DNA from: Paludibacteraceae bacterium
GTDB taxonomy: Bacteria > Bacteroidota > Bacteroidia > Bacteroidales > Paludibacteraceae
Reading direction: 5' to 3'
Assembly: GCA_017962085.1 (NCBI GenBank)
Contig: JAGCWA010000033.1
Coordinates: forward strand, 95,264 to 159,171
Length of the DNA: 63,908 nt
Part shown: piece by piece, positions 1 to 63,908 of the stretch
Position numbering within the stretch: the first letter of the stretch is position 1
How the letters are laid out: the number at the start of each line of letters is the position of its first letter
Translations under genes and position numbers: made by a program
The notes under the pieces: model-generated
Seen by the model: the letters and a program-made list of their open reading frames with translations, nothing else
Told to the model about the DNA's origin: nothing
The model's database searches: none

Positions 1-182
1 AGAACCGTGAGAATCTGGTCCTCTCCTTGGCGCGTAGCTTCCTCTATTTCGATAAGTTCGAATCGTTGGAACTTGTCAAATCTCAATTGGAGAAGATTTC
101 TTCGGAAATGTTGATCGATGTCTCCGAAACGTTACTCCGTGAAGATTTACTTTCCGTATTGGTCTATTCGGATAAGGTGTGA
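1..182 (+). CDS. C-terminal end of a probable M16 (insulinase-like) zinc peptidase, 5' truncated
   Basis: An open frame enters from the left edge (first full codon at base 3) and ends at TGA 180-182, leaving 59 residues. The tail begins NRENLVLSLARSFLYFDK and ends LLSVLVYSDKV. This resembles the last helix-strand segment of Bacteroidetes M16 family peptidases, where a helix ending near 'SLxxxxxxLxxIT' precedes a short hydrophobic strand. No catalytic HxxEH motif is visible because the N-terminal half lies outside the window. Family assignment is by recognition of the tail only. The gene runs in the same direction as the T9SS cargo gene that follows after 318 bases. Confidence 0.5.
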   Translation, partial: NRENLVLSLARSFLYFDKFESLELVKSQLEKISSEMLIDVSETLLREDLLSVLVYSDKV

Positions 183-500
183 TTTGACCTAAAAAATCTG
201 TACGTTGGCTGACGATTTGCGTGTTTTGGTTGTATTTGCGTCTGATTTATTGATTGTTACAATCCCAAATGCTAATTTTGGGATGTGATTATTGGCCTTT
301 CTGTTGGGCCAAAGAATCAGTTATTTGCTTATAAGGGAATGGACTCCTGAAGGATGTCCATATTGATTTGACCATAAACCCGAGTGCATCTGTGGATGCA
401 TTTTTGAATAGTATATTTAGGCTGAGCAGGTGTTGTTGATAGTGTTGTTATTAGTAGTGTATTAATTATAATAGGTTGCGATTAGTGTCGCTATAGTCTT
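183..500 (+). promoter_or_regulatory. 318-bp gene-free leader with four successive stem-loops upstream of the large T9SS cargo gene
   Basis: No credible gene is present. Four inverted repeats follow one another: ATCCCAAA (262-269) with TTTGGGAT (277-284); TTGGCC (292-297) with GGCCAA (307-312); ATGGAC (339-344) with GTCCAT (356-361), extended inward by TCCT/AGGA; and TGCATC (385-390) with GATGCA (395-400) followed by five T. The last resembles an intrinsic terminator for the upstream peptidase gene. A near-consensus -7 element, TATATTTA, lies at 412-419, leaving an 80-base untranslated region before the ATG at 501. Whether the first three hairpins belong to a 3' end, a small RNA or a leader cannot be decided here. 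Confidence 0.55.
385..405 (+). terminator. Probable intrinsic terminator
   Basis: A six-base-pair stem TGCATC/GATGCA with a TGTG loop is followed by TTTTT. It lies downstream of the truncated peptidase gene and upstream of the -7-like element at 412-419, so it could end the preceding transcript. Confidence 0.5.
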
Positions 501-3500
501 ATGAAAACACGTAGTTTTTTAGGCATATTGTGCCTATGTGCTTTCCCGTTCTTGTATGTGAACGCGGAGGAAAACAATCCGAATGAACAGGAGGAGCAGT
601 TCGCTGCCCAGGCGGAGGATGTGGTCGAACCTGAGGACGATCAGAATCCGGACGTTGCCGAGGGCGAGGATCCTAATGACCAGAATGATGATCCCGCACA
701 AGGTGGGGATGCTGGTGCTGCCGAACAAGGCGCTGGTGCTGAGCAAGGCGCTGGTGGCAAGGAAGACGGCCCTGGCGCAGGCGGTGCCGAACAAGGTGGT
801 GCCGAGCAAGGCGCAGGCGGCAAGGAAGACGGCCCTGGCGCAGGCGGTGCTGAGCAAGGTGCTGGCGGCAAGGAAGATGGTCCTGGCGCAGGTGGCAAGG
901 AAGATGGTCCTGGCGCAGGTGGCAAGGAAGACGGTCCTGGTGCAGGTGGTAAAGAAGACGGTCCTGGTGCAGGCGGAGAGGCCGGCAAAGAGGATGATCA
1001 TAAGCCTCATAAAACGAAGGAACAGCAGAAGCATGATTGGGGAGAGATTGACTGGGAACAGGAGAACCTCGTCGTGAATGACGGATTGAAGGTCGGCGGA
1101 ACGCTGGACGGCTGGGGCTTGTATACGGGCTTGTATTTCCCTGTTGTGGAGGGTGAAGGCGAGGATGCGGTCTATAGCTACGTTTATTCTTGGGAGAAGA
1201 CAACGGAGGCGCAGGCTAAGAAGGAGCAGCGAATGATGCTCTCCAGCGACTTGGGCCAGACGGACCCTATCATCGCTTGTAGCGACTTCTATGTGAACCC
1301 TGATAACGAGGCGGTTATCCAAATCGGTAGAAATAATGGATATGCGGAGGGCCGAAACAAGAAGGCCGGCGCCTATGCGGAGAGAATGCACTATACTTTC
1401 GTCGTGAATGAGCAGAGCACGCTGTTCACCTATAAATACGCGTGTGTGCTTCACGTGCCTACCAATGACAAGCATGAATCCTACCAAATGCCTGCTTTCT
1501 ATGTGGATGTGAGCCTCTACTCCCCTGAGGGGAAGGAGGTGACGCTGAACTGTATGTCCTTCTCGGGTAACGCCAGCTTCAACAACTCGTTGATACAGAA
1601 CCCGGCGACCTGTACGGAGGCGAAGGTGGAGCATGGTCGGAATACGAGCGACGAGCAACGCCCGGAGGATTATGTCTATCAGCCATGGTCTACCGTGAGC
1701 TACGATTTGACGGATTACATCGGTTATACGATCGTCATCGATATCATCACCCACGACTGCTTGGTGGATGCGGGTAATGACTCGGAGATGGCTGGTAGCC
1801 ACAAGGCGTATGGCTATTTCTGGGGCAAGACGGAGCCATTGCGCCTCATCCCCCGCAACTGTGGTAACGACGATGCGGTGATTACCGCACCGGAGGGCTT
1901 CGTCTCTTATAATTGGTACCGTTGCGACGACTATATGCCTTTGTCCTCCACGGATAACGTGGCGGTCATCCCGAAGGACGAGATCGTGGACGGGGCGCAT
2001 TACTGCTGCGAGATGATCGGTTCCAACTCCGCCTGCACGAAGATTCTGGCGGATACGGTGCTGACTACCATCGTGTTGGAGCCTAACTTCGACTATAAGG
2101 ATACTTGTAACATGACGGTCGACTTCATCGACAAGAGCGTGGTGAAGCGTGATGAGATCAAGACCTACCGCTGGGACTTCGGCGATGGTTACTACTCTGC
2201 GGAGGCATCGCCTCGCCACGAATACAAGGAGGGTGGCGAGTATGAGGTTTCCCTTACGGTCATTTCGAGCCGTGGTTGCTCGTCCACCTTCTCTAAGATG
2301 GTGAAGGTGAATCCTAAACCGATCCTCACCATTGATGGCGACCAAAAGGTATGTTACGGGGATATGATCGTCTTGTCATGTCTCTCCTCTCAAATCGGTA
2401 ACCAATTCTTTTGGGTGAACCAGACGGGTGATACCATCTCGCATGACATCTCCATGTCGGAGCGTGCGGAGACGAGCCAGACCTATCGGGTGAGCATCAT
2501 CGACCAGTTCAATTGCCAATATGATAAAGATGTTTATGTGGGTGTCTCCTCATCTCCTACTATCTACATCAAGGGCGACTCCTCTGTCTGCTACAACACG
2601 CCTGCTAAGCTTTGGGTGTGGGGTGATGCCGACAAGTTCGTGTGGAGCTCCGCCGTGGAGGGCGACACGTTGCACTTTACGCCTCAGCAGAATACTACAT
2701 ATTGCGTGACGGGTACCTACACGAACACGGGTTGTAAGACGACCAAGTGTGTGAATGTCTTGGTGAATCCGTTGCCGGAGGTCTCCGTTGCCGGTCCGGA
2801 CGATATCTGTGCGGGCGAGCAAGCCATCCTTACCGCTTCAGGCGCTGCGGAATATTTCTGGATGAATGTCTATCCGGGTGACACCCTGACCGTTTCTCCG
2901 TTGGAGACATCCACCTACACGGTGATCGGAACCGACACGAACGGTTGCTCGGGTGCGGCGCAGTACAAATTGCCTGTCATCCCGTCTCCTAAGATAGTTG
3001 TCTATGGTAACCGTGATATTTGCGAGGGCGAGCAGCTGAACCTCTGGGTGGAAGGTGCGCAGTCGTATGTGTGGGACGATGGTACGGAAGGTGCGGTCGT
3101 CAACCGTATGCCGGGTCTGAACACCTCGATGTATTGGGTCGAGGGCGCTAACGGCAAGTGTAAGGCGAAGGAGGAGATCCCTATTGTGGTCAATCCAGTG
3201 CCTATGGTGGCCATCTATGGTAAGAACGAGATATGCGCGGGCGAAACCGTTTCGTTGTACGCCCAAGGAGCCGACTCGTATGAGTGGAGCACGGGCGAGT
3301 TGGAACGCTTCGTGGATAAGACGCTGTTGTCCAGCCAAATCTTTTACGTCAAGGGAACCTCCGAGCAGGGATGCGTGGCTTCCGCCTCCTATACGGTGAA
3401 TGTGCATCCTGTCCCTTCCTTCACGGTGGACGGTCCGGTGAGTGTCTGTGCTGGCACTGTGGTCACGTTGCAGGCCACCGACGAGGATGCCTCCTGCGTC

Positions 3501-5504
3501 TTCCAGTGGAGCAATGGAATGATTGGTTCAACCTGCCAAACCTATTTGGATGAGACGACCACGTTCGAGGTGGTCGGAACAGATACCACATCAGGCTGTA
3601 TGTCGAAGCGGGAGTTCCTGGTGGATGTCATACCGTTGCCGGACGTTGCGGTGACGGGTGTGACGACGCTATGCCGCGGCCTTGCCTTGAACCTCTCCGT
3701 CACGGGCGCCTCCTCCTACTTGTGGAGCGATGGCTCGACCTCCAATTCGTATGTTTCCGTCCCTTCCTCCAATATGACGGTTTGGGTGGAAGGTACGACG
3801 GCCGGCTGTTCGGCCAGGGTAGAGGTGCCGGTTACGGTCCTTCCTTCCCCTGTGGTATGGGTCGATGGTAAGACGGACCTTTGCCAAGGCGACTCGCTGA
3901 ACCTGATAGCCCGTGGTGCGGATTCCTTCGTGTGGAATGCCTTGATTGATGGAGACAGATTCTCCTCCAAGCCTACACTCTCCGCCTCTGTTTCGTTGGT
4001 CGGCACGAACGACAATGGTTGTGCGACCAAGGTGGAGGTGCCATTCACGGTCAGCCCGAATCCGTTCATTTTGATAGAGGGCGCTGATAAAGTGTGCGAG
4101 AACAGTCCTGTCACGCTGAAGGCCACGGGTGAGGACCTTGTCCAGTTCGTCTGGAGCACGGGCGAGTCTGAGGCGGAGATCACAGAGCCGCTCATGGGCG
4201 AGAAGTTGTTCGAGGTGCGCGCATGGAACTCCCACGGGTGTTCCGGTACGGCCCAGAAGAAGGTGCATACCGTGTTGCCACCGGTCATTTCCTATGCGGG
4301 CGAGACGAATGTCTGCCAGGGAGAGAATGTCGTGTTGTTGGCCGCGGGCGCTTCCAATTACTCATGGGCGCAGAATGACGCCATCTTCCAGGAGGGGGAG
4401 CGTCTGGTCTATATGCCGGAAAATAATTCCCTGATCACCCTGATCGGTTCGGAGGGCGACTGTTCCTCTACGCTCGACATCTATGTGACCGTTAGTCCGA
4501 TGCCTACGTTGAACGTGATGGGAGAGACTACAGTATGTAAAAATCAGTCGTTTACGTTGACCGCGTCGGGCGCCGACGAGTATGTTTGGTCGACGGGAGA
4601 TAGTACAGCCACAATTTCTTATTCGTTGTCAAATTCGACCACTTATATGGTCAAAGGAAGATTAATTGATGGATGTTATGCAAAAAAAACGATTAAAGTC
4701 GAGGTTTATCCAGATTTAAATGTATCTTTGAAGGAAGTTCGTAAGAAGGGTTGTCCCGGAGATCCTACCGAAGTTGAAATGGAGGCGGAAGGGGCATCCT
4801 ACTATGTGTGGAGTAGTGAGCCATATAATCTAACTATTTCGGGCACATCCTCTTACGATTTAGATGCGTTGATTATGGAACCTACGATGGTGTATGTGGT
4901 GGGTACTGATGAGAATGGATGTCAGGGAACCGATTCGATGTGGATTAAACCGAAAGACCACAACGAGATGACGTTCCAGATCCTTCCTCCAGTGATCGAG
5001 AGGGATGACCCTACTGTTCATTTTAGAGGATTTTTCCCGAAAAACACCAAATGGTCGTGGGATCCGGGCGATGGGTCGGATGTCCTCGAGGGCGAGGATA
5101 TCGTGTATGAGTACCGTGATGTGGATGTTGTCACAGAGGATTCATTCAGAGTGTATATGAGAGCTCGCAGTGAAGATGGATGTGTATTTCAGCATTCTAG
5201 TTATGTGTATGTATGGAAGGATTTTTGGGCGCCGAATGTCTTTACGCCGAACGGTGACGGGTTGAATGATGTGTTCCGTTTCCTCGGCGGCGAGTATATC
5301 GATGATTTCCAATTCACCATCTATAACCGATGTGGGGAGACGGTGTTCGTCGGTGAGTCGATCGATGATAAATGGGACGGATTTGATCTGAACGGCAACC
5401 CTTGTCCGAATGGTGTCTATGGCTGGTATGTTAATTTTTATAGTAACTACAAGGGCATAGCTAAGAGCGGGGAAAGGAAAGGTTATGTATCAATTCTAAA
5501 ATAG
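501..5504 (+). CDS. Large modular surface protein with T9SS type B (CHU_C) C-terminal sorting domain
   Basis: A 1667-residue secreted protein. Residues 1-23 form a signal peptide (MKTRSFLGILCLCAFPFLYVNA). Residues 24-175 are very acidic and contain tandem GAGGKEDGP units. An unrecognised domain occupies about 175-525. A PKD domain lies at about 525-608 (YRWDFGDGYYS, then HEYKEGGEYEVSLTV). Twelve Ig-like/PKD-type modules of about 75 residues follow (605-1487), each with a conserved early Cys (xxVCxG) and an aromatic core such as 'SYxWSTG'. A second PKD-like module spans about 1499-1572. The last ~90 residues start APNVFTPNGDGLNDVF and end ERKGYVSILK, the classic gliding-motility/CHU_C type B sorting domain, which directs export by the type IX system. 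The partner-type gene porP/sprF starts 7 bases after the stop. Probable adhesin or surface filament protein; the ligand is unknown. Confidence 0.9.
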   Translation: MKTRSFLGILCLCAFPFLYVNAEENNPNEQEEQFAAQAEDVVEPEDDQNPDVAEGEDPNDQNDDPAQGGDAGAAEQGAGAEQGAGGKEDGPGAGGAEQGGAEQGAGGKEDGPGAGGAEQGAGGKEDGPGAGGKEDGPGAGGKEDGPGAGGKEDGPGAGGEAGKEDDHKPHKTKEQQKHDWGEIDWEQENLVVNDGLKVGGTLDGWGLYTGLYFPVVEGEGEDAVYSYVYSWEKTTEAQAKKEQRMMLSSDLGQTDPIIACSDFYVNPDNEAVIQIGRNNGYAEGRNKKAGAYAERMHYTFVVNEQSTLFTYKYACVLHVPTNDKHESYQMPAFYVDVSLYSPEGKEVTLNCMSFSGNASFNNSLIQNPATCTEAKVEHGRNTSDEQRPEDYVYQPWSTVSYDLTDYIGYTIVIDIITHDCLVDAGNDSEMAGSHKAYGYFWGKTEPLRLIPRNCGNDDAVITAPEGFVSYNWYRCDDYMPLSSTDNVAVIPKDEIVDGAHYCCEMIGSNSACTKILADTVLTTIVLEPNFDYKDTCNMTVDFIDKSVVKRDEIKTYRWDFGDGYYSAEASPRHEYKEGGEYEVSLTVISSRGCSSTFSKMVKVNPKPILTIDGDQKVCYGDMIVLSCLSSQIGNQFFWVNQTGDTISHDISMSERAETSQTYRVSIIDQFNCQYDKDVYVGVSSSPTIYIKGDSSVCYNTPAKLWVWGDADKFVWSSAVEGDTLHFTPQQNTTYCVTGTYTNTGCKTTKCVNVLVNPLPEVSVAGPDDICAGEQAILTASGAAEYFWMNVYPGDTLTVSPLETSTYTVIGTDTNGCSGAAQYKLPVIPSPKIVVYGNRDICEGEQLNLWVEGAQSYVWDDGTEGAVVNRMPGLNTSMYWVEGANGKCKAKEEIPIVVNPVPMVAIYGKNEICAGETVSLYAQGADSYEWSTGELERFVDKTLLSSQIFYVKGTSEQGCVASASYTVNVHPVPSFTVDGPVSVCAGTVVTLQATDEDASCVFQWSNGMIGSTCQTYLDETTTFEVVGTDTTSGCMSKREFLVDVIPLPDVAVTGVTTLCRGLALNLSVTGASSYLWSDGSTSNSYVSVPSSNMTVWVEGTTAGCSARVEVPVTVLPSPVVWVDGKTDLCQGDSLNLIARGADSFVWNALIDGDRFSSKPTLSASVSLVGTNDNGCATKVEVPFTVSPNPFILIEGADKVCENSPVTLKATGEDLVQFVWSTGESEAEITEPLMGEKLFEVRAWNSHGCSGTAQKKVHTVLPPVISYAGETNVCQGENVVLLAAGASNYSWAQNDAIFQEGERLVYMPENNSLITLIGSEGDCSSTLDIYVTVSPMPTLNVMGETTVCKNQSFTLTASGADEYVWSTGDSTATISYSLSNSTTYMVKGRLIDGCYAKKTIKVEVYPDLNVSLKEVRKKGCPGDPTEVEMEAEGASYYVWSSEPYNLTISGTSSYDLDALIMEPTMVYVVGTDENGCQGTDSMWIKPKDHNEMTFQILPPVIERDDPTVHFRGFFPKNTKWSWDPGDGSDVLEGEDIVYEYRDVDVVTEDSFRVYMRARSEDGCVFQHSSYVYVWKDFWAPNVFTPNGDGLNDVFRFLGGEYIDDFQFTIYNRCGETVFVGESIDDKWDGFDLNGNPCPNGVYGWYVNFYSNYKGIAKSGERKGYVSILK
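709..981 (+). repeat. 27-bp tandem repeat coding for GAGGKEDGP units
   Basis: Within the large T9SS protein, units coding for GAGGKEDGP alternate with AEQG-type spacers and end in four to five directly adjacent 27-base copies that differ only at silent positions. Each unit is a multiple of three bases, so gain or loss of units preserves the frame. The encoded stretch is Gly-rich, charged and probably unfolded, like a flexible stalk next to the membrane or signal peptide. Confidence 0.85.
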
Positions 5505-5511
5505 AATGTAA

Positions 5512-6492
5512 ATGAGGAAATTTTGTTTAGGAATACTATTGGCTGTTTGTTCGTCTGTGGGCGTCTATGCCCAAGACTACTCTTTTTCGAACCATAACAA
5601 TGTGCCGTTTAGTTTGAACCCATCCTTGGCGGGTGGGGCCAATGCGATCCGTTTTGGATTGAATTACCGCCAGCAGTGGCCTGCTCTGGGAAACAAGTAC
5701 CACACGGTCCGTTTCTCGTATGACCAGAACTTCTACAAGCAGATGTGTTCCGTGGGCTTCGCGTATTCGTACGACAATATGGCGGCGGGTACTTATCAAG
5801 TCAATGATTTCGACTTCATCTACTCCCATACGATCCGTACCACGGAGGGCCAGTTCGTCCGCTTGGGTGTGCAGGCTTCCATCTATGCGAATTTCTTGGG
5901 GGGCGATTTGGTGTTCGAAGACCAGTATAGCGATTTCTACAGGGAGGTGACCACTCAGACTTTGGAGAATATCCAGAATGATTCCCGTGTGTTTCCCGAC
6001 TTCTCGGCTGGTGCTTCCTATGTGATCGAGAACCGACTCACGACGGGTATCGCCATTTACCACATCGGTGAGCCTAAAAATGGTTTCATGGATAAGCCGG
6101 ATAACCAATTGCAGCGTAAACTGGTGCTCCATGCGACTTATTTCCACGACCTCCAGTACAGAAACGGTTTGTTTAGCCGTGATGACCTCTCCAGCAACTA
6201 CCTCTTCGGTACTGTGAACTATCAGAGACAGTATGTCTTCCAGGATTTGTATGTGGGTATTTGGGCTTTGATCAGCCCTATCATCATCGGCGGTTCCTAT
6301 CGTACCAACCTGAGCGAGGTGCATACGCCTTCCGTCACGGCGGGTGTGCAGTTCGGTAGTTTCCAAGCCAACTATGTTTATGACATATTCACCTCACGCA
6401 AGAAGAAAAACGGTTCATGGTCGCATGAGATCAACCTTATCTACGTGATCCGCGTGAAGGATAAATACCCTTGTCCGGTCGTTTACTGGTAA
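5512..6492 (+). CDS. PorP/SprF family type IX secretion membrane protein
   Basis: A 326-residue protein with a signal peptide (MRKFCLGILLAVCSSVGVYAQ) followed by the hallmark N-terminal segment 'FSNHNNVPFSLNPSLAGG', in which the NPxxAG motif typical of PorP/SprF is seen. The remainder alternates aromatic and polar residues, as expected for an outer-membrane beta-barrel, and contains conserved 'GxxYRTNLSE' and 'Sxx..VGVQFG'-like strands. PorP/SprF proteins pair with type B-sorted T9SS substrates and are thought to anchor or export them. Here the gene lies 7 bases after the 1667-residue type B cargo gene, so it is very likely its dedicated partner. An intrinsic terminator follows at 6512-6547. 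Confidence 0.92.
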   Translation: MRKFCLGILLAVCSSVGVYAQDYSFSNHNNVPFSLNPSLAGGANAIRFGLNYRQQWPALGNKYHTVRFSYDQNFYKQMCSVGFAYSYDNMAAGTYQVNDFDFIYSHTIRTTEGQFVRLGVQASIYANFLGGDLVFEDQYSDFYREVTTQTLENIQNDSRVFPDFSAGASYVIENRLTTGIAIYHIGEPKNGFMDKPDNQLQRKLVLHATYFHDLQYRNGLFSRDDLSSNYLFGTVNYQRQYVFQDLYVGIWALISPIIIGGSYRTNLSEVHTPSVTAGVQFGSFQANYVYDIFTSRKKKNGSWSHEINLIYVIRVKDKYPCPVVYW

Positions 6493-6511
6493 TCGGTATT
6501 CTATCGCTCAT

Positions 6512-6547
6512 AAAACCGTCGACGCTCCCTGCATCGACGGTTTTTTT
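6512..6547 (+). terminator. Intrinsic terminator of the T9SS cargo/PorP operon
   Basis: An 11-bp perfect stem (6512-6522 with 6534-6544; core ACCGTCGA/TCGACGGT) continues into a run of seven T. It closes the 501-6492 unit before the lysS promoter. Confidence 0.9.
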
Positions 6548-6633
6548 GTCCCTCACCTTGCCCTTCCTCTCTTTTTTGAGCAACACTTCTACATAAACTT
6601 TTTCACAAACGTCATTTTGCACCACTTTTTTTG

Positions 6634-6641
6634 TATCTTTG
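6634..6641 (+). promoter_or_regulatory. Bacteroidetes -7 promoter element for lysS
   Basis: TATCTTTG matches the TAnnTTTG consensus and lies 25 bases before the lysS ATG. No TTTG -33 element at the usual 19-21 base spacing is evident, so only the -7 half is supported. Confidence 0.6.
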
Positions 6642-6666
6642 CGCACATTTATAAGAATTTAAACTG

Positions 6667-8391
6667 ATGAGCTTACTGGATTTGAGTGAACAGGAGATCT
6701 TAAGGAGAGAAAGCCTTAAGGAGTTGCGCGCGATGGGTATTGACCCTTACCCCGCTGCAGAGTATGTAGTTACGGATTATTCCACAAACATAAAGAGCGA
6801 GTTTTCGGATGACGCTCCCCGCAAGGATGTCACCATCGCCGGCCGTATCATGAGCCGACGTATCATGGGTAAGGCTTCCTTCATGGAGTTGCAGGACAGC
6901 AAGGGACGTGTCCAAGTCTATATCTCAAGGGACGATTTATGTCCAGACGAGAACAAGGATATGTACAACGTTGTCTTCAAGAAATTACTGGACATCGGTG
7001 ATTTCGTCGGTGTGAAAGGCTACGTCTTCCGTACCCAAATGGGGGAGATCTCCGTCCATGCGGCCGAGCTGACTGTCTTGAGCAAATCACTCCGTCCGTT
7101 GCCTATCGTGAAGTACAAGGATGGTGTCGCTTATGACGCTTTCGACGACCCTGAGTTGCGCTACCGCCAACGCTACGTCGACTTGGTGGTGAACGATGGT
7201 GTGAAGGATATCTTCGTGAAACGTTCTAAGGTGTACAAGACCTTAAGAGGTGTGTTGGATGAGGCTGGTTATATGGAGGTGGAGACGCCTATCCTTCAGC
7301 AGATTGCGGGAGGTGCGAGTGCCCGTCCGTTCATTACCCACCACAACACCTTGGATGTTGATCTCTACTTGCGTATCGCCACCGAGCTCTATCTGAAGAG
7401 ATTGATCGTGGGTGGTTTCGAGGGTGTTTACGAGATCGGCAAGAACTTCCGTAACGAGGGTATGGACCGTACGCACAACCCTGAGTTCACCTGCATGGAG
7501 CTTTACGTGCAGTACAAGGATTATAACTGGATGATGTCATTCACCGAGCAATTGCTCGAAAAGATATGCTTCGCCGCCAATGGATGTTATGAGTCGAAGG
7601 TGGGCGATAACGTGATCAGCTTCAAGGCCCCTTACCGTAGGTTGCCTATCCTTGACGCTATCAAGGAGAAGACCGGCTATGACTTGAACGGTAAGAGCGA
7701 GGAGGAGATCCGTGAGATTTGCAAGGCTTTGAAGATGGAGATCGACGACACGATGGGTAAGGGTAAGCTGATCGATGAGATATTCGGTGAGTTCTGCGAA
7801 GGAACCTACATCCAGCCTACCTTCATCACGGACTATCCTGTCGAGATGTCTCCGCTTACGAAGATGCACCGCTCTAAGCCAGGCTTGACGGAGCGTTTCG
7901 AGCTCATGGTCAACGGTAAGGAGTTGGCCAACGCATACTCCGAGCTGAACGACCCGATCGACCAGATGGAGCGTTTCAAGGAGCAGTTGAGGCTTTCGGA
8001 GAAGGGCGACGACGAGGCGATGTTCATCGACCAGGACTTCGTGCGCGCTTTGGAGTACGGTATGCCTCCTACATCAGGTATCGGTATCGGTATCGACCGT
8101 CTCGTCATGTTGATGACGGGCCAGACAACCATCCAGGAGGTGCTCTTCTTCCCTCAGATGAAGCCTGAAAAGGCGCAATTGAAGGATCCTGTCTCCAAAT
8201 TCACCGCTTTGGGTATCCCTGAGGCGTGGGTCCCTGTCGTGCAAAAGGCGGGCATCCTGACGGTCTCTCAGTTGAAGGATGTGAATCCGAACAAGTTCCA
8301 TCAGGATATTTGTGGACTGAACAAGAAGTTCAAACTTGAATTGGTCAACCCTACCCGCGAAGAGGTTGCGGAGTGGGTTAGTAAAATATAA
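6667..8391 (+). CDS. lysS: Lysine--tRNA ligase, class II
   Basis: Charges tRNA-Lys with lysine in the cytosol. The 574-residue protein has the N-terminal OB-fold anticodon-binding domain (about residues 50-150, with [18 protein letters not shown]) followed by the class II catalytic core. Visible motifs are motif 2 with [14 protein letters not shown] and motif 3 with [15 protein letters not shown]. The C-terminus carries an extra segment of about 65 residues after motif 3 (from [14 protein letters not shown] to the end), a common extension in Bacteroidetes LysS proteins. The start is the first ATG after the -7 element. gpsA begins 3 bases after the stop and pgi soon after, suggesting cotranscription. 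Confidence 0.97.
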
Positions 8392-8394
8392 TTT

Positions 8395-9399
8395 ATGGAC
8401 GTGAAAGAAGAACCAAGGATCGCCGTCATGGGAGGTGGTAGCTGGGCTACCGCCATCGCTAAGATTTGCATGGCGAACAGAGAACGTCGGATCAATTGGT
8501 ACATGCGCAGGCAAGACCAGATCGATGACTTCAAGGAGATGGGCCATAACCCGGCCTACCTCTCCATGGTGCCTTTCGATTTGGAGAGGATTGATTTCTC
8601 CAACAATATCAATACGATTGTCAAACAATCCGACATCCTGATATTCGCTACACCTTCGCCCTTCCTGAAACAACACTTGAAGAAGCTCCGCGCTTCCCTG
8701 AAGAATAAGATTGTGGTTTCCGCCATCAAGGGTATCGTGCCTGACGAGAACCTCACTGTCTCTGAGTATTTCCACCAAATTTATGGTGTGCCGCAGGAGA
8801 ACCTGCTGGTTATCTCCGGTCCTTCCCATGCGGAGGAGGTGGCGATGGATCGCCTCTCTTACCTGACCATTGGTGGTGTTTCCAGGGATAACGCCAAGCT
8901 CTTCGCCACTATGCTTCAGAACAATTATGTCCGCACATCCACCGTGGATGACATCATTGGTCTGGAATACGCCTCCGTGCTGAAGAACGTCTATGCCATC
9001 GCGGCGGGCGTTTGCCACGGACTGAAATATGGTGACAACTTCCAGGCGGTGCTGATTTCCAATGCGATACAGGAGATGCACCGCTTCCTGAATATTGTGA
9101 ACGAGAAGCAACGTAACATCTCCGAGTCTGCCTATTTGGGCGATTTGCTGGTGACCAGCTACTCCAAGTTCAGCCGTAACCGCACGTTCGGTACGATGAT
9201 CGGAAAGGGTTACTCCGTCAAGACCGCGCAGCTCGAGATGGAGATGATTGCGGAAGGTTACTACGGCACCAAGTGTATCCATGAGATTAATAAGAACTTC
9301 CACGTGAATATGCCAATCATGGACTCCGTCTACAATATCCTTTACGGGAAGATTTCGCCCGCCATTGAGATAAAAGTGTTGACGAGTTTATTGCGTTGA
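8395..9399 (+). CDS. gpsA: Glycerol-3-phosphate dehydrogenase [NAD(P)+]
   Basis: Reduces dihydroxyacetone phosphate to sn-glycerol 3-phosphate for phospholipid synthesis. The 334-residue length fits GpsA. The N-terminal Rossmann motif is seen in IAVMGGGSWATAIAKI (about residues 9-24). The conserved 'ATPSPFLKQHL' segment, the substrate-binding 'VSAIKGI' and 'SGPSHAEEV' motifs (the usual GPSxAxE), and the helical C-terminal core 'VLKNVYAIAAGVCHGL' (the catalytic Lys lies in this LKN segment) are all visible. The ATG sits 3 bases after the lysS stop, so the two genes are likely translated from one transcript. Confidence 0.96.
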   Translation: MDVKEEPRIAVMGGGSWATAIAKICMANRERRINWYMRRQDQIDDFKEMGHNPAYLSMVPFDLERIDFSNNINTIVKQSDILIFATPSPFLKQHLKKLRASLKNKIVVSAIKGIVPDENLTVSEYFHQIYGVPQENLLVISGPSHAEEVAMDRLSYLTIGGVSRDNAKLFATMLQNNYVRTSTVDDIIGLEYASVLKNVYAIAAGVCHGLKYGDNFQAVLISNAIQEMHRFLNIVNEKQRNISESAYLGDLLVTSYSKFSRNRTFGTMIGKGYSVKTAQLEMEMIAEGYYGTKCIHEINKNFHVNMPIMDSVYNILYGKISPAIEIKVLTSLLR

Positions 9400-9440
9400 T
9401 AATGAGTGTATAATGATATAATATCTTAAAAATTATAAGA

Positions 9441-10802
9441 ATGGAAAACATCAAATTGAACATTGAAAATGCATTCACTTGCGAGGGTCTGTACATCTCC
9501 AAGCCATGCATCACAGCTTACGAGGCTAAGGTAAAAGAGTGCCAGGAAATGTTGCATTTCGGCAAAGGCAAGGGTAACGATTTCTTGGGTTGGTTGACAT
9601 TGCCTTCTTCTTTGGACGATAACTTCCTGAACAAAATCATCGCTACGGCTGACCGTTTGAGAAAGTCTTGCGACGTGGTGGTTGTGGCTGGTATCGGTGG
9701 TTCTTACTTGGGTGCGCGCGCTGTCATCGAGGCATTGTCCAACGCATTCGCCGCCTACTCTAAGAGCAAGGTGAACCCTGCTATCGTGTTCGCAGGTAAC
9801 AACATCAGCGAGGATTATTTGGCTGAACTCTCTTCTTTCTTGAGAAGGAAGCAGTTCGGTATCATCAATATCTCTAAGTCCGGTACTACTACTGAGACCG
9901 CTTTGGCGTTCCGTATCCTCAAGACTCAATTGGAGGAGCAGGTAGGCAAGGCTGAGGCTAAGAACCGTATCGTGGCTGTTACCGACGCCGCTAAGGGTGC
10001 GCTCCGCAAATTGGCTACGCAAGAGGGTTACGAGACTTACGTAATTCCTGACAATGTGGGTGGTCGTTTCTCTGTCCTCACTCCAGTAGGTTTGCTCCCT
10101 ATCGCTGTGGCTGGCTTCGACATCAAGCAATTGGTGGCTGGTGCTAAGAAGATGCAGGAGATGTGTAACATCGATGTTCCATTCTCTAAGAACCCTGCCG
10201 CTCAGTATGCCGCTGTTCGTAACGAGTTGTACCAGAAGGGTAAGAAGATCGAGATCTTGGTGAACTATCACCCTAAATTGCACTTCATCGGTGAGTGGTG
10301 GAAGCAACTCTACGGAGAGTCTGAGGGTAAGGATTTGAAGGGTATCTTCCCTGCAGCGGTAGACTTCTCTACTGACCTCCACTCAATGGGTCAATGGATC
10401 CAAGAGGGCGAGCGTACGATCTTCGAGACCGTTATCTCCATCAAGAGAGCTAACAAGAAGGTGGTTGTCCCTGAGGACAAGGAGAACCTCGACGGTTTGA
10501 ACTTCTTGGCTGGCAAGCGTGTGGACGAGGTGAACAAGATGGCTGAGTTGGGCGTTGTTTTGGCTCACGTGGATGGCCAGGTTCCTAACCTGCACATCGA
10601 TTTGCCTTCTTTGAACGAGTACTATATCGGTCAGTTGTTCTACTTCTTCGAGAAGGCCTGCGGTATCAGCGGTTACCTCCTCGGTGTGAATCCGTTCAAC
10701 CAACCAGGTGTTGAGGCTTACAAGAAGAACATGTTCGCCTTGTTGGGCAAGCCTGGATACGAGAAGGAGACAGAGGCTATCAAGGCTAGATTGAATAAAT
10801 AA
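9441..10802 (+). CDS. pgi: Glucose-6-phosphate isomerase
   Basis: Interconverts glucose 6-phosphate and fructose 6-phosphate in glycolysis. The 453-residue length matches the short bacterial PGI group. The SIS fold is recognisable from [20 protein letters not shown] (about residues 73-92) and [15 protein letters not shown] (sugar-phosphate loop). The C-terminal signature includes [18 protein letters not shown], with the catalytic Lys and nearby His. Codon use is strongly optimised (GGT, GCT, AAG), as expected of a highly expressed gene. It ends in a strong intrinsic terminator at 10815-10849. Confidence 0.97.
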
Positions 10803-10814
10803 TATTTATAATTG

Positions 10815-10849
10815 GGTCAAACACAAGAGATTGTGTTTGACCTTTTTTT
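10815..10849 (+). terminator. Intrinsic terminator after pgi
   Basis: A perfect 12-bp stem, GGTCAAACACAA with TTGTGTTTGACC around a GAGA tetraloop, is followed by seven T. Its position rules out the TTG at 10812 as the start of the next gene. Confidence 0.95.
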
Positions 10850-10859
10850 CTTCTTATGT

Positions 10860-11486
10860 ATGGAAATACTTCAGTGGTGTCTCGATAATTTGAACTATTG
10901 GACCGTCATGCTTTTGATGGCTATCGAAAGCTCATTCATACCATTCCCTTCCGAAATCGTGGTTCCTCCTGCCGCCTACAAGGCCGCCGCAGGTGAGTTG
11001 AATATTGTGGGAGTGGTGGCTTCCGCTTCTTGTGGAGCTATTATTGGTGCATTGATCAACTATATTTTGGCCCGTACTTTAGGCCGCACATTTGTCTATT
11101 GGTTTGTCGAGACGAAGTTCGGACATCTCTGTATGCTCTCGAAGGAGAAGATGGAGCATGCCGAGGAGTATTTCAGAGAGCATGGCGTCTCTTCCACGTT
11201 GGTGGGACGTATGGTGCCTGCTGTCCGTCAGCTGATCTCCATTCCTGCCGGTCTTGCGAAAATGAATCCTCACACGTTCGTCCTCTTTACCTTCTTGGGC
11301 GCATTCGTCTGGAACTCCATCCTTGCGGCTATCGGTTATGGCTTGCATGGTGTGGTGCCGAAAGACCAATTGGCGGATTCCGTGGCGCATTACAAGCCCT
11401 ATTTGGCGGGTGCCGGTGTTGTCCTATTCATCTGTTTCGTCTCTTACTTGGTCATCAAATCGAGGAAGAAGACCACCACGGATTGA
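10860..11486 (+). CDS. DedA/SNARE-associated family inner-membrane protein
   Basis: A 208-residue integral membrane protein of the DedA (VTT) family, members of which act as lipid scramblases or flippases needed for envelope homeostasis. The family signature is clear: 'ESSFIPFPSEIVVPPAA' near the N-terminus (the conserved re-entrant E/PxP segment), 'GAIIGALINYILARTLGR', and 'FREHGVSSTLVGRMVPAVRQLISIPAGLAKM' (the conserved G-R-x-P-x-x-R-x-x-x-x-P-A-G region, split here over about 60 residues from 110). Two C-terminal transmembrane segments follow. I place the start at ATG 10860 because the upstream TTG lies inside the pgi terminator. Confidence 0.92.
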   Translation: MEILQWCLDNLNYWTVMLLMAIESSFIPFPSEIVVPPAAYKAAAGELNIVGVVASASCGAIIGALINYILARTLGRTFVYWFVETKFGHLCMLSKEKMEHAEEYFREHGVSSTLVGRMVPAVRQLISIPAGLAKMNPHTFVLFTFLGAFVWNSILAAIGYGLHGVVPKDQLADSVAHYKPYLAGAGVVLFICFVSYLVIKSRKKTTTD

Positions 11487-11568
11487 AAATCTGTAATTTT
11501 TAGACTTAATCTTGCTTGAAACAGCCATTTTTTGCCTGGAATAACTTTTATTTCAGAGGGAAAAATCG

Positions 11569-11576
11569 TATATTCG
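11569..11576 (+). promoter_or_regulatory. -7 promoter element of the exopolysaccharide operon
   Basis: TATATTCG resembles the TAnnTTTG element, with a T-rich -33 region (TTTT at 11546-11549) at a 19-base spacing. It would start transcription just upstream of the leader hairpin at 11583-11615. Confidence 0.55.
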
Positions 11577-11582
11577 CATTGA

Positions 11583-11615
11583 TTTGGGTGCTTTCGGAAC
11601 GAATTGTCACCCAAA
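11583..11615 (+). promoter_or_regulatory. Stem-loop at the 5' end of the exopolysaccharide operon leader
   Basis: TTTGGGTG (11583-11590) pairs perfectly with CACCCAAA (11608-11615). Inside it TTCG (11593-11596) pairs with CGAA (11600-11603) around a GAA loop. The element sits between the -7 site and the first ATG at 11626, with no T tract, so it is a leader structure rather than a terminator. Confidence 0.6.
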
Positions 11616-11625
11616 GAGGTTCTAA

Positions 11626-12453
11626 ATGTGCGATTTGATGAGTGTTGAAAGTAGATTCGGACTGTTTATGTGTAGGCTATGCCTCATCGTTTTGACGGTG
11701 GGCGCAGTTTCTTCGTGTACATCCCATAAGGAAATCGCTTATCTGCAGGAGCAGGAGGGCGTCGCGCGTCCTGTTGCGGATTCGTTGTACGATGCCCGTA
11801 TCAAGCCGAAGGATTTGTTGACGATCACGGTCAACACGTTCGACAAGGAGGCCTCCTTGCCGTTCAACCTCATGTATCCCTCCAGCACGCCGAACGGTTA
11901 TTCCAACAGTGTGGGGGAGAATGTGATGCAGAAGTATCTGGTGGACAATGATGGCGTCATCGATTTCCCTGTCTTGGGCCGCATTAAGGTGGCCGGTATG
12001 ACCAAGAAGGAGGTGGAGGCTTATTTGCGCGGACGGTTGAGCGTCTATCTGAAGGACGAGCCTCTCGTGAATGTGAGGATGGTCAATTACAAGATATCTG
12101 TTTTAGGCGAGGTCGCTCATCCGAACACCTACATCATCACGAACGAAAAAGTGAATGTCCTCGAGGCCTTGGCTTTGGCGGGCGATATGACCATCTACGG
12201 AAAGCGCAAGAACGTGAAGCTGATGCGGGAAGGGGAGTCTGGCGAACGTAGCGTCTACGTCATCGATTTGACGGATAAGAATCTGATACATTCCCCGTAT
12301 TTCTATCTCCAGCAGAATGATGTGCTTTATGTGGAGCCCAACCGCACCAAGATGCGTAACAGCCGTTACAGTGCCATGACGGGGCAGGTCCTGACGGGCA
12401 CTTCCGTGCTGGTCTCCGTCGCAGGTCTAATAGTCACCCTTGTAAAGAAATGA
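11626..12453 (+). CDS. Polysaccharide export (Wza-like) outer-membrane lipoprotein
   Basis: A lipoprotein of the Poly_export/SLBB family, forming the periplasmic and outer-membrane channel for capsule or exopolysaccharide export. The lipobox is VSSC after a hydrophobic stretch (CLIVLTVGAVSSC). The poly-export domain runs over about residues 58-150 (YDARIKPKDLLTITVNTF, then 'DNDGVIDFPVLGRIKVAGMTKKEVEAYL'). A SLBB domain follows (KISVLGEVAHPNTYIITNEKVNVLEALALAG), and a C-terminal hydrophobic segment ends the protein. ATGs at 11626, 11638 and 11668 are all possible; 11668 gives the most typical signal peptide. It is the first gene of the polysaccharide locus and is followed directly by the Wzc-like kinase. 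Confidence 0.9.
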   Translation: MCDLMSVESRFGLFMCRLCLIVLTVGAVSSCTSHKEIAYLQEQEGVARPVADSLYDARIKPKDLLTITVNTFDKEASLPFNLMYPSSTPNGYSNSVGENVMQKYLVDNDGVIDFPVLGRIKVAGMTKKEVEAYLRGRLSVYLKDEPLVNVRMVNYKISVLGEVAHPNTYIITNEKVNVLEALALAGDMTIYGKRKNVKLMREGESGERSVYVIDLTDKNLIHSPYFYLQQNDVLYVEPNRTKMRNSRYSAMTGQVLTGTSVLVSVAGLIVTLVKK

Positions 12454-12462
12454 TTGATCGAT

Positions 12463-14856
12463 ATGGAGCAGCGGAATCTTAATCAACGGACGGTGGAAGA
12501 GGATGGCATAGACCTGAAGGATCTTGTCTTCACGTTCCTCGCTTATTGGAAGTGCTTTGCGCTCTCTCTGTTTGTGTGTTTCCTGGTGGCGGCCGTTTAC
12601 CTCCACTATACGATGCCTACCTATCGGGTCTCCTCTAAAATCATGCTTCGTGACGAGAAAAGGGGAGGAAACTTCTTCTCCGAGATTTCCGTCTTCGACG
12701 ACATAGACATGTTGTATAAATCCAACACGGAGAATGAGGTGGAGTTGCTTAAGTCCAAGACGTTGGTGAAGAACGTGATTCTGGAACGCAAGCTCTATGT
12801 GAACTATTATGGCAAATCTTTTCTCCGCAGGCGTGATGTGTCGGGCTTTTCCCCTGTCGTCCTGGTGGATAGCCTATTCGATGCCTCTTCGCTTTCCAGC
12901 ATGATGGTGGTGGATCTGAAGCGGAATGGAGACGGTTCGGTCCACGTCCAACTCTCCAACAAGAATGCTGTGATGTGCGATTCGGTCTTCCCATGCTTCC
13001 CTATCGAGATGGATTCTCCGAATGGACCTCTGGCCTTCGCCTTGGCGAATGCGTGGGAGGAGGATTCCGATTATGACCATATCGTCGTCGAAATACATCC
13101 GCCCCTCTCGTTGGCGGAGCGTTATATCAAGAAATTATTTATTTCCCAGGTCAGCAAGAACTCTTCCGTCGTGGTGCTGACGATGAACACCACGAACAAG
13201 GAGCGGGGCATATCCTTCCTGAACGGATTGATCGATATGTACAACCGCTCGGCTGTCGAAGAGAAGAATGAGGTGGCCACCAAAACCGCCCTTTTCATCG
13301 ACAACCGTATCAAGGTGCTGACGGACGAACTGGGGGAGACGGAGAAGAATCTGGAGAAGTACAAGAAGAAAGAGGGGCTGACCGAACTCTCCTCCAATGC
13401 CCAACTCTACCTGCAGAAAGGGGCTGAGTATGAGGCGAGGAGGGTGGATTGTGAAACCCAGCTGAACCTGGTCCTCTCCCTGAAGAAGTATTTGTCCGAT
13501 GACGCGAACAAGGGGGCGGTCATCCCTTCCAACATAGGCTTGAACGATGCGGGCCTGATGGAGCAGATCAACAAGTACAACAACCTGTTGCTTTCAAGGG
13601 TGAAACTGCTCCAATCCACTTCCGAACATAACCCGGCTGTCGCCCAGCAGACGCTGCAGATCAACGGCTTGTACGAGAACATCAAACTGTTGGTCTCTAA
13701 TCTGGAGAATGGCCTTCATATTTCCTTGTCCGACCTGAACAGACAGACGGCTAAGTTCAGGGGACAGATCAGCAATGTGCCTACCCAGGAACGTCTCTCC
13801 GTCGAGATTGAGAGGCAACGACAGATCCAGCAGCAGCTTTTCTTGCTCCTGCTGCAGAAAAGGGAGGAGAACGCATTGGCCATGGCTGCCACGATGAACT
13901 GCGCCAAGGTGGTGGATGAGAGCCTCTCGGAGGATGCCCCGGTAGCCCCGAAAAAGGCGTTGGTATTCTTCTTGGCGCTCTTCTTCGGATTCGCGATACC
14001 TATTCTCGTGTTGTGCTTGAAGCGGCTCTTCTCCTTCAACGTGACCGATTCGTATGAGCTTGAACAGGATGGACTTACTTCTTTGCCGATGTTGGCAGAA
14101 CTCCCTTTCAGGGATGAATCCATGTCCGACGAGGATTGGGCGAAGATCAGGGAGGAACCTTTCCGCCTTCTTCGTACCAACCTGCAGTTTATCCAGCAAA
14201 GCAAGGATAACAAGGTCTTCCTGGTCACTTCCTTCGTGCCGAATGAGGGCAAGACGTTTGTCGCCTGCAATGTGGCGTTCTCGTTCGCTTCCCTCTCCAA
14301 GAAGGTTGTCGTGGTCGGCGGAGATATCCGTAACCCGCAGATAAAACGTTATTTCAGCAAGAGAAGGAAACATGGGTTGTCTAATTACTTGTCGAATGAT
14401 TCGTTGACGGTCGATGACGTGATCTCACAAACGGAGACCCCGAATCTGGACTTCATATCGGGTGGCTCCGTTCCTCCTAATCCTGCGGAGTTGCTTTCCC
14501 GCTCGCGGTTGGACGACCTGTTCGCGGAATTGCGCTCCCGCTACGATTATGTGATCATCGACACGGCTCCCGTCTCCATCGTGACGGATACGTTGATTCT
14601 CTCCCGTGTGGCGGATCTGACGGTCTTCGTGTGCCGTTCCAGGGCTTTGAATAAACGTTGTTTCAAGTATATTAACTCATTGGCGGAGGAGAAAAGGTTG
14701 CCGAATGTCGGGATCGTCATCAATGCGGTCCGCAAGTCCCGCCGTAACCGCTATGGCAAGAACTATGGCTACGGTTATGGCGCAGGCTATGGCTACGGCT
14801 ATGGTTATGGCTATGGTTACGGACATGAATACACCAATACCGACTCGACCAATTGA
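12463..14856 (+). CDS. Wzc-like polysaccharide copolymerase and tyrosine autokinase
   Basis: An inner-membrane protein that controls polymer length and export. The N-terminal Wzz domain starts with a transmembrane segment (about residues 35-55, LSLFVCFLVAAVYLHY). A long periplasmic coiled-coil region follows, then a second transmembrane helix (about 505-525, ALVFFLALFFGFAIPILVLCL). The C-terminal BY-kinase domain carries a Walker A in 'FVPNEGKTF' (Lys at about 597), the Walker A'-like 'VVVVGGDIRNP', and Walker B 'YDYVIIDTAP'. The tail is a run of YG dipeptides with 11 tyrosines in all, the autophosphorylation cluster. The start is ATG 12463, 9 bases downstream of a TTG directly abutting the upstream stop. 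It is paired with the Wza-like lipoprotein. Confidence 0.93.
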   Translation: MEQRNLNQRTVEEDGIDLKDLVFTFLAYWKCFALSLFVCFLVAAVYLHYTMPTYRVSSKIMLRDEKRGGNFFSEISVFDDIDMLYKSNTENEVELLKSKTLVKNVILERKLYVNYYGKSFLRRRDVSGFSPVVLVDSLFDASSLSSMMVVDLKRNGDGSVHVQLSNKNAVMCDSVFPCFPIEMDSPNGPLAFALANAWEEDSDYDHIVVEIHPPLSLAERYIKKLFISQVSKNSSVVVLTMNTTNKERGISFLNGLIDMYNRSAVEEKNEVATKTALFIDNRIKVLTDELGETEKNLEKYKKKEGLTELSSNAQLYLQKGAEYEARRVDCETQLNLVLSLKKYLSDDANKGAVIPSNIGLNDAGLMEQINKYNNLLLSRVKLLQSTSEHNPAVAQQTLQINGLYENIKLLVSNLENGLHISLSDLNRQTAKFRGQISNVPTQERLSVEIERQRQIQQQLFLLLLQKREENALAMAATMNCAKVVDESLSEDAPVAPKKALVFFLALFFGFAIPILVLCLKRLFSFNVTDSYELEQDGLTSLPMLAELPFRDESMSDEDWAKIREEPFRLLRTNLQFIQQSKDNKVFLVTSFVPNEGKTFVACNVAFSFASLSKKVVVVGGDIRNPQIKRYFSKRRKHGLSNYLSNDSLTVDDVISQTETPNLDFISGGSVPPNPAELLSRSRLDDLFAELRSRYDYVIIDTAPVSIVTDTLILSRVADLTVFVCRSRALNKRCFKYINSLAEEKRLPNVGIVINAVRKSRRNRYGKNYGYGYGAGYGYGYGYGYGYGHEYTNTDSTN
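14746..14826 (+). repeat. Hexanucleotide (TAT/C-GGN) repeat coding for a Tyr-Gly tail
   Basis: Near the 3' end of the kinase gene, TATGGC-like hexamers are repeated in tandem (six adjacent copies after a GCAGGC interruption, three before it). They encode alternating Tyr and Gly. Copy-number change would alter the number of phosphorylatable tyrosines without breaking the frame. Confidence 0.85.
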
Positions 14857-14966
14857 TTTGCGGGAATCATCGTGCTTTGCCGGTATGTTACTGACAATCA
14901 CGAAGTGCGTCCGATATTGAACTATAACTATTTGAATATAAATTGTTTAAGTTTTTAGACCATAAA

Positions 14967-16259
14967 ATGAACTGTTCTCCAGAAAATGTCAAGATTTGTG
15001 TGGTGGGGCTAGGTTATGTGGGTTTACCGCTGGCTCGCTTGTTCTCCACACGATACAAAACCGTCGGGTTTGACAAGAACCGAGCCCGTGTTGAGGCGTT
15101 GAGAAGTGGTCTCGACAGTACGATGGAGGTGGATGAGTCCACGTTGCGTGAGGCATTCGGGAGGGGGTTCTCCTGCACGTCGGATCTGGAGGATATCCGC
15201 GACTGCAACTTCTATGTGGTGGCGGTTCCTACCCCAATCGATGCGGACAATGCGCCAGACTTGGCTCCTCTCTACGAGGCGAGCGAGACGGTGGGGAAGG
15301 TGATCGGCAAAGGGGATGTGGTGGTCTATGAGTCCACGGTCTATCCAGGCATGACGGAGGACGAGTGCATCCCTGTGATCGAGCGTGTCTCCGGCTTGAC
15401 GTTCAACCAGGATTTCTTCGCGGGCTATTCGCCTGAGCGGATTAACCCGGGGGATAAGGAACATACGGTGGATAAGATCAAGAAGGTGACTTCCGGCTCC
15501 ACCCCTGAGGTGGCTGATTTTGTCGACGCGGTCTACAATTCTGTTTTGGCCAATGGCACGCACCGTGCGCCCTCGATCCGTGTGGCGGAGGCAAGTAAGA
15601 TTATCGAGAACACGCAGCGGGACGTCAACATCGCTTTTGTGAACGAGTTGGCGAAGATCTTCAACGCCATGGGCATCGATACGAACGATGTGCTGGAGGC
15701 CGCCGCCACTAAGTGGAACTTCATCAAGATGAAGCCTGGATTGGTGGGTGGGCATTGCATATCGGTCGACCCCTACTATTTGATACAGAAGGCACAGGTA
15801 TATGGTGTGTTGCCTCGTGTGATGATTTCCGCCCGTCGCCTCAACGATGGCATGGGGGCGTACGTCGCCGAGCAGACCGTCAAGTGCATGAACATGAAGG
15901 GATTGGTTGTGAAGGACTCTAAGATTCTCCTGCTGGGTTTCACCTTCAAGGAGAATTGTCCGGACATCAGGAACACCAAGGTGGTGGATATTTACCACAC
16001 GCTTTGGGAATATACGCATGATATCGTGGTCTATGATCCGTGGGCGGATGCGAAGACGGTGAAGGCGGAGTATGGCATATCATTGTGCGATACACCTCTT
16101 CCCGAACTGAATGGACGTTTTGACGCCGTGGTCGTTTCTGTCGCGCATAATCAATTCAAGGAATTGGATGTCAGACGTTTACTGGCGGACCCGAAGCGGG
16201 GTGTCGTCTATGATGTGAAGGGGTTCTGCGATAGGAGTGCGGTGGATGGAAGATTGTGA
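14967..16259 (+). CDS. Nucleotide-sugar 6-dehydrogenase (WbpA/TviB-like UDP-HexNAc dehydrogenase)
   Basis: Oxidises C6 of a UDP-sugar to a uronic acid with two NAD+. The 430-residue protein shows the Rossmann motif VVGLGYVGLPLA near the N-terminus, the central 'GYSPERINPGD' segment, and the catalytic loop KPGLVGGHCISVDPYYL with the nucleophilic Cys at about residue 264. The C-terminal domain has 'LLGFTFKENCPDIRNTKV'. The 'NPGD' and 'GGHCISVDPYYL' pattern is that of the UDP-GlcNAc/UDP-GalNAc dehydrogenases (WbpA, TviB) more than of UDP-glucose dehydrogenase, but substrate is inferred. I use ATG 14967; an in-frame TTG lies at 14943. Confidence 0.92.
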   Translation: MNCSPENVKICVVGLGYVGLPLARLFSTRYKTVGFDKNRARVEALRSGLDSTMEVDESTLREAFGRGFSCTSDLEDIRDCNFYVVAVPTPIDADNAPDLAPLYEASETVGKVIGKGDVVVYESTVYPGMTEDECIPVIERVSGLTFNQDFFAGYSPERINPGDKEHTVDKIKKVTSGSTPEVADFVDAVYNSVLANGTHRAPSIRVAEASKIIENTQRDVNIAFVNELAKIFNAMGIDTNDVLEAAATKWNFIKMKPGLVGGHCISVDPYYLIQKAQVYGVLPRVMISARRLNDGMGAYVAEQTVKCMNMKGLVVKDSKILLLGFTFKENCPDIRNTKVVDIYHTLWEYTHDIVVYDPWADAKTVKAEYGISLCDTPLPELNGRFDAVVVSVAHNQFKELDVRRLLADPKRGVVYDVKGFCDRSAVDGRL

Positions 16260-16280
16260 TTCTTGATTGGTATTGTTCCC

Positions 16281-17516
16281 ATGGAGAATAATTTGTCGGA
16301 GAAGGATCGGAAGTCGTTGATATCCAATTTCTCATGGCTTTTTTGCCTGAAGGTGGCGGGGTATCTCTTCCCTTTACTGACAGTTCCATACTTGGCGAGG
16401 GTGATAGGGGTCTCCGGTTACGGAAAAATCGCTTTCGCCTCGGCCGTGACAATGTGGGTTATGACCATCACGAATTGGGGGTTCTCGTATACGGCCACGC
16501 GTGATGTCGCCAGATGCAGGGAGGATGCGGAGAAGGTCTCCGATATCTATTCGGATGTTCTGTGGTCACGCCTCTTCGTGATGGTGGTTTGTCTGTCGCT
16601 CCTCTCCCTTTTCCCTATGTTCATGCCCTCCATACGGGCGGAGTTACTGCTTCTCCTCTTTTCTCTGCTTTCCGTCCCGGGGCATGTGCTTTTCCCAGAC
16701 TGGTTCTTCCAGGCGATGGAGAAGATGAAGTACATCACTATCTTCAATTTCTTTATTAGGCTATTCTTCACGGCGATGGTCTTCTTGTTTGTCAAGGAGG
16801 GGTCTGATTATGTGCTTCATCCATTTTTCCTCTCCCTGGGGTTCATTTCCTCGGGTATATTGGCGCAGATTATCATTGTGCGGAAATGGCATGTCAAGCT
16901 TAGGCCATTTTCCTTTCCCCGTGTTGTTGAAACGTTGAAGAAAGGGGCTGATATTTTTATCGCCGAATTCATGCCCAACTTGTATAATAGTTTTTCCCAA
17001 ATGTTACTGTCTCATGTCGTGGGCTATTCGGCGAATGGCATGTTTGATGCTGGCAATAAGTTCTTCATGTTGGCGAAGCAGTTTTTCTCTTTGCTTTCCC
17101 AAACGTTTTTCCCTGTCTTGTCACGGAACAAAAACGGACATGGAATCTATGCGAAATTGTCTATCATCCTTTCCCTGATAGTTTCTTTCCTGCTCTTTGT
17201 GGGCGCTCCCTATCTGATAGGGTGGTTCTATACCGAAGAGTTTTCCGAGGCGGTTGGTGTATTGCGTGTTTTGGCAGTCTCCTTCCCGTTCCTGGTGCTC
17301 TGGGATGTGTACGGGGTTAATGGACTGGTTTTGTATGGAAGGGAGACAAAGTATAGACAGATTGTCATGTGGGTTTCTCTCTCAGGGTTTGTCTTGTCGT
17401 TCCCGCTCGTTTATTACTCAGGTTTCATGGGGGTGGCGTGCCTGCTCTTTTTGGTACGTGCCACGACGGGCGTCTGGACGTTTATGTCCGCTAAAAAACT
17501 GACTCGGAGGGCTTGA
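16281..17516 (+). CDS. Oligosaccharide-unit flippase (Wzx-like, MOP superfamily)
   Basis: A 411-residue polytopic membrane protein expected to flip undecaprenyl-linked repeat units across the inner membrane. The N-terminus (NFSWLFCLKVAGYLFPLLTVPYLARVIGVSGYGKIAFA) is typical of the polysaccharide synthesis (RfbX) family, followed by about 12 hydrophobic segments with the usual 'GMFDAGNKFFML' mid-protein loop. The start is ATG 16281, which gives the family N-terminus MENNLSEKDRK. The next gene starts within a few bases of this stop, showing tight coupling. Confidence 0.9.
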   Translation: MENNLSEKDRKSLISNFSWLFCLKVAGYLFPLLTVPYLARVIGVSGYGKIAFASAVTMWVMTITNWGFSYTATRDVARCREDAEKVSDIYSDVLWSRLFVMVVCLSLLSLFPMFMPSIRAELLLLLFSLLSVPGHVLFPDWFFQAMEKMKYITIFNFFIRLFFTAMVFLFVKEGSDYVLHPFFLSLGFISSGILAQIIIVRKWHVKLRPFSFPRVVETLKKGADIFIAEFMPNLYNSFSQMLLSHVVGYSANGMFDAGNKFFMLAKQFFSLLSQTFFPVLSRNKNGHGIYAKLSIILSLIVSFLLFVGAPYLIGWFYTEEFSEAVGVLRVLAVSFPFLVLWDVYGVNGLVLYGRETKYRQIVMWVSLSGFVLSFPLVYYSGFMGVACLLFLVRATTGVWTFMSAKKLTRRA

Positions 17517-17518
17517 GT

Positions 17519-18427
17519 ATGGGTGGATGGCTTATGAAAGGGAAGCGGTTCGTTCGGAGGACGGTGTTATTTCTGCTGAAGAGGTTCGCCCGTTTCATCC
17601 CCGACCGTATGTATCTCTCCGCAATGTATTATGTTTTGCTGGGCCGTCGCTTGCATTTGGATAACCCCCGGACGTTCACGGAGAAGCTGCAGTGGCTGAA
17701 ACTCTACTATCACCGTCCTGAATGTACGGTCATGGTGGATAAACACCTTGCGAAGCGATGGGTGGCGGACCGGATAGGGGAGAGATATGTTATCCCTTCA
17801 TTGGGTGTGTGGGATCGCGCGGAGGAGATCGACTTCGACGCCTTGCCCAACCGGTTCGTCCTGAAGTGTACGCATGACAACGGTAGCGTGGTGGTCTGCA
17901 AGGATAAGTCCTCCTTCGATATACGGGCCGCCCAAGTGAAACTGAACCAGTGCCTGCAGCGTGATTTCTATGCGCAGACGAGGGAATGGCCCTACAAGCA
18001 TGTGCCTCATCGTATCATCGCCGAAGCCTATTTGGATGCTGGGGAGGAGGATTTGATGGATTATAAATTCCTCTGTTTCAATGGTGTGCCCAAGGCGATG
18101 TATGTGGCGGCTAACCGTTCCACAAGCAAGACGTTCAACTATTATGATATGGATTTCCAGCCTATGCCGATCAAGAGCCGGGTGGGTGCCGCCTCCAAGG
18201 AATGCTTGGATAGACCGGCCTCGTTCGAGGAGATGAAGCGTATCGCGGCTGAATTGTCGGCGGGTTTCCCGCATGTGCGTGTGGACCTCTATTGCGTACG
18301 GGACAGTATTTGGTGGGGGGAAATGACCTTTTTCGATTCAAGCGGATATGATGATATGTGTTCCCTCTCATGGGACCAAACCTTCGGTGATTGGTTGACG
18401 CTTCCTCCTAAAATCCTAGGCGAATGA
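17519..18427 (+). CDS. TupA-like ATP-grasp protein of the polysaccharide locus
   Basis: A roughly 300-residue protein of the ATPgrasp_TupA family. Recognisable features are 'HLDNPRTFTEKLQWLKLYY' and 'VDKHLAKRWVADRIGERYVIPSLGVW' near the N-terminus, the 'RFVLKCTHDNGS' nucleotide-binding segment and 'LMDYKFLCFNGVPKAMYV' near the middle, and 'HVRVDLYCVRDSIWWGEMTFFDSSG' towards the C-terminus (E and N/D-type metal ligands of ATP-grasp enzymes). The name comes from a teichuronopeptide gene of an alkaliphilic Bacillus; family members probably couple a carboxylate to an amine. Starts at 17519 or 17534 are both possible. Embedded between flippase and polymerase genes, it is likely a decoration enzyme for the glycan. 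Confidence 0.85.
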   Translation: MGGWLMKGKRFVRRTVLFLLKRFARFIPDRMYLSAMYYVLLGRRLHLDNPRTFTEKLQWLKLYYHRPECTVMVDKHLAKRWVADRIGERYVIPSLGVWDRAEEIDFDALPNRFVLKCTHDNGSVVVCKDKSSFDIRAAQVKLNQCLQRDFYAQTREWPYKHVPHRIIAEAYLDAGEEDLMDYKFLCFNGVPKAMYVAANRSTSKTFNYYDMDFQPMPIKSRVGAASKECLDRPASFEEMKRIAAELSAGFPHVRVDLYCVRDSIWWGEMTFFDSSGYDDMCSLSWDQTFGDWLTLPPKILGE

Positions 18428-19626
18428 TGGTGCTCAAAGAGAAATATATTCTTTTCCTCTATGTGCTGATGTGGTTCCTCTATGAATTGCAGGGGCTCCT
18501 ATGGACGGAGGGTAATCTGTTGTCTCAGGTCATCATCCTCACGTTGAATGGTTTGTCGCTCTATTATGTCGCGATGGTCAACCTGAAGGTGGTGCGCAAG
18601 CCAGCCTACATCTATGCGCTGAACGCCCTTTTGCTTATGTTTTTCTTCTACGGGGTGGTCTATATGCTGGATGGGGAACATCACTATTTGGGCGTGGTTG
18701 TCTATAAGCCGTTCAATTATCTGAAGGGTATCATGAATTCCCTTTTGCCCATCTATGTTTTTTACTTTTTTGCGTGGAAGGGGATTCTCTCTAAAAGATA
18801 CATGCAGATATTGACCTTCTTCTTCTTCGTTGTTGTGATGATCTCCTATTGGAGCTATGAGGTGGATTCGAAGACCCTTTTGGAGGAGAGCGGTGTGGAG
18901 AGGGAGGATGTCGTCAACAATATGGGCTATGAGTTCCTTTGCCTGTTCCCGATTCTGAGTTTCTTCGACAAACGTCCATGGTTGCAATACCTAGGAATTA
19001 TTTGCGTGATGACCTTTATTCTGATGGGTATGAAACGTGGTGCGATCCTGATTGGCGCGGTCTGCATGATATGGTTCCTGATGGAGATGTTCCGCACGGC
19101 GAAGCGTTACAAGAAATTGTTAATCGTGTTGGTTTCTGCCGTAGTGGTGGTGCTGATTTCCTATCTTGTCTGGTATTTGTTGCAGACGAGTGACTTCTTC
19201 AACCAACGGTTGCAGGCGACTATTGAGGGGAATATGAGCGGAAGGAATTTCCTGATTATCACGTTCCTGAATTATTTCCTCTATGACACGACCTTCTTCC
19301 AGTTCCTGTTCGGCTCCGGTGCCAATGCGACGTTGGAGATCTCCATGAACTATGCCCATAATGATTGGGTGGAATTGGCTATCAACCAGGGGGTCTTTGG
19401 CGTCGTCTTGTATATTGTTTATTGGATCAGTTTTTTCCGCGCTTGGCGCACGATGTCGGATAATCGTGTGGTCGCCTTCGCCTTTGGTTTGTTGTTCTTT
19501 ATCTATTTCATGCGAACATTCTTCTCTTTTTCCTATGGTGATATGAGCATCTATTCGACCAGTGTGCTGGGTTTCTGCCTAGGCGCCGAATCGAGGAAAC
19601 TGGAGGGGAAAACGGTGGATGTATGA
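18424..19626 (+). CDS. Probable oligosaccharide repeat-unit polymerase (Wzy-like)
   Basis: A 400-residue protein with about ten transmembrane segments and a larger periplasmic loop in the second half, the topology of Wzy polymerases and O-antigen ligases. Sequence conservation in this family is very low. A segment 'GSGANATLEISMNYAHNDWVELAINQGVFGVVLY' matches the conserved Wzy/ligase-like 'HNxxxexxxxxGxxG' pattern. The ATG overlaps the stop of the ATP-grasp gene by four bases, and its own stop overlaps the next start. Function is inferred from topology, that motif and position in a Wzx/Wzc-containing locus. Confidence 0.8.
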   Translation: MMVLKEKYILFLYVLMWFLYELQGLLWTEGNLLSQVIILTLNGLSLYYVAMVNLKVVRKPAYIYALNALLLMFFFYGVVYMLDGEHHYLGVVVYKPFNYLKGIMNSLLPIYVFYFFAWKGILSKRYMQILTFFFFVVVMISYWSYEVDSKTLLEESGVEREDVVNNMGYEFLCLFPILSFFDKRPWLQYLGIICVMTFILMGMKRGAILIGAVCMIWFLMEMFRTAKRYKKLLIVLVSAVVVVLISYLVWYLLQTSDFFNQRLQATIEGNMSGRNFLIITFLNYFLYDTTFFQFLFGSGANATLEISMNYAHNDWVELAINQGVFGVVLYIVYWISFFRAWRTMSDNRVVAFAFGLLFFIYFMRTFFSFSYGDMSIYSTSVLGFCLGAESRKLEGKTVDV

Positions 19627-20735
19627 ATATATTGATTGTCACTCCTGATTATCCGGATGGTCGGCGGGTCAAGTACCAGTTCGTGAAGGAACTGGTCTCC
19701 GCTTTTGCGCGCTTCGGCCATCGTTGTTATGTCGTCTCGCCCTATAGCGTCACGAAGAACCGGTCGTTCATCCCCTATTTGAGCGATGATGCGGGTGTGC
19801 AGGTGTGCCGTCCTAAATACCTCTCCTTCTCTGTGATGAAGGTGGCTGGGGTCTCTCTCTCTTATGTGACCGGAAAACGTGCATTGTATAGGGCTTTGCG
19901 TCGGATGGATTTCCAGCCGGATGTGGTCTATGCCCATTTCTGGAAAGCGGCTGAGTGGGTTTACGAGTATGCGAGCGACCGTCATATCCCTTTGTTCGTC
20001 GCTTCCGGAGAGAGCGAGATAGCCAAGATGTTTGATATGAGCCGTTTACGCAAGGAGTTCGTCGATTATGTCTCTGGTGTGATTTGTGTTTCCAATAAGA
20101 ACAAAGAGGAGAGCCTCTCTTTAGGATTGACCACCGAAGACAAGTGTGTGGTCTTCCCTAATGCGGTGGACAAGTCTCTTTTCAGGAAAATGGAACGCTC
20201 CCAGTGCCGCAGGGAGTTGGGTTTTCCCCAAGATGCCTATATCGTCTCTTTTGTGGGTGCTTTCTGTGAGCGGAAAGGCTCTAAAAGACTCTCTGCGGCC
20301 CTCGAAATGCTGAAGGACCGTCCTGTCTACTCTGTCTTTGTGGGAAGTGGTGATGAGGGACCCGTTTGTGGCCATGTGTTGCACAAGGGCCCCCTTCCTC
20401 ATGTTGACATCCCGAAGATGCTGAACGCATCGGATGTTTTTGTCCTTCCCACGCTTCACGAAGGGTGTTGTAATGCTGTGGTGGAGGCTTTGGCTTGCGG
20501 GTTGCCGGTCATCTCGTCTGACAGTCCATTCAATTGGGATGTCTTGAACGAGGGAAATTCAGTCTTGGTGGACCCTATGGATGTGGGCAAGATAGCGGAG
20601 GCTATTCTCTATTTCTCTGATGTGGAAAGGAGAGAGGCATATTCGGAAAGGGCTTTGCAGTCCGTGTGTGATTTGTCGATCGAGAAACGGGCGGAGTCTA
20701 TTCTGCTTTTTATGCGGTCTCGTATGACTGTTTGA
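19623..20735 (+). CDS. Glycosyltransferase, family 4 (GT-B)
   Basis: A 370-residue retaining GT-B enzyme acting in the cytosol on the lipid-linked repeat unit. The N-terminal domain begins MNILIVTPDYPDGRRVKYQF. The C-terminal donor-binding domain has 'SFVGAFCERKGSKRL' and the family E-x7-E element in 'LHEGCCNAVVEALACGLPVISS' (about residues 277-298). The start overlaps the polymerase stop by four bases. Donor and linkage cannot be deduced. Confidence 0.9.
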   Translation: MNILIVTPDYPDGRRVKYQFVKELVSAFARFGHRCYVVSPYSVTKNRSFIPYLSDDAGVQVCRPKYLSFSVMKVAGVSLSYVTGKRALYRALRRMDFQPDVVYAHFWKAAEWVYEYASDRHIPLFVASGESEIAKMFDMSRLRKEFVDYVSGVICVSNKNKEESLSLGLTTEDKCVVFPNAVDKSLFRKMERSQCRRELGFPQDAYIVSFVGAFCERKGSKRLSAALEMLKDRPVYSVFVGSGDEGPVCGHVLHKGPLPHVDIPKMLNASDVFVLPTLHEGCCNAVVEALACGLPVISSDSPFNWDVLNEGNSVLVDPMDVGKIAEAILYFSDVERREAYSERALQSVCDLSIEKRAESILLFMRSRMTV

Positions 20736-20746
20736 AAAAAATCGGT

Positions 20747-21823
20747 ATGAAAATCGTTTTTGTGTTGGGATCCCTTCAAAGCCAGCGGTGCGTTAAACGT
20801 ATCCGCCCGTTCATCGACGCCGGGGTGGAAACCGTCGTTTACGCTTTCAATCGATCGGAGGAGGTCTTTAACTCGGAGATTGATTTCCCTGTCGAGATTA
20901 TCGGGTCGTTTACGAACGATGTCCCTTATCTGAAACGCCTTCCCCTTTTGTGGTCGTCGTTCAGGAAAATAGCCTCGGTGGACGCTGATTTGTACTATTT
21001 GTTTGGCATGGACATGGTGCTGATGTTTAACCTCCTATGCCCAGGGAAGCCCTATGTCTACGAGGCGTCAGACTTGGTGCATACCTACTTGTCATCTCCT
21101 CTCGTGCGCAGGGTGATGGAGTCATTGGACAAGCGGGCGATACGGAAGTCCCGCCTGACTCTTTTCACGTCGGAAGGCTTCGTCCGTTATCATTTCGGGG
21201 AAACCACCCCCGCCAATGTGCGTGTCGTGCCGAATAGGCTCTCTTCCTCCGTCTCCGATTATCCTTTGCTGCCCAAGTCTGCGCATGGATGTCTGAGGAT
21301 AGGCTTCGTGGGTATGATCCGGTTCAAGACGGTCTTTGCCTTCGCGGAAACCTTTTGCCGGCGATACCCCCAATATGAGTTCCATTTTTACGGAGCTTTC
21401 GCTTCGGAGCGTGACCGCTTGATGTTCAGTCCGTTAAAGGAATTGCCCAATTGTTTTTTCCATGGCTCATATAAGAGCCCACGTGACTTGGCGGCCGTTT
21501 ATTCCGAGATTGACTGGGTGCTTTCCGCCTATGACACCGCCTATGAGAATGTGAGGTATGCGGAGCCCAACAAATTGTACGAGTCCATCTATTTTGAGAC
21601 CCCCATCATCGTCTCGAAGGGCACGTTCCTTGCGGAGCGGGTCGAGCAGTGGGGCGTCGGACTGGCTGTGGACGCCTTGGATGAGGAGAGTGTCGTCTCT
21701 TTGGTGGATGGCTTGTCGGAGGAGTTGACCCGGGAAAAGGTGGACCATATGCGGACGTTCCCCAAATCATCCGTGATAGACCAGCCTGCTGGTTGGGTGG
21801 ATTCAGTATTATCCCTCCATTGA
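20747..21823 (+). CDS. Glycosyltransferase, probable GT-B fold (family 4-like)
   Basis: A 358-residue protein starting MKIVFVLGSLQSQRCVKRI, a GT-B Rossmann-like N-terminus. The mid-part 'YEASDLVHTYLSSPL' and 'TLFTSEGFVRYHF' match GT4-like acceptor-side segments. The C-terminal half contains 'LRIGFVGMIRFKTVFAFAE' and a degenerate EX7E-type region around 'EPNKLYESIYFETPIIVSKGTF', common to capsule GT4 enzymes. An earlier TTG at 20732 overlaps the previous stop, but ATG 20747 gives the better N-terminus. Donor unknown. Confidence 0.85.
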   Translation: MKIVFVLGSLQSQRCVKRIRPFIDAGVETVVYAFNRSEEVFNSEIDFPVEIIGSFTNDVPYLKRLPLLWSSFRKIASVDADLYYLFGMDMVLMFNLLCPGKPYVYEASDLVHTYLSSPLVRRVMESLDKRAIRKSRLTLFTSEGFVRYHFGETTPANVRVVPNRLSSSVSDYPLLPKSAHGCLRIGFVGMIRFKTVFAFAETFCRRYPQYEFHFYGAFASERDRLMFSPLKELPNCFFHGSYKSPRDLAAVYSEIDWVLSAYDTAYENVRYAEPNKLYESIYFETPIIVSKGTFLAERVEQWGVGLAVDALDEESVVSLVDGLSEELTREKVDHMRTFPKSSVIDQPAGWVDSVLSLH

Positions 21824-21866
21824 TTTGAAAAATTCTTCTGATGGAGGTTCAAACGTTGGTTATTAG

Positions 21867-22850
21867 ATGATTACAATTATACTTCCGGTGCAGAATGAGG
21901 AGAAATACCTTCCTCATTGCCTCGATTCCATCTTGTCTCAGGATTTTCCTTCGACGGAGATGGAAGTCTTGGTGGTGGATGGGTTGAGCACTGATGCTTC
22001 ACGGTCAATCATCCAACGGTACCAGTCGTTGCATCCATTCATTCGGTTGGTGGATAATCCCTCTCGGACGGCTCCGTACGCCATGAACAAAGGAATCGAG
22101 GAGGCCCAGGGGGATGTCATAGTGCGTATGGATGCCCATGCGGAGTATCCTTCGAACTATCTCTCCGCCTTGTATGCCCGGCTTATTGCCCTGCAGGCTG
22201 ACAATGTGGGGTGCGTCTGCAAGACCGATGTGTTGCATAAGACGGCGAAGAGCCTCGCCATCCGTGAAGTGCTTTGTAATAAGTTGGGGGTGGGAAATTC
22301 CACCTTCCGGACAGGTTGCTCCGAGGTGATGCGGGTCGACACGGTCCCTTTCGGCTGTTTCCCTAAAAAAACATTCGAGCGGTATGGTTTGTATGATGTG
22401 CGGCTCACCCGCAATCAGGATATTGAGCTGAATAAACGCATCGTCAGAAAGGGTGGCTCGGTCTATATCGTCCCCGACACCTATTGCACCTATTACGCCC
22501 GTGAGACCTTCTCCGAATTGGCGGGAAATAATTACCGCAATGGGTTGTGGAATATCCTGACCGTTTATTTCACGAAGACCTTTTCCTCATTGTCCGTCAG
22601 GCATTTCATTCCGCTCTTGTTCGTGTTGTCCCTCATCGGAGGACTCCTCTTGTCGTTCATCACTCCGCTCCCTCTCCTCTCTCTCTTCCTCGTGTACGGA
22701 TTGGTGGTCGGGGGCGTCTCCATAAGTTTGGCGTGCAGGAAACGGTTGAACGTTTTTTGTTTGGTGTCGGCTTTCTTTGTGCTTCATGTCAGTTATGGGG
22801 TGGGCTCGTTCGTGGGCTTGCTTCGTGTGTTGTTCGGAAAAAGGGAGTGA
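21867..22850 (+). CDS. Glycosyltransferase family 2 with C-terminal membrane segments (ExoA-like)
   Basis: A 327-residue inverting GT-A enzyme. It begins MITIILPVQNEEKYLPHCLDSI, with VVDGLSTDAS (the first Asp region) at about residues 35-45 and 'VIVRMDAHAEYP' as the DxD/DAH metal motif at about 85-96. A later 'RNQDIELNKR' is the usual ED/QD acceptor motif. Three hydrophobic segments (about residues 250-320) anchor the protein, as in succinoglycan-type ExoA enzymes. It lies between a GT4-like enzyme and the initiating transferase. Confidence 0.9.
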   Translation: MITIILPVQNEEKYLPHCLDSILSQDFPSTEMEVLVVDGLSTDASRSIIQRYQSLHPFIRLVDNPSRTAPYAMNKGIEEAQGDVIVRMDAHAEYPSNYLSALYARLIALQADNVGCVCKTDVLHKTAKSLAIREVLCNKLGVGNSTFRTGCSEVMRVDTVPFGCFPKKTFERYGLYDVRLTRNQDIELNKRIVRKGGSVYIVPDTYCTYYARETFSELAGNNYRNGLWNILTVYFTKTFSSLSVRHFIPLLFVLSLIGGLLLSFITPLPLLSLFLVYGLVVGGVSISLACRKRLNVFCLVSAFFVLHVSYGVGSFVGLLRVLFGKRE

Positions 22851-22856
22851 GTGGAT

Positions 22857-23465
22857 ATGCTTCTGAAATTCATTTTCGACAAGGTGTTTTCCTTCATAGG
22901 TCTATGCGTGTGTTCATGGCTCTTGGCTTTGATCGCCTTGGTCGTGAAATGCGCTGATGGCGGACCTGCCTTGTTTACGCAGCGTCGTGTGGGGCGGGGA
23001 GGCGTGCTTTTCACCATCCATAAGTTCCGTACCATGCGGGCGGGACATGGTGGTTCTACCGTCTCTGTGGAGGGCGAGGCCCGCGTCACACCTGTGGGAA
23101 GGTTTCTCCGTCGTTATAAACTGGACGAATTGCCGGAGTTGTGGGATGTGTTGCGGGGAAAGATGAGCTTTGTCGGTCCTCGCCCGGATGTGCCGGGGTA
23201 TGCGGACAGACTGCAGGGCGAGGCTCGTGAAATCCTTTCCTTGCGTCCTGGCATCACGGGACCGGCTACCTTGAAGTACCGAAACGAGGAGCATCTGCTG
23301 GCTACGGTGGATGATCCGCAGAAATACAACGACGAGGTGATCTACCCCGACAAGGTGCGCCTCAATCTTTATTATTTGCGACACTACTCATTCCTCCTGG
23401 ATTTGCGGATCATTGGCGCCACATTGTTGGGGAAAAGGATCTTGTTCGACGGGGAACGTATTTGA
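22857..23465 (+). CDS. Initiating sugar-phosphate transferase (short PglC/WcaJ-C-terminal type)
   Basis: A roughly 200-residue monotopic phosphoglycosyltransferase that transfers a sugar-1-phosphate from a UDP-sugar to undecaprenyl phosphate, starting the repeat unit. A single hydrophobic re-entrant helix (FSFIGLCVCSWLLALIALVV) is followed by 'FTQRRVGRGGVLFTIHKFRTM', then the conserved 'YKLDELPELWDVLRGKMSFV' with 'GPRPDVPGY', and 'RPGITGPATL'. The short length without extra N-terminal membrane helices resembles PglC. An in-frame GTG lies 6 bases upstream; ATG 22857 is preferred. The adjacent aminotransferase suggests an amino-deoxy sugar donor. Confidence 0.92.
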   Translation: MLLKFIFDKVFSFIGLCVCSWLLALIALVVKCADGGPALFTQRRVGRGGVLFTIHKFRTMRAGHGGSTVSVEGEARVTPVGRFLRRYKLDELPELWDVLRGKMSFVGPRPDVPGYADRLQGEAREILSLRPGITGPATLKYRNEEHLLATVDDPQKYNDEVIYPDKVRLNLYYLRHYSFLLDLRIIGATLLGKRILFDGERI

Positions 23466-23481
23466 ATCATGATTGCTTGCT

Positions 23482-24624
23482 ATGGAGAAGAAAAAACGTA
23501 TTCATCTGTGCCTTGCGCACATGAGTGAGGCGGGCTGGGAAGAGAAGTTCGTCAAGGAGGCGTTCGATACGAATTGGGTCGTCCCGTTGGGTCCTAATGT
23601 GGATGCCTTCGAGGCTGATCTGGAACGTTTCTTGGGCGAAGGAAAGTCTGTCGCCGCCCTCTCGTCCGGCACCGCCGCCGTCCACCTGTCGATGGTGTTG
23701 CTGGACGTCCAGCCGGGGGATGAGGTGATCTGCCAAAGCTTCACCTTCGCGGCTTCGTGCAATCCTATTGTGTATCAGGGCGCTACACCAGTCTTCGTGG
23801 ATAGTGAGACGGACACGTGGAACATGGACCCGGACCTGCTGGAGGTGGCGATCAAGGACCGTCTTTCCCGCACGGGACGATTGCCTAAGGCCATCGTGCT
23901 GGTTTGTCTCTACGGTATGCCTCCGAAGTATGACGAGATATTGGCGGTCGCCGACCGTTATGGAATCCCTGTCGTGGAGGATGCGGCGGAGGCGTTCGGC
24001 TCAAAATACAAAGGCAGGTCTTGCGGCACTTTCGGACGCTTCAGTGTGCTGAGTTTCAACGGTAATAAGATGATCACCACCTCGGGCGGAGGTGCGCTGG
24101 TCTGCCCTGACGAGGCGACTAAGCGGAAAACCCTTTTCTATGCTACGCAGGCGAGGGAGCCTTTCCCCTATTATCAGCATGAACAGATAGGCTATAACTA
24201 CCGTATGAGCAATGTCTGCGCAGGTATCGGCCGTGGACAGATGCGCATAGCGGAGGATCATATCCGTCATCACCGCCTTTTGGCGGAACAATATGTCCGT
24301 CTCTTCTCCGGGGTGGATAGGGTTTCGGTTCACCTGAATCCTTCGCCTCAGTTCGAATCCAATTATTGGCTGAATACCATCACTTTAGATGGCTCGTCGG
24401 ACAAGGAGATCGAACGGATTCGCCTCCTGCTGGATGAGGCGGGTGTGGAGTCCCGTCCTTTGTGGAAACCGCTCCATCTGCAGCCTGTCTTCAAGGATGC
24501 CCCGCGGTATTTGAACGGTGTGAGCGAAGGATTGTTCGCCTCCGGTCTTTGCTTGCCGAGTGGTCCGTGTGTCTCTGTGGAGGATGCTGGCTTTGTGGCG
24601 GATACGATAAAATCCGCCCTTTGA
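23482..24624 (+). CDS. DegT/DnrJ/EryC1 family PLP-dependent sugar aminotransferase (PglE-like)
   Basis: Aminates a 4-keto-6-deoxy UDP-HexNAc. The 380-residue protein carries 'LSSGTAAVHLSMVLLDVQPGDEV' (phosphate-binding region), 'VVEDAAEAFGSKYKG' (Asp contacting the PLP ring), and the PLP lysine in 'SFNGNKMITTSGGG' (Lys about 196). The NGNK-ITTSGGG wording matches the bacillosamine-type aminotransferases. The ATG at 23482 follows a TTG at 23473. It lies right after the initiating transferase and upstream of the 4,6-dehydratase gene, whose product would be its substrate. No acetyltransferase of the PglD kind is in the window. Confidence 0.92.
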   Translation: MEKKKRIHLCLAHMSEAGWEEKFVKEAFDTNWVVPLGPNVDAFEADLERFLGEGKSVAALSSGTAAVHLSMVLLDVQPGDEVICQSFTFAASCNPIVYQGATPVFVDSETDTWNMDPDLLEVAIKDRLSRTGRLPKAIVLVCLYGMPPKYDEILAVADRYGIPVVEDAAEAFGSKYKGRSCGTFGRFSVLSFNGNKMITTSGGGALVCPDEATKRKTLFYATQAREPFPYYQHEQIGYNYRMSNVCAGIGRGQMRIAEDHIRHHRLLAEQYVRLFSGVDRVSVHLNPSPQFESNYWLNTITLDGSSDKEIERIRLLLDEAGVESRPLWKPLHLQPVFKDAPRYLNGVSEGLFASGLCLPSGPCVSVEDAGFVADTIKSAL

Positions 24625-24700
24625 TAGGTCGGTTGACCCTAATTCGGCTCTGTCGGCATTGAATCGCTTGGTTTTTTATCATCTGTCGATAATTTCACGT

Positions 24701-24741
24701 AAAAAAGGCTTGCCAAAAATTGTGTTTGGTGAGCCTTTTTT
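24701..24741 (+). terminator. Strong intrinsic terminator at the end of the main polysaccharide operon
   Basis: AAAAAAGGCT (24701-24710) pairs with AGCCTTTTTT (24732-24741), and the stem continues inward through TGCCAAA with TTTGGTG (two wobble pairs). Both arms are A/T-tailed, so it could work in either direction. The T tract runs directly into the next promoter. Confidence 0.92.
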
Positions 24742-24742
24742 G

Positions 24743-24750
24743 TATTTTTG
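24743..24750 (+). promoter_or_regulatory. -7 promoter element for the 4,6-dehydratase/manA unit
   Basis: TATTTTTG fits TAnnTTTG exactly, with TTG at 24720-24722 at a 20-base spacing. It starts one base after the terminator, so the terminator stem overlaps the -33 region. Confidence 0.65.
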
Positions 24751-24798
24751 CCAATTGTTCAGATGTGTCTTACGTGTTTGTTGGAAGAGATATGATGT

Positions 24799-26727
24799 AT
24801 GGCTGATTTCTTTGGAAGGGCGTTTTGTAAGTTGTACACCTTGTATGGCCAATGGTCGCCTTCGAAATATTTTGTGTTGGCGTTTGATTTGCTGATAGCG
24901 GTTATCGTGTTCTTGTTGGTACGTTACGGATCGTTGTCAGGGGAGCATTGTCTATATGATGTTCTTTCCGTGTTTGCGCTTTTCCTTGTCTCTTTCGTTG
25001 TTGTCCGTTCTTATGTCGGACTGATTCGACACACTGGTTTCTACGATATTTTCCGCATCATCTGCTCCTGCCTGCTGTGCTTCGTCCTGTACTGGCTCGT
25101 CAGATGGGCGTTGACATCCTTCGCCCCTCAATTTCTGGATTATATACCGACTGTGATAGAGATGGTTTTGACTGCCTCTGTGGTGGCTCTCTTTATCGTG
25201 CTGATCCGTCTGCTCATTAAGTTCGTCTATTTCGTGGGCAAAAAGAATGGCAGCAGGCAACGCAGGGTGGTCGTGATCTATGGTGCGGGCTCGCAGGGTA
25301 GTGTGACCAAGAATGTGCTGTTGGGCGATGATTCGGTCCGCTTTAAGATCCCTTATTTTGTTGACGATGATTATGCCAAGTCCGGCAAGGTGATGGACGG
25401 TGTCCCTGTCTTGTCGGTGGAGGAGGGTCTTTCGCCTGAATATGTCGAGAAATACAACGTGGATACGCTGGTGCTGGCCATGCCGAATATCTCCCAGGAT
25501 AAGAAGCGGATGGTGATCAACGAGGGCGTGAAGATGGGCCTGCATGTTTTGTCCGTCCCTTCCCCGAACACGTGGATGAGCGGTACGTTCAAGGTGAACC
25601 AGCTGCGTGACCTGAAGATTGAGGATTTGCTCGGACGTGACCCGATCTTCCTGAAAGGGGAGGAGGTGCGCACGTTCCTGAAGGGACAGGTGGTCTTGGT
25701 CACGGGCGCTTCCGGCTCCATCGGACAGGAAATCGTGCGGCAGGTGCTGGGCTGCGACGTGAAGCAGGTGATCTCCCTTGACCAGGCTGAGACGCCTACC
25801 TTCGATATGCAGTTCGATATGTCCCGAGACTTCTCGGACGCTGTCTCTTCCGACAAACTGCACTTCGTCGTGGCGGATGTGCGGGACGAGACCCGTATGA
25901 GGTGCGTCTTCAGAAAATTCCACCCTACCATTGTCTTCCATGCTGCCGCTTACAAGCATGTACCTTTGATGGAGGAGAACGCTTATGAGGCGGTGCGTAT
26001 GAATGTCTTTGGCACGAAACTGATCGCTGACCTCTCGGTGGAGTTTGGCGTGAAGCGCTTCGTGATGGTCTCAACGGATAAGGCGGTTAACCCTACCAAT
26101 GTGATGGGGGCGACCAAACGCTTGGCGGAGATGTATGTGCAGTCTTCCACCAATTCGTCCACTTCTTTCATCACCACCCGTTTCGGCAATGTCTTGGGTT
26201 CGAATGGTTCTGTCATTCCGCTCTTCCGTAAGCAAATCGAGGAGGGGGGGCCTATCACGTTGACCCATAAGGATATTGTCCGCTACTTCATGACCATCCC
26301 GGAGGCTTGCTCCTTGGTGCTGGAGTCCTCGCTCATCGGCGAGAACGGAGAGATCTATCTCTTCGACATGGGCAAGCCTGTGCGGATCTACGACTTGGCT
26401 GTCAGCATGATCAAGTTGTCTCGCGCGTCGGGCATAGAAATCAAGGAAATAGGTCTTCGCCCTGGCGAGAAATTGTATGAGGAGGTGCTCTCCGATAGGG
26501 AGAAGTCTTCTCCTACTTCCCACCCGAAGATATTGAAGGCCAAGGTCCGCCCTTGTGACCCTTCTAAATTGAATGCGGATATCACTGAATTACAGGAGCT
26601 TTTGGCTTCCTGTGACGATTTCGCCATCGTGGCGAAACTGAAGGCGATGGTGCCGGAATTTATTAGTAACAACAGTAAATACTACGTTTTGGACGGAAAT
26701 AATAGGGAATGTGCATCTGAATCGTGA
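24799..26727 (+). CDS. Membrane-bound UDP-HexNAc 4,6-dehydratase (PglF/WbpM/CapD family)
   Basis: Converts UDP-GlcNAc to its 4-keto-6-deoxy derivative. The 642-residue protein starts with four transmembrane helices (about residues 30-150). A first Rossmann-like domain follows (VVVIYGAGSQGSVTKNVLL), then the catalytic SDR domain with 'VLVTGASGSIGQE' (about 299-311). The active-site segment 'VSTDKAVNPTNVMGATKR' at about 424-441 has Met in place of the usual catalytic Tyr, the signature of the WbpM/PglF group. It lies downstream of the aminotransferase that would use its product but in a separate transcription unit. Confidence 0.93.
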   Translation: MADFFGRAFCKLYTLYGQWSPSKYFVLAFDLLIAVIVFLLVRYGSLSGEHCLYDVLSVFALFLVSFVVVRSYVGLIRHTGFYDIFRIICSCLLCFVLYWLVRWALTSFAPQFLDYIPTVIEMVLTASVVALFIVLIRLLIKFVYFVGKKNGSRQRRVVVIYGAGSQGSVTKNVLLGDDSVRFKIPYFVDDDYAKSGKVMDGVPVLSVEEGLSPEYVEKYNVDTLVLAMPNISQDKKRMVINEGVKMGLHVLSVPSPNTWMSGTFKVNQLRDLKIEDLLGRDPIFLKGEEVRTFLKGQVVLVTGASGSIGQEIVRQVLGCDVKQVISLDQAETPTFDMQFDMSRDFSDAVSSDKLHFVVADVRDETRMRCVFRKFHPTIVFHAAAYKHVPLMEENAYEAVRMNVFGTKLIADLSVEFGVKRFVMVSTDKAVNPTNVMGATKRLAEMYVQSSTNSSTSFITTRFGNVLGSNGSVIPLFRKQIEEGGPITLTHKDIVRYFMTIPEACSLVLESSLIGENGEIYLFDMGKPVRIYDLAVSMIKLSRASGIEIKEIGLRPGEKLYEEVLSDREKSSPTSHPKILKAKVRPCDPSKLNADITELQELLASCDDFAIVAKLKAMVPEFISNNSKYYVLDGNNRECASES

Positions 26728-26798
26728 TGCTTTATGGATGCTTGGCCTTGCGTAAGTGCGCTTCCCGCCAGTTGATTTTGTAATTGATGAATGTTAGA

Positions 26799-27842
26799 AT
26801 GGAAACACTATATCCTTTGCTTTTTAAATTGAATCTTCACCAACTGGTGTGGGGTGGAAATCGCTTGAAACCTTTCAAGGAACTGGCTCCCTCCGAGGAT
26901 GACAGAATAGGGGAGAGTTGGGAGATCAGCGCGGTCCGCGACAGTGAGTCTGTCGTGGCGAATGGTCCGTTGAAGGGGGTGAAGCTGAACGAGCTGGTCG
27001 GTTCCTACAGGGAGCTGTTGCTGGGTAAGGTGGTCTATTCCATGTATGGGGTTACTTTCCCTTTGTTGGTGAAGTTCATCGACGCGGCGCATGACCTCTC
27101 CGTGCAGGTGCACCCGAACGACGAGTTGGCGATGAAAAGGCATGGTTGCTTCGGAAAGACGGAGATGTGGTACGTCATGGACGCACTCCCGGAGGCGAAG
27201 CTCTATTGCGGCTTCAAATCCAGCATATCCAAGTATGAGTACGGGAAGCGGGTGGAGGACCACTCTATCTGCGAGGTGTTGCAGGAGTATCCTGTCAAGA
27301 GCGGGGACGTCTTCTTTATCCCTGCGGGCCGTGTGCATGCGATCTGTGGCGGTTCCTTGATCGCCGAGGTGCAGCAGAGCAGCGATGTGACTTACCGTAT
27401 CTACGATTACGGACGTCTGGGCTTGGACGGACAACCGCGCGAACTGCATACCGAACTGGCGAAGGACGCAATCGACTACAATGTGGTGGAAAACTACAAG
27501 ACGGAGTATGAACGCAAACTGAATAAGCCTGTCTGCATCTCTGAATGTCAGTTCTTTACGGTTAAACTGTTGGAGATTAATAGGGGATTCCACCGCAAAC
27601 TCTTCAAATACGACTCTTTCATCATCTACATGTGCCTGGAGGGTAATTGCACGATCAAGGTGCTCTCAACCCGTGGCTTCGATGGCGATATGCCAATGAT
27701 CAGGGAAGTCCATCTCTCCAAGGGAAACAGCTGCCTCGTGCCGGCTGCTGTGGCGGATATCATGATCACGCCTATGAATGAGGAGGGGCGCACGAAACTG
27801 CTGGAGGTATATATTGACAACAAGCACTTTAACAAGGAGTGA
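26799..27842 (+). CDS. manA: Mannose-6-phosphate isomerase, class I
   Basis: Interconverts mannose 6-phosphate and fructose 6-phosphate, feeding GDP-mannose synthesis. The 347-residue protein begins METLYPLLFKLNLHQLVWGG, the usual family N-terminus, so I choose ATG 26799 over 26787. Zinc ligands and the active site are seen in 'SVQVHPND', 'GKTEMWYVM' and 'GRVHAICGGSLIAEVQQSSDVTYRIYDYGR'. It follows the 4,6-dehydratase by about 70 bases and is probably cotranscribed, supplying precursors for the neighbouring polysaccharide locus. Confidence 0.94.
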   Translation: METLYPLLFKLNLHQLVWGGNRLKPFKELAPSEDDRIGESWEISAVRDSESVVANGPLKGVKLNELVGSYRELLLGKVVYSMYGVTFPLLVKFIDAAHDLSVQVHPNDELAMKRHGCFGKTEMWYVMDALPEAKLYCGFKSSISKYEYGKRVEDHSICEVLQEYPVKSGDVFFIPAGRVHAICGGSLIAEVQQSSDVTYRIYDYGRLGLDGQPRELHTELAKDAIDYNVVENYKTEYERKLNKPVCISECQFFTVKLLEINRGFHRKLFKYDSFIIYMCLEGNCTIKVLSTRGFDGDMPMIREVHLSKGNSCLVPAAVADIMITPMNEEGRTKLLEVYIDNKHFNKE

Positions 27843-27962
27843 GTGTGTTTGTGAATTGTGCGTTGGATGATTAACCACATGACAAGTTTCGTGCCGCATG
27901 AAAGTTTGTTGATGAAGTGATGAAGTTTGTCTTTCGAACGCTATTTTAATGATAAATTATAA

Positions 27963-27982
27963 CGGGAGTATGCCCGATTTTT
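27963..27982 (+). terminator. Weak intrinsic terminator after manA
   Basis: A CGGG/CCCG stem around AGTATG is followed by A and five T. The stem is only four base pairs, so efficiency is uncertain. Confidence 0.4.
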
Positions 27983-28023
27983 ACTTTTATTTGAGAAAAA
28001 ACAAATAAAAAATAGGTTATTGG

Positions 28024-28053
28024 TTGTATTTTATGTGAAAATTCTTATATTCG
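28024..28053 (+). promoter_or_regulatory. Promoter of the MORN-repeat gene
   Basis: TTG at 28024-28026 and TATATTCG at 28046-28053 are separated by 19 bases, the spacing of the Bacteroidetes primary-sigma promoter. The ATG follows 33 bases later. Confidence 0.6.
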
Positions 28054-28086
28054 CGATACTAAAAAAACAAAAAGGAACGGATAAAC

Positions 28087-28557
28087 ATGAAAGCAAAAAT
28101 TTTGGCGATTGTCGCAATCCTTGCTCTTACTAGCATTGAGGCGAATGCACAATGTAAAGGGAAATGCAGAAATGGTTTCGGTACATTCACCTTCGAAAGT
28201 GGTGAAACGTATACTGGCAACTTCGTTGACGGTAAATTCGAGGGAAAGGGAACTTACAAGTTTAAGTCCGGTTCTGTCTATGAAGGAGAATACAAGGCAG
28301 GCGTTCGTGAAGGACAAGGAAAGTTCACGTACCCTACGGGTGACGTATACGAGGGTCCTTTCGTGAATGGTAAGCCAGAGGGCGTTGGCGTATATACTTA
28401 CTCCAACGGCGATAGATACGAGGGCGAGTTCAAGAACGGTAAGAAACACGGTAACGGTGTCTACACGTTCGCTAGCGGAACCAAGCAAACTGGCGTTTTC
28501 GAGGATGGTGACATCATCGAGGAGATCAGCATCGAGCGTCCTAGAAAAAATGGTTAA
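28087..28557 (+). CDS. Secreted MORN-repeat protein
   Basis: A 156-residue protein with a signal peptide (MKAKILAIVAILALTSIEANAQ) followed by a Cys-containing start (CKGKCRNGFGTF) and five to six consecutive MORN repeats of about 23 residues. Examples are 'YEGEYKAGVREGQGKFTYPTG' split as YEGEYKAGVREG and QGKFTYPTG, and 'YEGEFKNGKKHGNGVYTFASG' similarly. MORN repeats form an elongated beta-hairpin sheet. In bacteria their roles are mostly unknown, so no function is assigned beyond an exported scaffold or binding module. It is monocistronic: its own promoter lies upstream and a terminator downstream. Codon use is optimised, hinting at high expression. Confidence 0.88.
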   Translation: MKAKILAIVAILALTSIEANAQCKGKCRNGFGTFTFESGETYTGNFVDGKFEGKGTYKFKSGSVYEGEYKAGVREGQGKFTYPTGDVYEGPFVNGKPEGVGVYTYSNGDRYEGEFKNGKKHGNGVYTFASGTKQTGVFEDGDIIEEISIERPRKNG

Positions 28558-28579
28558 TTTTTGAATCTAAAGGTTTAAA

Positions 28580-28609
28580 GGGACATTCCTCTTGGGGTGT
28601 CCTTTTTTT
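28580..28609 (+). terminator. Intrinsic terminator after the MORN gene
   Basis: GGACA (28581-28585) pairs with TGTCC (28598-28602), extended inward by TTCC/GGGG with wobble pairs, then seven T. Its position argues against the GTG at 28597 as the start of the following gene. Confidence 0.85.
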
Positions 28610-28614
28610 GTGAT

Positions 28615-29568
28615 ATGGCGAGATATATCCTCTTTTTATCCTTGGCCCTTCCGCTGTTCGTCTTCTCATGCTCGGACGGGTCCATCGTCGGCCAGGAGGG
28701 GGCGGAGTCCTCGGTGTCGGACTGCACCTCCCAAAACTTGTTGCTCTCCGATTCGCTGGTGGCGGATTCCATCGCGGATGATTCCGCCCATGCCATCCCC
28801 GCCGATTCGGTGCGCATCGTCATCGAGTTCTTCGACGCTTTCGGTGAACCGATGAACCACCCTGTGGAAATAGAAGTGGAGGATAATTTCTTCCCTGATA
28901 CGCGCATGACGGACCGCCATGGTACGCTCACCTACATGACGCACAAGGACCATGTCGTCTATGTGGTCTACTCGAACGATACGCTGGTCACGTATGAGAG
29001 CATGAAGGGTGGGGAGGAACTGAACGACCACCTCCAGCTGAATGTGCGCCCTATGTACGGTAGGATTATGGACAATAACGGTACGCCTCATGTCAATATG
29101 CCTGTCCACATGCACTTCCGCAGCGGGAGGAAGGACCGTACCTCCGCCTGTGGCTCCGATGTGCTCTTTACCACCGATTCCTCGGGCTATTATCACACCT
29201 ATGTGCCTACGTATTTCCATAGCATTGTCTTGCGTACTTGCGGCTTTGTCTTTGGCGTGATCCCTCGTGCCGAGTTCGAGTCTTACCCGAAGCAGAACTT
29301 CCTCTTCGACCCGTTCGAGGTGGAGAACCGTTGCGCGTATGGCTTGCCTCATCACGATTTTTTCATAGAGATCCCTGTCTCTGAAGGCTTTGATAATATG
29401 TCTGTCGAGGCGAAGAACTGGCCTGCCTTGTTCGCACTGGACCAGACGTTGGAGATGGAGGAATCCGTGCGGCTGAAGGTTGTTTTCCCTCATCGCACCT
29501 CTACCTACAAACTAAAGAAGAGAAACGGTGCGTTCTACGTGCCTAAATTGCAGGTCTGCATACGATGA
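28615..29568 (+). CDS. Lipoprotein of unknown function
   Basis: I do not recognise this family. The 317-residue product starts MARYILFLSLALPLFVFSCSD, a lipoprotein signal with Cys at residue 19. An acidic Ser/Asp-rich linker follows (about 20-65). Then comes a region with 'RIVIEFFDAFGEPMNHPVEIEVED' and 'GRIMDNNGTPHVNMPVHMHF', which look like carboxypeptidase-regulatory-like or Ig-like beta-sandwich repeats ('xGxPxxxxxVxV'). The C-terminal part contains 'HDFFIEIPVSEGF' and ends with basic strands. An ATG at 28615 is used because the upstream GTG lies in the MORN terminator. A surface-exposed or periplasmic beta-rich lipoprotein is the most that can be said. Confidence 0.75.
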   Translation: MARYILFLSLALPLFVFSCSDGSIVGQEGAESSVSDCTSQNLLLSDSLVADSIADDSAHAIPADSVRIVIEFFDAFGEPMNHPVEIEVEDNFFPDTRMTDRHGTLTYMTHKDHVVYVVYSNDTLVTYESMKGGEELNDHLQLNVRPMYGRIMDNNGTPHVNMPVHMHFRSGRKDRTSACGSDVLFTTDSSGYYHTYVPTYFHSIVLRTCGFVFGVIPRAEFESYPKQNFLFDPFEVENRCAYGLPHHDFFIEIPVSEGFDNMSVEAKNWPALFALDQTLEMEESVRLKVVFPHRTSTYKLKKRNGAFYVPKLQVCIR

Positions 29569-29602
29569 CCCCATCGGAGGTTTGATTGCCTCTGACACGC
29601 TT

Positions 29603-29629
29603 AAAATCGCTCCATTCGGGCGATTTTTT
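29603..29629. terminator. Bidirectional intrinsic terminator between the lipoprotein gene and gldB
   Basis: AAAATCGC (29603-29610) pairs with GCGATTTT (29620-29627), with T runs on both strands. It lies between convergent genes and can serve both. Confidence 0.85.
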
Positions 29630-29641
29630 CTTTATTGGTTG

Positions 29642-30748
29642 TTATGGATTGTACCTTGAGCCTTGCAGGATCTTCTGCGCATTGTTTTCGTGGATCAGGT
29701 CTGTCAGACTCATGTTCGGGTTGTGCTCCATGTATTGGGCGATGATTTGCCAACCCAGCCATACGGCGGCCCTTCCCGGGGCGGTGTGCTTGTCGGTGGA
29801 GAAGTACTTGGTGGAGCCTGCCATGATGATGAAGTCTGTGATGATCTTGTTGTCGGTCTCGAACAGGAGGTTGTTCTCCCGGAGGTAGTTCCACATGCTC
29901 GCCTCGTTTTTCTCGCACCATTCCCACTCATCCTTCGAATAGCCCATGATGTTCTTCTCGTCTTCCTGTGGCAGTATGGCCTCTGTGATGTAGAGCATCT
30001 TGCCGAAGTAGAGCAGGTTGTCGAGCAGGTTCCCCGCCTCGATTTCAAGAGGGAAGTGCTCGCAGGTGCACTCGTAGATGGCGTCCGTCACCATCCGCTC
30101 ACGCTTCAGGTTCTTGATCTGGTATTGGTAGATGCCCGGCACGTATTGGTAGTTCTTGTAGTCTTCCCCGAGGAAGTATTCGAGCGACACGTACAGCGTG
30201 TTCTCGTCGATGCTCAGATAGTCTCCGAAGCCGGAAAAGATGTAGAAAATGTTCTGCGGTATCTCATAGCCTGGAATGAGCTGTTGCGCCCGTGAGAAGG
30301 CTTTCGTGAAGTAGGCGTTGAGGTCGGACACGTCTTGGTATCTATCCTGGCAATCCTTGTAAAGGTCGTGGTAGGCCTCGTTGGAGAGGAAGAGGTAGAA
30401 GAGCGTCTCGTCGGCGACGTCGTATCCGCTGGACAGCTCGCCTAACATCATGAGGTAGTGCTTGAACTGCTCAGGATATTTTTCCTTGATTTGTGCGATC
30501 CTCTGTTGCAGGCAAAGGGAGTCTTCGTCGGGGATGTCCACCTTCAGCAGGTCGTAGTCGCCTGCCACAGCGGGTCTGCGGATGCAGTTGTCCAAATCGT
30601 AGATGACCTGGTCGAATCGCTCGTAGTTGATGGTGGCTTCCGCTTGCTGCGTCGTCTGCTCCTTGAATCGGTTCTGATGACCACCTTTGCAGGCGGAAAA
30701 TAGGGCCATGATGCCTAAACATGCGGCTATTGTTGCATTCCTTCTCAT
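29642..30748 (-). CDS. gldB: Gliding-motility-type lipoprotein GldB
   Basis: A 368-residue lipoprotein with a signal MRRNATIAACLGIMALFSAC and Cys at residue 20. The sequence follows the GldB pattern: 'INYERFDQVIYDLD' near the start, 'FSGFGDYLSIDENTLYVSLEYFLG' in the middle, 'LLDNLLYFGKMLYITEAILPQ' and 'GYSKDEWEWCEKNEASMWNYL', and the end 'PGRAAVWLGWQIIAQYMEHNPNMSL' with 'ILQGSRYNP'. GldB is essential for gliding in flavobacteria and is linked to the type IX apparatus, although non-gliding Bacteroidales also keep it. Its presence supports a working T9SS for the type B cargo genes at both ends of the window. It lies 68 bases downstream of the ABC-F gene, separated from it by a terminator. Confidence 0.9.
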   Translation of the reverse strand: MRRNATIAACLGIMALFSACKGGHQNRFKEQTTQQAEATINYERFDQVIYDLDNCIRRPAVAGDYDLLKVDIPDEDSLCLQQRIAQIKEKYPEQFKHYLMMLGELSSGYDVADETLFYLFLSNEAYHDLYKDCQDRYQDVSDLNAYFTKAFSRAQQLIPGYEIPQNIFYIFSGFGDYLSIDENTLYVSLEYFLGEDYKNYQYVPGIYQYQIKNLKRERMVTDAIYECTCEHFPLEIEAGNLLDNLLYFGKMLYITEAILPQEDEKNIMGYSKDEWEWCEKNEASMWNYLRENNLLFETDNKIITDFIIMAGSTKYFSTDKHTAPGRAAVWLGWQIIAQYMEHNPNMSLTDLIHENNAQKILQGSRYNP

Positions 30749-30768
30749 CCTTCTCCCTCCTATGGATT

Positions 30769-30800
30769 AAAAAAGAGGAGACGTGCGGTCACGCCTCCTC
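30769..30800 (-). terminator. Intrinsic terminator of the ABC-F gene
   Basis: On the minus strand GAGGAGGCGTG pairs with CACGTCTCCTC around ACCG, with one internal mismatch, followed by six T. It separates the ABC-F gene from gldB. Confidence 0.88.
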
Positions 30801-30816
30801 TCTCTATGTGTGGTTA

Positions 30817-32475
<1,659 letters not shown>

Positions 32476-32515
32476 TTATTCTCTATTCTCAAATTCGTAG
32501 AGGGTTCCTTCGGTT

Positions 32516-33175
32516 TTATCGCTTTTTATATTCGTATTTCAGTGTTACTTCATTTATCGTGTCGTAGACGATCACACCGTTACTGTCTATGTATCCATGG
32601 TTCTCGTATTTCTCTTCCCCGTCTCGTTTAATGGGGACCGCATCGTCTTCGTAGTAGGTCTTCTTATGGAAGTAGTAGCTGATTTTCAGGTCGTTGTCGA
32701 TGGTGAAATAGTTCTCGTCTGTCAGAACATCCTCTACATATTCCACGGAACTATGGTTGTTCATGTATTGTGAGGAGATGAGTTCGCAGTTTTTATCGAA
32801 GGTGAGGATGTATCCTATGTTGTCTTCAAATCCACGACTTCTGCCTATTAGGGTGAAAAACTTGGAAGTGTCTGGGAGATATCCGATCAGGCATTCACAT
32901 CCGCTCAAAAAATTCTCGTTGGTGGAGACATGGGACATTATATCAAGCCATGCCTGATCGTATTCATCAGAACGATAGGAGGGATCCTCTTTCGGTGCGC
33001 TAATGTCCATTCGTAGTTTATACGGCAAGGTCAACTGCTTGCTTGACTCCAGTTTCGCCCTGAAATTCTTGCGGTATTGAGCCGCTTCTTGGGCGTCTGT
33101 CCCTGTCTCGCATCCTGTGCATGTGAGGAGGCAAAACAATACGCTTAGTGCGAGATGATATAATCTTTTTGTCAT
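32516..33175 (-). CDS. Lipoprotein of unknown function
   Basis: Not recognised. The 219-residue product has a lipoprotein signal (MTKRLYHLALSVLFCLLTCTGC; Cys about 22), then a charged helical stretch (AQYRKNFRAKLES) and a mixed alpha/beta region containing 'FFTLIGRSRGFEDNIGYILTFDKNCELISS' split over about residues 105-135. The C-terminus is rich in Tyr and charged residues and ends EVTLKYEYKKR. Small lipoproteins of this kind, next to membrane proteins of similar size, are common among immunity-type and lineage-specific genes. Base composition is close to the AT-richer island upstream. Confidence 0.7.
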   Translation of the reverse strand: MTKRLYHLALSVLFCLLTCTGCETGTDAQEAAQYRKNFRAKLESSKQLTLPYKLRMDISAPKEDPSYRSDEYDQAWLDIMSHVSTNENFLSGCECLIGYLPDTSKFFTLIGRSRGFEDNIGYILTFDKNCELISSQYMNNHSSVEYVEDVLTDENYFTIDNDLKISYYFHKKTYYEDDAVPIKRDGEEKYENHGYIDSNGVIVYDTINEVTLKYEYKKR

Positions 33176-33202
33176 GCTAAAAACATTTGGTTTGCTTTTA
33201 AT

Positions 33203-33747
33203 GCGTCAGCCAATCCACTTGACGCTTTTTTATGAACCATCGAGTTCGGCTTGTGTTATGCGGTCTTGTATCTTTATCTGTCGTAGTTGTATTATGGTTT
33301 TTTTAATTCTTTGTAATAGAAGGAATAAAGCAACAAGGCGTAAAGCAATGCGTTTAGCAAAAAACAAATGATGGGAGATAGAAGAAACTCCCCTCTGAAG
33401 AATGCCAAACTTAATGCCGCAATGCTGACTAAGACGAAGAGCGCAACAACTTCTATTCCCAGAAAGATGGTGATCGCAATTCTGATGTCCTTATTTGTCG
33501 CTTGTCCTATAATGCATATGATAATCAATGAGATAAAACAAAATGCGATTATAAGCGGCATATGTCCCAATCTCTTAATCCATGTTGCGACAGGCCAACT
33601 GTCCGGGTTCATTGCTTCAGGCATGAAAAGGATTAAAAGTAGTACTATCACATAAATGAATGCCTTGCCCAATGACTCGATATTCTTGCTCGATATGTCT
33701 TTTTCTTTAGATGTCATATTCAATGTTTAGCTGATCTTTAATCACTT
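33203..33747. repeat. Copy A of a 545-bp direct duplication
   Basis: This stretch and 35015-35560 are related over their whole length: the shared region starts at GCGTCAG, includes a small membrane-protein gene with its downstream tail, and ends just upstream of the start codon (TCAGCTAAACAT on the minus strand). Both copies have the same orientation. Identity is high at the ends and low in two internal patches of the encoded protein. Confidence 0.85.
33292..33717 (-). CDS. Small four-helix membrane protein, copy A of a duplicated pair
   Basis: Not a recognised family. The 141-residue product begins MTSKEKDISSKNIESLGKA, then has about four transmembrane helices (residues roughly 18-36, 55-75, 80-108 and 112-135), with 'GQATNKDIRIAI' between helices two and three. 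The ORF can be read from TTG 33723, but ATG 33717 is better. The paralogue at 35105-35530 shares the N-terminus, the 'NPDSWPVATWIK'-like patch, helix two and the C-terminal 'ICFLLNALLYALL', but differs in residues about 49-57 and 92-115. The pattern of conserved ends with diverged cores is typical of immunity or specificity proteins, though no toxin partner is identifiable. Confidence 0.75.
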   Translation of the reverse strand: MTSKEKDISSKNIESLGKAFIYVIVLLLILFMPEAMNPDSWPVATWIKRLGHMPLIIAFCFISLIIICIIGQATNKDIRIAITIFLGIEVVALFVLVSIAALSLAFFRGEFLLSPIICFLLNALLYALLLYSFYYKELKKP

Positions 33748-33830
33748 CCCGTTAAACATTATTTGCGTGTTTCCTAGTGATTGGGGCATCCCATGAACTT
33801 CCTGTGTTTTTTCTCTTTCAGCGTATTTCG

Positions 33831-33838
33831 CAAATATA
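33831..33838 (-). promoter_or_regulatory. -7 promoter element for the copy A membrane gene
   Basis: On the minus strand the sequence is TATATTTG, an exact match to TAnnTTTG, 114 bases before the ATG at 33717. No clear -33 element was seen. Confidence 0.5.
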
Positions 33839-33867
33839 ATGATTTTTGATTGATTATAATTCTTCGA

Positions 33868-34011
33868 CTATTTGTTATTGTCCCTCATTCCAATTAATGA
33901 TTTGTGCAACCGAACAAATCTATATATGATTAATGCACCTAAAACTGAAACAATACATGACAATATTGTAGCAACACAATAGAACAACTTGTTTTGAAAT
34001 GATCTTAACAT
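33868..34011 (-). CDS. Possible small single-span membrane peptide
   Basis: A 47-residue frame starting ATG 34011 gives MLRSFQNKLFYCVATILSC followed by a hydrophobic helix (VSVLGALIIYRFV) and a basic tail. It lies 100 bases downstream of the 34113-34757 gene on the same strand. The frame has no homology I recognise and the region is AT-rich, where such frames occur by chance, so this is a weak call. Confidence 0.25.
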   Translation of the reverse strand: MLRSFQNKLFYCVATILSCIVSVLGALIIYRFVRLHKSLIGMRDNNK

Positions 34012-34112
34012 CGTAGTTTTTTTTATCTTCAGAGAGGTTATATACAACTTTTGAAATTTTATATTCTCTATCGTGTGAGTATTTGTTAAGCATCTGAATA
34101 TATAATTGCACT

Positions 34113-34757
34113 TTACTCGTGCTGTGAAGAAGAAATATACATTCGGTATAACATAAATGCCGACAACACCTTTGACAGAAGTCCAACAATCAACACAAGG
34201 TAACAACAATCAAAGAAGGGAGGATAGGTCAGTTTGTTCAAACCGATGTCATGAGGAATCCACATCACAAAGAAATCCAACATAGAGATGTCAATAAGCA
34301 AAAAAACGACAAACAATATCATATTCATCTTGTTACAAAGAGAGCGACGCCACTTGAAAACAGCTGCACCAGTCTTGTATAGAACTATTATCGTCGAACA
34401 GATGAATATAAATCCGAAAACAGAGTAATAAGAATATTGGGCTAAATTCAGCTCGCCCCAATGCCATAAAAGGAACAAAAATTCACCTGCTAGCAAATGA
34501 ACAAAAGGTATAGCCCCCACAATCATAATCAATATTGTCATGGGGGATAATGAATGATTATCAATAACATCAATAATAACCTTGCCGATAGATGCCAGTC
34601 CGACCCACAGAAGCAGTTTCCCTATCAGACATGCAATCGACATTATAGGGGCACATCCATGACCGTCAATCCAAAGTGGGATGATTGCGCATTCACATAG
34701 AAGCAACTCTATCCCTATAGCTAGTGTAATTTTTCTTGTCGTAATACGTTTGTTCAT
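34113..34757 (-). CDS. Multi-span membrane protein of unknown function
   Basis: Not recognised. The 214-residue product has about six hydrophobic segments beginning at residue 9 (KITLAIGIELLLCECAIIPLW) and including 'IMSIACLIGKLLLWVGLASIG' and 'YSVFGFIFICSTIIVLY'; it ends MYISSSQHE. The upstream region shares the motif TCAGCTAACAT immediately before the ATG with the two duplicated genes on either side (TCAGCTAAACAT), which suggests a common origin of the leader. The frame just beyond the stop remains coding-like in another register (KYSHDREYKISK), so a C-terminal frameshift is possible. Confidence 0.65.
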   Translation of the reverse strand: MNKRITTRKITLAIGIELLLCECAIIPLWIDGHGCAPIMSIACLIGKLLLWVGLASIGKVIIDVIDNHSLSPMTILIMIVGAIPFVHLLAGEFLFLLWHWGELNLAQYSYYSVFGFIFICSTIIVLYKTGAAVFKWRRSLCNKMNMILFVVFLLIDISMLDFFVMWIPHDIGLNKLTYPPFFDCCYLVLIVGLLSKVLSAFMLYRMYISSSQHE

Positions 34758-34783
34758 ATGTTAGCTGAATGATGATGTGTTTT

Positions 34784-34966
34784 TTAAGGGAGTAACTTAA
34801 TTTCAGATATCCCATATTTCTTGGGAAGATTCAATGGATTATCCTCTCCTAACGTTTGCATATACTTAAAAATTTTATCAAAAAATTTACAACTATTATT
34901 GAGAGTCTCTCTGTCCCTATATATGCCATCATTTTCTTTTTTATATGGTGAGCCAACTTTATACAC
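34784..34966 (-). pseudogene. Short orphan frame, probably the C-terminal remnant of a larger gene
   Basis: The 60-residue frame has only a GTG start and reads YKVGSPYKKENDG, then NNSCKFFDKIFKYMQTLG, ending KYGISEIKLLP. It is open upstream to about 35017, where copy B of the duplication begins, so the missing N-terminal part may have been replaced by the duplication. The composition is hydrophilic and protein-like, unlike the transmembrane genes around it. This may be a truncated effector or toxin tip, but I see no diagnostic motif. Confidence 0.35.
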
Positions 34967-35014
34967 TGCTGGTCCACCATTACTTGTTATGTTTCTATTT
35001 AATTGTACACTTTT

Positions 35015-35560
35015 GCGTCAGTCGATCCATTTGCCGCTTTCCCATGATCCATCGAATCCATCTTATATTATGCGGTCTTGTCTCTTTATCTGTCATTGGT
35101 TGTATTATAGGTTTTTTATTTCTTTGTAATAGAAGGAATAAACCAACAAGGCATAAAGCAATGCGTTAAGTAAAAAACAAATGATGGGAGATGGGAAAAA
35201 ATCCCATTTGAAGGACATCGCAAAAAACATCCAGAAACTGACTATAGTGAAGAACACAATAACTTCTATTCCTAGAAAGACGGTGATGGCAATTCTGATA
35301 TCCTTATTTGTCGCCTGCCCTACAATACATATGATAATCAATGAGATAAAACAAAATACGATTAAAAACGGAGTATATTCCGCATCCTTAATCCATGTTG
35401 CGACAGGCCAGCTGTCCGGGCTCAGTACTCCGGGTAAGAAAAGTGATAGAAGTAGTACTATCATATAAATTAATGCCTTGCCCAACGTCTCGATGTTCTT
35501 GCTCGATATGTCTTTTTCTTTAGATGCCATATTCAATGTTTAGCTGATCTATATTCACTT
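35015..35560. repeat. Copy B of a 545-bp direct duplication
   Basis: This is the partner of 33203-33747 in the same orientation, containing the paralogous membrane gene, its 3' tail and the leader motif up to the start codon. The end points agree to within a few bases of those of copy A. Confidence 0.85.
35105..35530 (-). CDS. Small four-helix membrane protein, copy B of a duplicated pair
   Basis: The 141-residue paralogue of the 33292-33717 product, starting MASKEKDISSKNIETLGKA (ATG 35530; a TTG lies 6 bases upstream). About four transmembrane helices are predicted. Segments shared nearly unchanged are the N-terminus, 'PDSWPVATWIK', 'FCFISLIIICI', 'GQATNKDIRIAIT' and 'SPIICFLLNALLYALL'. The patches 'DAEYTPFLIV' and 'IVSFWMFFAMSFKWDFF' are unrelated to copy A. 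A promoter-like TATATTTG lies at 35598-35605. The function is unknown; an immunity-like role is only an inference. Confidence 0.75.
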   Translation of the reverse strand: MASKEKDISSKNIETLGKALIYMIVLLLSLFLPGVLSPDSWPVATWIKDAEYTPFLIVFCFISLIIICIVGQATNKDIRIAITVFLGIEVIVFFTIVSFWMFFAMSFKWDFFPSPIICFLLNALLYALLVYSFYYKEIKNL

Positions 35561-35597
35561 TCTACTTTCGATATGTAGTGCTATAATGGGTTGCTCG

Positions 35598-35605
35598 CAA
35601 ATATA
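35598..35605 (-). promoter_or_regulatory. -7 promoter element for the copy B membrane gene
   Basis: Minus-strand TATATTTG matches TAnnTTTG and lies 68 bases upstream of ATG 35530. The copy A gene has the same octamer at 33831-33838, outside the duplicated core. Confidence 0.5.
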
Positions 35606-35689
35606 GCAAAAAGTCGGAATTTTATCCAATTAACACTTCCCTGACAGTTGCACAGCATGCTGTTACTCCATGGGAGAGGAAGCTACAAC

Positions 35690-36595
35690 TCACTTTTCTA
35701 TAAATTGATAGTTGTTTTGATGTGTTTCACACCAAGACAATACCTTTTCAGTATATTTTTTTGATGTGAAAGTATAGCGACCGTTCTTTCTATTCTCAGT
35801 TTTAAGATCTGTTTTGTGATCTATTTCGGGAAAATCCTTGATAACCATAGCGAAATGTTGGCTCATTATATACATAACACTCGAACAAATATTCGTACAT
35901 GTGCCAGTTAGGTGATCAACACAGCAAATATACTCGTCGTGATGTTCCTTCAATACAATCATTAGTTCATCAAACAAGTCTCTTCTTCTAGGATAATTGC
36001 ATATGTTAGAAATCTTATCATTGTAATTGCCTGATTTCAATTCTTTTATCCATTCAAGAACCACATCGTCATCGTTCTTTTCAAACAAAAATAATCTTAG
36101 TTGTTGTTTTATAATGTCTTCTGATATCTTATTTGAATAATATAACTTGTTTTTTAGCTGATTCCTAAACAAAGAATCCCTCTCTTCACTAAAAATAGGA
36201 AGCAAACTAGAGTCGTAATTAGAGACAAGCATATCCATTATTCTTTGTTTTTGGCTCAATGAATATTCTTTACATCTTTCCTGCTCCGTTAGGAATCTAA
36301 TAGCATTCGGATATGAGTCGTAACTTTTAGACACAACACTATCTATAATAAAATCAATTATTTCCATCCTGCCATACTTGGATTCACTTTCATATTGAAA
36401 AATGAGACTATCAATTAGCTCATATTGATTAGATTGGGAGAAATGATAATACCCCCATGGCATTTTTGTATTGGTTGTTTCCTTTTCATTAGTATTTGAA
36501 ACAGAATCCTCCTTAGTGTCTTGTACAGACACAACATCTGTTGTACACGAATATAGAAAGACAATTTGTGCTAAAAAGAAAAATAAACGTTTCAT
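35690..36595 (-). CDS. Lipoprotein of unknown function, largely helical
   Basis: Not recognised. The product of about 301 residues starts MKRLFFFLAQIVFLYSC (lipoprotein Cys at residue 17), with a Ser/Thr/Asn-rich linker to about residue 45. The rest is charged and alpha-helical: 'KYGRMEIIDFIIDS', 'SLSQKQRIMDMLVSNYDSS', 'DIIKQQLRLFLFEKNDDDVVLEWI' split over about 160-190. A Cys-rich patch 'CCVDHLTGTCTNICSSVM' lies at about 225-245. The frame could begin at TTG 36601, but ATG 36595 gives a normal lipoprotein signal. It lies 6 to 7 bases after the stop of the membrane gene at 36602-37393 and is probably cotranscribed with it. Confidence 0.75.
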   Translation of the reverse strand: MKRLFFFLAQIVFLYSCTTDVVSVQDTKEDSVSNTNEKETTNTKMPWGYYHFSQSNQYELIDSLIFQYESESKYGRMEIIDFIIDSVVSKSYDSYPNAIRFLTEQERCKEYSLSQKQRIMDMLVSNYDSSLLPIFSEERDSLFRNQLKNKLYYSNKISEDIIKQQLRLFLFEKNDDDVVLEWIKELKSGNYNDKISNICNYPRRRDLFDELMIVLKEHHDEYICCVDHLTGTCTNICSSVMYIMSQHFAMVIKDFPEIDHKTDLKTENRKNGRYTFTSKKYTEKVLSWCETHQNNYQFIEK

Positions 36596-36601
36596 TTCCA
36601 A

Positions 36602-37393
36602 TTACTTTACAATCAGTTGTTTCCCTTCCTTTTTCTCTATGACTATTTCGTTGACGTCTTCCAGCGAATAGTCTAATGGATCTACAGCGTATAGCGATGT
36701 CCTTATGGATGACCGGCGGAAAGAGTAGGCGGCTTTTTTATCCTCTAATATAACGAATCGTCCGTCGGAATATTTGCCTAATTCTTTCTGTATCTGTTTG
36801 ATTTTCTTCTCGTTATCATGAATCGGGGTGATCACGTAGTAGTATGTGCCGTTTTGCTTTTTGATCAAATGCATACTTTCCGGCCGGATGTCTATCATTC
36901 GCTCGCAGTAGTAGTGGTTCGTGAATATTAGCAATAGCGCACTGACGATTAGTTCGAGGGTGATAAATATATATATTGCACTCCCTTGCGGATCGTCGTG
37001 TTTCTCTGATATGGTTTTATACAAGACGACAAGAGACCATATGCCAATCATTTCCATCGTTAGTGCGCCGAGAAGGGGTATGATTGTGAACAATGACAGG
37101 ATCAACAACCCAAAGGCGTGTTTCCGCTTTCGTACTATCCAGAAGAATAGAAGGGAGGCGAACAGGTTGCAGAAAATCTCGTAATATGAATAGCTTGAGA
37201 ACCCGGCGTCAACGATGTAAGGGTCTATCTCAATGGGTATCAGTCTGACGAATACCAGTATATCGAGCGTCGATAAGAAGAGATAGAACGTTTTTTTCAC
37301 TCCGAAGTTATAATATGCCAATACCATCGTGTTCAGGTAGAGCATGATAAAGGGGAGATAGGCGATGTCGTAAATGTAACTATATATAGCCAT
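36602..37393 (-). CDS. Membrane protein with a C-terminal soluble domain, unknown function
   Basis: Not recognised. The first 155 residues of 263 hold about five transmembrane segments (from IYDIAYLPFIMLYLNTMVLAYYNF to 'IYIFITLELIVSALLLIF'). The last 100 are soluble, with 'PIHDNEKKIKQIQKELGKYSDGRFVILED' around residue 190 and a 'DPLDYSLEDVNEIVIEK' end. It precedes a lipoprotein gene in a two-gene unit. The membrane protein plus lipoprotein arrangement, AT-rich composition and neighbouring duplicates give the region the look of an acquired accessory island. Confidence 0.75.
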   Translation of the reverse strand: MAIYSYIYDIAYLPFIMLYLNTMVLAYYNFGVKKTFYLFLSTLDILVFVRLIPIEIDPYIVDAGFSSYSYYEIFCNLFASLLFFWIVRKRKHAFGLLILSLFTIIPLLGALTMEMIGIWSLVVLYKTISEKHDDPQGSAIYIFITLELIVSALLLIFTNHYYCERMIDIRPESMHLIKKQNGTYYYVITPIHDNEKKIKQIQKELGKYSDGRFVILEDKKAAYSFRRSSIRTSLYAVDPLDYSLEDVNEIVIEKKEGKQLIVK

Positions 37394-37468
37394 GATCCTG
37401 TTCCTTGGGTTTTATCTTAATATCGATCTCGACAAGGTGATATATATCTTATCTAAAAGGGCCAATAG

Positions 37469-37476
37469 CAAAGATA
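37469..37476 (-). promoter_or_regulatory. -7 promoter element for the 37393-35690 pair
   Basis: Minus-strand TATCTTTG matches TAnnTTTG, 76 bases upstream of the ATG at 37393. It shares a short divergent region with the plus-strand element at 37520-37527. Confidence 0.55.
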
Positions 37477-37519
37477 AAAATTTATCGAGGATAGAGAACT
37501 CCTTCTCCTGCTTTATTTG

Positions 37520-37527
37520 TAATTTTG
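37520..37527 (+). promoter_or_regulatory. -7 promoter element for the FGE-fold lipoprotein gene
   Basis: TAATTTTG matches TAnnTTTG and lies 30 bases before ATG 37557, a typical leader length. Confidence 0.6.
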
Positions 37528-37556
37528 CGGAAAATTTAATTCTTAAGTAGTTAGGT

Positions 37557-38450
37557 ATGCGTTGTCGATTTATTTGTTTGGGTCTTGCCCTTGGTTGCCT
37601 CTCCTGTGGCTCTTCGAAAAGTACAGCACAAAGCGATAGTACGAACTCTGAGGTGAAGTTGGTGTCCGACACTCTTGTGCGGAACGAATCTTCCTTCGCC
37701 AACCCGGAGGGTGAAGCGGTGCCGGTGGTTGTCCCAAAGGGTGAGGTCTCCTCTTTTTCCGTGGGTTCGGTATCTTTCCAAATGGTGAAGGTGAAGGGCG
37801 GTTCTTTCGTAATGGGTGCCACGCCTGAGCAGTCGGGTGAGGCGACAACGGAGGAGAAACCTGCGCACAAGGTTTCTTTGCCTGATTATTGGATCGGTGA
37901 GACGGAGGTGACCCAAGCGCTCTGGTCGGCTGTGATGGGTTCCTGCCCTTCCCAGATTCAGATGAAGGGGGATAGTCTCCCCGTGGCTTGCGTTTCCTGG
38001 AATGCCTGCCAACAGTTCATTTCAAAACTGAATGCCTTGACGGGCAAGACATTCCGTCTGCCTACGGAGGCGGAGTGGGAGTTCGCTGCCCGTGGGGGTG
38101 TGGAGAGCAAAGGATACAAGTATAGCGGTGGCAATTCGCTCGCCGAGGTGGCCCGCTGTGATGTCTATGCCTCTGATTTGTACTACAATGTGGCAAGTTA
38201 TCGCCCGAACGAGTTGGGCATTTATGATATGAGCGGCAATGTCGCCGAGTGGTGTGAGGATTGGTATGGCGCCTATGCGGAAGGTGAGCAGACCTCTCCG
38301 AAGGGCCCTAAGACGGGCGAGGTGCGCGTCTCCCGTGGCGGAGGCGGTACGTTGGGCGCACCGTTCTTCCGTGTCTCATCCCGCGATGGTGGTGCGCCGG
38401 ATCGTTGGTTCTATCATGTTGGTTTGCGTTTGGTGACCTCTGCGGACTGA
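37557..38450 (+). CDS. Lipoprotein with a formylglycine-generating-enzyme-like (SUMF1) fold
   Basis: A 297-residue lipoprotein (MRCRFICLGLALGCLSC; Cys at residue 17) with a Ser/Glu-rich linker and an FGE-sulfatase domain over about residues 75-297. Visible are 'MVKVKGGSFVMGATPEQ', 'DYWIGETEVTQALWSAVMG', 'PVACVSWNACQQFISKLNALTG', 'FRLPTEAEWEFAARGG' and 'YDMSGNVAEWCEDWYG', and the final 'VSRGGGG..FRVSSRDGG..GLRLV'. The paired catalytic cysteines of true formylglycine-generating enzymes, normally in the last segment, are absent (the segment reads GTLGAPFFRVSSRD), so it probably does not convert Cys. This resembles T9SS lipoproteins GldK/GldJ in fold, but too short to assign as either. miaA is convergent, 10 bases away. 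Confidence 0.85.
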   Translation: MRCRFICLGLALGCLSCGSSKSTAQSDSTNSEVKLVSDTLVRNESSFANPEGEAVPVVVPKGEVSSFSVGSVSFQMVKVKGGSFVMGATPEQSGEATTEEKPAHKVSLPDYWIGETEVTQALWSAVMGSCPSQIQMKGDSLPVACVSWNACQQFISKLNALTGKTFRLPTEAEWEFAARGGVESKGYKYSGGNSLAEVARCDVYASDLYYNVASYRPNELGIYDMSGNVAEWCEDWYGAYAEGEQTSPKGPKTGEVRVSRGGGGTLGAPFFRVSSRDGGAPDRWFYHVGLRLVTSAD

Positions 38451-38460
38451 TGCTTGCGAA

Positions 38461-39324
38461 TCAGTCGGTTAGCGTCTCCCATTGAATCTCTTCGTCCCGC
38501 TTGAACCAGGTGAGCTGCTTCTTCGCGTAGTGGCGGCTGTTCTGCTGGATCATCTGCTTGGCGTAGTCTAGGGTCCAGTTACCGTCGAAGTATTCGAACA
38601 ACTCCTTGTAACCCACGGTGTTGAGGGCATTGAGCTCTCTGTGGGGATAGAGCCGCCTCGCTTCCTCCACGAGACCCTCCTCGAACATCTTGTCCACGCG
38701 TCGGTTGATGCGCTCGTAGAGCTCCTCCCTTGGGCGGACAAATCCTATTTTCTCTATTTTGAATGGACGTTCCTTCTTGTTCTCTGTGCGGAACGAGGAG
38801 AATGGCTTTCCTGTCTGTAGGCAAACCTCCAACGCATGTTTGATGCGTTTATGGTTCATCGGGTCCACTTGTCGGTAGTAGGTCGGATCGAGCATTTTCA
38901 GCTCGTTGCGGAGGCTCTCCACGCCCTCCTCGGCTAGTCGTTGGTCTAATTCTTTCCGAAGTTCCTCGTCGATCTTGGGAATGTCGTCTATCCCCTTGCA
39001 TACAGCGTCGATGTAGAGCATGGAACCGCCCACCATCAGCACGGTGTCGTGCGTTTGGAAGAGCTCTTCGCACTTGGCGAGGGCCTCTATCTCGAATTTG
39101 CCGCAGCTGTAGTAGTCGAATATGGAGAGGTTGCCAACGAAGTGGTGGGGCACACGCTTCAGTTCCGCCTCGGTGGGCGCCGCCGTGCCGATTTTCATCT
39201 CCCGGTACATCTGCCTGGAGTCGCAGGAGATGATCTCCGTGTGCAGCTCTTCCGCCATGCGGAGGCTCCTTTCCGTCTTGCCTACGCCCGTGGGGCCCAA
39301 TAGGATGATCAGTTTCTTTTCCAT
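38461..39324 (-). CDS. miaA: tRNA dimethylallyltransferase
   Basis: Transfers a dimethylallyl group to N6 of A37 in tRNAs reading UNN codons. The protein has about 287 residues from ATG 39324 ([20 protein letters not shown]), with the P-loop GPTGVGKT at residues 10-17. It also contains '[22 protein letters not shown]', the conserved 'ADSxQ'-like region; '[18 protein letters not shown]'; and the C-terminal '[14 protein letters not shown]' and '[15 protein letters not shown]'. A longer open frame continues upstream to 39360 but overlaps the glycogen-operon terminator, so the later ATG is chosen. The gene stands alone on the minus strand. Confidence 0.96.
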
Positions 39325-39337
39325 GTGGCTAAGATAC

Positions 39338-39366
39338 AAAAAAAGCGTGGGGGAACCCACGCTTTT
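39338..39366 (-). terminator. Intrinsic terminator of the glycogen operon
   Basis: GCGTGGG pairs with CCCACGC around a GGAA loop, flanked by A runs on one side and T runs on the other. On the minus strand it ends in seven T, just downstream of glgP. Confidence 0.92.
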
Positions 39367-39387
39367 CGCATATTGTCGGACGTTTGA

Positions 39388-41952
39388 TTAGAACCAACGT
39401 ACGTAGCAGAAGTCTTGGCGGTGAGCCAAGTCCTTGTTGTTAGGGAACATACGGAACGCGTACTTGAATGTTCCGGAGCGGGAAATCCTCTCCTCCAACT
39501 TGAAGTAGAGTTTCGTACCCTCCTCTTTCACAAGTTTCATCTCCTTCACCTCATCGATTTTATCGTTGTTGCTGTTGTCTTTCATCGTAGAGACGAAGTC
39601 GATGCCTAACCTATTGTCGTTCAATCCTTTGGTATCTACGATCACCTCAGCTACATACTTGTCGCCCACCTCTGGGTTCTCCGTCAGTTTGTCGGAGACG
39701 GTAGCGGAGACGATTTCGATCTGATCCCAATGCTCTGCGACCTTCTCCTTCCAAGCCGCGATCTCCTTCGCTTTGGCGAAGTTGTTGTCAATCAGCTTGT
39801 TGAAGCGTTCACGCAATGGGTTGTAGAACTTTCTCGTGTAATCGTCGATCATACGCTTGGTGGTGTAGTTCGGAGCGATCATGGCGATGGAGTTCTTGAT
39901 GGTCTTCACCCATTCAGGAGAGTAGCCCTTGCTGTTCGTAGCATAGAACATAGGGATGATCTCATTCTCCAGGATGCTGTAGATTGTGGCGGCATCCAGC
40001 TGGTCTTGGTGACCTTGGTACTCGTAGGTGCGTTTCTCGGTCAATGCCCATCCTGCGCCCTCGCGGTAGCCTTCCAACCACCATCCGTCTTTTACGGAGA
40101 AGTTGATGACACCGTTCATCAAGGCCTTCTCGCCGGATGTTCCGGATGCCTCGAGCGGACGGGTAGGGGTGTTCAACCAGATGTCCACGCCGGAGATCAG
40201 ACGTTTCGCCAAAGCCATGTCGTAGTTCTCCAGGAAGATGATCTTGCCTTGGAACTCAGGTTGGCGGGAGATCTCCACGATTCTCTTGATCAAGCCTTGT
40301 CCCGCACCGTCTGCAGGGTGAGCCTTACCAGTGAAGATGAATTGAACCGGACACTTAGGGTTGTTGACGATCTTAGCCAAACGCTCCAAGTCTGTGAAGA
40401 GCAGGTGCGCACGCTTGTAGGTGGCGAAACGACGACCGAATCCGATGGTCAAAGCCTCTGGATTGATGCTCTCCAATATCTTGATGATGCGGGAAGGATC
40501 CCCTTGGTTCCTCAGCCAATTGTCTTGGTATTTTACCCTGATGTAATCGATGAGTTTCTTCTTCAAGGCCTTCTTGATGCTCCAAATCTTCTCGTCTGGC
40601 ACTGAGTATATCTTCTCCCAGATGGCCATGTTGGACTGGTCTTTGTAGAAGGATGGGTCGAACGTTTCGATGTAGAGTTTCTTCCACTCGTCCGCCGCCC
40701 AAGTAGGCATGTGCACACCGTTGGTGACGTAGTTGACGTGCGACTCTTCAGGGAAGTATCCTTTCCAGATGTTGGCGAACATCTTTTTGGAAACCTCTCC
40801 GTGCAACCAGCTCACACCGTTCACTTCCTGGCAGGTGTTGCATGCGAAGACGCTCATGGAGAATTTCTCTCCCTTGTCGCCTGGGTTCTCGCGACCGAGA
40901 TCCATCAACTCGTCCCATGAGATGTTCAGCTTCTGAGCGTAGTGGTACATATATTTGCCGAAGAGACCCTCGTCGAATTTGTCGTGACCGGCAGGCACTG
41001 GCGTGTGCACCGTGTAGAGGGAAGAGGAACGAACCACCTCAAATGCCTCTTGGAAACTCAATCCCTTCTGGTTGATGTAGTAGTTCAGCCTCTCCACGTT
41101 GATGAGCGCCGCGTGGCCCTCGTTGCAGTGGAAGGTGTCGTGTTGGATGCCCAATCTGTTGAGCAACAAGACACCACCGATGCCGAGCATGTACTCCTGC
41201 TTCATTCTGTTCTCCCAGTCACCTCCATACAATTGGTGGGTGATGGAACGGTCATATTCAGAGTTCTTTTCGATATCTGTATCCATCAGGTACAGGCTGA
41301 TTCTTCCGACAGAGACCTTCCAAACGTTAGCGTAGATGGTACGGTCGAAGAAAGGCACTTCATGTACGAGCGGGTTGCCGTTCTCGTCCTTTACTTGGCT
41401 GATAGGCAACGTGTTGAATATTTGAGGCTCGTAGTTGGCGATCTGCTCTCCGTTCATAGAGAGTGTCTGGGTGAAGTAACCATATCTGTAGAGGAAGCCG
41501 ATGGCGGTCATGTTGACGTTGCAGTCGCTAGCCTCCTTCAGGTAGTCTCCCGCAAGCACGCCCAAACCTCCCGAGTATATCTTAATGATATCCGTCAAAC
41601 CGTACTCCATGGAGAAGTATGCCACGGAAGGTTTTTTCGGATCCTTCGGCTCGTTCATGTACTTTTCGAACTTGTCGTATACGGAGTTGATCTTTCCCAG
41701 CAACTCGTCGTCCTTCTCGATCTTCTCCAAAGTGTCGATCTTGACTCTTTCCAGGAAGAGGACAGGGTTGTTGCCCACCTTTTCCCATAACTCTTTATCG
41801 CACTCCTTGAAGAGCTCTTTTGCTTCGCTGTTCCATACCCACCAGAGGTTACCTGCTAACTTGGTGAGCTTCTCCAACTTTGCTGGAACTTTCGCTTTCG
41901 TGTTGATTTCCTTCCAAGTCGGATAGTTTGATTGGTTGATTTTTACTTTCAT
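39388..41952 (-). CDS. glgP: Alpha-glucan (glycogen) phosphorylase
   Basis: Phosphorolyses alpha-1,4-glucan to glucose 1-phosphate. The 854-residue protein is of the short-type bacterial alpha-glucan phosphorylase family with an N-terminal extension, as in Bacteroides. Visible segments include '[34 protein letters not shown]' split at about residues 109-143, '[15 protein letters not shown]', '[19 protein letters not shown]' and '[29 protein letters not shown]' split at about residues 603-631. The pyridoxal phosphate lysine is the K of GTSGEK. It lies 6 bases downstream of the glycogen synthase gene on the same strand and ends at a strong terminator, so the two enzymes of glycogen turnover share one transcript. 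Confidence 0.95.
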
Positions 41953-41958
41953 CTTCTT

Positions 41959-43626
41959 TTATTTGTTTTTAATTTTTGTATTCTTTTTTTTCTCTTGAAG
42001 GGCTATTTTGAAGGCCTCCTCGTAGTATTTCACGAATTTCTCCCAAGCGCACCCTTCCGCGATCTTCAGGGCCTTCGCTCTGACCTTCGCTACTTCCTTT
42101 GCCGACATGGCGGCGAACATCTCCATGTTGCCCTTGATGGCTTGGGACGCTTCGTAGTAGTTGTGGTCGTTTCTGTTGACGACTGCCACGCCGTGGGTGA
42201 TGTCCACCTGCGAATCGGAGACCCATAGTCCGAAGCCCGCCAAGTTGGTTGTGATGGTCGGGATACCGAACGCCGCACTCTCCAGCGGGGTGTAGCCCCA
42301 AGGCTCGTAGTAGGAGGCGAAGACGGTCATGTCCAATCCGATGAGCAGTTCGTAGTAGCTCTTGTTGAAAATACCGTCGTCTCCGTTCAGGTAACTTGGA
42401 ACCAATATCACTTTGACGGTCTTTTTCTCCTCGTTAGTGAAGGAGTAGCCCTGTATGGTGTCATATAGTTGATCATCCGCGACGTTGTATATGTCATGGG
42501 TGATGTTCCTCCTGAACAACGTGTAGATCGGGTTCTTCTCGCTCATCCGCTGCTGGAGGTCCTTGCGTGGACCGATATTCCAGCCCGGCACCAATATGAA
42601 GGCGATCGTCTCACGCTGGTAGTTCGGGTCTTCGGACAGCTTCTTGAGGGAATCCAGGAAGATGTCGATGCCTTTGTTCCTGAACTCGTATCTTCCGCTT
42701 GTTCCGATGAGCAACGCATCGTCCGACACTTTTTGCCCGATTAGGTTCTCCGCCACGTTCTTGAGTGTGGCGCGTGCCTTCTCCCTGGCCTTGTCGTACT
42801 CTTTCCCTTGAGGGATGAATCCGCTTTCGAATCCGTTCGGGGTGACGATGGAAGGACTCTTCTCCAACAGTTGCTCGCTCTCCTTCGCTGTCAGTTCGCT
42901 CACGGTGGTGAAGCAATCCGCATTGTGCGCGGCCTTCTTTTCCAGCGAGTGTTTGGCCTGCACGTTCAGCTCGTTGGCCATCTGATCGCCGTTGTACTTG
43001 TCGAAGTATTCGTACAATTGCTTGCCGTTGAAGCAGATGGACCTTCCCACGGTTGTTGCGTGGGTGGTGAATATGGTGCGCAGGAACGGGCAGTGTCCCT
43101 TGCAGTAGAGGAGCCCGGAGGCTGTCGTCCACTCATGGAATTGGGCAACGTTCAACCTATCTGTCAGTTTGTTGTATTGACAGAAATGCTCTATTGTCTT
43201 GGCGGATGCAAGTCCGAACGTGACCGCTTCGTTGTAGTCTCCGTAAGCCTTGAGCGAATCGACCTGAAACTTGTCCCACATTTCGTAGAGGTAGCTGTTC
43301 AATTGCCCGGAAAACGGTTGGAAGTCCACCAATAGCGCGAGAGGATTCCCTGGAATGTTCCATCTGCCGACTTTCACGGTGATGCCTGCTTCCTCTTTGT
43401 AGGCTTTCACCCAATCCTTGTAGGCTTTTTTGTCTTCCTTGAATAAGAGGTTGTTGTCGGCTCCGAAATGGGGACCGACGTATATGAGGTTATCTCCGTG
43501 TATGTCGTGCAAAGATTTCGCTTGTGTGGACAATACGGTGTAGATCCCACCGATTTTGTTGCAAACTTCCCAGCTCGTTTGAAATATGAAGTTGTCTGTT
43601 TGGACTTTAGCCGATTTTGCCACCAT
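41959..43626 (-). CDS. Glycogen synthase of the GT3 (eukaryotic-like) family
   Basis: Extends glycogen chains using a nucleotide-glucose donor. The 555-residue protein starts MVAKSAKVQTDNFIFQTSWEVCNKIGGIYTVL and contains the GT3 landmarks 'WNIPGNPLALLVDF', 'HEWTTASGLLYCKG', 'FTTHATTVGRSICFNG', 'TPNGFESGFIPQ', 'GTSGRYEFRNKGIDIFLDSL' and 'FASYYEPWGYTPLESAAFGIPTITTNLAGFGLW'. The last contains the E-x7-E-like catalytic acids. It is shorter than animal or yeast GYS, lacking their regulatory tails. GT3 enzymes in Bacteroidetes replace GlgA. It is first in an operon with the phosphorylase gene, from a -7 element at 43658-43665. Confidence 0.93.
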   Translation of the reverse strand: MVAKSAKVQTDNFIFQTSWEVCNKIGGIYTVLSTQAKSLHDIHGDNLIYVGPHFGADNNLLFKEDKKAYKDWVKAYKEEAGITVKVGRWNIPGNPLALLVDFQPFSGQLNSYLYEMWDKFQVDSLKAYGDYNEAVTFGLASAKTIEHFCQYNKLTDRLNVAQFHEWTTASGLLYCKGHCPFLRTIFTTHATTVGRSICFNGKQLYEYFDKYNGDQMANELNVQAKHSLEKKAAHNADCFTTVSELTAKESEQLLEKSPSIVTPNGFESGFIPQGKEYDKAREKARATLKNVAENLIGQKVSDDALLIGTSGRYEFRNKGIDIFLDSLKKLSEDPNYQRETIAFILVPGWNIGPRKDLQQRMSEKNPIYTLFRRNITHDIYNVADDQLYDTIQGYSFTNEEKKTVKVILVPSYLNGDDGIFNKSYYELLIGLDMTVFASYYEPWGYTPLESAAFGIPTITTNLAGFGLWVSDSQVDITHGVAVVNRNDHNYYEASQAIKGNMEMFAAMSAKEVAKVRAKALKIAEGCAWEKFVKYYEEAFKIALQEKKKNTKIKNK

Positions 43627-43657
43627 TTTTTATCACTCCTTTTTGTATACTTTTTAG

Positions 43658-43665
43658 CAAAGATA
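43658..43665 (-). promoter_or_regulatory. -7 promoter element of the glycogen operon
   Basis: Minus-strand TATCTTTG matches TAnnTTTG and lies 31 bases upstream of the ATG at 43626. Confidence 0.6.
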
Positions 43666-43730
43666 GGAAAAAATTTTAAATTTCTATGGGGGAATTGAAA
43701 GAATTACTATTGATAATTGTGTGAATTTGG

Positions 43731-43795
43731 CAGGGTGCATAATGCACTTTTATACACTTATTGATTTTTCATTACCAATCATGCCACGCACCCTG
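43731..43795. repeat. Inverted repeat downstream of lptD, with a compact palindrome inside
   Basis: CAGGGTGC (43731-43738) is the reverse complement of GCACCCTG (43788-43795), separated by 49 bases. Overlapping the left arm is the palindrome GTGCAT-A-ATGCAC (43735-43747). It lies between the stop of lptD and the promoter of the glycogen operon and could be a weak hairpin or an operator. Confidence 0.4.
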
Positions 43796-43851
43796 AAATG
43801 ACGCGTGTTCTTTCGCACCCTACGTATGGCGAGGAAGAAGTGTATGGGGAA

Positions 43852-46548
43852 TTAGTACCAAGCAGGATAGTCTGTGGCGGTCGTGCGTTTCTCCCACTTC
43901 AGGTCTTGCAGCATGGAGGAGTTGACTCCGATGAAGAAGTTGAATCCTTGGTTGCTTCCGAACGGAATGAAATTCAGGCTGGCGGACCAGCAGTGCAGGT
44001 TCCTGTGGATACCGCAGGAGGTGTATGACAACTCCTTGTTGATGAAGTCGTATCCAGAGCTGAAGGTGAAGCCCCAATTATCCGTGAAGTTGAAACTGCC
44101 GGAGAAGTTCAGCGTCTGTGTGAGTCGTTGCTTGAACTCGAGTTTTTCCTTGTCGAACAGGTAATCTCCGTAGGCGATGGAGTAGGAGAAGTTGATGTTC
44201 CAAGGCAACTTGTATTTGAAGTATCCCTCTTCATCGTATTTGCTGTCCGTTTTCTCTTCTTTCTCGGATGCTTTCACCTGATTGTCGTACAGCATGTCGT
44301 CCACCGTTTCGGCATTGTAGTCTATCTCCTCCTCTTCCTCTTTTTTCTTCTGCTTTGTTCCACGCCTGAAGATGTTGTTGTTGAAAGAGTAGTTGAACGA
44401 TGTCCTTGCGTTGGTGAGTCGGGCTAGCCTGCCGTTCCTTTCCATCTCTGATGTGGTGGATTTGTAGTATTGCCCGCTCTCGTTGAGTTTGTAGGTGTAC
44501 GGACAGAAGGATCCGCTCACGTTCAGGTATATGTTCTTAGGGAATTTCAGTCGCAATGAGGTGGAGATGTCCGACCAAGGCGTTTCATCTTCGTCCGCGA
44601 ACATATTATAACCCGTTGAGAATGTGAGGTTATCGATGAGCGATATCTTCTTGTAGCCGGTCGAGTCCTTTTCGGTCCGCACTTTCATCTCGATGTTGTT
44701 GGAGAGGCTCAGGTTGACGATGCCGCTTCCGTTGCTGGTTGGACCTCCATAATAATTGCCGGTATAGTAGCAATATTTTGTCGTGTCGATGGAGCCGTCC
44801 TTCAGGATTCTATAGTAGTTGTTGTAATAGTCCTGCCCGAATGCAGGGAAAGGGTGGTCCATTTTAGGGGTGAAGGTCACGCCCGCACTAGGTTGCGCCA
44901 CGTGGCGTATCATGCTGATTTTCTTGCCGATGATAGGTTGGAAGAATCCGTATAATTGCGTGCTGAAGTTCAGTGAGGCGCTCATGTCGTTGATGCGGTA
45001 GAACCCGTTCTTGACGATTTTGTCCACCTCCTGCTCTTCGTTGTTCCACTCTTGCTCGGTCTTTTTGAAGTACCACTTTTCGCTGTAGTTGAAGCTTGGC
45101 GTGATGATGAGGTATTTCAAGGCGGTGTATGAGGCGCCGACGCTGACTTGGTTTTTGATACCGTTGTTCCAGTCCTTGATGAGGTTCTGTTCCAACAATT
45201 TGTCCTGCTTCGTCGTTATGTAGTTGTCGAAGTTCATGTTGTAGTTGAGATAAATCTTCTCGAACCATTTGTCCTTTCCTGTCTTCTTTTCCCTCTTGAA
45301 TGGGTAGAGACGCTTCATGTTGAGGTAGAGGGTCGGCAACTTCAGGGATAGGGTGGAGTCGCTCTGCCTTTGGTTCAGCGTGATGTTCGTCGTGAGGGAG
45401 AAGGGGGATTCCGGGAATCTGTAAGTGTAGTTGATGCTGGACGATTTGTTGTTCTCTCCATACACGGACGGGTTATAGTGTGCGCTGGTGTTGTTCTTGT
45501 TGTAGGAGCTTGACGTGAAGTTGACCGATGCCGAGAAGGTTCGGAACGGGTTCGCTTTCGGATCCTGCGTGTGTGTCCACGTCACCTTCACGTCGTTCAT
45601 CTGCGTGTAGTCGGGCATGCTCTTCTCGCTCTCGACGGTGGATTGGTAACTTACGTAGATGTTTCCGTTGAACTTGTATTTCTTCTTATAGCGGGTTGAC
45701 CCGTTGACGCCCCATGACCCTTTTGTGTAGATGTCGGCGCGCAATGCCAGGTCGAAGTATTGGCTGATCGCGAAGTAGTATCCTCCGTTTTTGAGGTAGA
45801 AGCCTCGGGAGGATTCCTCTCCGAAGGTCGGCATGAGTAGACCTGACGTGTATTTCTCCGAGAAAGGAAAGAATCCGAATGGTATCGCTAATGGCAGTGG
45901 CACGTCTTCGATGACCAGATAGGCTGGACCCGCCACGATGTACTCTTTCGGCTTCACCTTCGCCTGCGTGAGGTTGAGGTAGAAGTGTGGGTGCTCGTGG
46001 TTGTCGCAGGTGGTGTATTTGCCGTCCTTCATCAGGAAGGTGTTGTCCTCCAGTTTCTTGGCGGTCTCGCTGGTCACGTATCCCTCTCCCTGTTGGGTCA
46101 CCACGTTGCGGATCAATCCTTTCTTCGTCTCGTAGTTGAAGTCGATGCTGTGGGACTCGTAGCTCTCGTTGCCGTCCTTGAAGATAGGCCGGTTCGTCTC
46201 TGCTCCTGCGGAGTCGTAGCCGCAACGAGCGTGCACGAGGGTGCTGTCTGTGTTCAATTCGATGTGGTCGGCGGTGAGCTCCATCCGCTCGTAGGTGATC
46301 TTGGCGTCTCCGTATAGGAAGGCGTGTCCGTCCGCATAGAATATGATCGAGTCTTTCGCGAAGTATTTGACGTTGGATTTCACCGCGTCTTTGGAAATTT
46401 TAACTTTTTTTATAGTGCTATCCGGAGCCCCTGCGGTGACTTTTAGGGTGTCGTTCTCCGTTTTTTGCGCATGGATTTCGCCAAATTGGAGGGGAAATAG
46501 CCCTGCGATGAATAGTAATAAATATGTTATATATCTTTGTGCCAACAA
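43852..46548 (-). CDS. lptD: Putative LPS-assembly outer-membrane protein LptD
   Basis: An 898-residue outer-membrane protein thought to insert LPS into the outer leaflet. After a signal peptide (AQRYITYLLLFIAGLFPLQFGEIHAQ) lies an OstA/LptA-like beta-jellyroll region (about residues 55-190: 'DSIIFYADGHAFLYGDAKITYERMEL' split, 'ELTADHIELNTDSTLVHARC', 'GKYTTCDNHEHPHFYL'). From about 205 onwards 'VIEDVPLPLAIPFGFFP' leads into alternating beta-strands of a barrel, with the end 'WSASLNFIPFGSNQGF'. Only TTG or rarer starts are available, with TTG 46548 giving the longest reasonable product. It is divergent from an amidase gene. Confidence 0.88.
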   Translation of the reverse strand: MLAQRYITYLLLFIAGLFPLQFGEIHAQKTENDTLKVTAGAPDSTIKKVKISKDAVKSNVKYFAKDSIIFYADGHAFLYGDAKITYERMELTADHIELNTDSTLVHARCGYDSAGAETNRPIFKDGNESYESHSIDFNYETKKGLIRNVVTQQGEGYVTSETAKKLEDNTFLMKDGKYTTCDNHEHPHFYLNLTQAKVKPKEYIVAGPAYLVIEDVPLPLAIPFGFFPFSEKYTSGLLMPTFGEESSRGFYLKNGGYYFAISQYFDLALRADIYTKGSWGVNGSTRYKKKYKFNGNIYVSYQSTVESEKSMPDYTQMNDVKVTWTHTQDPKANPFRTFSASVNFTSSSYNKNNTSAHYNPSVYGENNKSSSINYTYRFPESPFSLTTNITLNQRQSDSTLSLKLPTLYLNMKRLYPFKREKKTGKDKWFEKIYLNYNMNFDNYITTKQDKLLEQNLIKDWNNGIKNQVSVGASYTALKYLIITPSFNYSEKWYFKKTEQEWNNEEQEVDKIVKNGFYRINDMSASLNFSTQLYGFFQPIIGKKISMIRHVAQPSAGVTFTPKMDHPFPAFGQDYYNNYYRILKDGSIDTTKYCYYTGNYYGGPTSNGSGIVNLSLSNNIEMKVRTEKDSTGYKKISLIDNLTFSTGYNMFADEDETPWSDISTSLRLKFPKNIYLNVSGSFCPYTYKLNESGQYYKSTTSEMERNGRLARLTNARTSFNYSFNNNIFRRGTKQKKKEEEEEIDYNAETVDDMLYDNQVKASEKEEKTDSKYDEEGYFKYKLPWNINFSYSIAYGDYLFDKEKLEFKQRLTQTLNFSGSFNFTDNWGFTFSSGYDFINKELSYTSCGIHRNLHCWSASLNFIPFGSNQGFNFFIGVNSSMLQDLKWEKRTTATDYPAWY

Positions 46549-46602
46549 TTTACTATTTAATAATTGCGCTATAAATTTTATGCAAATCTAAGAATATTTT
46601 CC

Positions 46603-46610
46603 TATTTTTG
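46603..46610 (+). promoter_or_regulatory. -7 promoter element for the amidase gene
   Basis: TATTTTTG matches TAnnTTTG and lies 26 bases before the TTG start at 46636. A second octamer, TATCTTTG, is seen about 70 bases upstream, inside the first codons of lptD on the opposite strand. Confidence 0.55.
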
Positions 46611-46635
46611 CCATACAATTATTAAAAGATAGGCT

Positions 46636-47955
46636 TTGGATAAATTTTCTTCAATCGTGAAGCGCATTTTCCTGGTGGTATGCCTTCAATTTTTAGGTGT
46701 CGCCTTGGCTTGGTCCGGCGAGAAACCTTTTATTGTCGTGATAGATGCCGGCCATGGAGGGAAAGACCCGGGTGCGTCCGGTTTTGTCCTGAAACTGAAG
46801 GAGAAGGATATAAACCTGAAGACGGCGCTCAAGTTGGGCGATTTGCTTTCCAAGGAAAAGAACGTGAAGGTGCTCTATACAAGGAAGAAGGATGTGTTCA
46901 TCCCTTTGGACGACCGTGCGCAGATCGCCAACAAGGCGAAGGCGGACCTCTTCATCTCCATACATGTCAATGCGGCTGAGAACCGTTCCGCAAGGGGTAC
47001 GGAGTCGTATGCCGTCGGTTCCTCCTCCGCCAACTTGGAGGTGGCGAAGCGAGAGAATGCCGTGATGTTGTACGAGTCCGACTATAAGACAAAGTATCGT
47101 GGTTTCGACCCGAACAGCACGGAATCCTACATCATGTTCGATTTCCTTCAGTCAAAGTATATGGAGCAGAGCGTCTCTTTCGCCTCTCGTATCGAAGATA
47201 ATTTCACGAAATTGGGCAGGTCTAGCCGTGGCGTCAAGCAGGCCGGCTTTTGGGTGCTCAAACAAGCCGCCATGCCTGCTGTGCTGGTCGAGTTGGGTTA
47301 TATCTCTAATAAGGAGGAGGAAGCCTTCTTGGCGAAGGATAAAAACCTGGACAAGTTGGCGGGGGCTATCGCGAAGGCCTTCGTGCAATATAAGGATAAG
47401 CGTGACAAACGGAACACGGATGGATATAAGGACAAGGATGGTAATGTTAAGTCGGATGTCCTCTCCGAGACGAAGGAGGTGAAGAAAGAGCCTTCCAAGG
47501 ATGCGGAACCGTCTGTCGTGCCAAGTGCGGACGGGAAGACGCAGGATGCCAAAACCATCGCTTCTGACGAGGCTAAAAAGGAGGAGGAAAAGACCCAAGC
47601 ACCTGTCGAGGAGACCAAGCAGAACGCCTCTGTCACCGAGACGCCAGAGAAGCAGACCGCTCCGTCCGAGGTTAAGAAGCCTCAAGTCTATTTCGCTGTC
47701 CAATTCTGTAGCTCCAACGTGCAGAAACCATTGGACTGCAAGGATTTCAAGAAGTGCGTTCCCGCCCAGGAGTTCGTCGAGACGGGTACTTTTAAATATA
47801 AGTACGTGTACGGAAAGGCCTCCACATTTGAGGAGGGCGTGAAGCTGCGCGATGAGGTGAAGAGCGTATTCAAGGACGCGTTCCTTGTCGTGATAAAGGA
47901 CGGGAAGAAATTGCCTATGGAAGAGGCAAGACAGTATTTTAAGAGTAGTAAATGA
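46636..47955 (+). CDS. N-acetylmuramoyl-L-alanine amidase (Amidase_3) with a C-terminal SPOR-like domain
   Basis: Cleaves the amide between N-acetylmuramic acid and L-alanine, usually in cell separation. The 439-residue exported protein starts with a hydrophobic signal (RIFLVVCLQFLGVALAWSG). The zinc-binding motifs of Amidase_3 are 'IVVIDAGHGGKDPGASG' (about residues 32-48), a Glu in between, and 'LFISIHVNA' (about 107-115). The catalytic Glu is in 'AVLVELGYISNKEEE' (about 219-233). A Lys/Glu-rich linker (about 265-345) precedes a C-terminal domain like SPOR ('YFAVQFCSSN..', 'KYVYGKASTFEEGVKLRDEVKSVF'). The start is TTG 46636 or GTG 46657. It is divergent from lptD. Confidence 0.92.
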   Translation: MDKFSSIVKRIFLVVCLQFLGVALAWSGEKPFIVVIDAGHGGKDPGASGFVLKLKEKDINLKTALKLGDLLSKEKNVKVLYTRKKDVFIPLDDRAQIANKAKADLFISIHVNAAENRSARGTESYAVGSSSANLEVAKRENAVMLYESDYKTKYRGFDPNSTESYIMFDFLQSKYMEQSVSFASRIEDNFTKLGRSSRGVKQAGFWVLKQAAMPAVLVELGYISNKEEEAFLAKDKNLDKLAGAIAKAFVQYKDKRDKRNTDGYKDKDGNVKSDVLSETKEVKKEPSKDAEPSVVPSADGKTQDAKTIASDEAKKEEEKTQAPVEETKQNASVTETPEKQTAPSEVKKPQVYFAVQFCSSNVQKPLDCKDFKKCVPAQEFVETGTFKYKYVYGKASTFEEGVKLRDEVKSVFKDAFLVVIKDGKKLPMEEARQYFKSSK

Positions 47956-47983
47956 TAATTTAAGTGTAAAAATTAATAAGGAT

Positions 47984-48889
47984 ATGAACTTTAAAATTAG
48001 TAAAGAACTTCAAATCGGTTTGTTGGTGATCATAACCATAGCGGTTACATTTTTCGGAGTGAATTATTTGAAGGGAATCAACATCTTTAACCCTACTAAT
48101 TATTACTATCTTAAATTAGAACGCATTAACGGTTTGGTTGAGACGAATGATGTGACCATCAAGGGATATAAGGTTGGATTGGTGAAGCAGATCATATATG
48201 ATTATGACGATCCCTCTTCCGACGTGCTGGTGGTGCTTCAGGTGGATGATGACCTGAAGATCCCTGTGGGCTCCAAGGCCGCTTTGGTCTCTGCCATGAT
48301 AGGGGCGCCTTCCATCGAGTTGCACCTGGAAACCTCCAATACGGATGTGATCTATCGCCGTGGCGACACGATTCCTTCCTATATAGATGAAGGTATCTTC
48401 AATTCGCTCACGGAAGAGGTTATGCCTCGTATCCAGACCATTATCCCTCAGCTCGACTCCTTGATCATCTCTCTCCACGCGATCGCGGAGAACAAGACGA
48501 TCGAGTCTTCCTTGGCGAACATCAACTCCATCACGAAGAACCTGAACCACGCCTCTGTGGGCATCAATAAGATCGTGGACAAGGACGTTCCTCTGTTGTG
48601 CAACAATATCAACGGTGTGATGGGTAACCTGAGTACGGTCAGCGCCAACCTGAAGTCTGTGGACTTCAAGAGTACGGTCAACCAACTGAACAAAACCCTC
48701 TTGGGTGTGCAGGGCGTGACGGACAAACTGAACAACGGTTCCGGAACACTCGGATTGTTGCTCACGAACAAGGAATTATATGACAATTTGAACACCACTG
48801 TAGGTAGCGCGAACGATTTGTTGGTAGACTTGAAGGCGCGCCCTAAACGTTACATCAATGTTTCTGTTTTTGGCAGAAAAAGTGAATAG
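47984..48889 (+). CDS. MCE/MlaD family lipid-transport protein
   Basis: A 301-residue inner-membrane protein with one N-terminal helix (QIGLLVIITIAVTFFGVNYL, about residues 10-30). A periplasmic MCE domain follows (about 38-118: 'YYLKLERINGLVETNDVTIKGYKVGLVKQI', 'VLVVLQVDDDLKIPVGSKAALVS', 'IGAPSIELHL'). A long helical tail with repeated 'NxxSxxxNL' heptad-like elements completes it. MCE proteins form a ring that carries phospholipids between membranes, usually with an ABC permease and ATPase, which are not in this window. It starts 28 bases after the amidase stop, so cotranscription is likely. Confidence 0.92.
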   Translation: MNFKISKELQIGLLVIITIAVTFFGVNYLKGINIFNPTNYYYLKLERINGLVETNDVTIKGYKVGLVKQIIYDYDDPSSDVLVVLQVDDDLKIPVGSKAALVSAMIGAPSIELHLETSNTDVIYRRGDTIPSYIDEGIFNSLTEEVMPRIQTIIPQLDSLIISLHAIAENKTIESSLANINSITKNLNHASVGINKIVDKDVPLLCNNINGVMGNLSTVSANLKSVDFKSTVNQLNKTLLGVQGVTDKLNNGSGTLGLLLTNKELYDNLNTTVGSANDLLVDLKARPKRYINVSVFGRKSE

Positions 48890-49140
48890 GCTTGAAACCC
48901 TTTAATAATCGTTTATCTATGAACATTTTAATTTGATGGGCGTATTGTAACTTGCTTAATATCAGTGTGTTAATGTATGATTTTGAAATACAGCCAATTA
49001 AGTTTTTTTTTTATTAGCAAGTGAAATATCGTTTTTTTTTTAGAAAAAATTAGACAAAATTTGTAATGCAAATTGAAATGTAAATGAATAAAGCATTTCG
49101 GGGATTTTGAAGGATTTTTCTCGAGTGTTTTTGTGTTAAT

Positions 49141-50547
49141 ATGAACGAGTATATAGAAATGGAAGTAAAAGATCATGTCCGGTTATGGAATGAATGTCTG
49201 GCGGTAATCAAAGATAACATACCGTCCTCAGCTTTTGAGACTTGGTTTAAGCCAATTGTTCCGGAGAGTTGGGAGAATAAGACGATGACCATAATTGTTC
49301 CGAGCAATTTTTATGCTGAATTTTTGGATGAGCATTACAGCGATCTGATGAAACAGACCTTCAGAAGGGTCATGGGAGATGGCACGAAGCTCACCTATGA
49401 CATTATTCAGGAGGCTGCCACACAGACCATGGTGGAGCGGAACAGCGGGCATGTCATCCCCGTCAAGGGTTCTGTCGGTGATGATGCATACAATCCTTTC
49501 CCTGAGCGTTCCAACAGAAAGCGGATCGAACCGCAATTAAATCCTCATTACACGTTCGACACATTCGTCGAGGGCGCCTGCAATAAACTTGCTCGTTCTG
49601 CAGGTATGGCGATCGCCGAATCTCCTGGCAAGAACACGTTCAACCCGATCTTCATCTATGGTGGCTCTGGCTTGGGTAAGACCCACTTGGCCCAGGCGAT
49701 CGGTTGGGCCACGTTGGAGAAACATCCGGAGAAAAAGGTCCTCTACGTCGATTCCAATAGATTCCAGGCTCAATATACTGACGCCCACTTGCGTAACTGC
49801 GTGAACGATTTCATCGCCTTCTATCAGATGATTGACTTGCTGATCGTCGACGATATCCAGTTCTTCGCCGGCAAGACGGGTACGCAGAACATCTTCTTCC
49901 AGATATTCAACCAACTGCAGCTGAACGGCAAGCAGATCGTTTTGGTCGCTGACCAATCTCCGAAGTTGTTGCAGGGCTTGGATGACCGTATGTTGACCCG
50001 CTTCCGCTGGGGCTTGAACGCCGAGTTGGAGCAGCCTAGCACGGAGACGAGGAGGGCTATCCTGAAATCGAAGGTGAAGACGGATGGTCTGATCATCCCT
50101 GACAATGTGATCGACTATATCGCCGAGCATGTCTCCGACAGCGTCCGCGAATTGGAGGGTGTCGTCAACTCGCTCTTGGCTCAGTCCACGTTGACGGATG
50201 CCGAGATCAATATGGAACTGGTCAGCAAGGTGGTCAGCTCCCTGGTTTCCGCCCCGGAAAGGACGGTGACGGTGGCTTCCATTCAGGAACTGGTCTGCAA
50301 CTATTATGGGTTGGAGCCTCGTATGCTGCAGTCCAACTCCCGCAAGCGTGAGGTGGTGCAGGCTCGTCAGATCGCCATGTTCCTTTCCAGGAAGTACACG
50401 AAGGTATCCTTGTCCAGCATCGGCGAGCAGATCGGTAACCGTGACCATGCGACCGTGCTCTACGCCTGCAAGGCGATCCAGAACCTCGTGGAGGTGGATA
50501 AGGAGGTGCACCGTAGCGTGGAAGCCATCGAGGCTTCTTTGAAGTGA
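49141..50547 (+). CDS. dnaA: Chromosomal replication initiator protein DnaA
   Basis: A 468-residue AAA+ initiator that binds DnaA boxes at oriC. Domain I is at the N-terminus (HVRLWNECLAVIKDNIPSSAFETWF). The AAA+ core starts with 'LNPHYTFDTFVEGACNKLARSAG', Walker A 'GGSGLGKTH' (about residues 176-184), Walker B 'DLLIVDDIQF', sensor and 'LDDRMLTRFRWGL' box VII. Domain IV ends with the DnaA-box-binding signature 'IGEQIGNRDHATVLYACKAI'. ATG 49141 or 49159 are both possible. The 251-bp AT-rich upstream region shows no obvious cluster of DnaA boxes, so the origin is probably not directly here. Confidence 0.97.
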   Translation: MNEYIEMEVKDHVRLWNECLAVIKDNIPSSAFETWFKPIVPESWENKTMTIIVPSNFYAEFLDEHYSDLMKQTFRRVMGDGTKLTYDIIQEAATQTMVERNSGHVIPVKGSVGDDAYNPFPERSNRKRIEPQLNPHYTFDTFVEGACNKLARSAGMAIAESPGKNTFNPIFIYGGSGLGKTHLAQAIGWATLEKHPEKKVLYVDSNRFQAQYTDAHLRNCVNDFIAFYQMIDLLIVDDIQFFAGKTGTQNIFFQIFNQLQLNGKQIVLVADQSPKLLQGLDDRMLTRFRWGLNAELEQPSTETRRAILKSKVKTDGLIIPDNVIDYIAEHVSDSVRELEGVVNSLLAQSTLTDAEINMELVSKVVSSLVSAPERTVTVASIQELVCNYYGLEPRMLQSNSRKREVVQARQIAMFLSRKYTKVSLSSIGEQIGNRDHATVLYACKAIQNLVEVDKEVHRSVEAIEASLK

Positions 50548-50567
50548 TAATTTTTTTCGTATATTTG
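50538..50567 (+). promoter_or_regulatory. Promoter of the pRiA4b-ORF3-like gene
   Basis: TTTG at 50538-50541 and TATATTTG at 50560-50567 are separated by 18 bases, close to the Bacteroidetes consensus. The -33 element overlaps the end of dnaA. The ATG at 50592 follows 24 bases later. Confidence 0.65.
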
Positions 50568-50591
50568 TCGCATTAAATAATATATAAGGAA

Positions 50592-51143
50592 ATGGTTTTT
50601 AAGTTTATCCTTTTGTCCGACGAAGTGGACGATTTTTTGAGGGAAATCCACATCGATTCCGATGCGACTTTTCTGGAGCTGAACAACGCTATCCTCGATA
50701 GCGTCGGTTATACGAAAGATCAGATGACCTCTTTCCTCATCTGCAACGACTATTGGGAGGCTGAGCAGGAAATCACCCTGATGGAGATGGATACATCCTC
50801 AGAGGTGGACAGCTTGGTCATGGACCGTGTCCGCGTGGAGGAATTCGCTTCCGAGGAGGGTCAAAAGCTCCGTTTCATATTCGATGTGATGAACGAACGT
50901 TCCTTCTATATGGAACTGAAGGAGGTGAAGACGCGTGAGTCTTTGCCTGCGCCAATCTGCAAACGCTCGAAAGGCAACCCTCCGGCCCAGGTGCTCGACG
51001 GCCTCTTCATGGATATCCCTGAGGTGAAGGCTGGCGACCTCGATATGGATGGCTTGGACGATTTCGGTGATGGCGAGGATTTCAACGAGGATGACCTCGA
51101 TAATCTCAGCATCAACGATAATTATTTCGAGGACCAGATGTGA
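50592..51143 (+). CDS. Plasmid pRiA4b ORF-3-like family protein
   Basis: The 183-residue protein begins MVFKFILLSDEVDDFLREIHIDSDATFLELNNAILDSVGY. This matches the IS1096-TnpR/pRiA4b ORF-3 pattern of a beta-strand, 'F.R.I.I..ATF..L...I', then a helix and 'LICNDYW'. A charged middle includes 'VMDRVRVEEFASEEGQKLRFIFD', and a very acidic tail (about residues 145-183: 'DLDMDGLDDFGDGEDFNEDDLDN') completes it. Despite the family name there is no transposase nearby. Function is unknown; the acidic tail suggests a protein- or RNA-interacting soluble factor. It is monocistronic, from its own promoter. Confidence 0.85.
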   Translation: MVFKFILLSDEVDDFLREIHIDSDATFLELNNAILDSVGYTKDQMTSFLICNDYWEAEQEITLMEMDTSSEVDSLVMDRVRVEEFASEEGQKLRFIFDVMNERSFYMELKEVKTRESLPAPICKRSKGNPPAQVLDGLFMDIPEVKAGDLDMDGLDDFGDGEDFNEDDLDNLSINDNYFEDQM

Positions 51144-51220
51144 TTTTTCCGCTTGTTTTGTCTGCGATATAGAGAGTTTCTAAGAGTTAAATCTAATTTT
51201 GACTGAATATTTTTTTTAGT

Positions 51221-51247
51221 TGTCCGATAAATGCTTATTTTTGGACA
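51221..51247 (+). promoter_or_regulatory. Inverted repeat over the promoter of the small secreted protein gene
   Basis: TGTCC (51221-51225) and GGACA (51243-51247) flank ATAA/TTAT (51227-51230 with 51235-51238). The -7-like octamer TATTTTTG occupies 51236-51243, so a factor bound to the dyad would cover the promoter. The ATG is at 51276. Confidence 0.45.
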
Positions 51248-51275
51248 TGATTTAGTACCATAAAAAATATTGCGT

Positions 51276-51677
51276 ATGAAAAGGTGTTTTTTGGCAATAA
51301 TCGTTTTGCTCGTCTCTTCTCTTACTGCTTCGCTCTGCGCACAGAAGAAGGTGAACGGAAAGGTGTTGACTGAGGTTAAGGAATGGCGCATGGAGAATGG
51401 TAAGAAGAAGATCGACCACGTCACGAAATATGACGCCCAGGGCAATAAAACCGAAGAGATCGAGTATACCAAGGTGGGGGACCAGAAGTCCCGCACAGTT
51501 TATAAATACAATGAAAAGGGAAAGTGCACCGAGGAACAACACTTCGACGAGTACAACAAGTTGGAGAAGACCGTGCAGTATCAGTACAACGAGTTCGGCA
51601 AAAAGCAGTCCGCACGTGCTCTCTTCCCTAATGGTAAACTGAAATCGGAAAAAGTGTACGAATACATCACGGAATAG
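51276..51677 (+). CDS. Small secreted protein with YD-like beta-hairpin repeats
   Basis: A 133-residue exported protein (signal peptide MKRCFLAIIVLLVSSLTASLCAQ). The mature part carries four to five short repeats of the form 'xYxxxGxxxEExxYxxxG': 'KYDAQGNKTEEIEYTK', 'YKYNEKGKCTEEQHFDEYN', 'YQYNEFGKKQSARALFPNG'. They resemble toxin-complementing or RHS/YD-type strands and form a beta-meander. No enzyme motif is present. It lies only 6 bases upstream of the VTC-domain gene and is probably in the same transcript. The start is ATG 51276; an in-frame TTG lies 6 bases earlier. Confidence 0.75.
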   Translation: MKRCFLAIIVLLVSSLTASLCAQKKVNGKVLTEVKEWRMENGKKKIDHVTKYDAQGNKTEEIEYTKVGDQKSRTVYKYNEKGKCTEEQHFDEYNKLEKTVQYQYNEFGKKQSARALFPNGKLKSEKVYEYITE

Positions 51678-51683
51678 GCTAAG

Positions 51684-52532
51684 ATGGGAGACGTCGTCGA
51701 TATCATAGAGGAGAAAGTGGTTGCGCCGGTTGTTGCCGCACAAGGTGGGACGGACGGTATCTTGATGTCTGGAAAGGGGGGCATCGTCGAATCCATCGAC
51801 GCTAAACTCTCTGCGCTTGACCCTATCACGCTGGAGGAGATGAGCGGTATCCGCCTGATGAACAGGATTGATACCAAGTTCCTCGTGAACGTACGTAACC
51901 TGCCTACTTTGCTGGAAATGGCGAAGCAGGATTACTATGTTCAACGGATCGGTGACCTCCGCAAGGCGTTTTACCGCACGCTCTACTACGATACTCCTGA
52001 GGCTACGATGTATGTCGTCCACCAAGACGGTAAATTAAATCGTCAGAAAATCCGTGTGCGCGAGTATGTGGAGTCCAATCTGATGTTCCTTGAGGTTAAA
52101 AAGAAGAACAACAAGGGTAGAACTTCCAAAAAACGTATTACGATCACTGACGAGAACGTGCTGCATAACGAGGAGGCCATCGCTTTCCTCGACGAGAAGT
52201 CTAAGTTCAAGATGAATGAGATAGACTTCCGCCTGCGGAACAGCTTTTTCCGCATCACGTTGGTGAACAAGGAGAAGTCGGAGCGTCTGACAATCGACTT
52301 CAATATCAATTTCGAGAATTGTGTCACAGGAGTGAAGAACACGATCCCTAAGCTCTGTATCGTAGAGGTGAAGCAGGATGGCAACGCCCATTCCCACTTC
52401 AAGGATTACCTCGCTTCCCTGCGCATCAAAAAACGTAGCATCAGCAAGTATTGCTTGGGCATGGTGCTTACCGACCCTTCCTTGAAATACAATCGTTTTA
52501 AGGAGAAGATCAGGTACATAAACAAGTTGTAG
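51684..52532 (+). CDS. VTC-domain (polyphosphate polymerase-like) protein
   Basis: A 282-residue protein with a VTC domain, the catalytic fold of the yeast polyphosphate polymerase Vtc4 (triphosphate tunnel). Residues expected in the tunnel are visible: 'MNRIDTKFLV' (the Arg-x-Asp/Glu-x-Lys start), 'RTLYYDTPEATMYVVH', 'KIRVREY', 'LMFLEVKKKNNKGRTSKKR', 'RNSFFRITLVNK', 'TIDFNINF' and 'LCIVEVKQDG'. No transmembrane segment is present, so the active site is cytosolic. The first 40 residues before the domain are not conserved. It precedes a DUF4956 membrane gene, a pairing often seen for bacterial VTC proteins. Polyphosphate synthesis is inferred from the fold, not shown. Confidence 0.88.
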   Translation: MGDVVDIIEEKVVAPVVAAQGGTDGILMSGKGGIVESIDAKLSALDPITLEEMSGIRLMNRIDTKFLVNVRNLPTLLEMAKQDYYVQRIGDLRKAFYRTLYYDTPEATMYVVHQDGKLNRQKIRVREYVESNLMFLEVKKKNNKGRTSKKRITITDENVLHNEEAIAFLDEKSKFKMNEIDFRLRNSFFRITLVNKEKSERLTIDFNINFENCVTGVKNTIPKLCIVEVKQDGNAHSHFKDYLASLRIKKRSISKYCLGMVLTDPSLKYNRFKEKIRYINKL

Positions 52533-52583
52533 TCTGGACACGGTCATGTTATTTTAGAAAATAATATATTTAATTATACAATT

Positions 52584-53261
52584 ATGAATTTATTGAGTAT
52601 CACTGATTTGGCGGTTTTCGGTATCCCTATCGTGAATCCGGAAGGTTTCTTCGAGTTACTTCTTCGTTTCGGACTTAATGTCCTTGTCACTTCGTTGATT
52701 ATCGTGTGGCTCTATTATGGCAAGTCCAAAAGACGTGATTATGTCTTCACTTTCACGTTGATCAGCACGACGGTCTTCTTGTTGATTTTCCTCTTGGGAA
52801 GCGAGAAACTGCAGATCGGTTTGGCGTTGGGTCTTTTCGCCATCTTCGGTATCATCCGTTATCGTACGGACACAGTGCCTATCCGTGAGATGACTTACCT
52901 CTTCCTCATCATTGGCCTCTCTGTCATCAATGCATTGGCGGTCAGTGTAAGTTATCTGGAATTGTTCGCCACCAACGCTCTCTTTGTCTTCATGACATGG
53001 TTGATGGAGAAGACGCGTATCGTCTCGAAGAGTTCCTGCAAGCTGATTAAGTACGAAAAGATTGATTTGATCACTCCTGATAAGTACGACGAGATGGTAG
53101 CTGACATCAAACAACGTACAGGTCTGAATATTACAAAGTGTGAGGTCGGTTATATCGATTTCTTGAAGGATACTGCCTTGGTGAAGGTTTATTATGAGTC
53201 CAACTCTCAGGAGATCAATACGATAGACCAAATAACAAGGGCAAAGGATTTTAATGGATAA
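52584..53261 (+). CDS. DUF4956 family membrane protein
   Basis: A 225-residue protein with about four transmembrane segments in residues 25-130 (GFFELLLRFGLNVLVTSLIIVWLYY; VFTFTLISTTVFLLIFLL; LGLFAIFGIIRYRTD; YLFLIIGLSVINALAVS). A cytosolic ferredoxin-like C-terminal half follows (LITPDKYDEMVADIKQRTGLNITKCEVGYIDF). The 'GIIRYRTDTVPIREMTYLF' segment is the family hallmark. DUF4956 genes commonly neighbour VTC-domain genes. It starts 51 bases after the VTC gene and overlaps the next gene by eight bases. A role in moving or anchoring the polymer is conjecture. Confidence 0.88.
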   Translation: MNLLSITDLAVFGIPIVNPEGFFELLLRFGLNVLVTSLIIVWLYYGKSKRRDYVFTFTLISTTVFLLIFLLGSEKLQIGLALGLFAIFGIIRYRTDTVPIREMTYLFLIIGLSVINALAVSVSYLELFATNALFVFMTWLMEKTRIVSKSSCKLIKYEKIDLITPDKYDEMVADIKQRTGLNITKCEVGYIDFLKDTALVKVYYESNSQEINTIDQITRAKDFNG

Positions 53262-53955
53262 GTTATCTTTCGCAAATCTTAGGCTACATTTACTGGTCTT
53301 GCTTGTCACTTCCTTTGGCTGCTCCAGCATCGCTTGGGCGGGGGGTGACGAGCAGGACTTTGCCACATCTGTGAGTTTCTCTGTCTCGAAGCGTTTCTTC
53401 AAACGTTTGAATGTGGGGCTCTCCGAATCGGTCTCGATGCGCAATAACTCCACCGAGCTGGATAAGTTCTACACGAAGGCGGATGTCTCCTACAATGTGG
53501 TAAAAGGCCTTTTGCGTGTCGGTGCGGACTATTACCTTATCGGTGCGGCGAATAAGAAGGATGATATCTATCTGAATCACCGCTATGCGGGCTATTTGCG
53601 TGTGAAGAAGGATGTGGGTCGCCTCTCCTTCGGACTGAAATCCAAATACCAAATCACCTATCGTCCGGAAAAACAGCAACACAAGCAGTACAAGGACGTG
53701 TGGAGAAATAAATTGTACGTGTCGACGAAGATTCCTAAGACTCACCTCTACCCGTGCGTTGGTGTGGAATCCTTTATCCGCACGAACAGCTATAAAGGCA
53801 CATGCCTGACAAAAATGAGGTATGAGGGTGGCGCAAAATATAATTTCAACAAGCATAATTCCCTGAAGGCGCTCTTCCGTTACGATGACGGCATGAATGT
53901 CTCCCGTCCGAAGGATGTCTTTAGCGTGGCGCTCTCGTATAGCATAACTTTATGA
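53254..53955 (+). CDS. DUF2490-like outer-membrane beta-barrel protein
   Basis: A 233-residue exported protein with a long signal region ending SSIAWAG. It is followed by alternating aromatic/polar strands ('VSFSVSKRFFKRLNVGLSESVSM', 'YTKADVSYNVVKGLLRVGADYYLIG', 'GYLRVKKDVGRLSFGLKSKYQITY', 'FSVALSYSITL' at the end with a terminal aromatic-free Leu). This fits the DUF2490 family of small barrels. Its start overlaps the DUF4956 gene by eight bases, and a YejM-like gene starts one base after its stop, so the three genes are translationally coupled. The outer-membrane location is predicted from the strand pattern only. Confidence 0.82.
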   Translation: MDKLSFANLRLHLLVLLVTSFGCSSIAWAGGDEQDFATSVSFSVSKRFFKRLNVGLSESVSMRNNSTELDKFYTKADVSYNVVKGLLRVGADYYLIGAANKKDDIYLNHRYAGYLRVKKDVGRLSFGLKSKYQITYRPEKQQHKQYKDVWRNKLYVSTKIPKTHLYPCVGVESFIRTNSYKGTCLTKMRYEGGAKYNFNKHNSLKALFRYDDGMNVSRPKDVFSVALSYSITL

Positions 53956-53956
53956 T

Positions 53957-55816
53957 ATGGGTTTGAGTGGAGGAAATAACGTACCGGTTGTGAGTAGACG
54001 GAGGTTGCTGAAAGCTGGCGTTTGGTTCGCTTTCTTCAATGCCGTCTTTGTTTTTCTTATATCGCTGAAGTATTTCGTGCAGATCCCTGACGTGATATGG
54101 AGCGGTCATACGCTCTATCTGCTCGCGTATATCCTGACTCATTTCGTGTTCATATCTTTCCTCCCTATTTTCTTCATTTACCTTCCCGTCACGATCCTTG
54201 CCCGTAGCAATCGGGTCAGCCTAATTTGCGCTTCGCTCGTGGCGACGATTTTCCTGATTATCTTAGCGTTGGACGCGTACATCTTCTCGCTCTATCGCTT
54301 CCATATCAATTCGTATGTCTTGGAACAGGTGTTCGCCCCAGGAGCGACGCAGGTTTTCGAGTTCACGGTTGCCCAATATTTCATGGTGGGGGGTGCCCTG
54401 ATCTTTTTGTTTGCGGTGGAGGTCTTGCTGTTCAAGTTGGCTTTTCGCCTGGCGAACAAGATACCTAACGCAGTCATCTACACGTTGATCGTTGTCTTCG
54501 GTCTGATGATCTGCTTCGTTCAGTGCAGGCATGCCGTGGCGTATGCCAAGAACGATCGGCAACTGATCCTCTTGGACCGCTATTTCCCCGCTTGTGTCTC
54601 GCTTGATGCGAACTCGTTGCTCTCCGCGCTCGGTAGTGAGGTGGAGCCTACCACTGTCGCTACGGACTATAGGGGTAAGGAGTATCGATATCCGCAGGCT
54701 CCTTTGACGGATACGCTGTCGGGCAAGAATCTGATCGTCATCGCGTTCGACGCTTGGCGCGCCTCGACGATGGATTCGCTCTGCTCACCGAATATCTACG
54801 AATTCTCGAAACGCTCCTCCCGCTTCCTCCGCCATTACAGCGGTAGCAATGGGACGAGGACGGGCGTCTTCTCCATGTTCTATGGCTTGCCGGGCGTCTA
54901 TTGGAAGGATTTTTGCGAACAGTCCATTCCTCCTGTCCTCTTCACCACGATGAAGGAGAAGGGCTATGACATGCGCCTCTTCCCGAGTGCCTCCATGCTG
55001 AACCCTCCGTTGGACAAGTGCGTATTCTCCTTGTCGCAGGATCAGTGCGGCTCGGCGGCGGGTGTGAACGCTTGGCAACGCGACGTGAACGTGGCGCAGG
55101 CTTTCCTGCAGTACCTGAATAGTAGGGGAGGGGACAATAACACTCCATTCTTCTCCTTCCTCTTCTTCGATTCGCTGCACAGCATGATCAAACCGGAGGA
55201 TTACACAGGTCCGTTCCAGCCTTCCTGGGACTGCGCCCATTACGAGCGTCTCGGCAAGGATGTGGACCCGACGGAGTTCCTGAACCTCTACAAAAATATG
55301 GTCTATTACCTGGATTCCCTTGTGGGGAATATCCTGAAGGAGGTAGAGGCGAAGGGCTTGCTCGACAATACGGTCATCGTCTTCACGGGCGACCATTCCC
55401 AGGAGTTCGACGACTGCCGCCACGCTTTCTGGGGCCACAACGGCAACTATTCCGCCGCCCAGATGCAGGTGCCTATGGTCTACTTCAATGGCAAGGATAC
55501 TGTCGTGTCTGACAGGTGGACGGCCCACTACGATTTGGTGCCTACCTTGATGCAGGATATCTTTGGCACGACGAACAACTGTTCCGACTACTCCATCGGA
55601 CAATCTCTCTTCGACATGACCGCCCATCGTGATTTCTTGCTGGTGGACAGCTATATCGGGGTGGGTATGATCGATAGTGTGGGTACCATTACCAATGTCT
55701 ACTATGACGGAGACTATTCCATCACCGACCGTAACTTGGACGACCTGTTCGACGTGCCTTTCGATCGTGCGCTCTTTGATCGCGCGGAGAGGCAAATCAA
55801 ACAGTTCTGGAAGTGA
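53957..55816 (+). CDS. YejM/PbgA-like inner-membrane protein with a sulfatase-fold periplasmic domain
   Basis: The 619-residue protein has five transmembrane helices (about residues 20-185) and a periplasmic alkaline-phosphatase/sulfatase fold domain. The N-terminal part corresponds to DUF3413 of YejM. The soluble domain shows 'NLIVIAFDAWRASTMDS', 'RHYSGSNGTRTGVFSMFYGLPGVYW' (the metal and nucleophile loop in the YejM style), 'FFSFLFFDSLHSM', 'VIVFTGDHSQEFDD' and 'FWGHNGNYSAAQMQVPMVYF'. E. coli YejM/PbgA senses LPS and controls LPS synthesis; other members are lipid or LTA-type transferases. It is the last gene of the VTC/DUF4956/DUF2490 cluster, one base after the barrel gene. Confidence 0.88.
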   Translation: MGLSGGNNVPVVSRRRLLKAGVWFAFFNAVFVFLISLKYFVQIPDVIWSGHTLYLLAYILTHFVFISFLPIFFIYLPVTILARSNRVSLICASLVATIFLIILALDAYIFSLYRFHINSYVLEQVFAPGATQVFEFTVAQYFMVGGALIFLFAVEVLLFKLAFRLANKIPNAVIYTLIVVFGLMICFVQCRHAVAYAKNDRQLILLDRYFPACVSLDANSLLSALGSEVEPTTVATDYRGKEYRYPQAPLTDTLSGKNLIVIAFDAWRASTMDSLCSPNIYEFSKRSSRFLRHYSGSNGTRTGVFSMFYGLPGVYWKDFCEQSIPPVLFTTMKEKGYDMRLFPSASMLNPPLDKCVFSLSQDQCGSAAGVNAWQRDVNVAQAFLQYLNSRGGDNNTPFFSFLFFDSLHSMIKPEDYTGPFQPSWDCAHYERLGKDVDPTEFLNLYKNMVYYLDSLVGNILKEVEAKGLLDNTVIVFTGDHSQEFDDCRHAFWGHNGNYSAAQMQVPMVYFNGKDTVVSDRWTAHYDLVPTLMQDIFGTTNNCSDYSIGQSLFDMTAHRDFLLVDSYIGVGMIDSVGTITNVYYDGDYSITDRNLDDLFDVPFDRALFDRAERQIKQFWK

Positions 55817-56004
55817 CAATCTTATGGAATAATGAGATGTTAGGCTACATTTTTTAGACATCGGGCCTTTTTACGGCTTCCTTTAATTCTTTATTTTTAA
55901 TTCTTAATTCTTAACTCTAAAATCGCTTGTTTTTCTCCCAAAAAATCGTTTTTTTTGTGTCCGCAAATTGTGTTTTATTTTATTATAACAATAATTAACA
56001 GATT

Positions 56005-56706
56005 ATGATTTACACAAAAGAAGTGGAACAGATGTGTTCTGTTGCCAAGGGTCCTAACCATGGACCAGCTCCTATCCCTGAGGAAGGGAAATGGATTCAA
56101 GCGAAAGAGATCAAGGACATTTCAGGTTTGACCCATGGTATCGGTTGGTGCGCTCCTCAGCAAGGTGCGTGCAAATTGACCCTGAACGTGAAGAAGGGTG
56201 TTATCGAGGAGTGCTTGGTGGAGACCATCGGTTGCTCTGGTATGACTCACTCTGCCGCAATGGCATCAGAAATCCTCCCAGGCAAGACTTTGTTGGAAGC
56301 GTTGAACACCGACTTGGTTTGTGACGCTATCAATACCGCAATGCGTGAGTTATTCCTCCAAATCGTTTACGGTCGTACGCAGTCTGCCTTCTCTGAGGGT
56401 GGTTTGGCAGTCGGCGCAGGTTTGGAAGACCTCGGTAAGGGCTTGATCGGCCAAATGGGTACGCTTTATGGTACGAAGGCTAAGGGTACTCGTTACCTCC
56501 AGTTGACAGAGGGTTACATCACGAAGATGTTCTTGGACAAGGACAACCAAGTGTGCGGATACGAGTTCGTTCACATGGGCAAGTTCATGGACGCTGTGAA
56601 GAAGGGTGTTCCTGCTGACGAGGCTCTTAAGAGCGTGACTGGCACGTACGGACGTACCAAGAAGGAAGAGGGTGCTGTTAAATCCATCGACCCACGTAAA
56701 GAATAA
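56005..56706 (+). CDS. NifU/IscU-like Fe-S scaffold protein associated with GGGtGRT
   Basis: A 233-residue soluble protein beginning MIYTKEVEQMCSVAKGPNHG. Its core is like an IscU/NifU N-terminal domain: 'GIGWCAPQQGACKLTLNVKKGVIEECLVETIGCSGMTHSAAMASEILPG' split over about residues 46-95, with conserved Cys in 'GWCAP', 'GACKL' and 'IGCSGM'. A C-terminal segment of about 120 residues is unique to this group and ends EGAVKSIDPRKE. It is usually found next to a GGGtGRT gene; function is unknown, and Fe-S assembly is inferred from the fold. Codon use is strongly optimised. The partner gene is 470 bases downstream because a cassette lies between them. Confidence 0.88.
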   Translation: MIYTKEVEQMCSVAKGPNHGPAPIPEEGKWIQAKEIKDISGLTHGIGWCAPQQGACKLTLNVKKGVIEECLVETIGCSGMTHSAAMASEILPGKTLLEALNTDLVCDAINTAMRELFLQIVYGRTQSAFSEGGLAVGAGLEDLGKGLIGQMGTLYGTKAKGTRYLQLTEGYITKMFLDKDNQVCGYEFVHMGKFMDAVKKGVPADEALKSVTGTYGRTKKEEGAVKSIDPRKE

Positions 56707-56708
56707 TA

Positions 56709-57169
56709 TTATTTACTATTGGACAATTTATTATTTACGGTTTGATGGATGGACGATGAACAAGGATGATTTGAAGAACCGACTAAAATCGTTCGCTTTG
56801 AGGATAGTCGTTCTGGTAGATAATATGCCGACAACGATTTCTTCGCAAGCATTTGCTCGTCAAATCATTCGTTCTGGAACTTCCCCTTTCGCAAATTACC
56901 GAGCCGCTTGTTTGGCTAAATCTGACAAGGATTTCCTTAACAAGCTGAAAATGGTGGAAGAGGAACTGGATGAAACCTCTTGTTGGTTGGATCTGATCGC
57001 AGAATCAGACATCGTTGCTGCTGATAGGTTGTCTTCCATACGAAATGAATGTGATGAACTGATGAAAATAATAGTCGCATCGATTCTTACTCATCGTAAA
57101 AACATGGATCGTAAAAACGTAAAGTCTATATAGTAAAGAGTAAATTGTAAATAAAAAAATAGTAAATAA
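56709..57169. mobile_element. IVS-like cassette: four-helix-bundle gene bounded by a 12-bp inverted repeat
   Basis: TTATTTACTATT (56709-56720) and its exact reverse complement AATAGTAAATAA (57158-57169) bound a segment of 461 bases that contains only the four-helix-bundle gene. The left end begins two bases after the stop of the Fe-S scaffold gene, and the right end lies four bases before the ATG of the GGGtGRT gene. The two flanking genes would otherwise be separated by only a few bases. The ends resemble those of 23S rRNA intervening sequences, which also encode this protein family between complementary ends. No transposase is present. Confidence 0.6.
56756..57133 (+). CDS. Four-helix-bundle protein of the 23S rRNA intervening-sequence (S23/IVP) family
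   Basis: A 125-residue protein starting MNKDDLKNRLKSFALRIVVLVDNMPTT (ATG 56756). It has the family pattern: 'FALRIVVLVDNMP' helix one, 'AFARQIIRSGTSPFANYRAACLAKSDKDFLNKLKMVEEELDETSCWLDLI' covering helices two and three (about residues 30-80), and 'RNECDELMKIIVASI' helix four. The SGTSPxANYxEA-type motif is the hallmark. Related proteins are encoded by IVS elements inserted in 23S rRNA genes and by the Avd gene of diversity-generating retroelements. Neither rRNA nor reverse transcriptase is nearby. The lower GC and different codon use relative to the flanking, highly optimised genes point to insertion. Confidence 0.85.
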   Translation: MNKDDLKNRLKSFALRIVVLVDNMPTTISSQAFARQIIRSGTSPFANYRAACLAKSDKDFLNKLKMVEEELDETSCWLDLIAESDIVAADRLSSIRNECDELMKIIVASILTHRKNMDRKNVKSI

Positions 57170-57173
57170 GATT

Positions 57174-58193
57174 ATGATTAGAGAAGTTAAATTTGAATCA
57201 CAAGATCGCCGTATCAAGCAAATCAACGACTGCTTGAAGGCTCACGGTATTAAGTCCATCGAGGAAGCAAACAAGATTTGCGACGCTGCAGGTTTGGATC
57301 CATACAAGACTTGCGAGGACACTCAGAAAATCTGTTTCGAAAACGCTAAATGGGCTTACGTGGTAGGTACTGCCATCGCCCTGAAGGAAAAGGCTAAGAA
57401 CGCTGTCGAGGCCGCTAAGTACATCGGCGAGGGTCTCCAGTCCTTCTGTATCCCTGGATCTGTGGCTGACGACCGTAAGGTGGGTTTGGGTCACGGTAAC
57501 TTGGCTGCCCGCCTCCTCTCCCCAGACTCTAAGTGCTTCGCTTTCTTGGCAGGTCACGAGTCTTTCGCCGCAGCTGAGGGTGCCATCAAGATCGCTACCA
57601 TGGCTAACAAGTCAAGACCGGCTAACAAGCCTCTCCGTTGCATCTTGAACGGTTTGGGTAAGGACGCCGCTATGATCATCTCCCGTATCAACGGTTTCAC
57701 CTATGTGCAAACTAAGTTCGACTACTTCACTGGCAAGTTGAAGGTGGTTAAGAAGATCGCTTACTCTGACGGTCCTCGCGCCGCTGTGAACTGCTACGGT
57801 GCCGACGACGTTCGTGAGGGCGTTGCCATCATGTGGAAGGAGAACGTGGACGTTTCCATCACTGGTAACTCTACCAACCCTACTCGTTTCCAACATCCAG
57901 TAGCTGGTACTTACAAGAAGGAGCGCGTGCTCGCTGGCAAGCCTTACTTCTCAGTGGCTTCCGGTGGTGGTACAGGACGTACTTTGCACCCAGACAACAT
58001 GGCCGCTGGTCCTGCTTCTTACGGTATGACGGATACCTTGGGCCGTATGCACTCTGACGCTCAATTCGCTGGCTCTTCTTCAGTGCCTGCTCACGTTGAG
58101 ATGATGGGATTCCTCGGAATCGGTAACAACCCTATGGTAGGTTGCACCGTTGCTTGTGCCGTTGAGGTAGACCTCTTCTTGAACAAGAAATAA
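57174..58193 (+). CDS. GGGtGRT protein
   Basis: A 339-residue soluble protein of the family named after its 'SGGGTGRTLHPDN' motif (about residues 262-274). Other constant segments are 'RIKQINDCLKAHGI', 'KICFENAKWAYVVGTAIALK', 'SFCIPGSVADDRKVGLGHGNLAARLL' and 'AGHESFAAAEGAIKIA'. The C-terminus reads 'MTDTLGRMHSDAQFAGSSSVPAHVEMMGFLG'. The family is regularly next to the NifU/IscU-like gene found upstream here; the biochemical role is unknown. Codon use is strongly optimised, suggesting an abundant protein. The start is ATG 57174, four bases after the cassette end. It ends at a strong terminator at 58215-58252. Confidence 0.93.
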   Translation: MIREVKFESQDRRIKQINDCLKAHGIKSIEEANKICDAAGLDPYKTCEDTQKICFENAKWAYVVGTAIALKEKAKNAVEAAKYIGEGLQSFCIPGSVADDRKVGLGHGNLAARLLSPDSKCFAFLAGHESFAAAEGAIKIATMANKSRPANKPLRCILNGLGKDAAMIISRINGFTYVQTKFDYFTGKLKVVKKIAYSDGPRAAVNCYGADDVREGVAIMWKENVDVSITGNSTNPTRFQHPVAGTYKKERVLAGKPYFSVASGGGTGRTLHPDNMAAGPASYGMTDTLGRMHSDAQFAGSSSVPAHVEMMGFLGIGNNPMVGCTVACAVEVDLFLNKK

Positions 58194-58214
58194 TATTCTT
58201 GTCATACATTTTCC

Positions 58215-58252
58215 CGCTCCCGTGGACTGATTTCCGCGGGAGCGTTTTTTTT
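58215..58252 (+). terminator. Intrinsic terminator after the GGGtGRT gene
   Basis: CGCTCCCG (58215-58222) pairs with CGGGAGCG (58237-58244), followed by eight T. Confidence 0.93.
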
Positions 58253-58260
58253 CTCCGTTT

Positions 58261-58291
58261 TTTGTTTTTTTAAGAATAATACATATCTTTG
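58261..58291 (+). promoter_or_regulatory. Promoter of the second PorP/SprF gene
   Basis: TTTG (58261-58264), a 19-base spacer and TATCTTTG (58284-58291) match the full Bacteroidetes -33/-7 consensus. The ATG at 58357 lies 65 bases downstream. Confidence 0.75.
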
Positions 58292-58356
58292 CCCAACCAA
58301 GTATATGCTTTTTGCTGATGCTTTTTTGCTAATGCGATGAAAAACGACTGATAACG

Positions 58357-59346
58357 ATGAAGATTAAGTATTGTATCGTAAGTCTATTGGCCCTTATTGC
58401 CTCATCTTTCCGCGCATACGCCCAAGATGATATCGTGTGTGACCAATATCACTTCAACTATTATCTGGTCAACCCGGCGGTGGCGGGAGCGGAACGTTGC
58501 AGCCACTTGATGTTGACGGGCAAGTTCCAATGGACAGGCCCGGAGTTGGAAGATCCCCCGATGACCCAGACTTTGAGTTTCCGTACCCGTGTCTTGAAGA
58601 ACGTCGGATTGGGTGTTTATGCCTACAACGACAAGAACGGTAATTCCTACCGTCAGGGTGGTGAGGTGACTTTCGCCTACCATATCCCGTTGTCGGAGAA
58701 TAGCCATTACATGATGAAGACACAGTCCATCGACCGCCAGTTGTCGTTCGGTCTCTCCTTGATGCTGAACCACTACAACTTCGACAAACACTTGTTCGAG
58801 GATTACGGATTCGAGGACCCTACCTTGGGTAACGGTGGTTCCAACAAGGGTATGTACCTCAACGCGAATGCGGGTGTCTACTTCTTGTGGGATAATTTCT
58901 TCGCGGGTTTCTCCGCCAAGGATATTGTGCCGACCGAGTTGACCGAGTTGGGTCTGGAGGAGCCGAAACGTCCGCTCACCATGTTCGGATTCTTGGGCTA
59001 CGATTTCGACCTTGTGAACGAGATCACCCTCGAGCCTTCCGCGATGTTCAAGTTCAACACAATCAAGAACAGACAGTTGGACCTCAATTTGAAGTACATG
59101 CAGACCATCCCTGACAATAAGGATTTCTCCTACTGGTTGCAGCTCTCTTACCGCCACACGTTGGACAAGAGCGAGAACAATCCTGCTCCGTTGGCGTTCT
59201 ATGCGATGGGAGGTATCCGTTACAAGGGATTCCATGTGGGCTATGCCTACCAGTTGGGTCTGACGCAGTTCCAACGTAAAAACGGAGGTTCGCACGAAAT
59301 CATGTTGGGTTACACTTGGTGCGTGACGAAGCACTTCTGTAGATAA
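58357..59346 (+). CDS. PorP/SprF family type IX secretion membrane protein (second copy)
   Basis: A 329-residue outer-membrane beta-barrel protein with a signal peptide (MKIKYCIVSLLALIASSFRAYAQ) and the family start 'QYHFNYYLVNPAVAGAERC' (NPxxAG). Other strands include 'FRTRVLKNVGLGVYAYNDKNGN', 'SIDRQLSFGLSLMLNHY', 'YLNANAGVYFLWDNFFAGFSAKDI', and the terminal 'GGSHEIMLGYTWCVTKHFCR'. It differs considerably from the first copy at 5512. As a PorP/SprF member it should serve a type B T9SS substrate; the very large secreted protein 170 bases downstream is the likely partner, in the opposite gene order to the first pair. Confidence 0.9.
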   Translation: MKIKYCIVSLLALIASSFRAYAQDDIVCDQYHFNYYLVNPAVAGAERCSHLMLTGKFQWTGPELEDPPMTQTLSFRTRVLKNVGLGVYAYNDKNGNSYRQGGEVTFAYHIPLSENSHYMMKTQSIDRQLSFGLSLMLNHYNFDKHLFEDYGFEDPTLGNGGSNKGMYLNANAGVYFLWDNFFAGFSAKDIVPTELTELGLEEPKRPLTMFGFLGYDFDLVNEITLEPSAMFKFNTIKNRQLDLNLKYMQTIPDNKDFSYWLQLSYRHTLDKSENNPAPLAFYAMGGIRYKGFHVGYAYQLGLTQFQRKNGGSHEIMLGYTWCVTKHFCR

Positions 59347-59405
59347 ATTTTTTTATACCATGATTATTTTTCTTTTATAAGATATGGCATGTTTCCGATT
59401 TTTTT

Positions 59406-59413
59406 TATTTTTG
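59406..59413 (+). promoter_or_regulatory. -7 promoter element for the second large secreted protein
   Basis: TATTTTTG matches TAnnTTTG, leaving an unusually long leader of about 100 bases before ATG 59517. The gene may therefore also be transcribed on its own rather than only with the PorP gene. Confidence 0.5.
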
Positions 59414-59516
59414 CAACCGACATATTGGGTTTTTCCGCGAAATTTCATTCGAAAAGAGGCGGAAGTCCCGAGTGTTTATTCGTTTATATATATGTTAAAT
59501 AATAGGGTATAAGTAT

Positions 59517-62500
59517 ATGAAAAAGATTAATTTAATAACTAAGTGCTTCACGATTTGCGTGCTGTGCATGCTCTGTGGGGGGTCGGTCTTCGCCCAAGGT
59601 TTTGGGGGAGGCGGAAATATGGTTCTCGTGTCGGGAACGGACTTCTCAAGTACGGTGACTGGAACGGGGACTGACGAGAAGACCATTTGGGATATCAATG
59701 AGGTGGATGGTTTCTTGGGTGTCCTTAATCCGACACTTACCTCTGGTCGATTGACAATTGCAAAAACAACAAAAACCACTACGACCAAGTCCGACTTCTT
59801 GTCGAAAGCGCAATTCGCCGTCACAAACAATGCGTATAGTTTGGATGAGCTGAGAATGCTTGATGATGAAGGCTGGGGTTATGTCTCTTCCACCACGGTG
59901 GGTGGTCAGGTTATTCTCTCCTTGTCTGTCAGTGGGCTTAAGGATAATAGCAATTATAGGGTGGAGATTGAGTATTACGTGCCGTTGACTGCTGATGAGA
60001 TAAAATCCTCCAGCTATAACGTGTCGCTTCGTGCGGTGGTTAACCCTACTGCTGGCAATGAAACTTCTGGTGCTACCACTCAGGGGTCGAATCAGCTTCC
60101 TGACCATAATACACTTAGGGAGGGATACACAAATACGCTTTCTATCACTCAGGCCAGTATGAATTGCCGGACGATAAGTGGTGGCGCACTCAACTTGTAT
60201 ATAAGCCCGGAGAAAGGTGGCCTTGGACAAGCCATTATGATTAAAAGCATAAAGGTATATGGCACTCCGGATGCGACGGTCTCCGGACCGAAGGAAGTCT
60301 GTGCAGGTGGTGAGAGCATAGTCCTTTCAGCAACACCATTTGCAGGGGATGTAACTTACCAGTGGTATAGAAAGGAAGGAAATAGTGGGGTGAAACTAAA
60401 TGGGGAGACGGGTCTTAAGTATAAGCACACGTCAGGCGATACGCAAAATAAGGAGACAACCTACTATTACGTTGTGTCGCTTCCTGACGGGAAAGGTGGC
60501 ACTGCGGATGTGAAGTCCAATGAATTTACAGTGAAGGATATTTTGTGTTGTTTGGAGAATGGTAAGCCAGCTCCTCGTAAACTTGTATGGCAGGATGATT
60601 TCGGAACGTTTGAAAGTGCGAATTCCTATTGGACATGGAATTATGACAATATCGCTGACCCTAAGAAGGAGCAACATAGGACGAAGGGAACCGACAAGTG
60701 GATTGCTGACTTGCCGTATGAGATACCTGGCGCTGTATACAATAATCTGACAGATGGTAATGCTCCTCGTAATGAAGGTTGGTATCGTGTTGTCTCTTTC
60801 CTATCCAATGAGGGTGGGTCGAACTTGGGTTGGACAGCTCAGGCATTTGATGGAAATTATCCAAGTGCCTCTACGCTCTCCAAGACTAAAAATGGTGTTC
60901 GCTACTTCCCTGATCATACCTATGAGGATGGCTCCGCCATGGGTGGTATGCTTCAATTGAATATGGGGTGTTATGCGGGTGATGTTATTTACGAACGTAT
61001 CATAAAAAAATTGTGTGAAAAAACTTTGACATTGAAGTGTTTTATTAATACTTTCTCTGATAATAGTCGTTTGAAACAAGGTACTACTCCTGTTTCTATA
61101 TTTGTGCGAGCTACAGAGGTGGATGATAGTGGGAATCCGGTTGGGACCCCCTCTGTGTCGAAGGTGTTTACGAAATATGCGAAAGATGATATAGAATGGA
61201 GGGCGTCATGGGTCCCGGTTTCTGTCGAATTTGACTTGGTTAATTACAGGAATGTTAAAATTGAGGTCGTTTCGAACAATGGAGATGGTGTGGATGGAAT
61301 CGCCAATAGTAATGGAAACGACTTGTTGTTGGATGATATCCAGATTTTTTCATGCTCCGCTCCAAGTGTGGATCTCTATTTTAATGATCAAACGTATGCG
61401 AAAGATTCGATCTCTTGTGACGAGAAGGAGGTTACGCTCTATGTCGACGTCTCTGACATGATTAAATTCTATTACAATCAGGATAGGTATTATTTTTATC
61501 AATACAATCTGAAGGATCCTTCATCGAGTGACTTTAAGAATAGTTGGAAGGATTTGTCGAGTGCACCGGTACAAGATGAATCGCTGAATATGGATGGCAA
61601 ATTGACTCTTGCGGATTTGCTGGATCAAGGTCATGAGAAAGTTTATTTTAGGGTGATTGTAGGTCATAAGGCGGATATTGAGAACGAGTTGAATAGAACG
61701 TTGAGTTCTGAATCCCCATATCGCTTTAACGAGGATGACCCATGTGCGGAATTCTCTATCTCAAAACCTATCGAGTTGACAATCAAGTGCACGACTTGTA
61801 CGCCTGCTGAACCGAAAATCTCTGTCGATGGTGGTAGAGTGATTCAGAAGGATAAGTCTGTCCATCTATGCCGCGGTGGGCAAACCACACTCTCCTCTAA
61901 TACGTTTAGCTTGGTAAACGAAGCGGGGGATGATGTCAAGTATAAGTATACATGGCACAGCGACAAAACTTCTTCTGTGGCCGTGAAGACACAATTGGGC
62001 GGTCCTAAGGCGGACGACTGGGATGTCTCTTGGCAGTACGTGAATGACAATGCAGTTAACGTGGATGCGGACGGTAACAAGTATATCAAGAGCATCTTGT
62101 TGGTTCATGACACGTATGAGGATGCGGAAGGTACTCGCCGTTGCGATAGGTCTGACACGTTTATCGTCTATGCCGATACGGTGCCGGTGGCGCCTGAACT
62201 GAAGATCCCTGCCTTCTGTGAGGGATTGGCATCCGATAATGATGATGTGAACAAATATATCAACGATTTGATTTCTTCGCTCTCTGGCTATACGGAGACT
62301 ATCGAGGATGCCTCGGCCAATAGCTCGACCTTTTCTCAATTTGTTGATGTGTTGGATGGTCTGAAGGCGACGGATAGCCCTGTCTCTTTCACACTCTCTC
62401 TTAAAGACAAAATCACCAAGTGTGAAAGTGATCCGGTGACTTTCAAAGTCACTATCAATGAAATCCCGAGCGAGCCGGAAACTACCGATAAGGATTATGT

Positions 62501-63908
62501 GCTGGATGAGGGGGCAAAACAGTCATTGGCTGAAACCGCAAAAACAACGGATGCTTCTTATTTATTAGAGTGGCATCCGTCTACCGAGACGGGTCAGGAG
62601 AATCCTTCCCTCTATAACTCCACTGTGCCGGAGATTCCTCTGGATGACGAGGCTGTGTTCTACTACTTCGTCCGTCAGGTGAGCCCGGCTGGTTGCGAGG
62701 GCCCTGGTAAGAAGGTGAAAGTTACGGTTAATACTTCTCCTCTCCCATTGAAGTTGGATACGATGGTTTGTTTGAATTCTTCCGTGAAATTGGAGGACTT
62801 GATGAAACCGACGGATCCATCTGTATATGAATTGCATTGGTACGAGAAAGGACAAACCCCTGATGGAACAGGATACGGTGATAGAACGGCTCCATCCGTT
62901 CCGACGGACAAACCGGGCGTCTACGAGTTCTATGCGACGCAACAGAGTATGGCTTCCCCATTCCCAGAGAGTAAACTCCAGACGGTGAAGGTGGAGGTAG
63001 TGGGCGTCTACGAGCCAGACACGGTGGGCAACACCTACCACTACTGCTCGGACGACACGCCTGTCGAGCTGGTTGCGAAGCTGAACAAGGACGAGTCCAA
63101 GAGCTACTACGCCGACGAGGTTGTTTGGAGCGTTAACGGAGGCACGGAGAGCACGACGAAGCCGACGGTCGACACGCACGTGAACACGACGACGACCTAC
63201 GAGTACAAGGCCTACCAGACCTACACGATAAAGAACGCCAACAAGGAGGTCTGCAAGGGCGATCCAGTGACATGGAAGGTCGAGGTGACCTTCGTTCCGG
63301 CCCTCTCCACGAGCCAGGTGACCTACATGAAGGCGGACGCTGAGAACGGGACCTTCGCCAAGAACCTGATGGAGCAGAGCGAGAACGACGCGATCACGGA
63401 CTACGCGAGCACGATGAAGCTGTGGTGGTACGAGGACGACTGCACGACGATGGTTGGCAACGGCAAGACGGCTCCGACCCCGAAGGTAGACCCGAGCGTT
63501 GCGGCGGGCGTCGACCAGGAGCTCTCCTACTGCGTAAGGCAGGAGGTGGATGGCTGCCTGAGCGAGGGCACGGAGGTCCCTGTGCTGATCAGCGACGCTC
63601 CGAAGCCGAACCCGACGGACTACGTCTACTGTAAGGGAGACGCTGCGGATAAGCTGACGACGAAGCCGGACATGACGATCAAGCCGAACGCCACATACGT
63701 TCTGAAATGGTACGGCAACGGCGATAGGGGCAACTATACGGATCTTCACATAACGGGTGACGATGGCCCTACACCGACGACGAACATGCGCGCCGGCGAC
63801 ATCGGCAAGAGCGAATACTACTACTACGTGACCCAGACCGAGATAGTGAACGGCCAGGAGGGCGCGGAGAGCAACAGGACGGAGATCAAGGTCACCGTCT
63901 ACGACCAG
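59517..63908 (+). CDS. Very large modular secreted protein, probable T9SS cargo, 3' truncated by the window
   Basis: An uninterrupted frame of 1464 codons from ATG 59517 to the window edge. The signal peptide is MKKINLITKCFTICVLCMLC followed by GGSVFAQ. The N-terminal region (to about residue 250) is beta-rich and unrecognised. An Ig-like/PKD-type module starts at 'VCAGGESIVLSATPFAGDVTYQWYRKE' split near residue 260. A jelly-roll-like domain follows (about 355-620: 'VWQDDFGTFESANSYWTWNYDN' and 'RNVKIEVVSNNGDGVDGIANSN' split). Repeated Ig-like modules with 'YCSDDTPVEL' or 'YCKGDAADKL' starts fill the end. Type B sorting is expected past the edge, because its neighbour is a PorP/SprF gene, but is not seen. 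Codon use changes sharply near 62,990 to GC-rich. Confidence 0.85.
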   Translation, partial: MKKINLITKCFTICVLCMLCGGSVFAQGFGGGGNMVLVSGTDFSSTVTGTGTDEKTIWDINEVDGFLGVLNPTLTSGRLTIAKTTKTTTTKSDFLSKAQFAVTNNAYSLDELRMLDDEGWGYVSSTTVGGQVILSLSVSGLKDNSNYRVEIEYYVPLTADEIKSSSYNVSLRAVVNPTAGNETSGATTQGSNQLPDHNTLREGYTNTLSITQASMNCRTISGGALNLYISPEKGGLGQAIMIKSIKVYGTPDATVSGPKEVCAGGESIVLSATPFAGDVTYQWYRKEGNSGVKLNGETGLKYKHTSGDTQNKETTYYYVVSLPDGKGGTADVKSNEFTVKDILCCLENGKPAPRKLVWQDDFGTFESANSYWTWNYDNIADPKKEQHRTKGTDKWIADLPYEIPGAVYNNLTDGNAPRNEGWYRVVSFLSNEGGSNLGWTAQAFDGNYPSASTLSKTKNGVRYFPDHTYEDGSAMGGMLQLNMGCYAGDVIYERIIKKLCEKTLTLKCFINTFSDNSRLKQGTTPVSIFVRATEVDDSGNPVGTPSVSKVFTKYAKDDIEWRASWVPVSVEFDLVNYRNVKIEVVSNNGDGVDGIANSNGNDLLLDDIQIFSCSAPSVDLYFNDQTYAKDSISCDEKEVTLYVDVSDMIKFYYNQDRYYFYQYNLKDPSSSDFKNSWKDLSSAPVQDESLNMDGKLTLADLLDQGHEKVYFRVIVGHKADIENELNRTLSSESPYRFNEDDPCAEFSISKPIELTIKCTTCTPAEPKISVDGGRVIQKDKSVHLCRGGQTTLSSNTFSLVNEAGDDVKYKYTWHSDKTSSVAVKTQLGGPKADDWDVSWQYVNDNAVNVDADGNKYIKSILLVHDTYEDAEGTRRCDRSDTFIVYADTVPVAPELKIPAFCEGLASDNDDVNKYINDLISSLSGYTETIEDASANSSTFSQFVDVLDGLKATDSPVSFTLSLKDKITKCESDPVTFKVTINEIPSEPETTDKDYVLDEGAKQSLAETAKTTDASYLLEWHPSTETGQENPSLYNSTVPEIPLDDEAVFYYFVRQVSPAGCEGPGKKVKVTVNTSPLPLKLDTMVCLNSSVKLEDLMKPTDPSVYELHWYEKGQTPDGTGYGDRTAPSVPTDKPGVYEFYATQQSMASPFPESKLQTVKVEVVGVYEPDTVGNTYHYCSDDTPVELVAKLNKDESKSYYADEVVWSVNGGTESTTKPTVDTHVNTTTTYEYKAYQTYTIKNANKEVCKGDPVTWKVEVTFVPALSTSQVTYMKADAENGTFAKNLMEQSENDAITDYASTMKLWWYEDDCTTMVGNGKTAPTPKVDPSVAAGVDQELSYCVRQEVDGCLSEGTEVPVLISDAPKPNPTDYVYCKGDAADKLTTKPDMTIKPNATYVLKWYGNGDRGNYTDLHITGDDGPTPTTNMRAGDIGKSEYYYYVTQTEIVNGQEGAESNRTEIKVTVYDQ

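Follow-up and report, generated by a model that had tools for sequence, protein, structure and literature searches.

Introduction

The S23/IVP proteins have a related four-helix bundle in Avd of the diversity-generating retroelements, and intergenic tandem repeats with units of 7 nt are found in cyanobacteria as STRR. According to the available text of PMC4990558, S23/IVP proteins have no known function, and the 23S rRNA IVS of Coxiella burnetii is a 428-nt element that is excised by RNase III and contains tandem heptamers preceding its S23 gene. Heptameric repeats were described in Xanthomonas and Nostoc, including 70 and 75 convergent inverted pairs in Xanthomonas (PMC4692102), and TAACTGA repeats are known from Beggiatoaceae (PMC4679880). 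Such bacterial heptamer repeats have so far been described without a source, and neither "S23" nor "four helix" occurs in the main texts of the two papers. Within the open-licence literature, no link of S23/four-helix-bundle genes to heptamer arrays was found among the matches listed, the Coxiella IVS paper excepted.

The window analyzed here is a stretch of 63,908 nucleotides from a Paludibacteraceae genome, in which an S23/IVP gene is the middle gene between a NifU-like and a GGGtGRT gene of an operon and is enclosed by inverted arms. Segment 56707-57173 is, in our view, probably a mobile cassette of ~470 bp, composed of one S23/IVP gene within inverted heptamer-repeat arms and inserted into an operon spacer. 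It resembles the C. burnetii IVS, as far as the accessible text of PMC4990558 describes that element, in its size (~470 bp against 428 nt), in having one S23-family gene, complementary ends and adjoining heptamers, and in gene decay. Unlike a 23S rRNA IVS, it sits between protein genes of an operon and has arrays as its arms on either side; that it belongs to the 23S rRNA IVS family is unsupported, as the site is not rRNA. Intergenic tandem 7-nt units are shared with the Xanthomonas, Nostoc and Beggiatoaceae repeats, but the inverted pairs of Xanthomonas, as presented in the available parts of PMC4692102, are tied neither to a gene family nor to mobility, in contrast to the S23 arms. As in insertion sequences and MITEs, there are terminal inverted repeats, though these are heptamer-based and locus-specific; unlike in those elements, no target-site duplication was seen by eye in the two filled/empty comparisons described below (NifU-like/GGGtGRT and korA/korB). 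The locus is a variant of the S23 IVS, situated in protein operons and equipped with heptamer arms, and may turn out to represent a separate class. If S23 and the heptamer repeats are one element, both the function of S23 and the origin of the repeats become testable, and the 23S rRNA IVS would be placed with mobile elements that live in ordinary operons. For annotation, this is a warning that small S23 genes within operons are likely guests.

The Cassette in the Window

All features of the locus are on the + strand. The upstream operon gene (56005-56706, 233 aa) had been annotated as Fe-S scaffold-like, which is retained as a weak NifU-like call, as it matches TIGR03419 but at 24 bits lies far below the cut-off of 187.9, and has no Pfam match. 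A further heptamer array of TTAATTC units, without an S23 gene, lies just 5' of this gene (55883-55924). The left arm (56703-56754) is AT-rich and composed of the heptamer-type units TTTACTA, TTGGACAA, TTTATTA and TTTACGG (unit division by eye), and is followed by the S23/IVP gene (56756-57133, 125 aa, start ATG at 56756), whose four-helix-bundle identity is confirmed by matches above cut-off to PF05635 (E 7e-15) and TIGR02436 (E 3e-23). Among PDB structures, 2rld_A (E 2.3e-16) is the sole solved relative found by sequence, and the 2rld entry contains five chains. The inverted right arm (57124-57175) overlaps the 3' end of the S23 gene, extends to the next start codon and contains, at 57130-57168, a degenerate array of period 7 (69% matches by Tandem Repeats Finder). 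The downstream gene (57174-58193, 339 aa) is a GGGtGRT gene, as originally proposed (PF14057, E 4e-184).

The perfect 12-bp inverted repeat that the first-pass annotation had placed at the segment's borders is exact (56709-56720 and 57158-57169), starting 2 bases past the upstream stop and ending 4 bases ahead of the next ATG. It is the outer part of two imperfect arms of 52 nt that are 71% complementary, and a perfect repeat of at least 12 arose in 1 of 2,000 mononucleotide shuffles of both flanks. No transposase is present among the ORFs of the cassette, in line with its first description as a small transposase-free cassette whose S23-family gene lies between complementary ends, and the S23 protein had no matches in PHROGs or PADLOC. 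The RNA of the cassette is predicted to fold better than shuffled sequence (z -3.7), with the arms paired in the minimum-energy structure. In another part of the window, units of 27 and 63 bp are tandemly repeated at 719-976; since both lengths are multiples of three, they perhaps correspond to a repeated protein stretch.

Filled and Empty Spacers in Related Genomes

The GGGtGRT gene was identified in 27 of 61 searched genomes, and the spacer upstream was readable in 25, including the window's own genome (G000), while G059 and G031 were left out due to a contig end or an incomplete gene. The spacer is empty in 14 of the 25, with ~2-22 bp separating the two genes, hence the pair is indeed usually adjacent, as had been stated, and the cassette is not fixed in all relatives. 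The window cassette is present in four genomes (G000, G010, G015 and, with a frameshift, G007), and four others harbor a second S23 cassette with ends of AATTAAG/AATTCAA units (G001, G005, G011 and, as a pseudogene, G018). A third S23 cassette is found in G016, and G013 and G002 have retained gene-less remnants consisting of arms only (named by eye). The three intact second cassettes give spacers of 487, 494 and 501 bp, which differ by whole 7-bp units in the right arm. In one of the other genomes (G034:C17), a second, degenerate GGGtGRT piece with a stop lies ~0.9 kb 3' of the intact gene.

Seven sister species, G000 included, hold two unlike cassettes within flanking DNA that is 93-97% identical. 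In a tree of the flanking genes the two cassettes are interleaved among the seven species, the forks concerned having support values of 81-96, while in the S23 tree the proteins of the window cassette and of the second cassette fall into different clades. This pattern would be explained by independent insertion, by exchange through recombination of the flanks, or by both, and ordinary homologous recombination in the flanks could account for the swaps among the sister species. The divergence profile of cassette versus flanks was considered as proof of cassette-only transfer and rejected, as local divergence does not set the cassette apart from its flanks.

A second locus lies between two genes that we take to be korA and korB, the latter encoding a TPP enzyme (PF02775). 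Among the 30 loci read, one type of empty spacer of 36 bp is shared by G000, G001, G010, G004, G018 and G009, while in G007 and G015 an S23 gene plus both arms lies between the genes, with a loss of ~20 bp from the old spacer (by eye). The remaining 22 loci have spacers of 23-140 bp without an S23 gene, and the 23-bp spacer of G013 contains two heptamer units. Because the 36-bp type spans very close relatives and another genus, the empty state is the ancestral one on parsimony, and the comparison shows the korA/korB cassette to be, on that criterion, a gain. A precise junction with target duplication was not found at either locus, and korA/korB instead appears by eye to be a partial replacement of the spacer. 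Mobility of the S23 cassette is well supported by these genome comparisons, although the lack of a target-site duplication and of a clean junction at the loci compared speaks against it. Since the cassette is absent or replaced in some close relatives and the arrangement recurs in other bacteria (see below), the sequences suggest that it is a very small mobile cassette and that its kind is little known.

Inverted Heptamer Arms at S23 Loci

S23/IVP proteins were found in 45 of the 61 genomes searched, and 76 S23 loci were read from these relatives, together with the best 80 of 584 from a named genome collection, which by their record titles derive from Bacteroidota, Proteobacteria, Acidobacteria, Omnitrophota, Patescibacteria, a Methanophagales archaeon bin and others. 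The 76 loci of the relatives are not all independent, since orthologous copies are included (for example, three of the window cassette and four of the second). In this set, the frequency of same-base matches at lag 7 reaches 0.43 over the 90 nt preceding the S23 genes and 0.50 over the 60 nt following them, as compared to 0.26-0.28 far upstream and in gene bodies. Inverted arms are present at 39/74 loci of the relatives and 35/77 of the best 80 of 584, but at only 4/628 ordinary genes (45-53% vs 0.6%), after 2/76 and 3/80 S23 loci and 6/634 controls with short or N-containing flanks had been left out; about half of the S23 loci thus fall short of the inverted-arm threshold. Arrays on both sides occur at 38/74 and 30/77 S23 loci vs 2/628 control genes, and at least one array at 64/74 and 54/77 vs 47/628. 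The arrays of the window itself are too degenerate for the array threshold, while its inverted-arm score of 32 passes.

Where both arrays score at least 10, the two sides have the same repeat period at 75 of 78 loci (58 with 7/7, 14 with 8/8 and 3 with 9/9). The arms also have a strong strand polarity, with, on the sense strand, G exceeding C in 88 of 104 left arms (13 reverse) and C exceeding G in 74 of 85 right arms (9 reverse). Arm units are alike within a locus and unlike between loci, even where the S23 proteins are 65-75% alike. Both neighbors are co-directional with the S23 gene in 62/70 loci of the relatives and 62/74 of the best 80 of 584 (six loci of each set had no callable neighbor pair), compared to 157/257 and 172/297 for ordinary genes. 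S23 cassettes with inverted repeat arms are a general kind in co-directional spacers across many phyla. No near-identical copy of one cassette at unrelated sites was present among the S23 loci compared; the closest S23 proteins at unrelated sites among the loci read are ~75% identical, and the best match of the window protein beyond its own genus, among 295 genomes, is 61%.

Two further observations concern the range of such elements. In G016, a gene for a 179-aa protein with an AraC-type HTH (PF12833) is located within inverted heptamer arms that resemble those of an S23 cassette (L132, 11949-12742), and genes other than S23 may travel in heptamer arms, as this one might. In two strains of Flavobacterium columnare, a four helix bundle gene is listed under phage elements between the guanylate kinase and nicotinate-nucleotide adenylyltransferase genes (PMC5524665, Table 5), and on the strength of that table entry it is a possible further spacer cassette.

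Proposed Mechanism

A mobile cassette of this kind probably depends on its inverted arms; the gene and both arms would arrive as one unit, and transcription of the operon itself would be expected to read the cassette. The length of the arms could then shift by 7-nt steps, and decay of the gene would leave arms-only remnants. Arms that vary from locus to locus but match each other at any one locus are most naturally read as a hairpin, and we infer that movement would proceed via an arm hairpin of single-stranded DNA or RNA, that the S23 protein may bind the arms, with the enzyme for cutting and joining probably supplied by the host. Inverted doublets consisting of arms only, dispersed in at least one genome (see below), resemble what non-autonomous derivatives would look like. 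REPINs may serve as the closest working model for the hairpin reading, as far as they are described in the available text of PMC3116915.

The hairpin could alternatively act in the mRNA, where RNase III would remove the arm stem as in 23S rRNA IVSs, which would render insertion into an operon harmless and mobility incidental. This is consistent with the protein family and the complementary ends shared with the 23S rRNA IVS, with the sense-direction position in the operon and the fold z of -3.7, and with the Coxiella 23S IVS being cut by RNase III and having tandem heptamers before its S23 gene (PMC4990558, available text). We nevertheless regard it as somewhat unlikely, since Rfam had no matches in 55800-58400 at gathering thresholds and an excess of G-U on the sense strand is absent from the arm mismatches. 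There, G-U accounts for 75 + 74 and A-C for 121 + 138 mismatches in the relatives and the best 80 of 584, respectively (149 vs 259). The count was rejected as evidence for an mRNA stem because A-C exceeds G-U; as this excess could stem from an avoidance of G before start codons, it gives no support for such a stem but is not a refutation.

Dispersed Heptamer Repeats and Arms-Only Doublets

The 12-mer of the window has 12 copies in its genome, two of which are in the cassette, against 1 for the reversed control, and the ten other places in G000 all lie amid 2-7 TTTACNA units, with none at an S23 match. The 12-mer was rejected as the cassette's private end, as the unit is dispersed in the genus and in G000 mostly occurs away from S23 genes. 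From the original proposal of a mobile cassette in short intergenic spacers, the mobile part, based on presence and absence in relatives and on the korA/korB gain, stands, while the 12-bp repeat as a private end does not. The unit of these ends, TTTACNATTTAC, occurs 75-136 times in each of seven genomes of the genus (117 in G000), but 2-8 times in the nine others, with 2-15 for the reversed control. In 400-kb samples, 10 period-7 arrays in G016 and 9 in G000 passed a complexity filter (10 and 12 listed), while every other period from 4 to 12 gave 0-4 arrays.

In a comparison in which only five clade loci and six G016 loci passed, the window cassette not among them, arms matched the dispersed repeats of their own genome, with 189 matches of G016 arms in the G016 sample vs 52 when reversed, and 896 vs 292 for clade arms in the G000 sample. 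Against the other genome there was little or no excess (55 vs 53 and 159 vs 126), and likewise for other loci. A unit from the arms of the korA/korB cassette is also dispersed, with a reversed control that is high too (79 vs 29 in G015).

Of the 295 genomes of the order, 8 including G000 were found to encode window-like S23 proteins (E up to 1e-25). In the seven others, the arms of these genes have TTTAC[AG]A units in G038, G179, G318 and G219, TGTACAA in G036, and other units in G253 and G214. Enrichment of TTTACRATTTAC, defined as at least 8 copies and more than twice the control, with the threshold chosen after the counts were known, was observed in 6/7 genomes with a window-like S23 vs 2/33 others (40 genomes; Fisher p 5e-5), some of the 33 possibly lying outside the window-like S23 search. 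The two exceptions, G024 and G208, were examined because of their counts and have S23 genes nearest to the window subtype, with different arms. When the fetched S23 genes, which are part of the S23 genes of those genomes, were sorted post hoc by nearest match, 13 of the 40 genomes had the subtype, and enrichment was seen in 8/13 vs 0/27, or in 8/10 vs 0/30 when limited to at least 98 bits. G016, G045, G052, G058 and G214 have the subtype by nearest match without enrichment of TTTACRATTTAC, while in the enriched G253, G024 and G208 the window-like S23 has its own arms of a different kind.

In the distant genome G318, 14 inverted doublets, chosen as close +/- pairs from the listing of TTTACRATTTAC matches, have arms of ~30 nt, and their inner repeats lie 51-169 bp apart. 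None of the 14 overlaps an ORF of 80 codons, and of the 13 doublets for which both neighbors were called, 11 have them on the same strand. Outer units agree better within a doublet than across doublets, a value reached in 2 of 5,000 permutations, or in 4 of 5,000 without the duplicate L290; ten doublets match by at least 10 of 17 bases, and L281, L282, L286 and L288 disagree (5-8 of 17). The G318 S23 cassette has the same arm as these doublets. Five doublets (L280, L283, L287, L289 and L290) have AGAGACTGTTTAAA-like flanks on one or both sides, which are possibly the ends of another transposon or a favored target.

The G318 doublets are similar to REPINs, as portrayed in the available text of PMC3116915, in being dispersed, intergenic and inverted, with matching arms and an arm-bearing gene elsewhere in the genome, but differ from REPIN/RAYT systems in that the gene within the arms is S23 and not RAYT. 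Within G318, none of the four Y1_Tnp loci read (of five matches) has a RAYT gene flanked by the same repeat. A broader proposal, which we advance tentatively as possible though doubtful, is that S23 proteins serve in trans as the factor of a mobile DNA class, widespread and so far undescribed, that is ended by inverted heptamer arrays, and in which each subtype would recognize its own heptamer, spread cassettes into operon spacers and drive the dispersal of arms-only doublets and arrays. The TTTACRATTTAC enrichment in genomes with a window-like S23 supports this proposal, while the different arms in G253, G024 and G208 speak against it.

Alternatively, a transposase of the host (Y1/RAYT or DDE) could move heptamer-ended units in trans, with the S23 gene as a passenger. 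The REPIN-like look of the G318 doublets would fit, as would their AGAGACTGTTTAAA-like outer flanks, some of which could be another transposon's, and other 7-nt arrays lie near 3 of 14 Y1_Tnp loci (L330, L331 and L334), at L334 on both sides. However, TTTACNATTTAC was near 1 of the 14 Y1_Tnp loci read (19 matches), as two direct copies at L336 in G000, so that 13 of the 14 are without the end unit of the window cassette, and none of the nine loci read in G318 (4), G208 (3), G219 (1) and G179 (1) has it. We consider this explanation unlikely. As for L334 itself (G000:C48), its Y1_Tnp gene is accompanied on both sides by AATTATG/AATTAAG heptamer arrays.

That the arrays are host slippage repeats unrelated to S23 mobility, with arms agreeing through template switching between inverted repeats and S23 genes inserted by rare illegitimate events and persisting where arrays pre-exist, would accord with the many S23-free arrays (12 were listed for the 400-kb sample of G000 and 10 for that of G016), with the TTTACNATTTAC counts in the seven genomes, with the match of arms to their own genome's repeats and little or no excess in the other, and with the over-representation of heptamers among bacterial repeats noted in the available text of PMC4692102, but is improbable in view of the array-free empty korA/korB sites, where gene and both arms appear jointly, and of the frequency of inverted arms at S23 loci relative to controls.

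Maintenance and Decay of the S23 Gene

Between G000 and G010, dN and dS of the S23 gene are 0.017 and 0.116, and between G001 and G011 they are 0.011 and 0.119. With dN well under dS in both pairs, the S23 protein is kept, and the substitution rates show the S23 gene to be under purifying selection. Decay is likewise evident, as a frameshift in G007, as stops in G018 and as the loss of the gene in G013 and G002. In G006 (L062, contig C73), four tandem copies with internal deletions, which have kept arm-like repeats, come after an intact S23 cassette, and the next gene looks like one for a type III restriction subunit.
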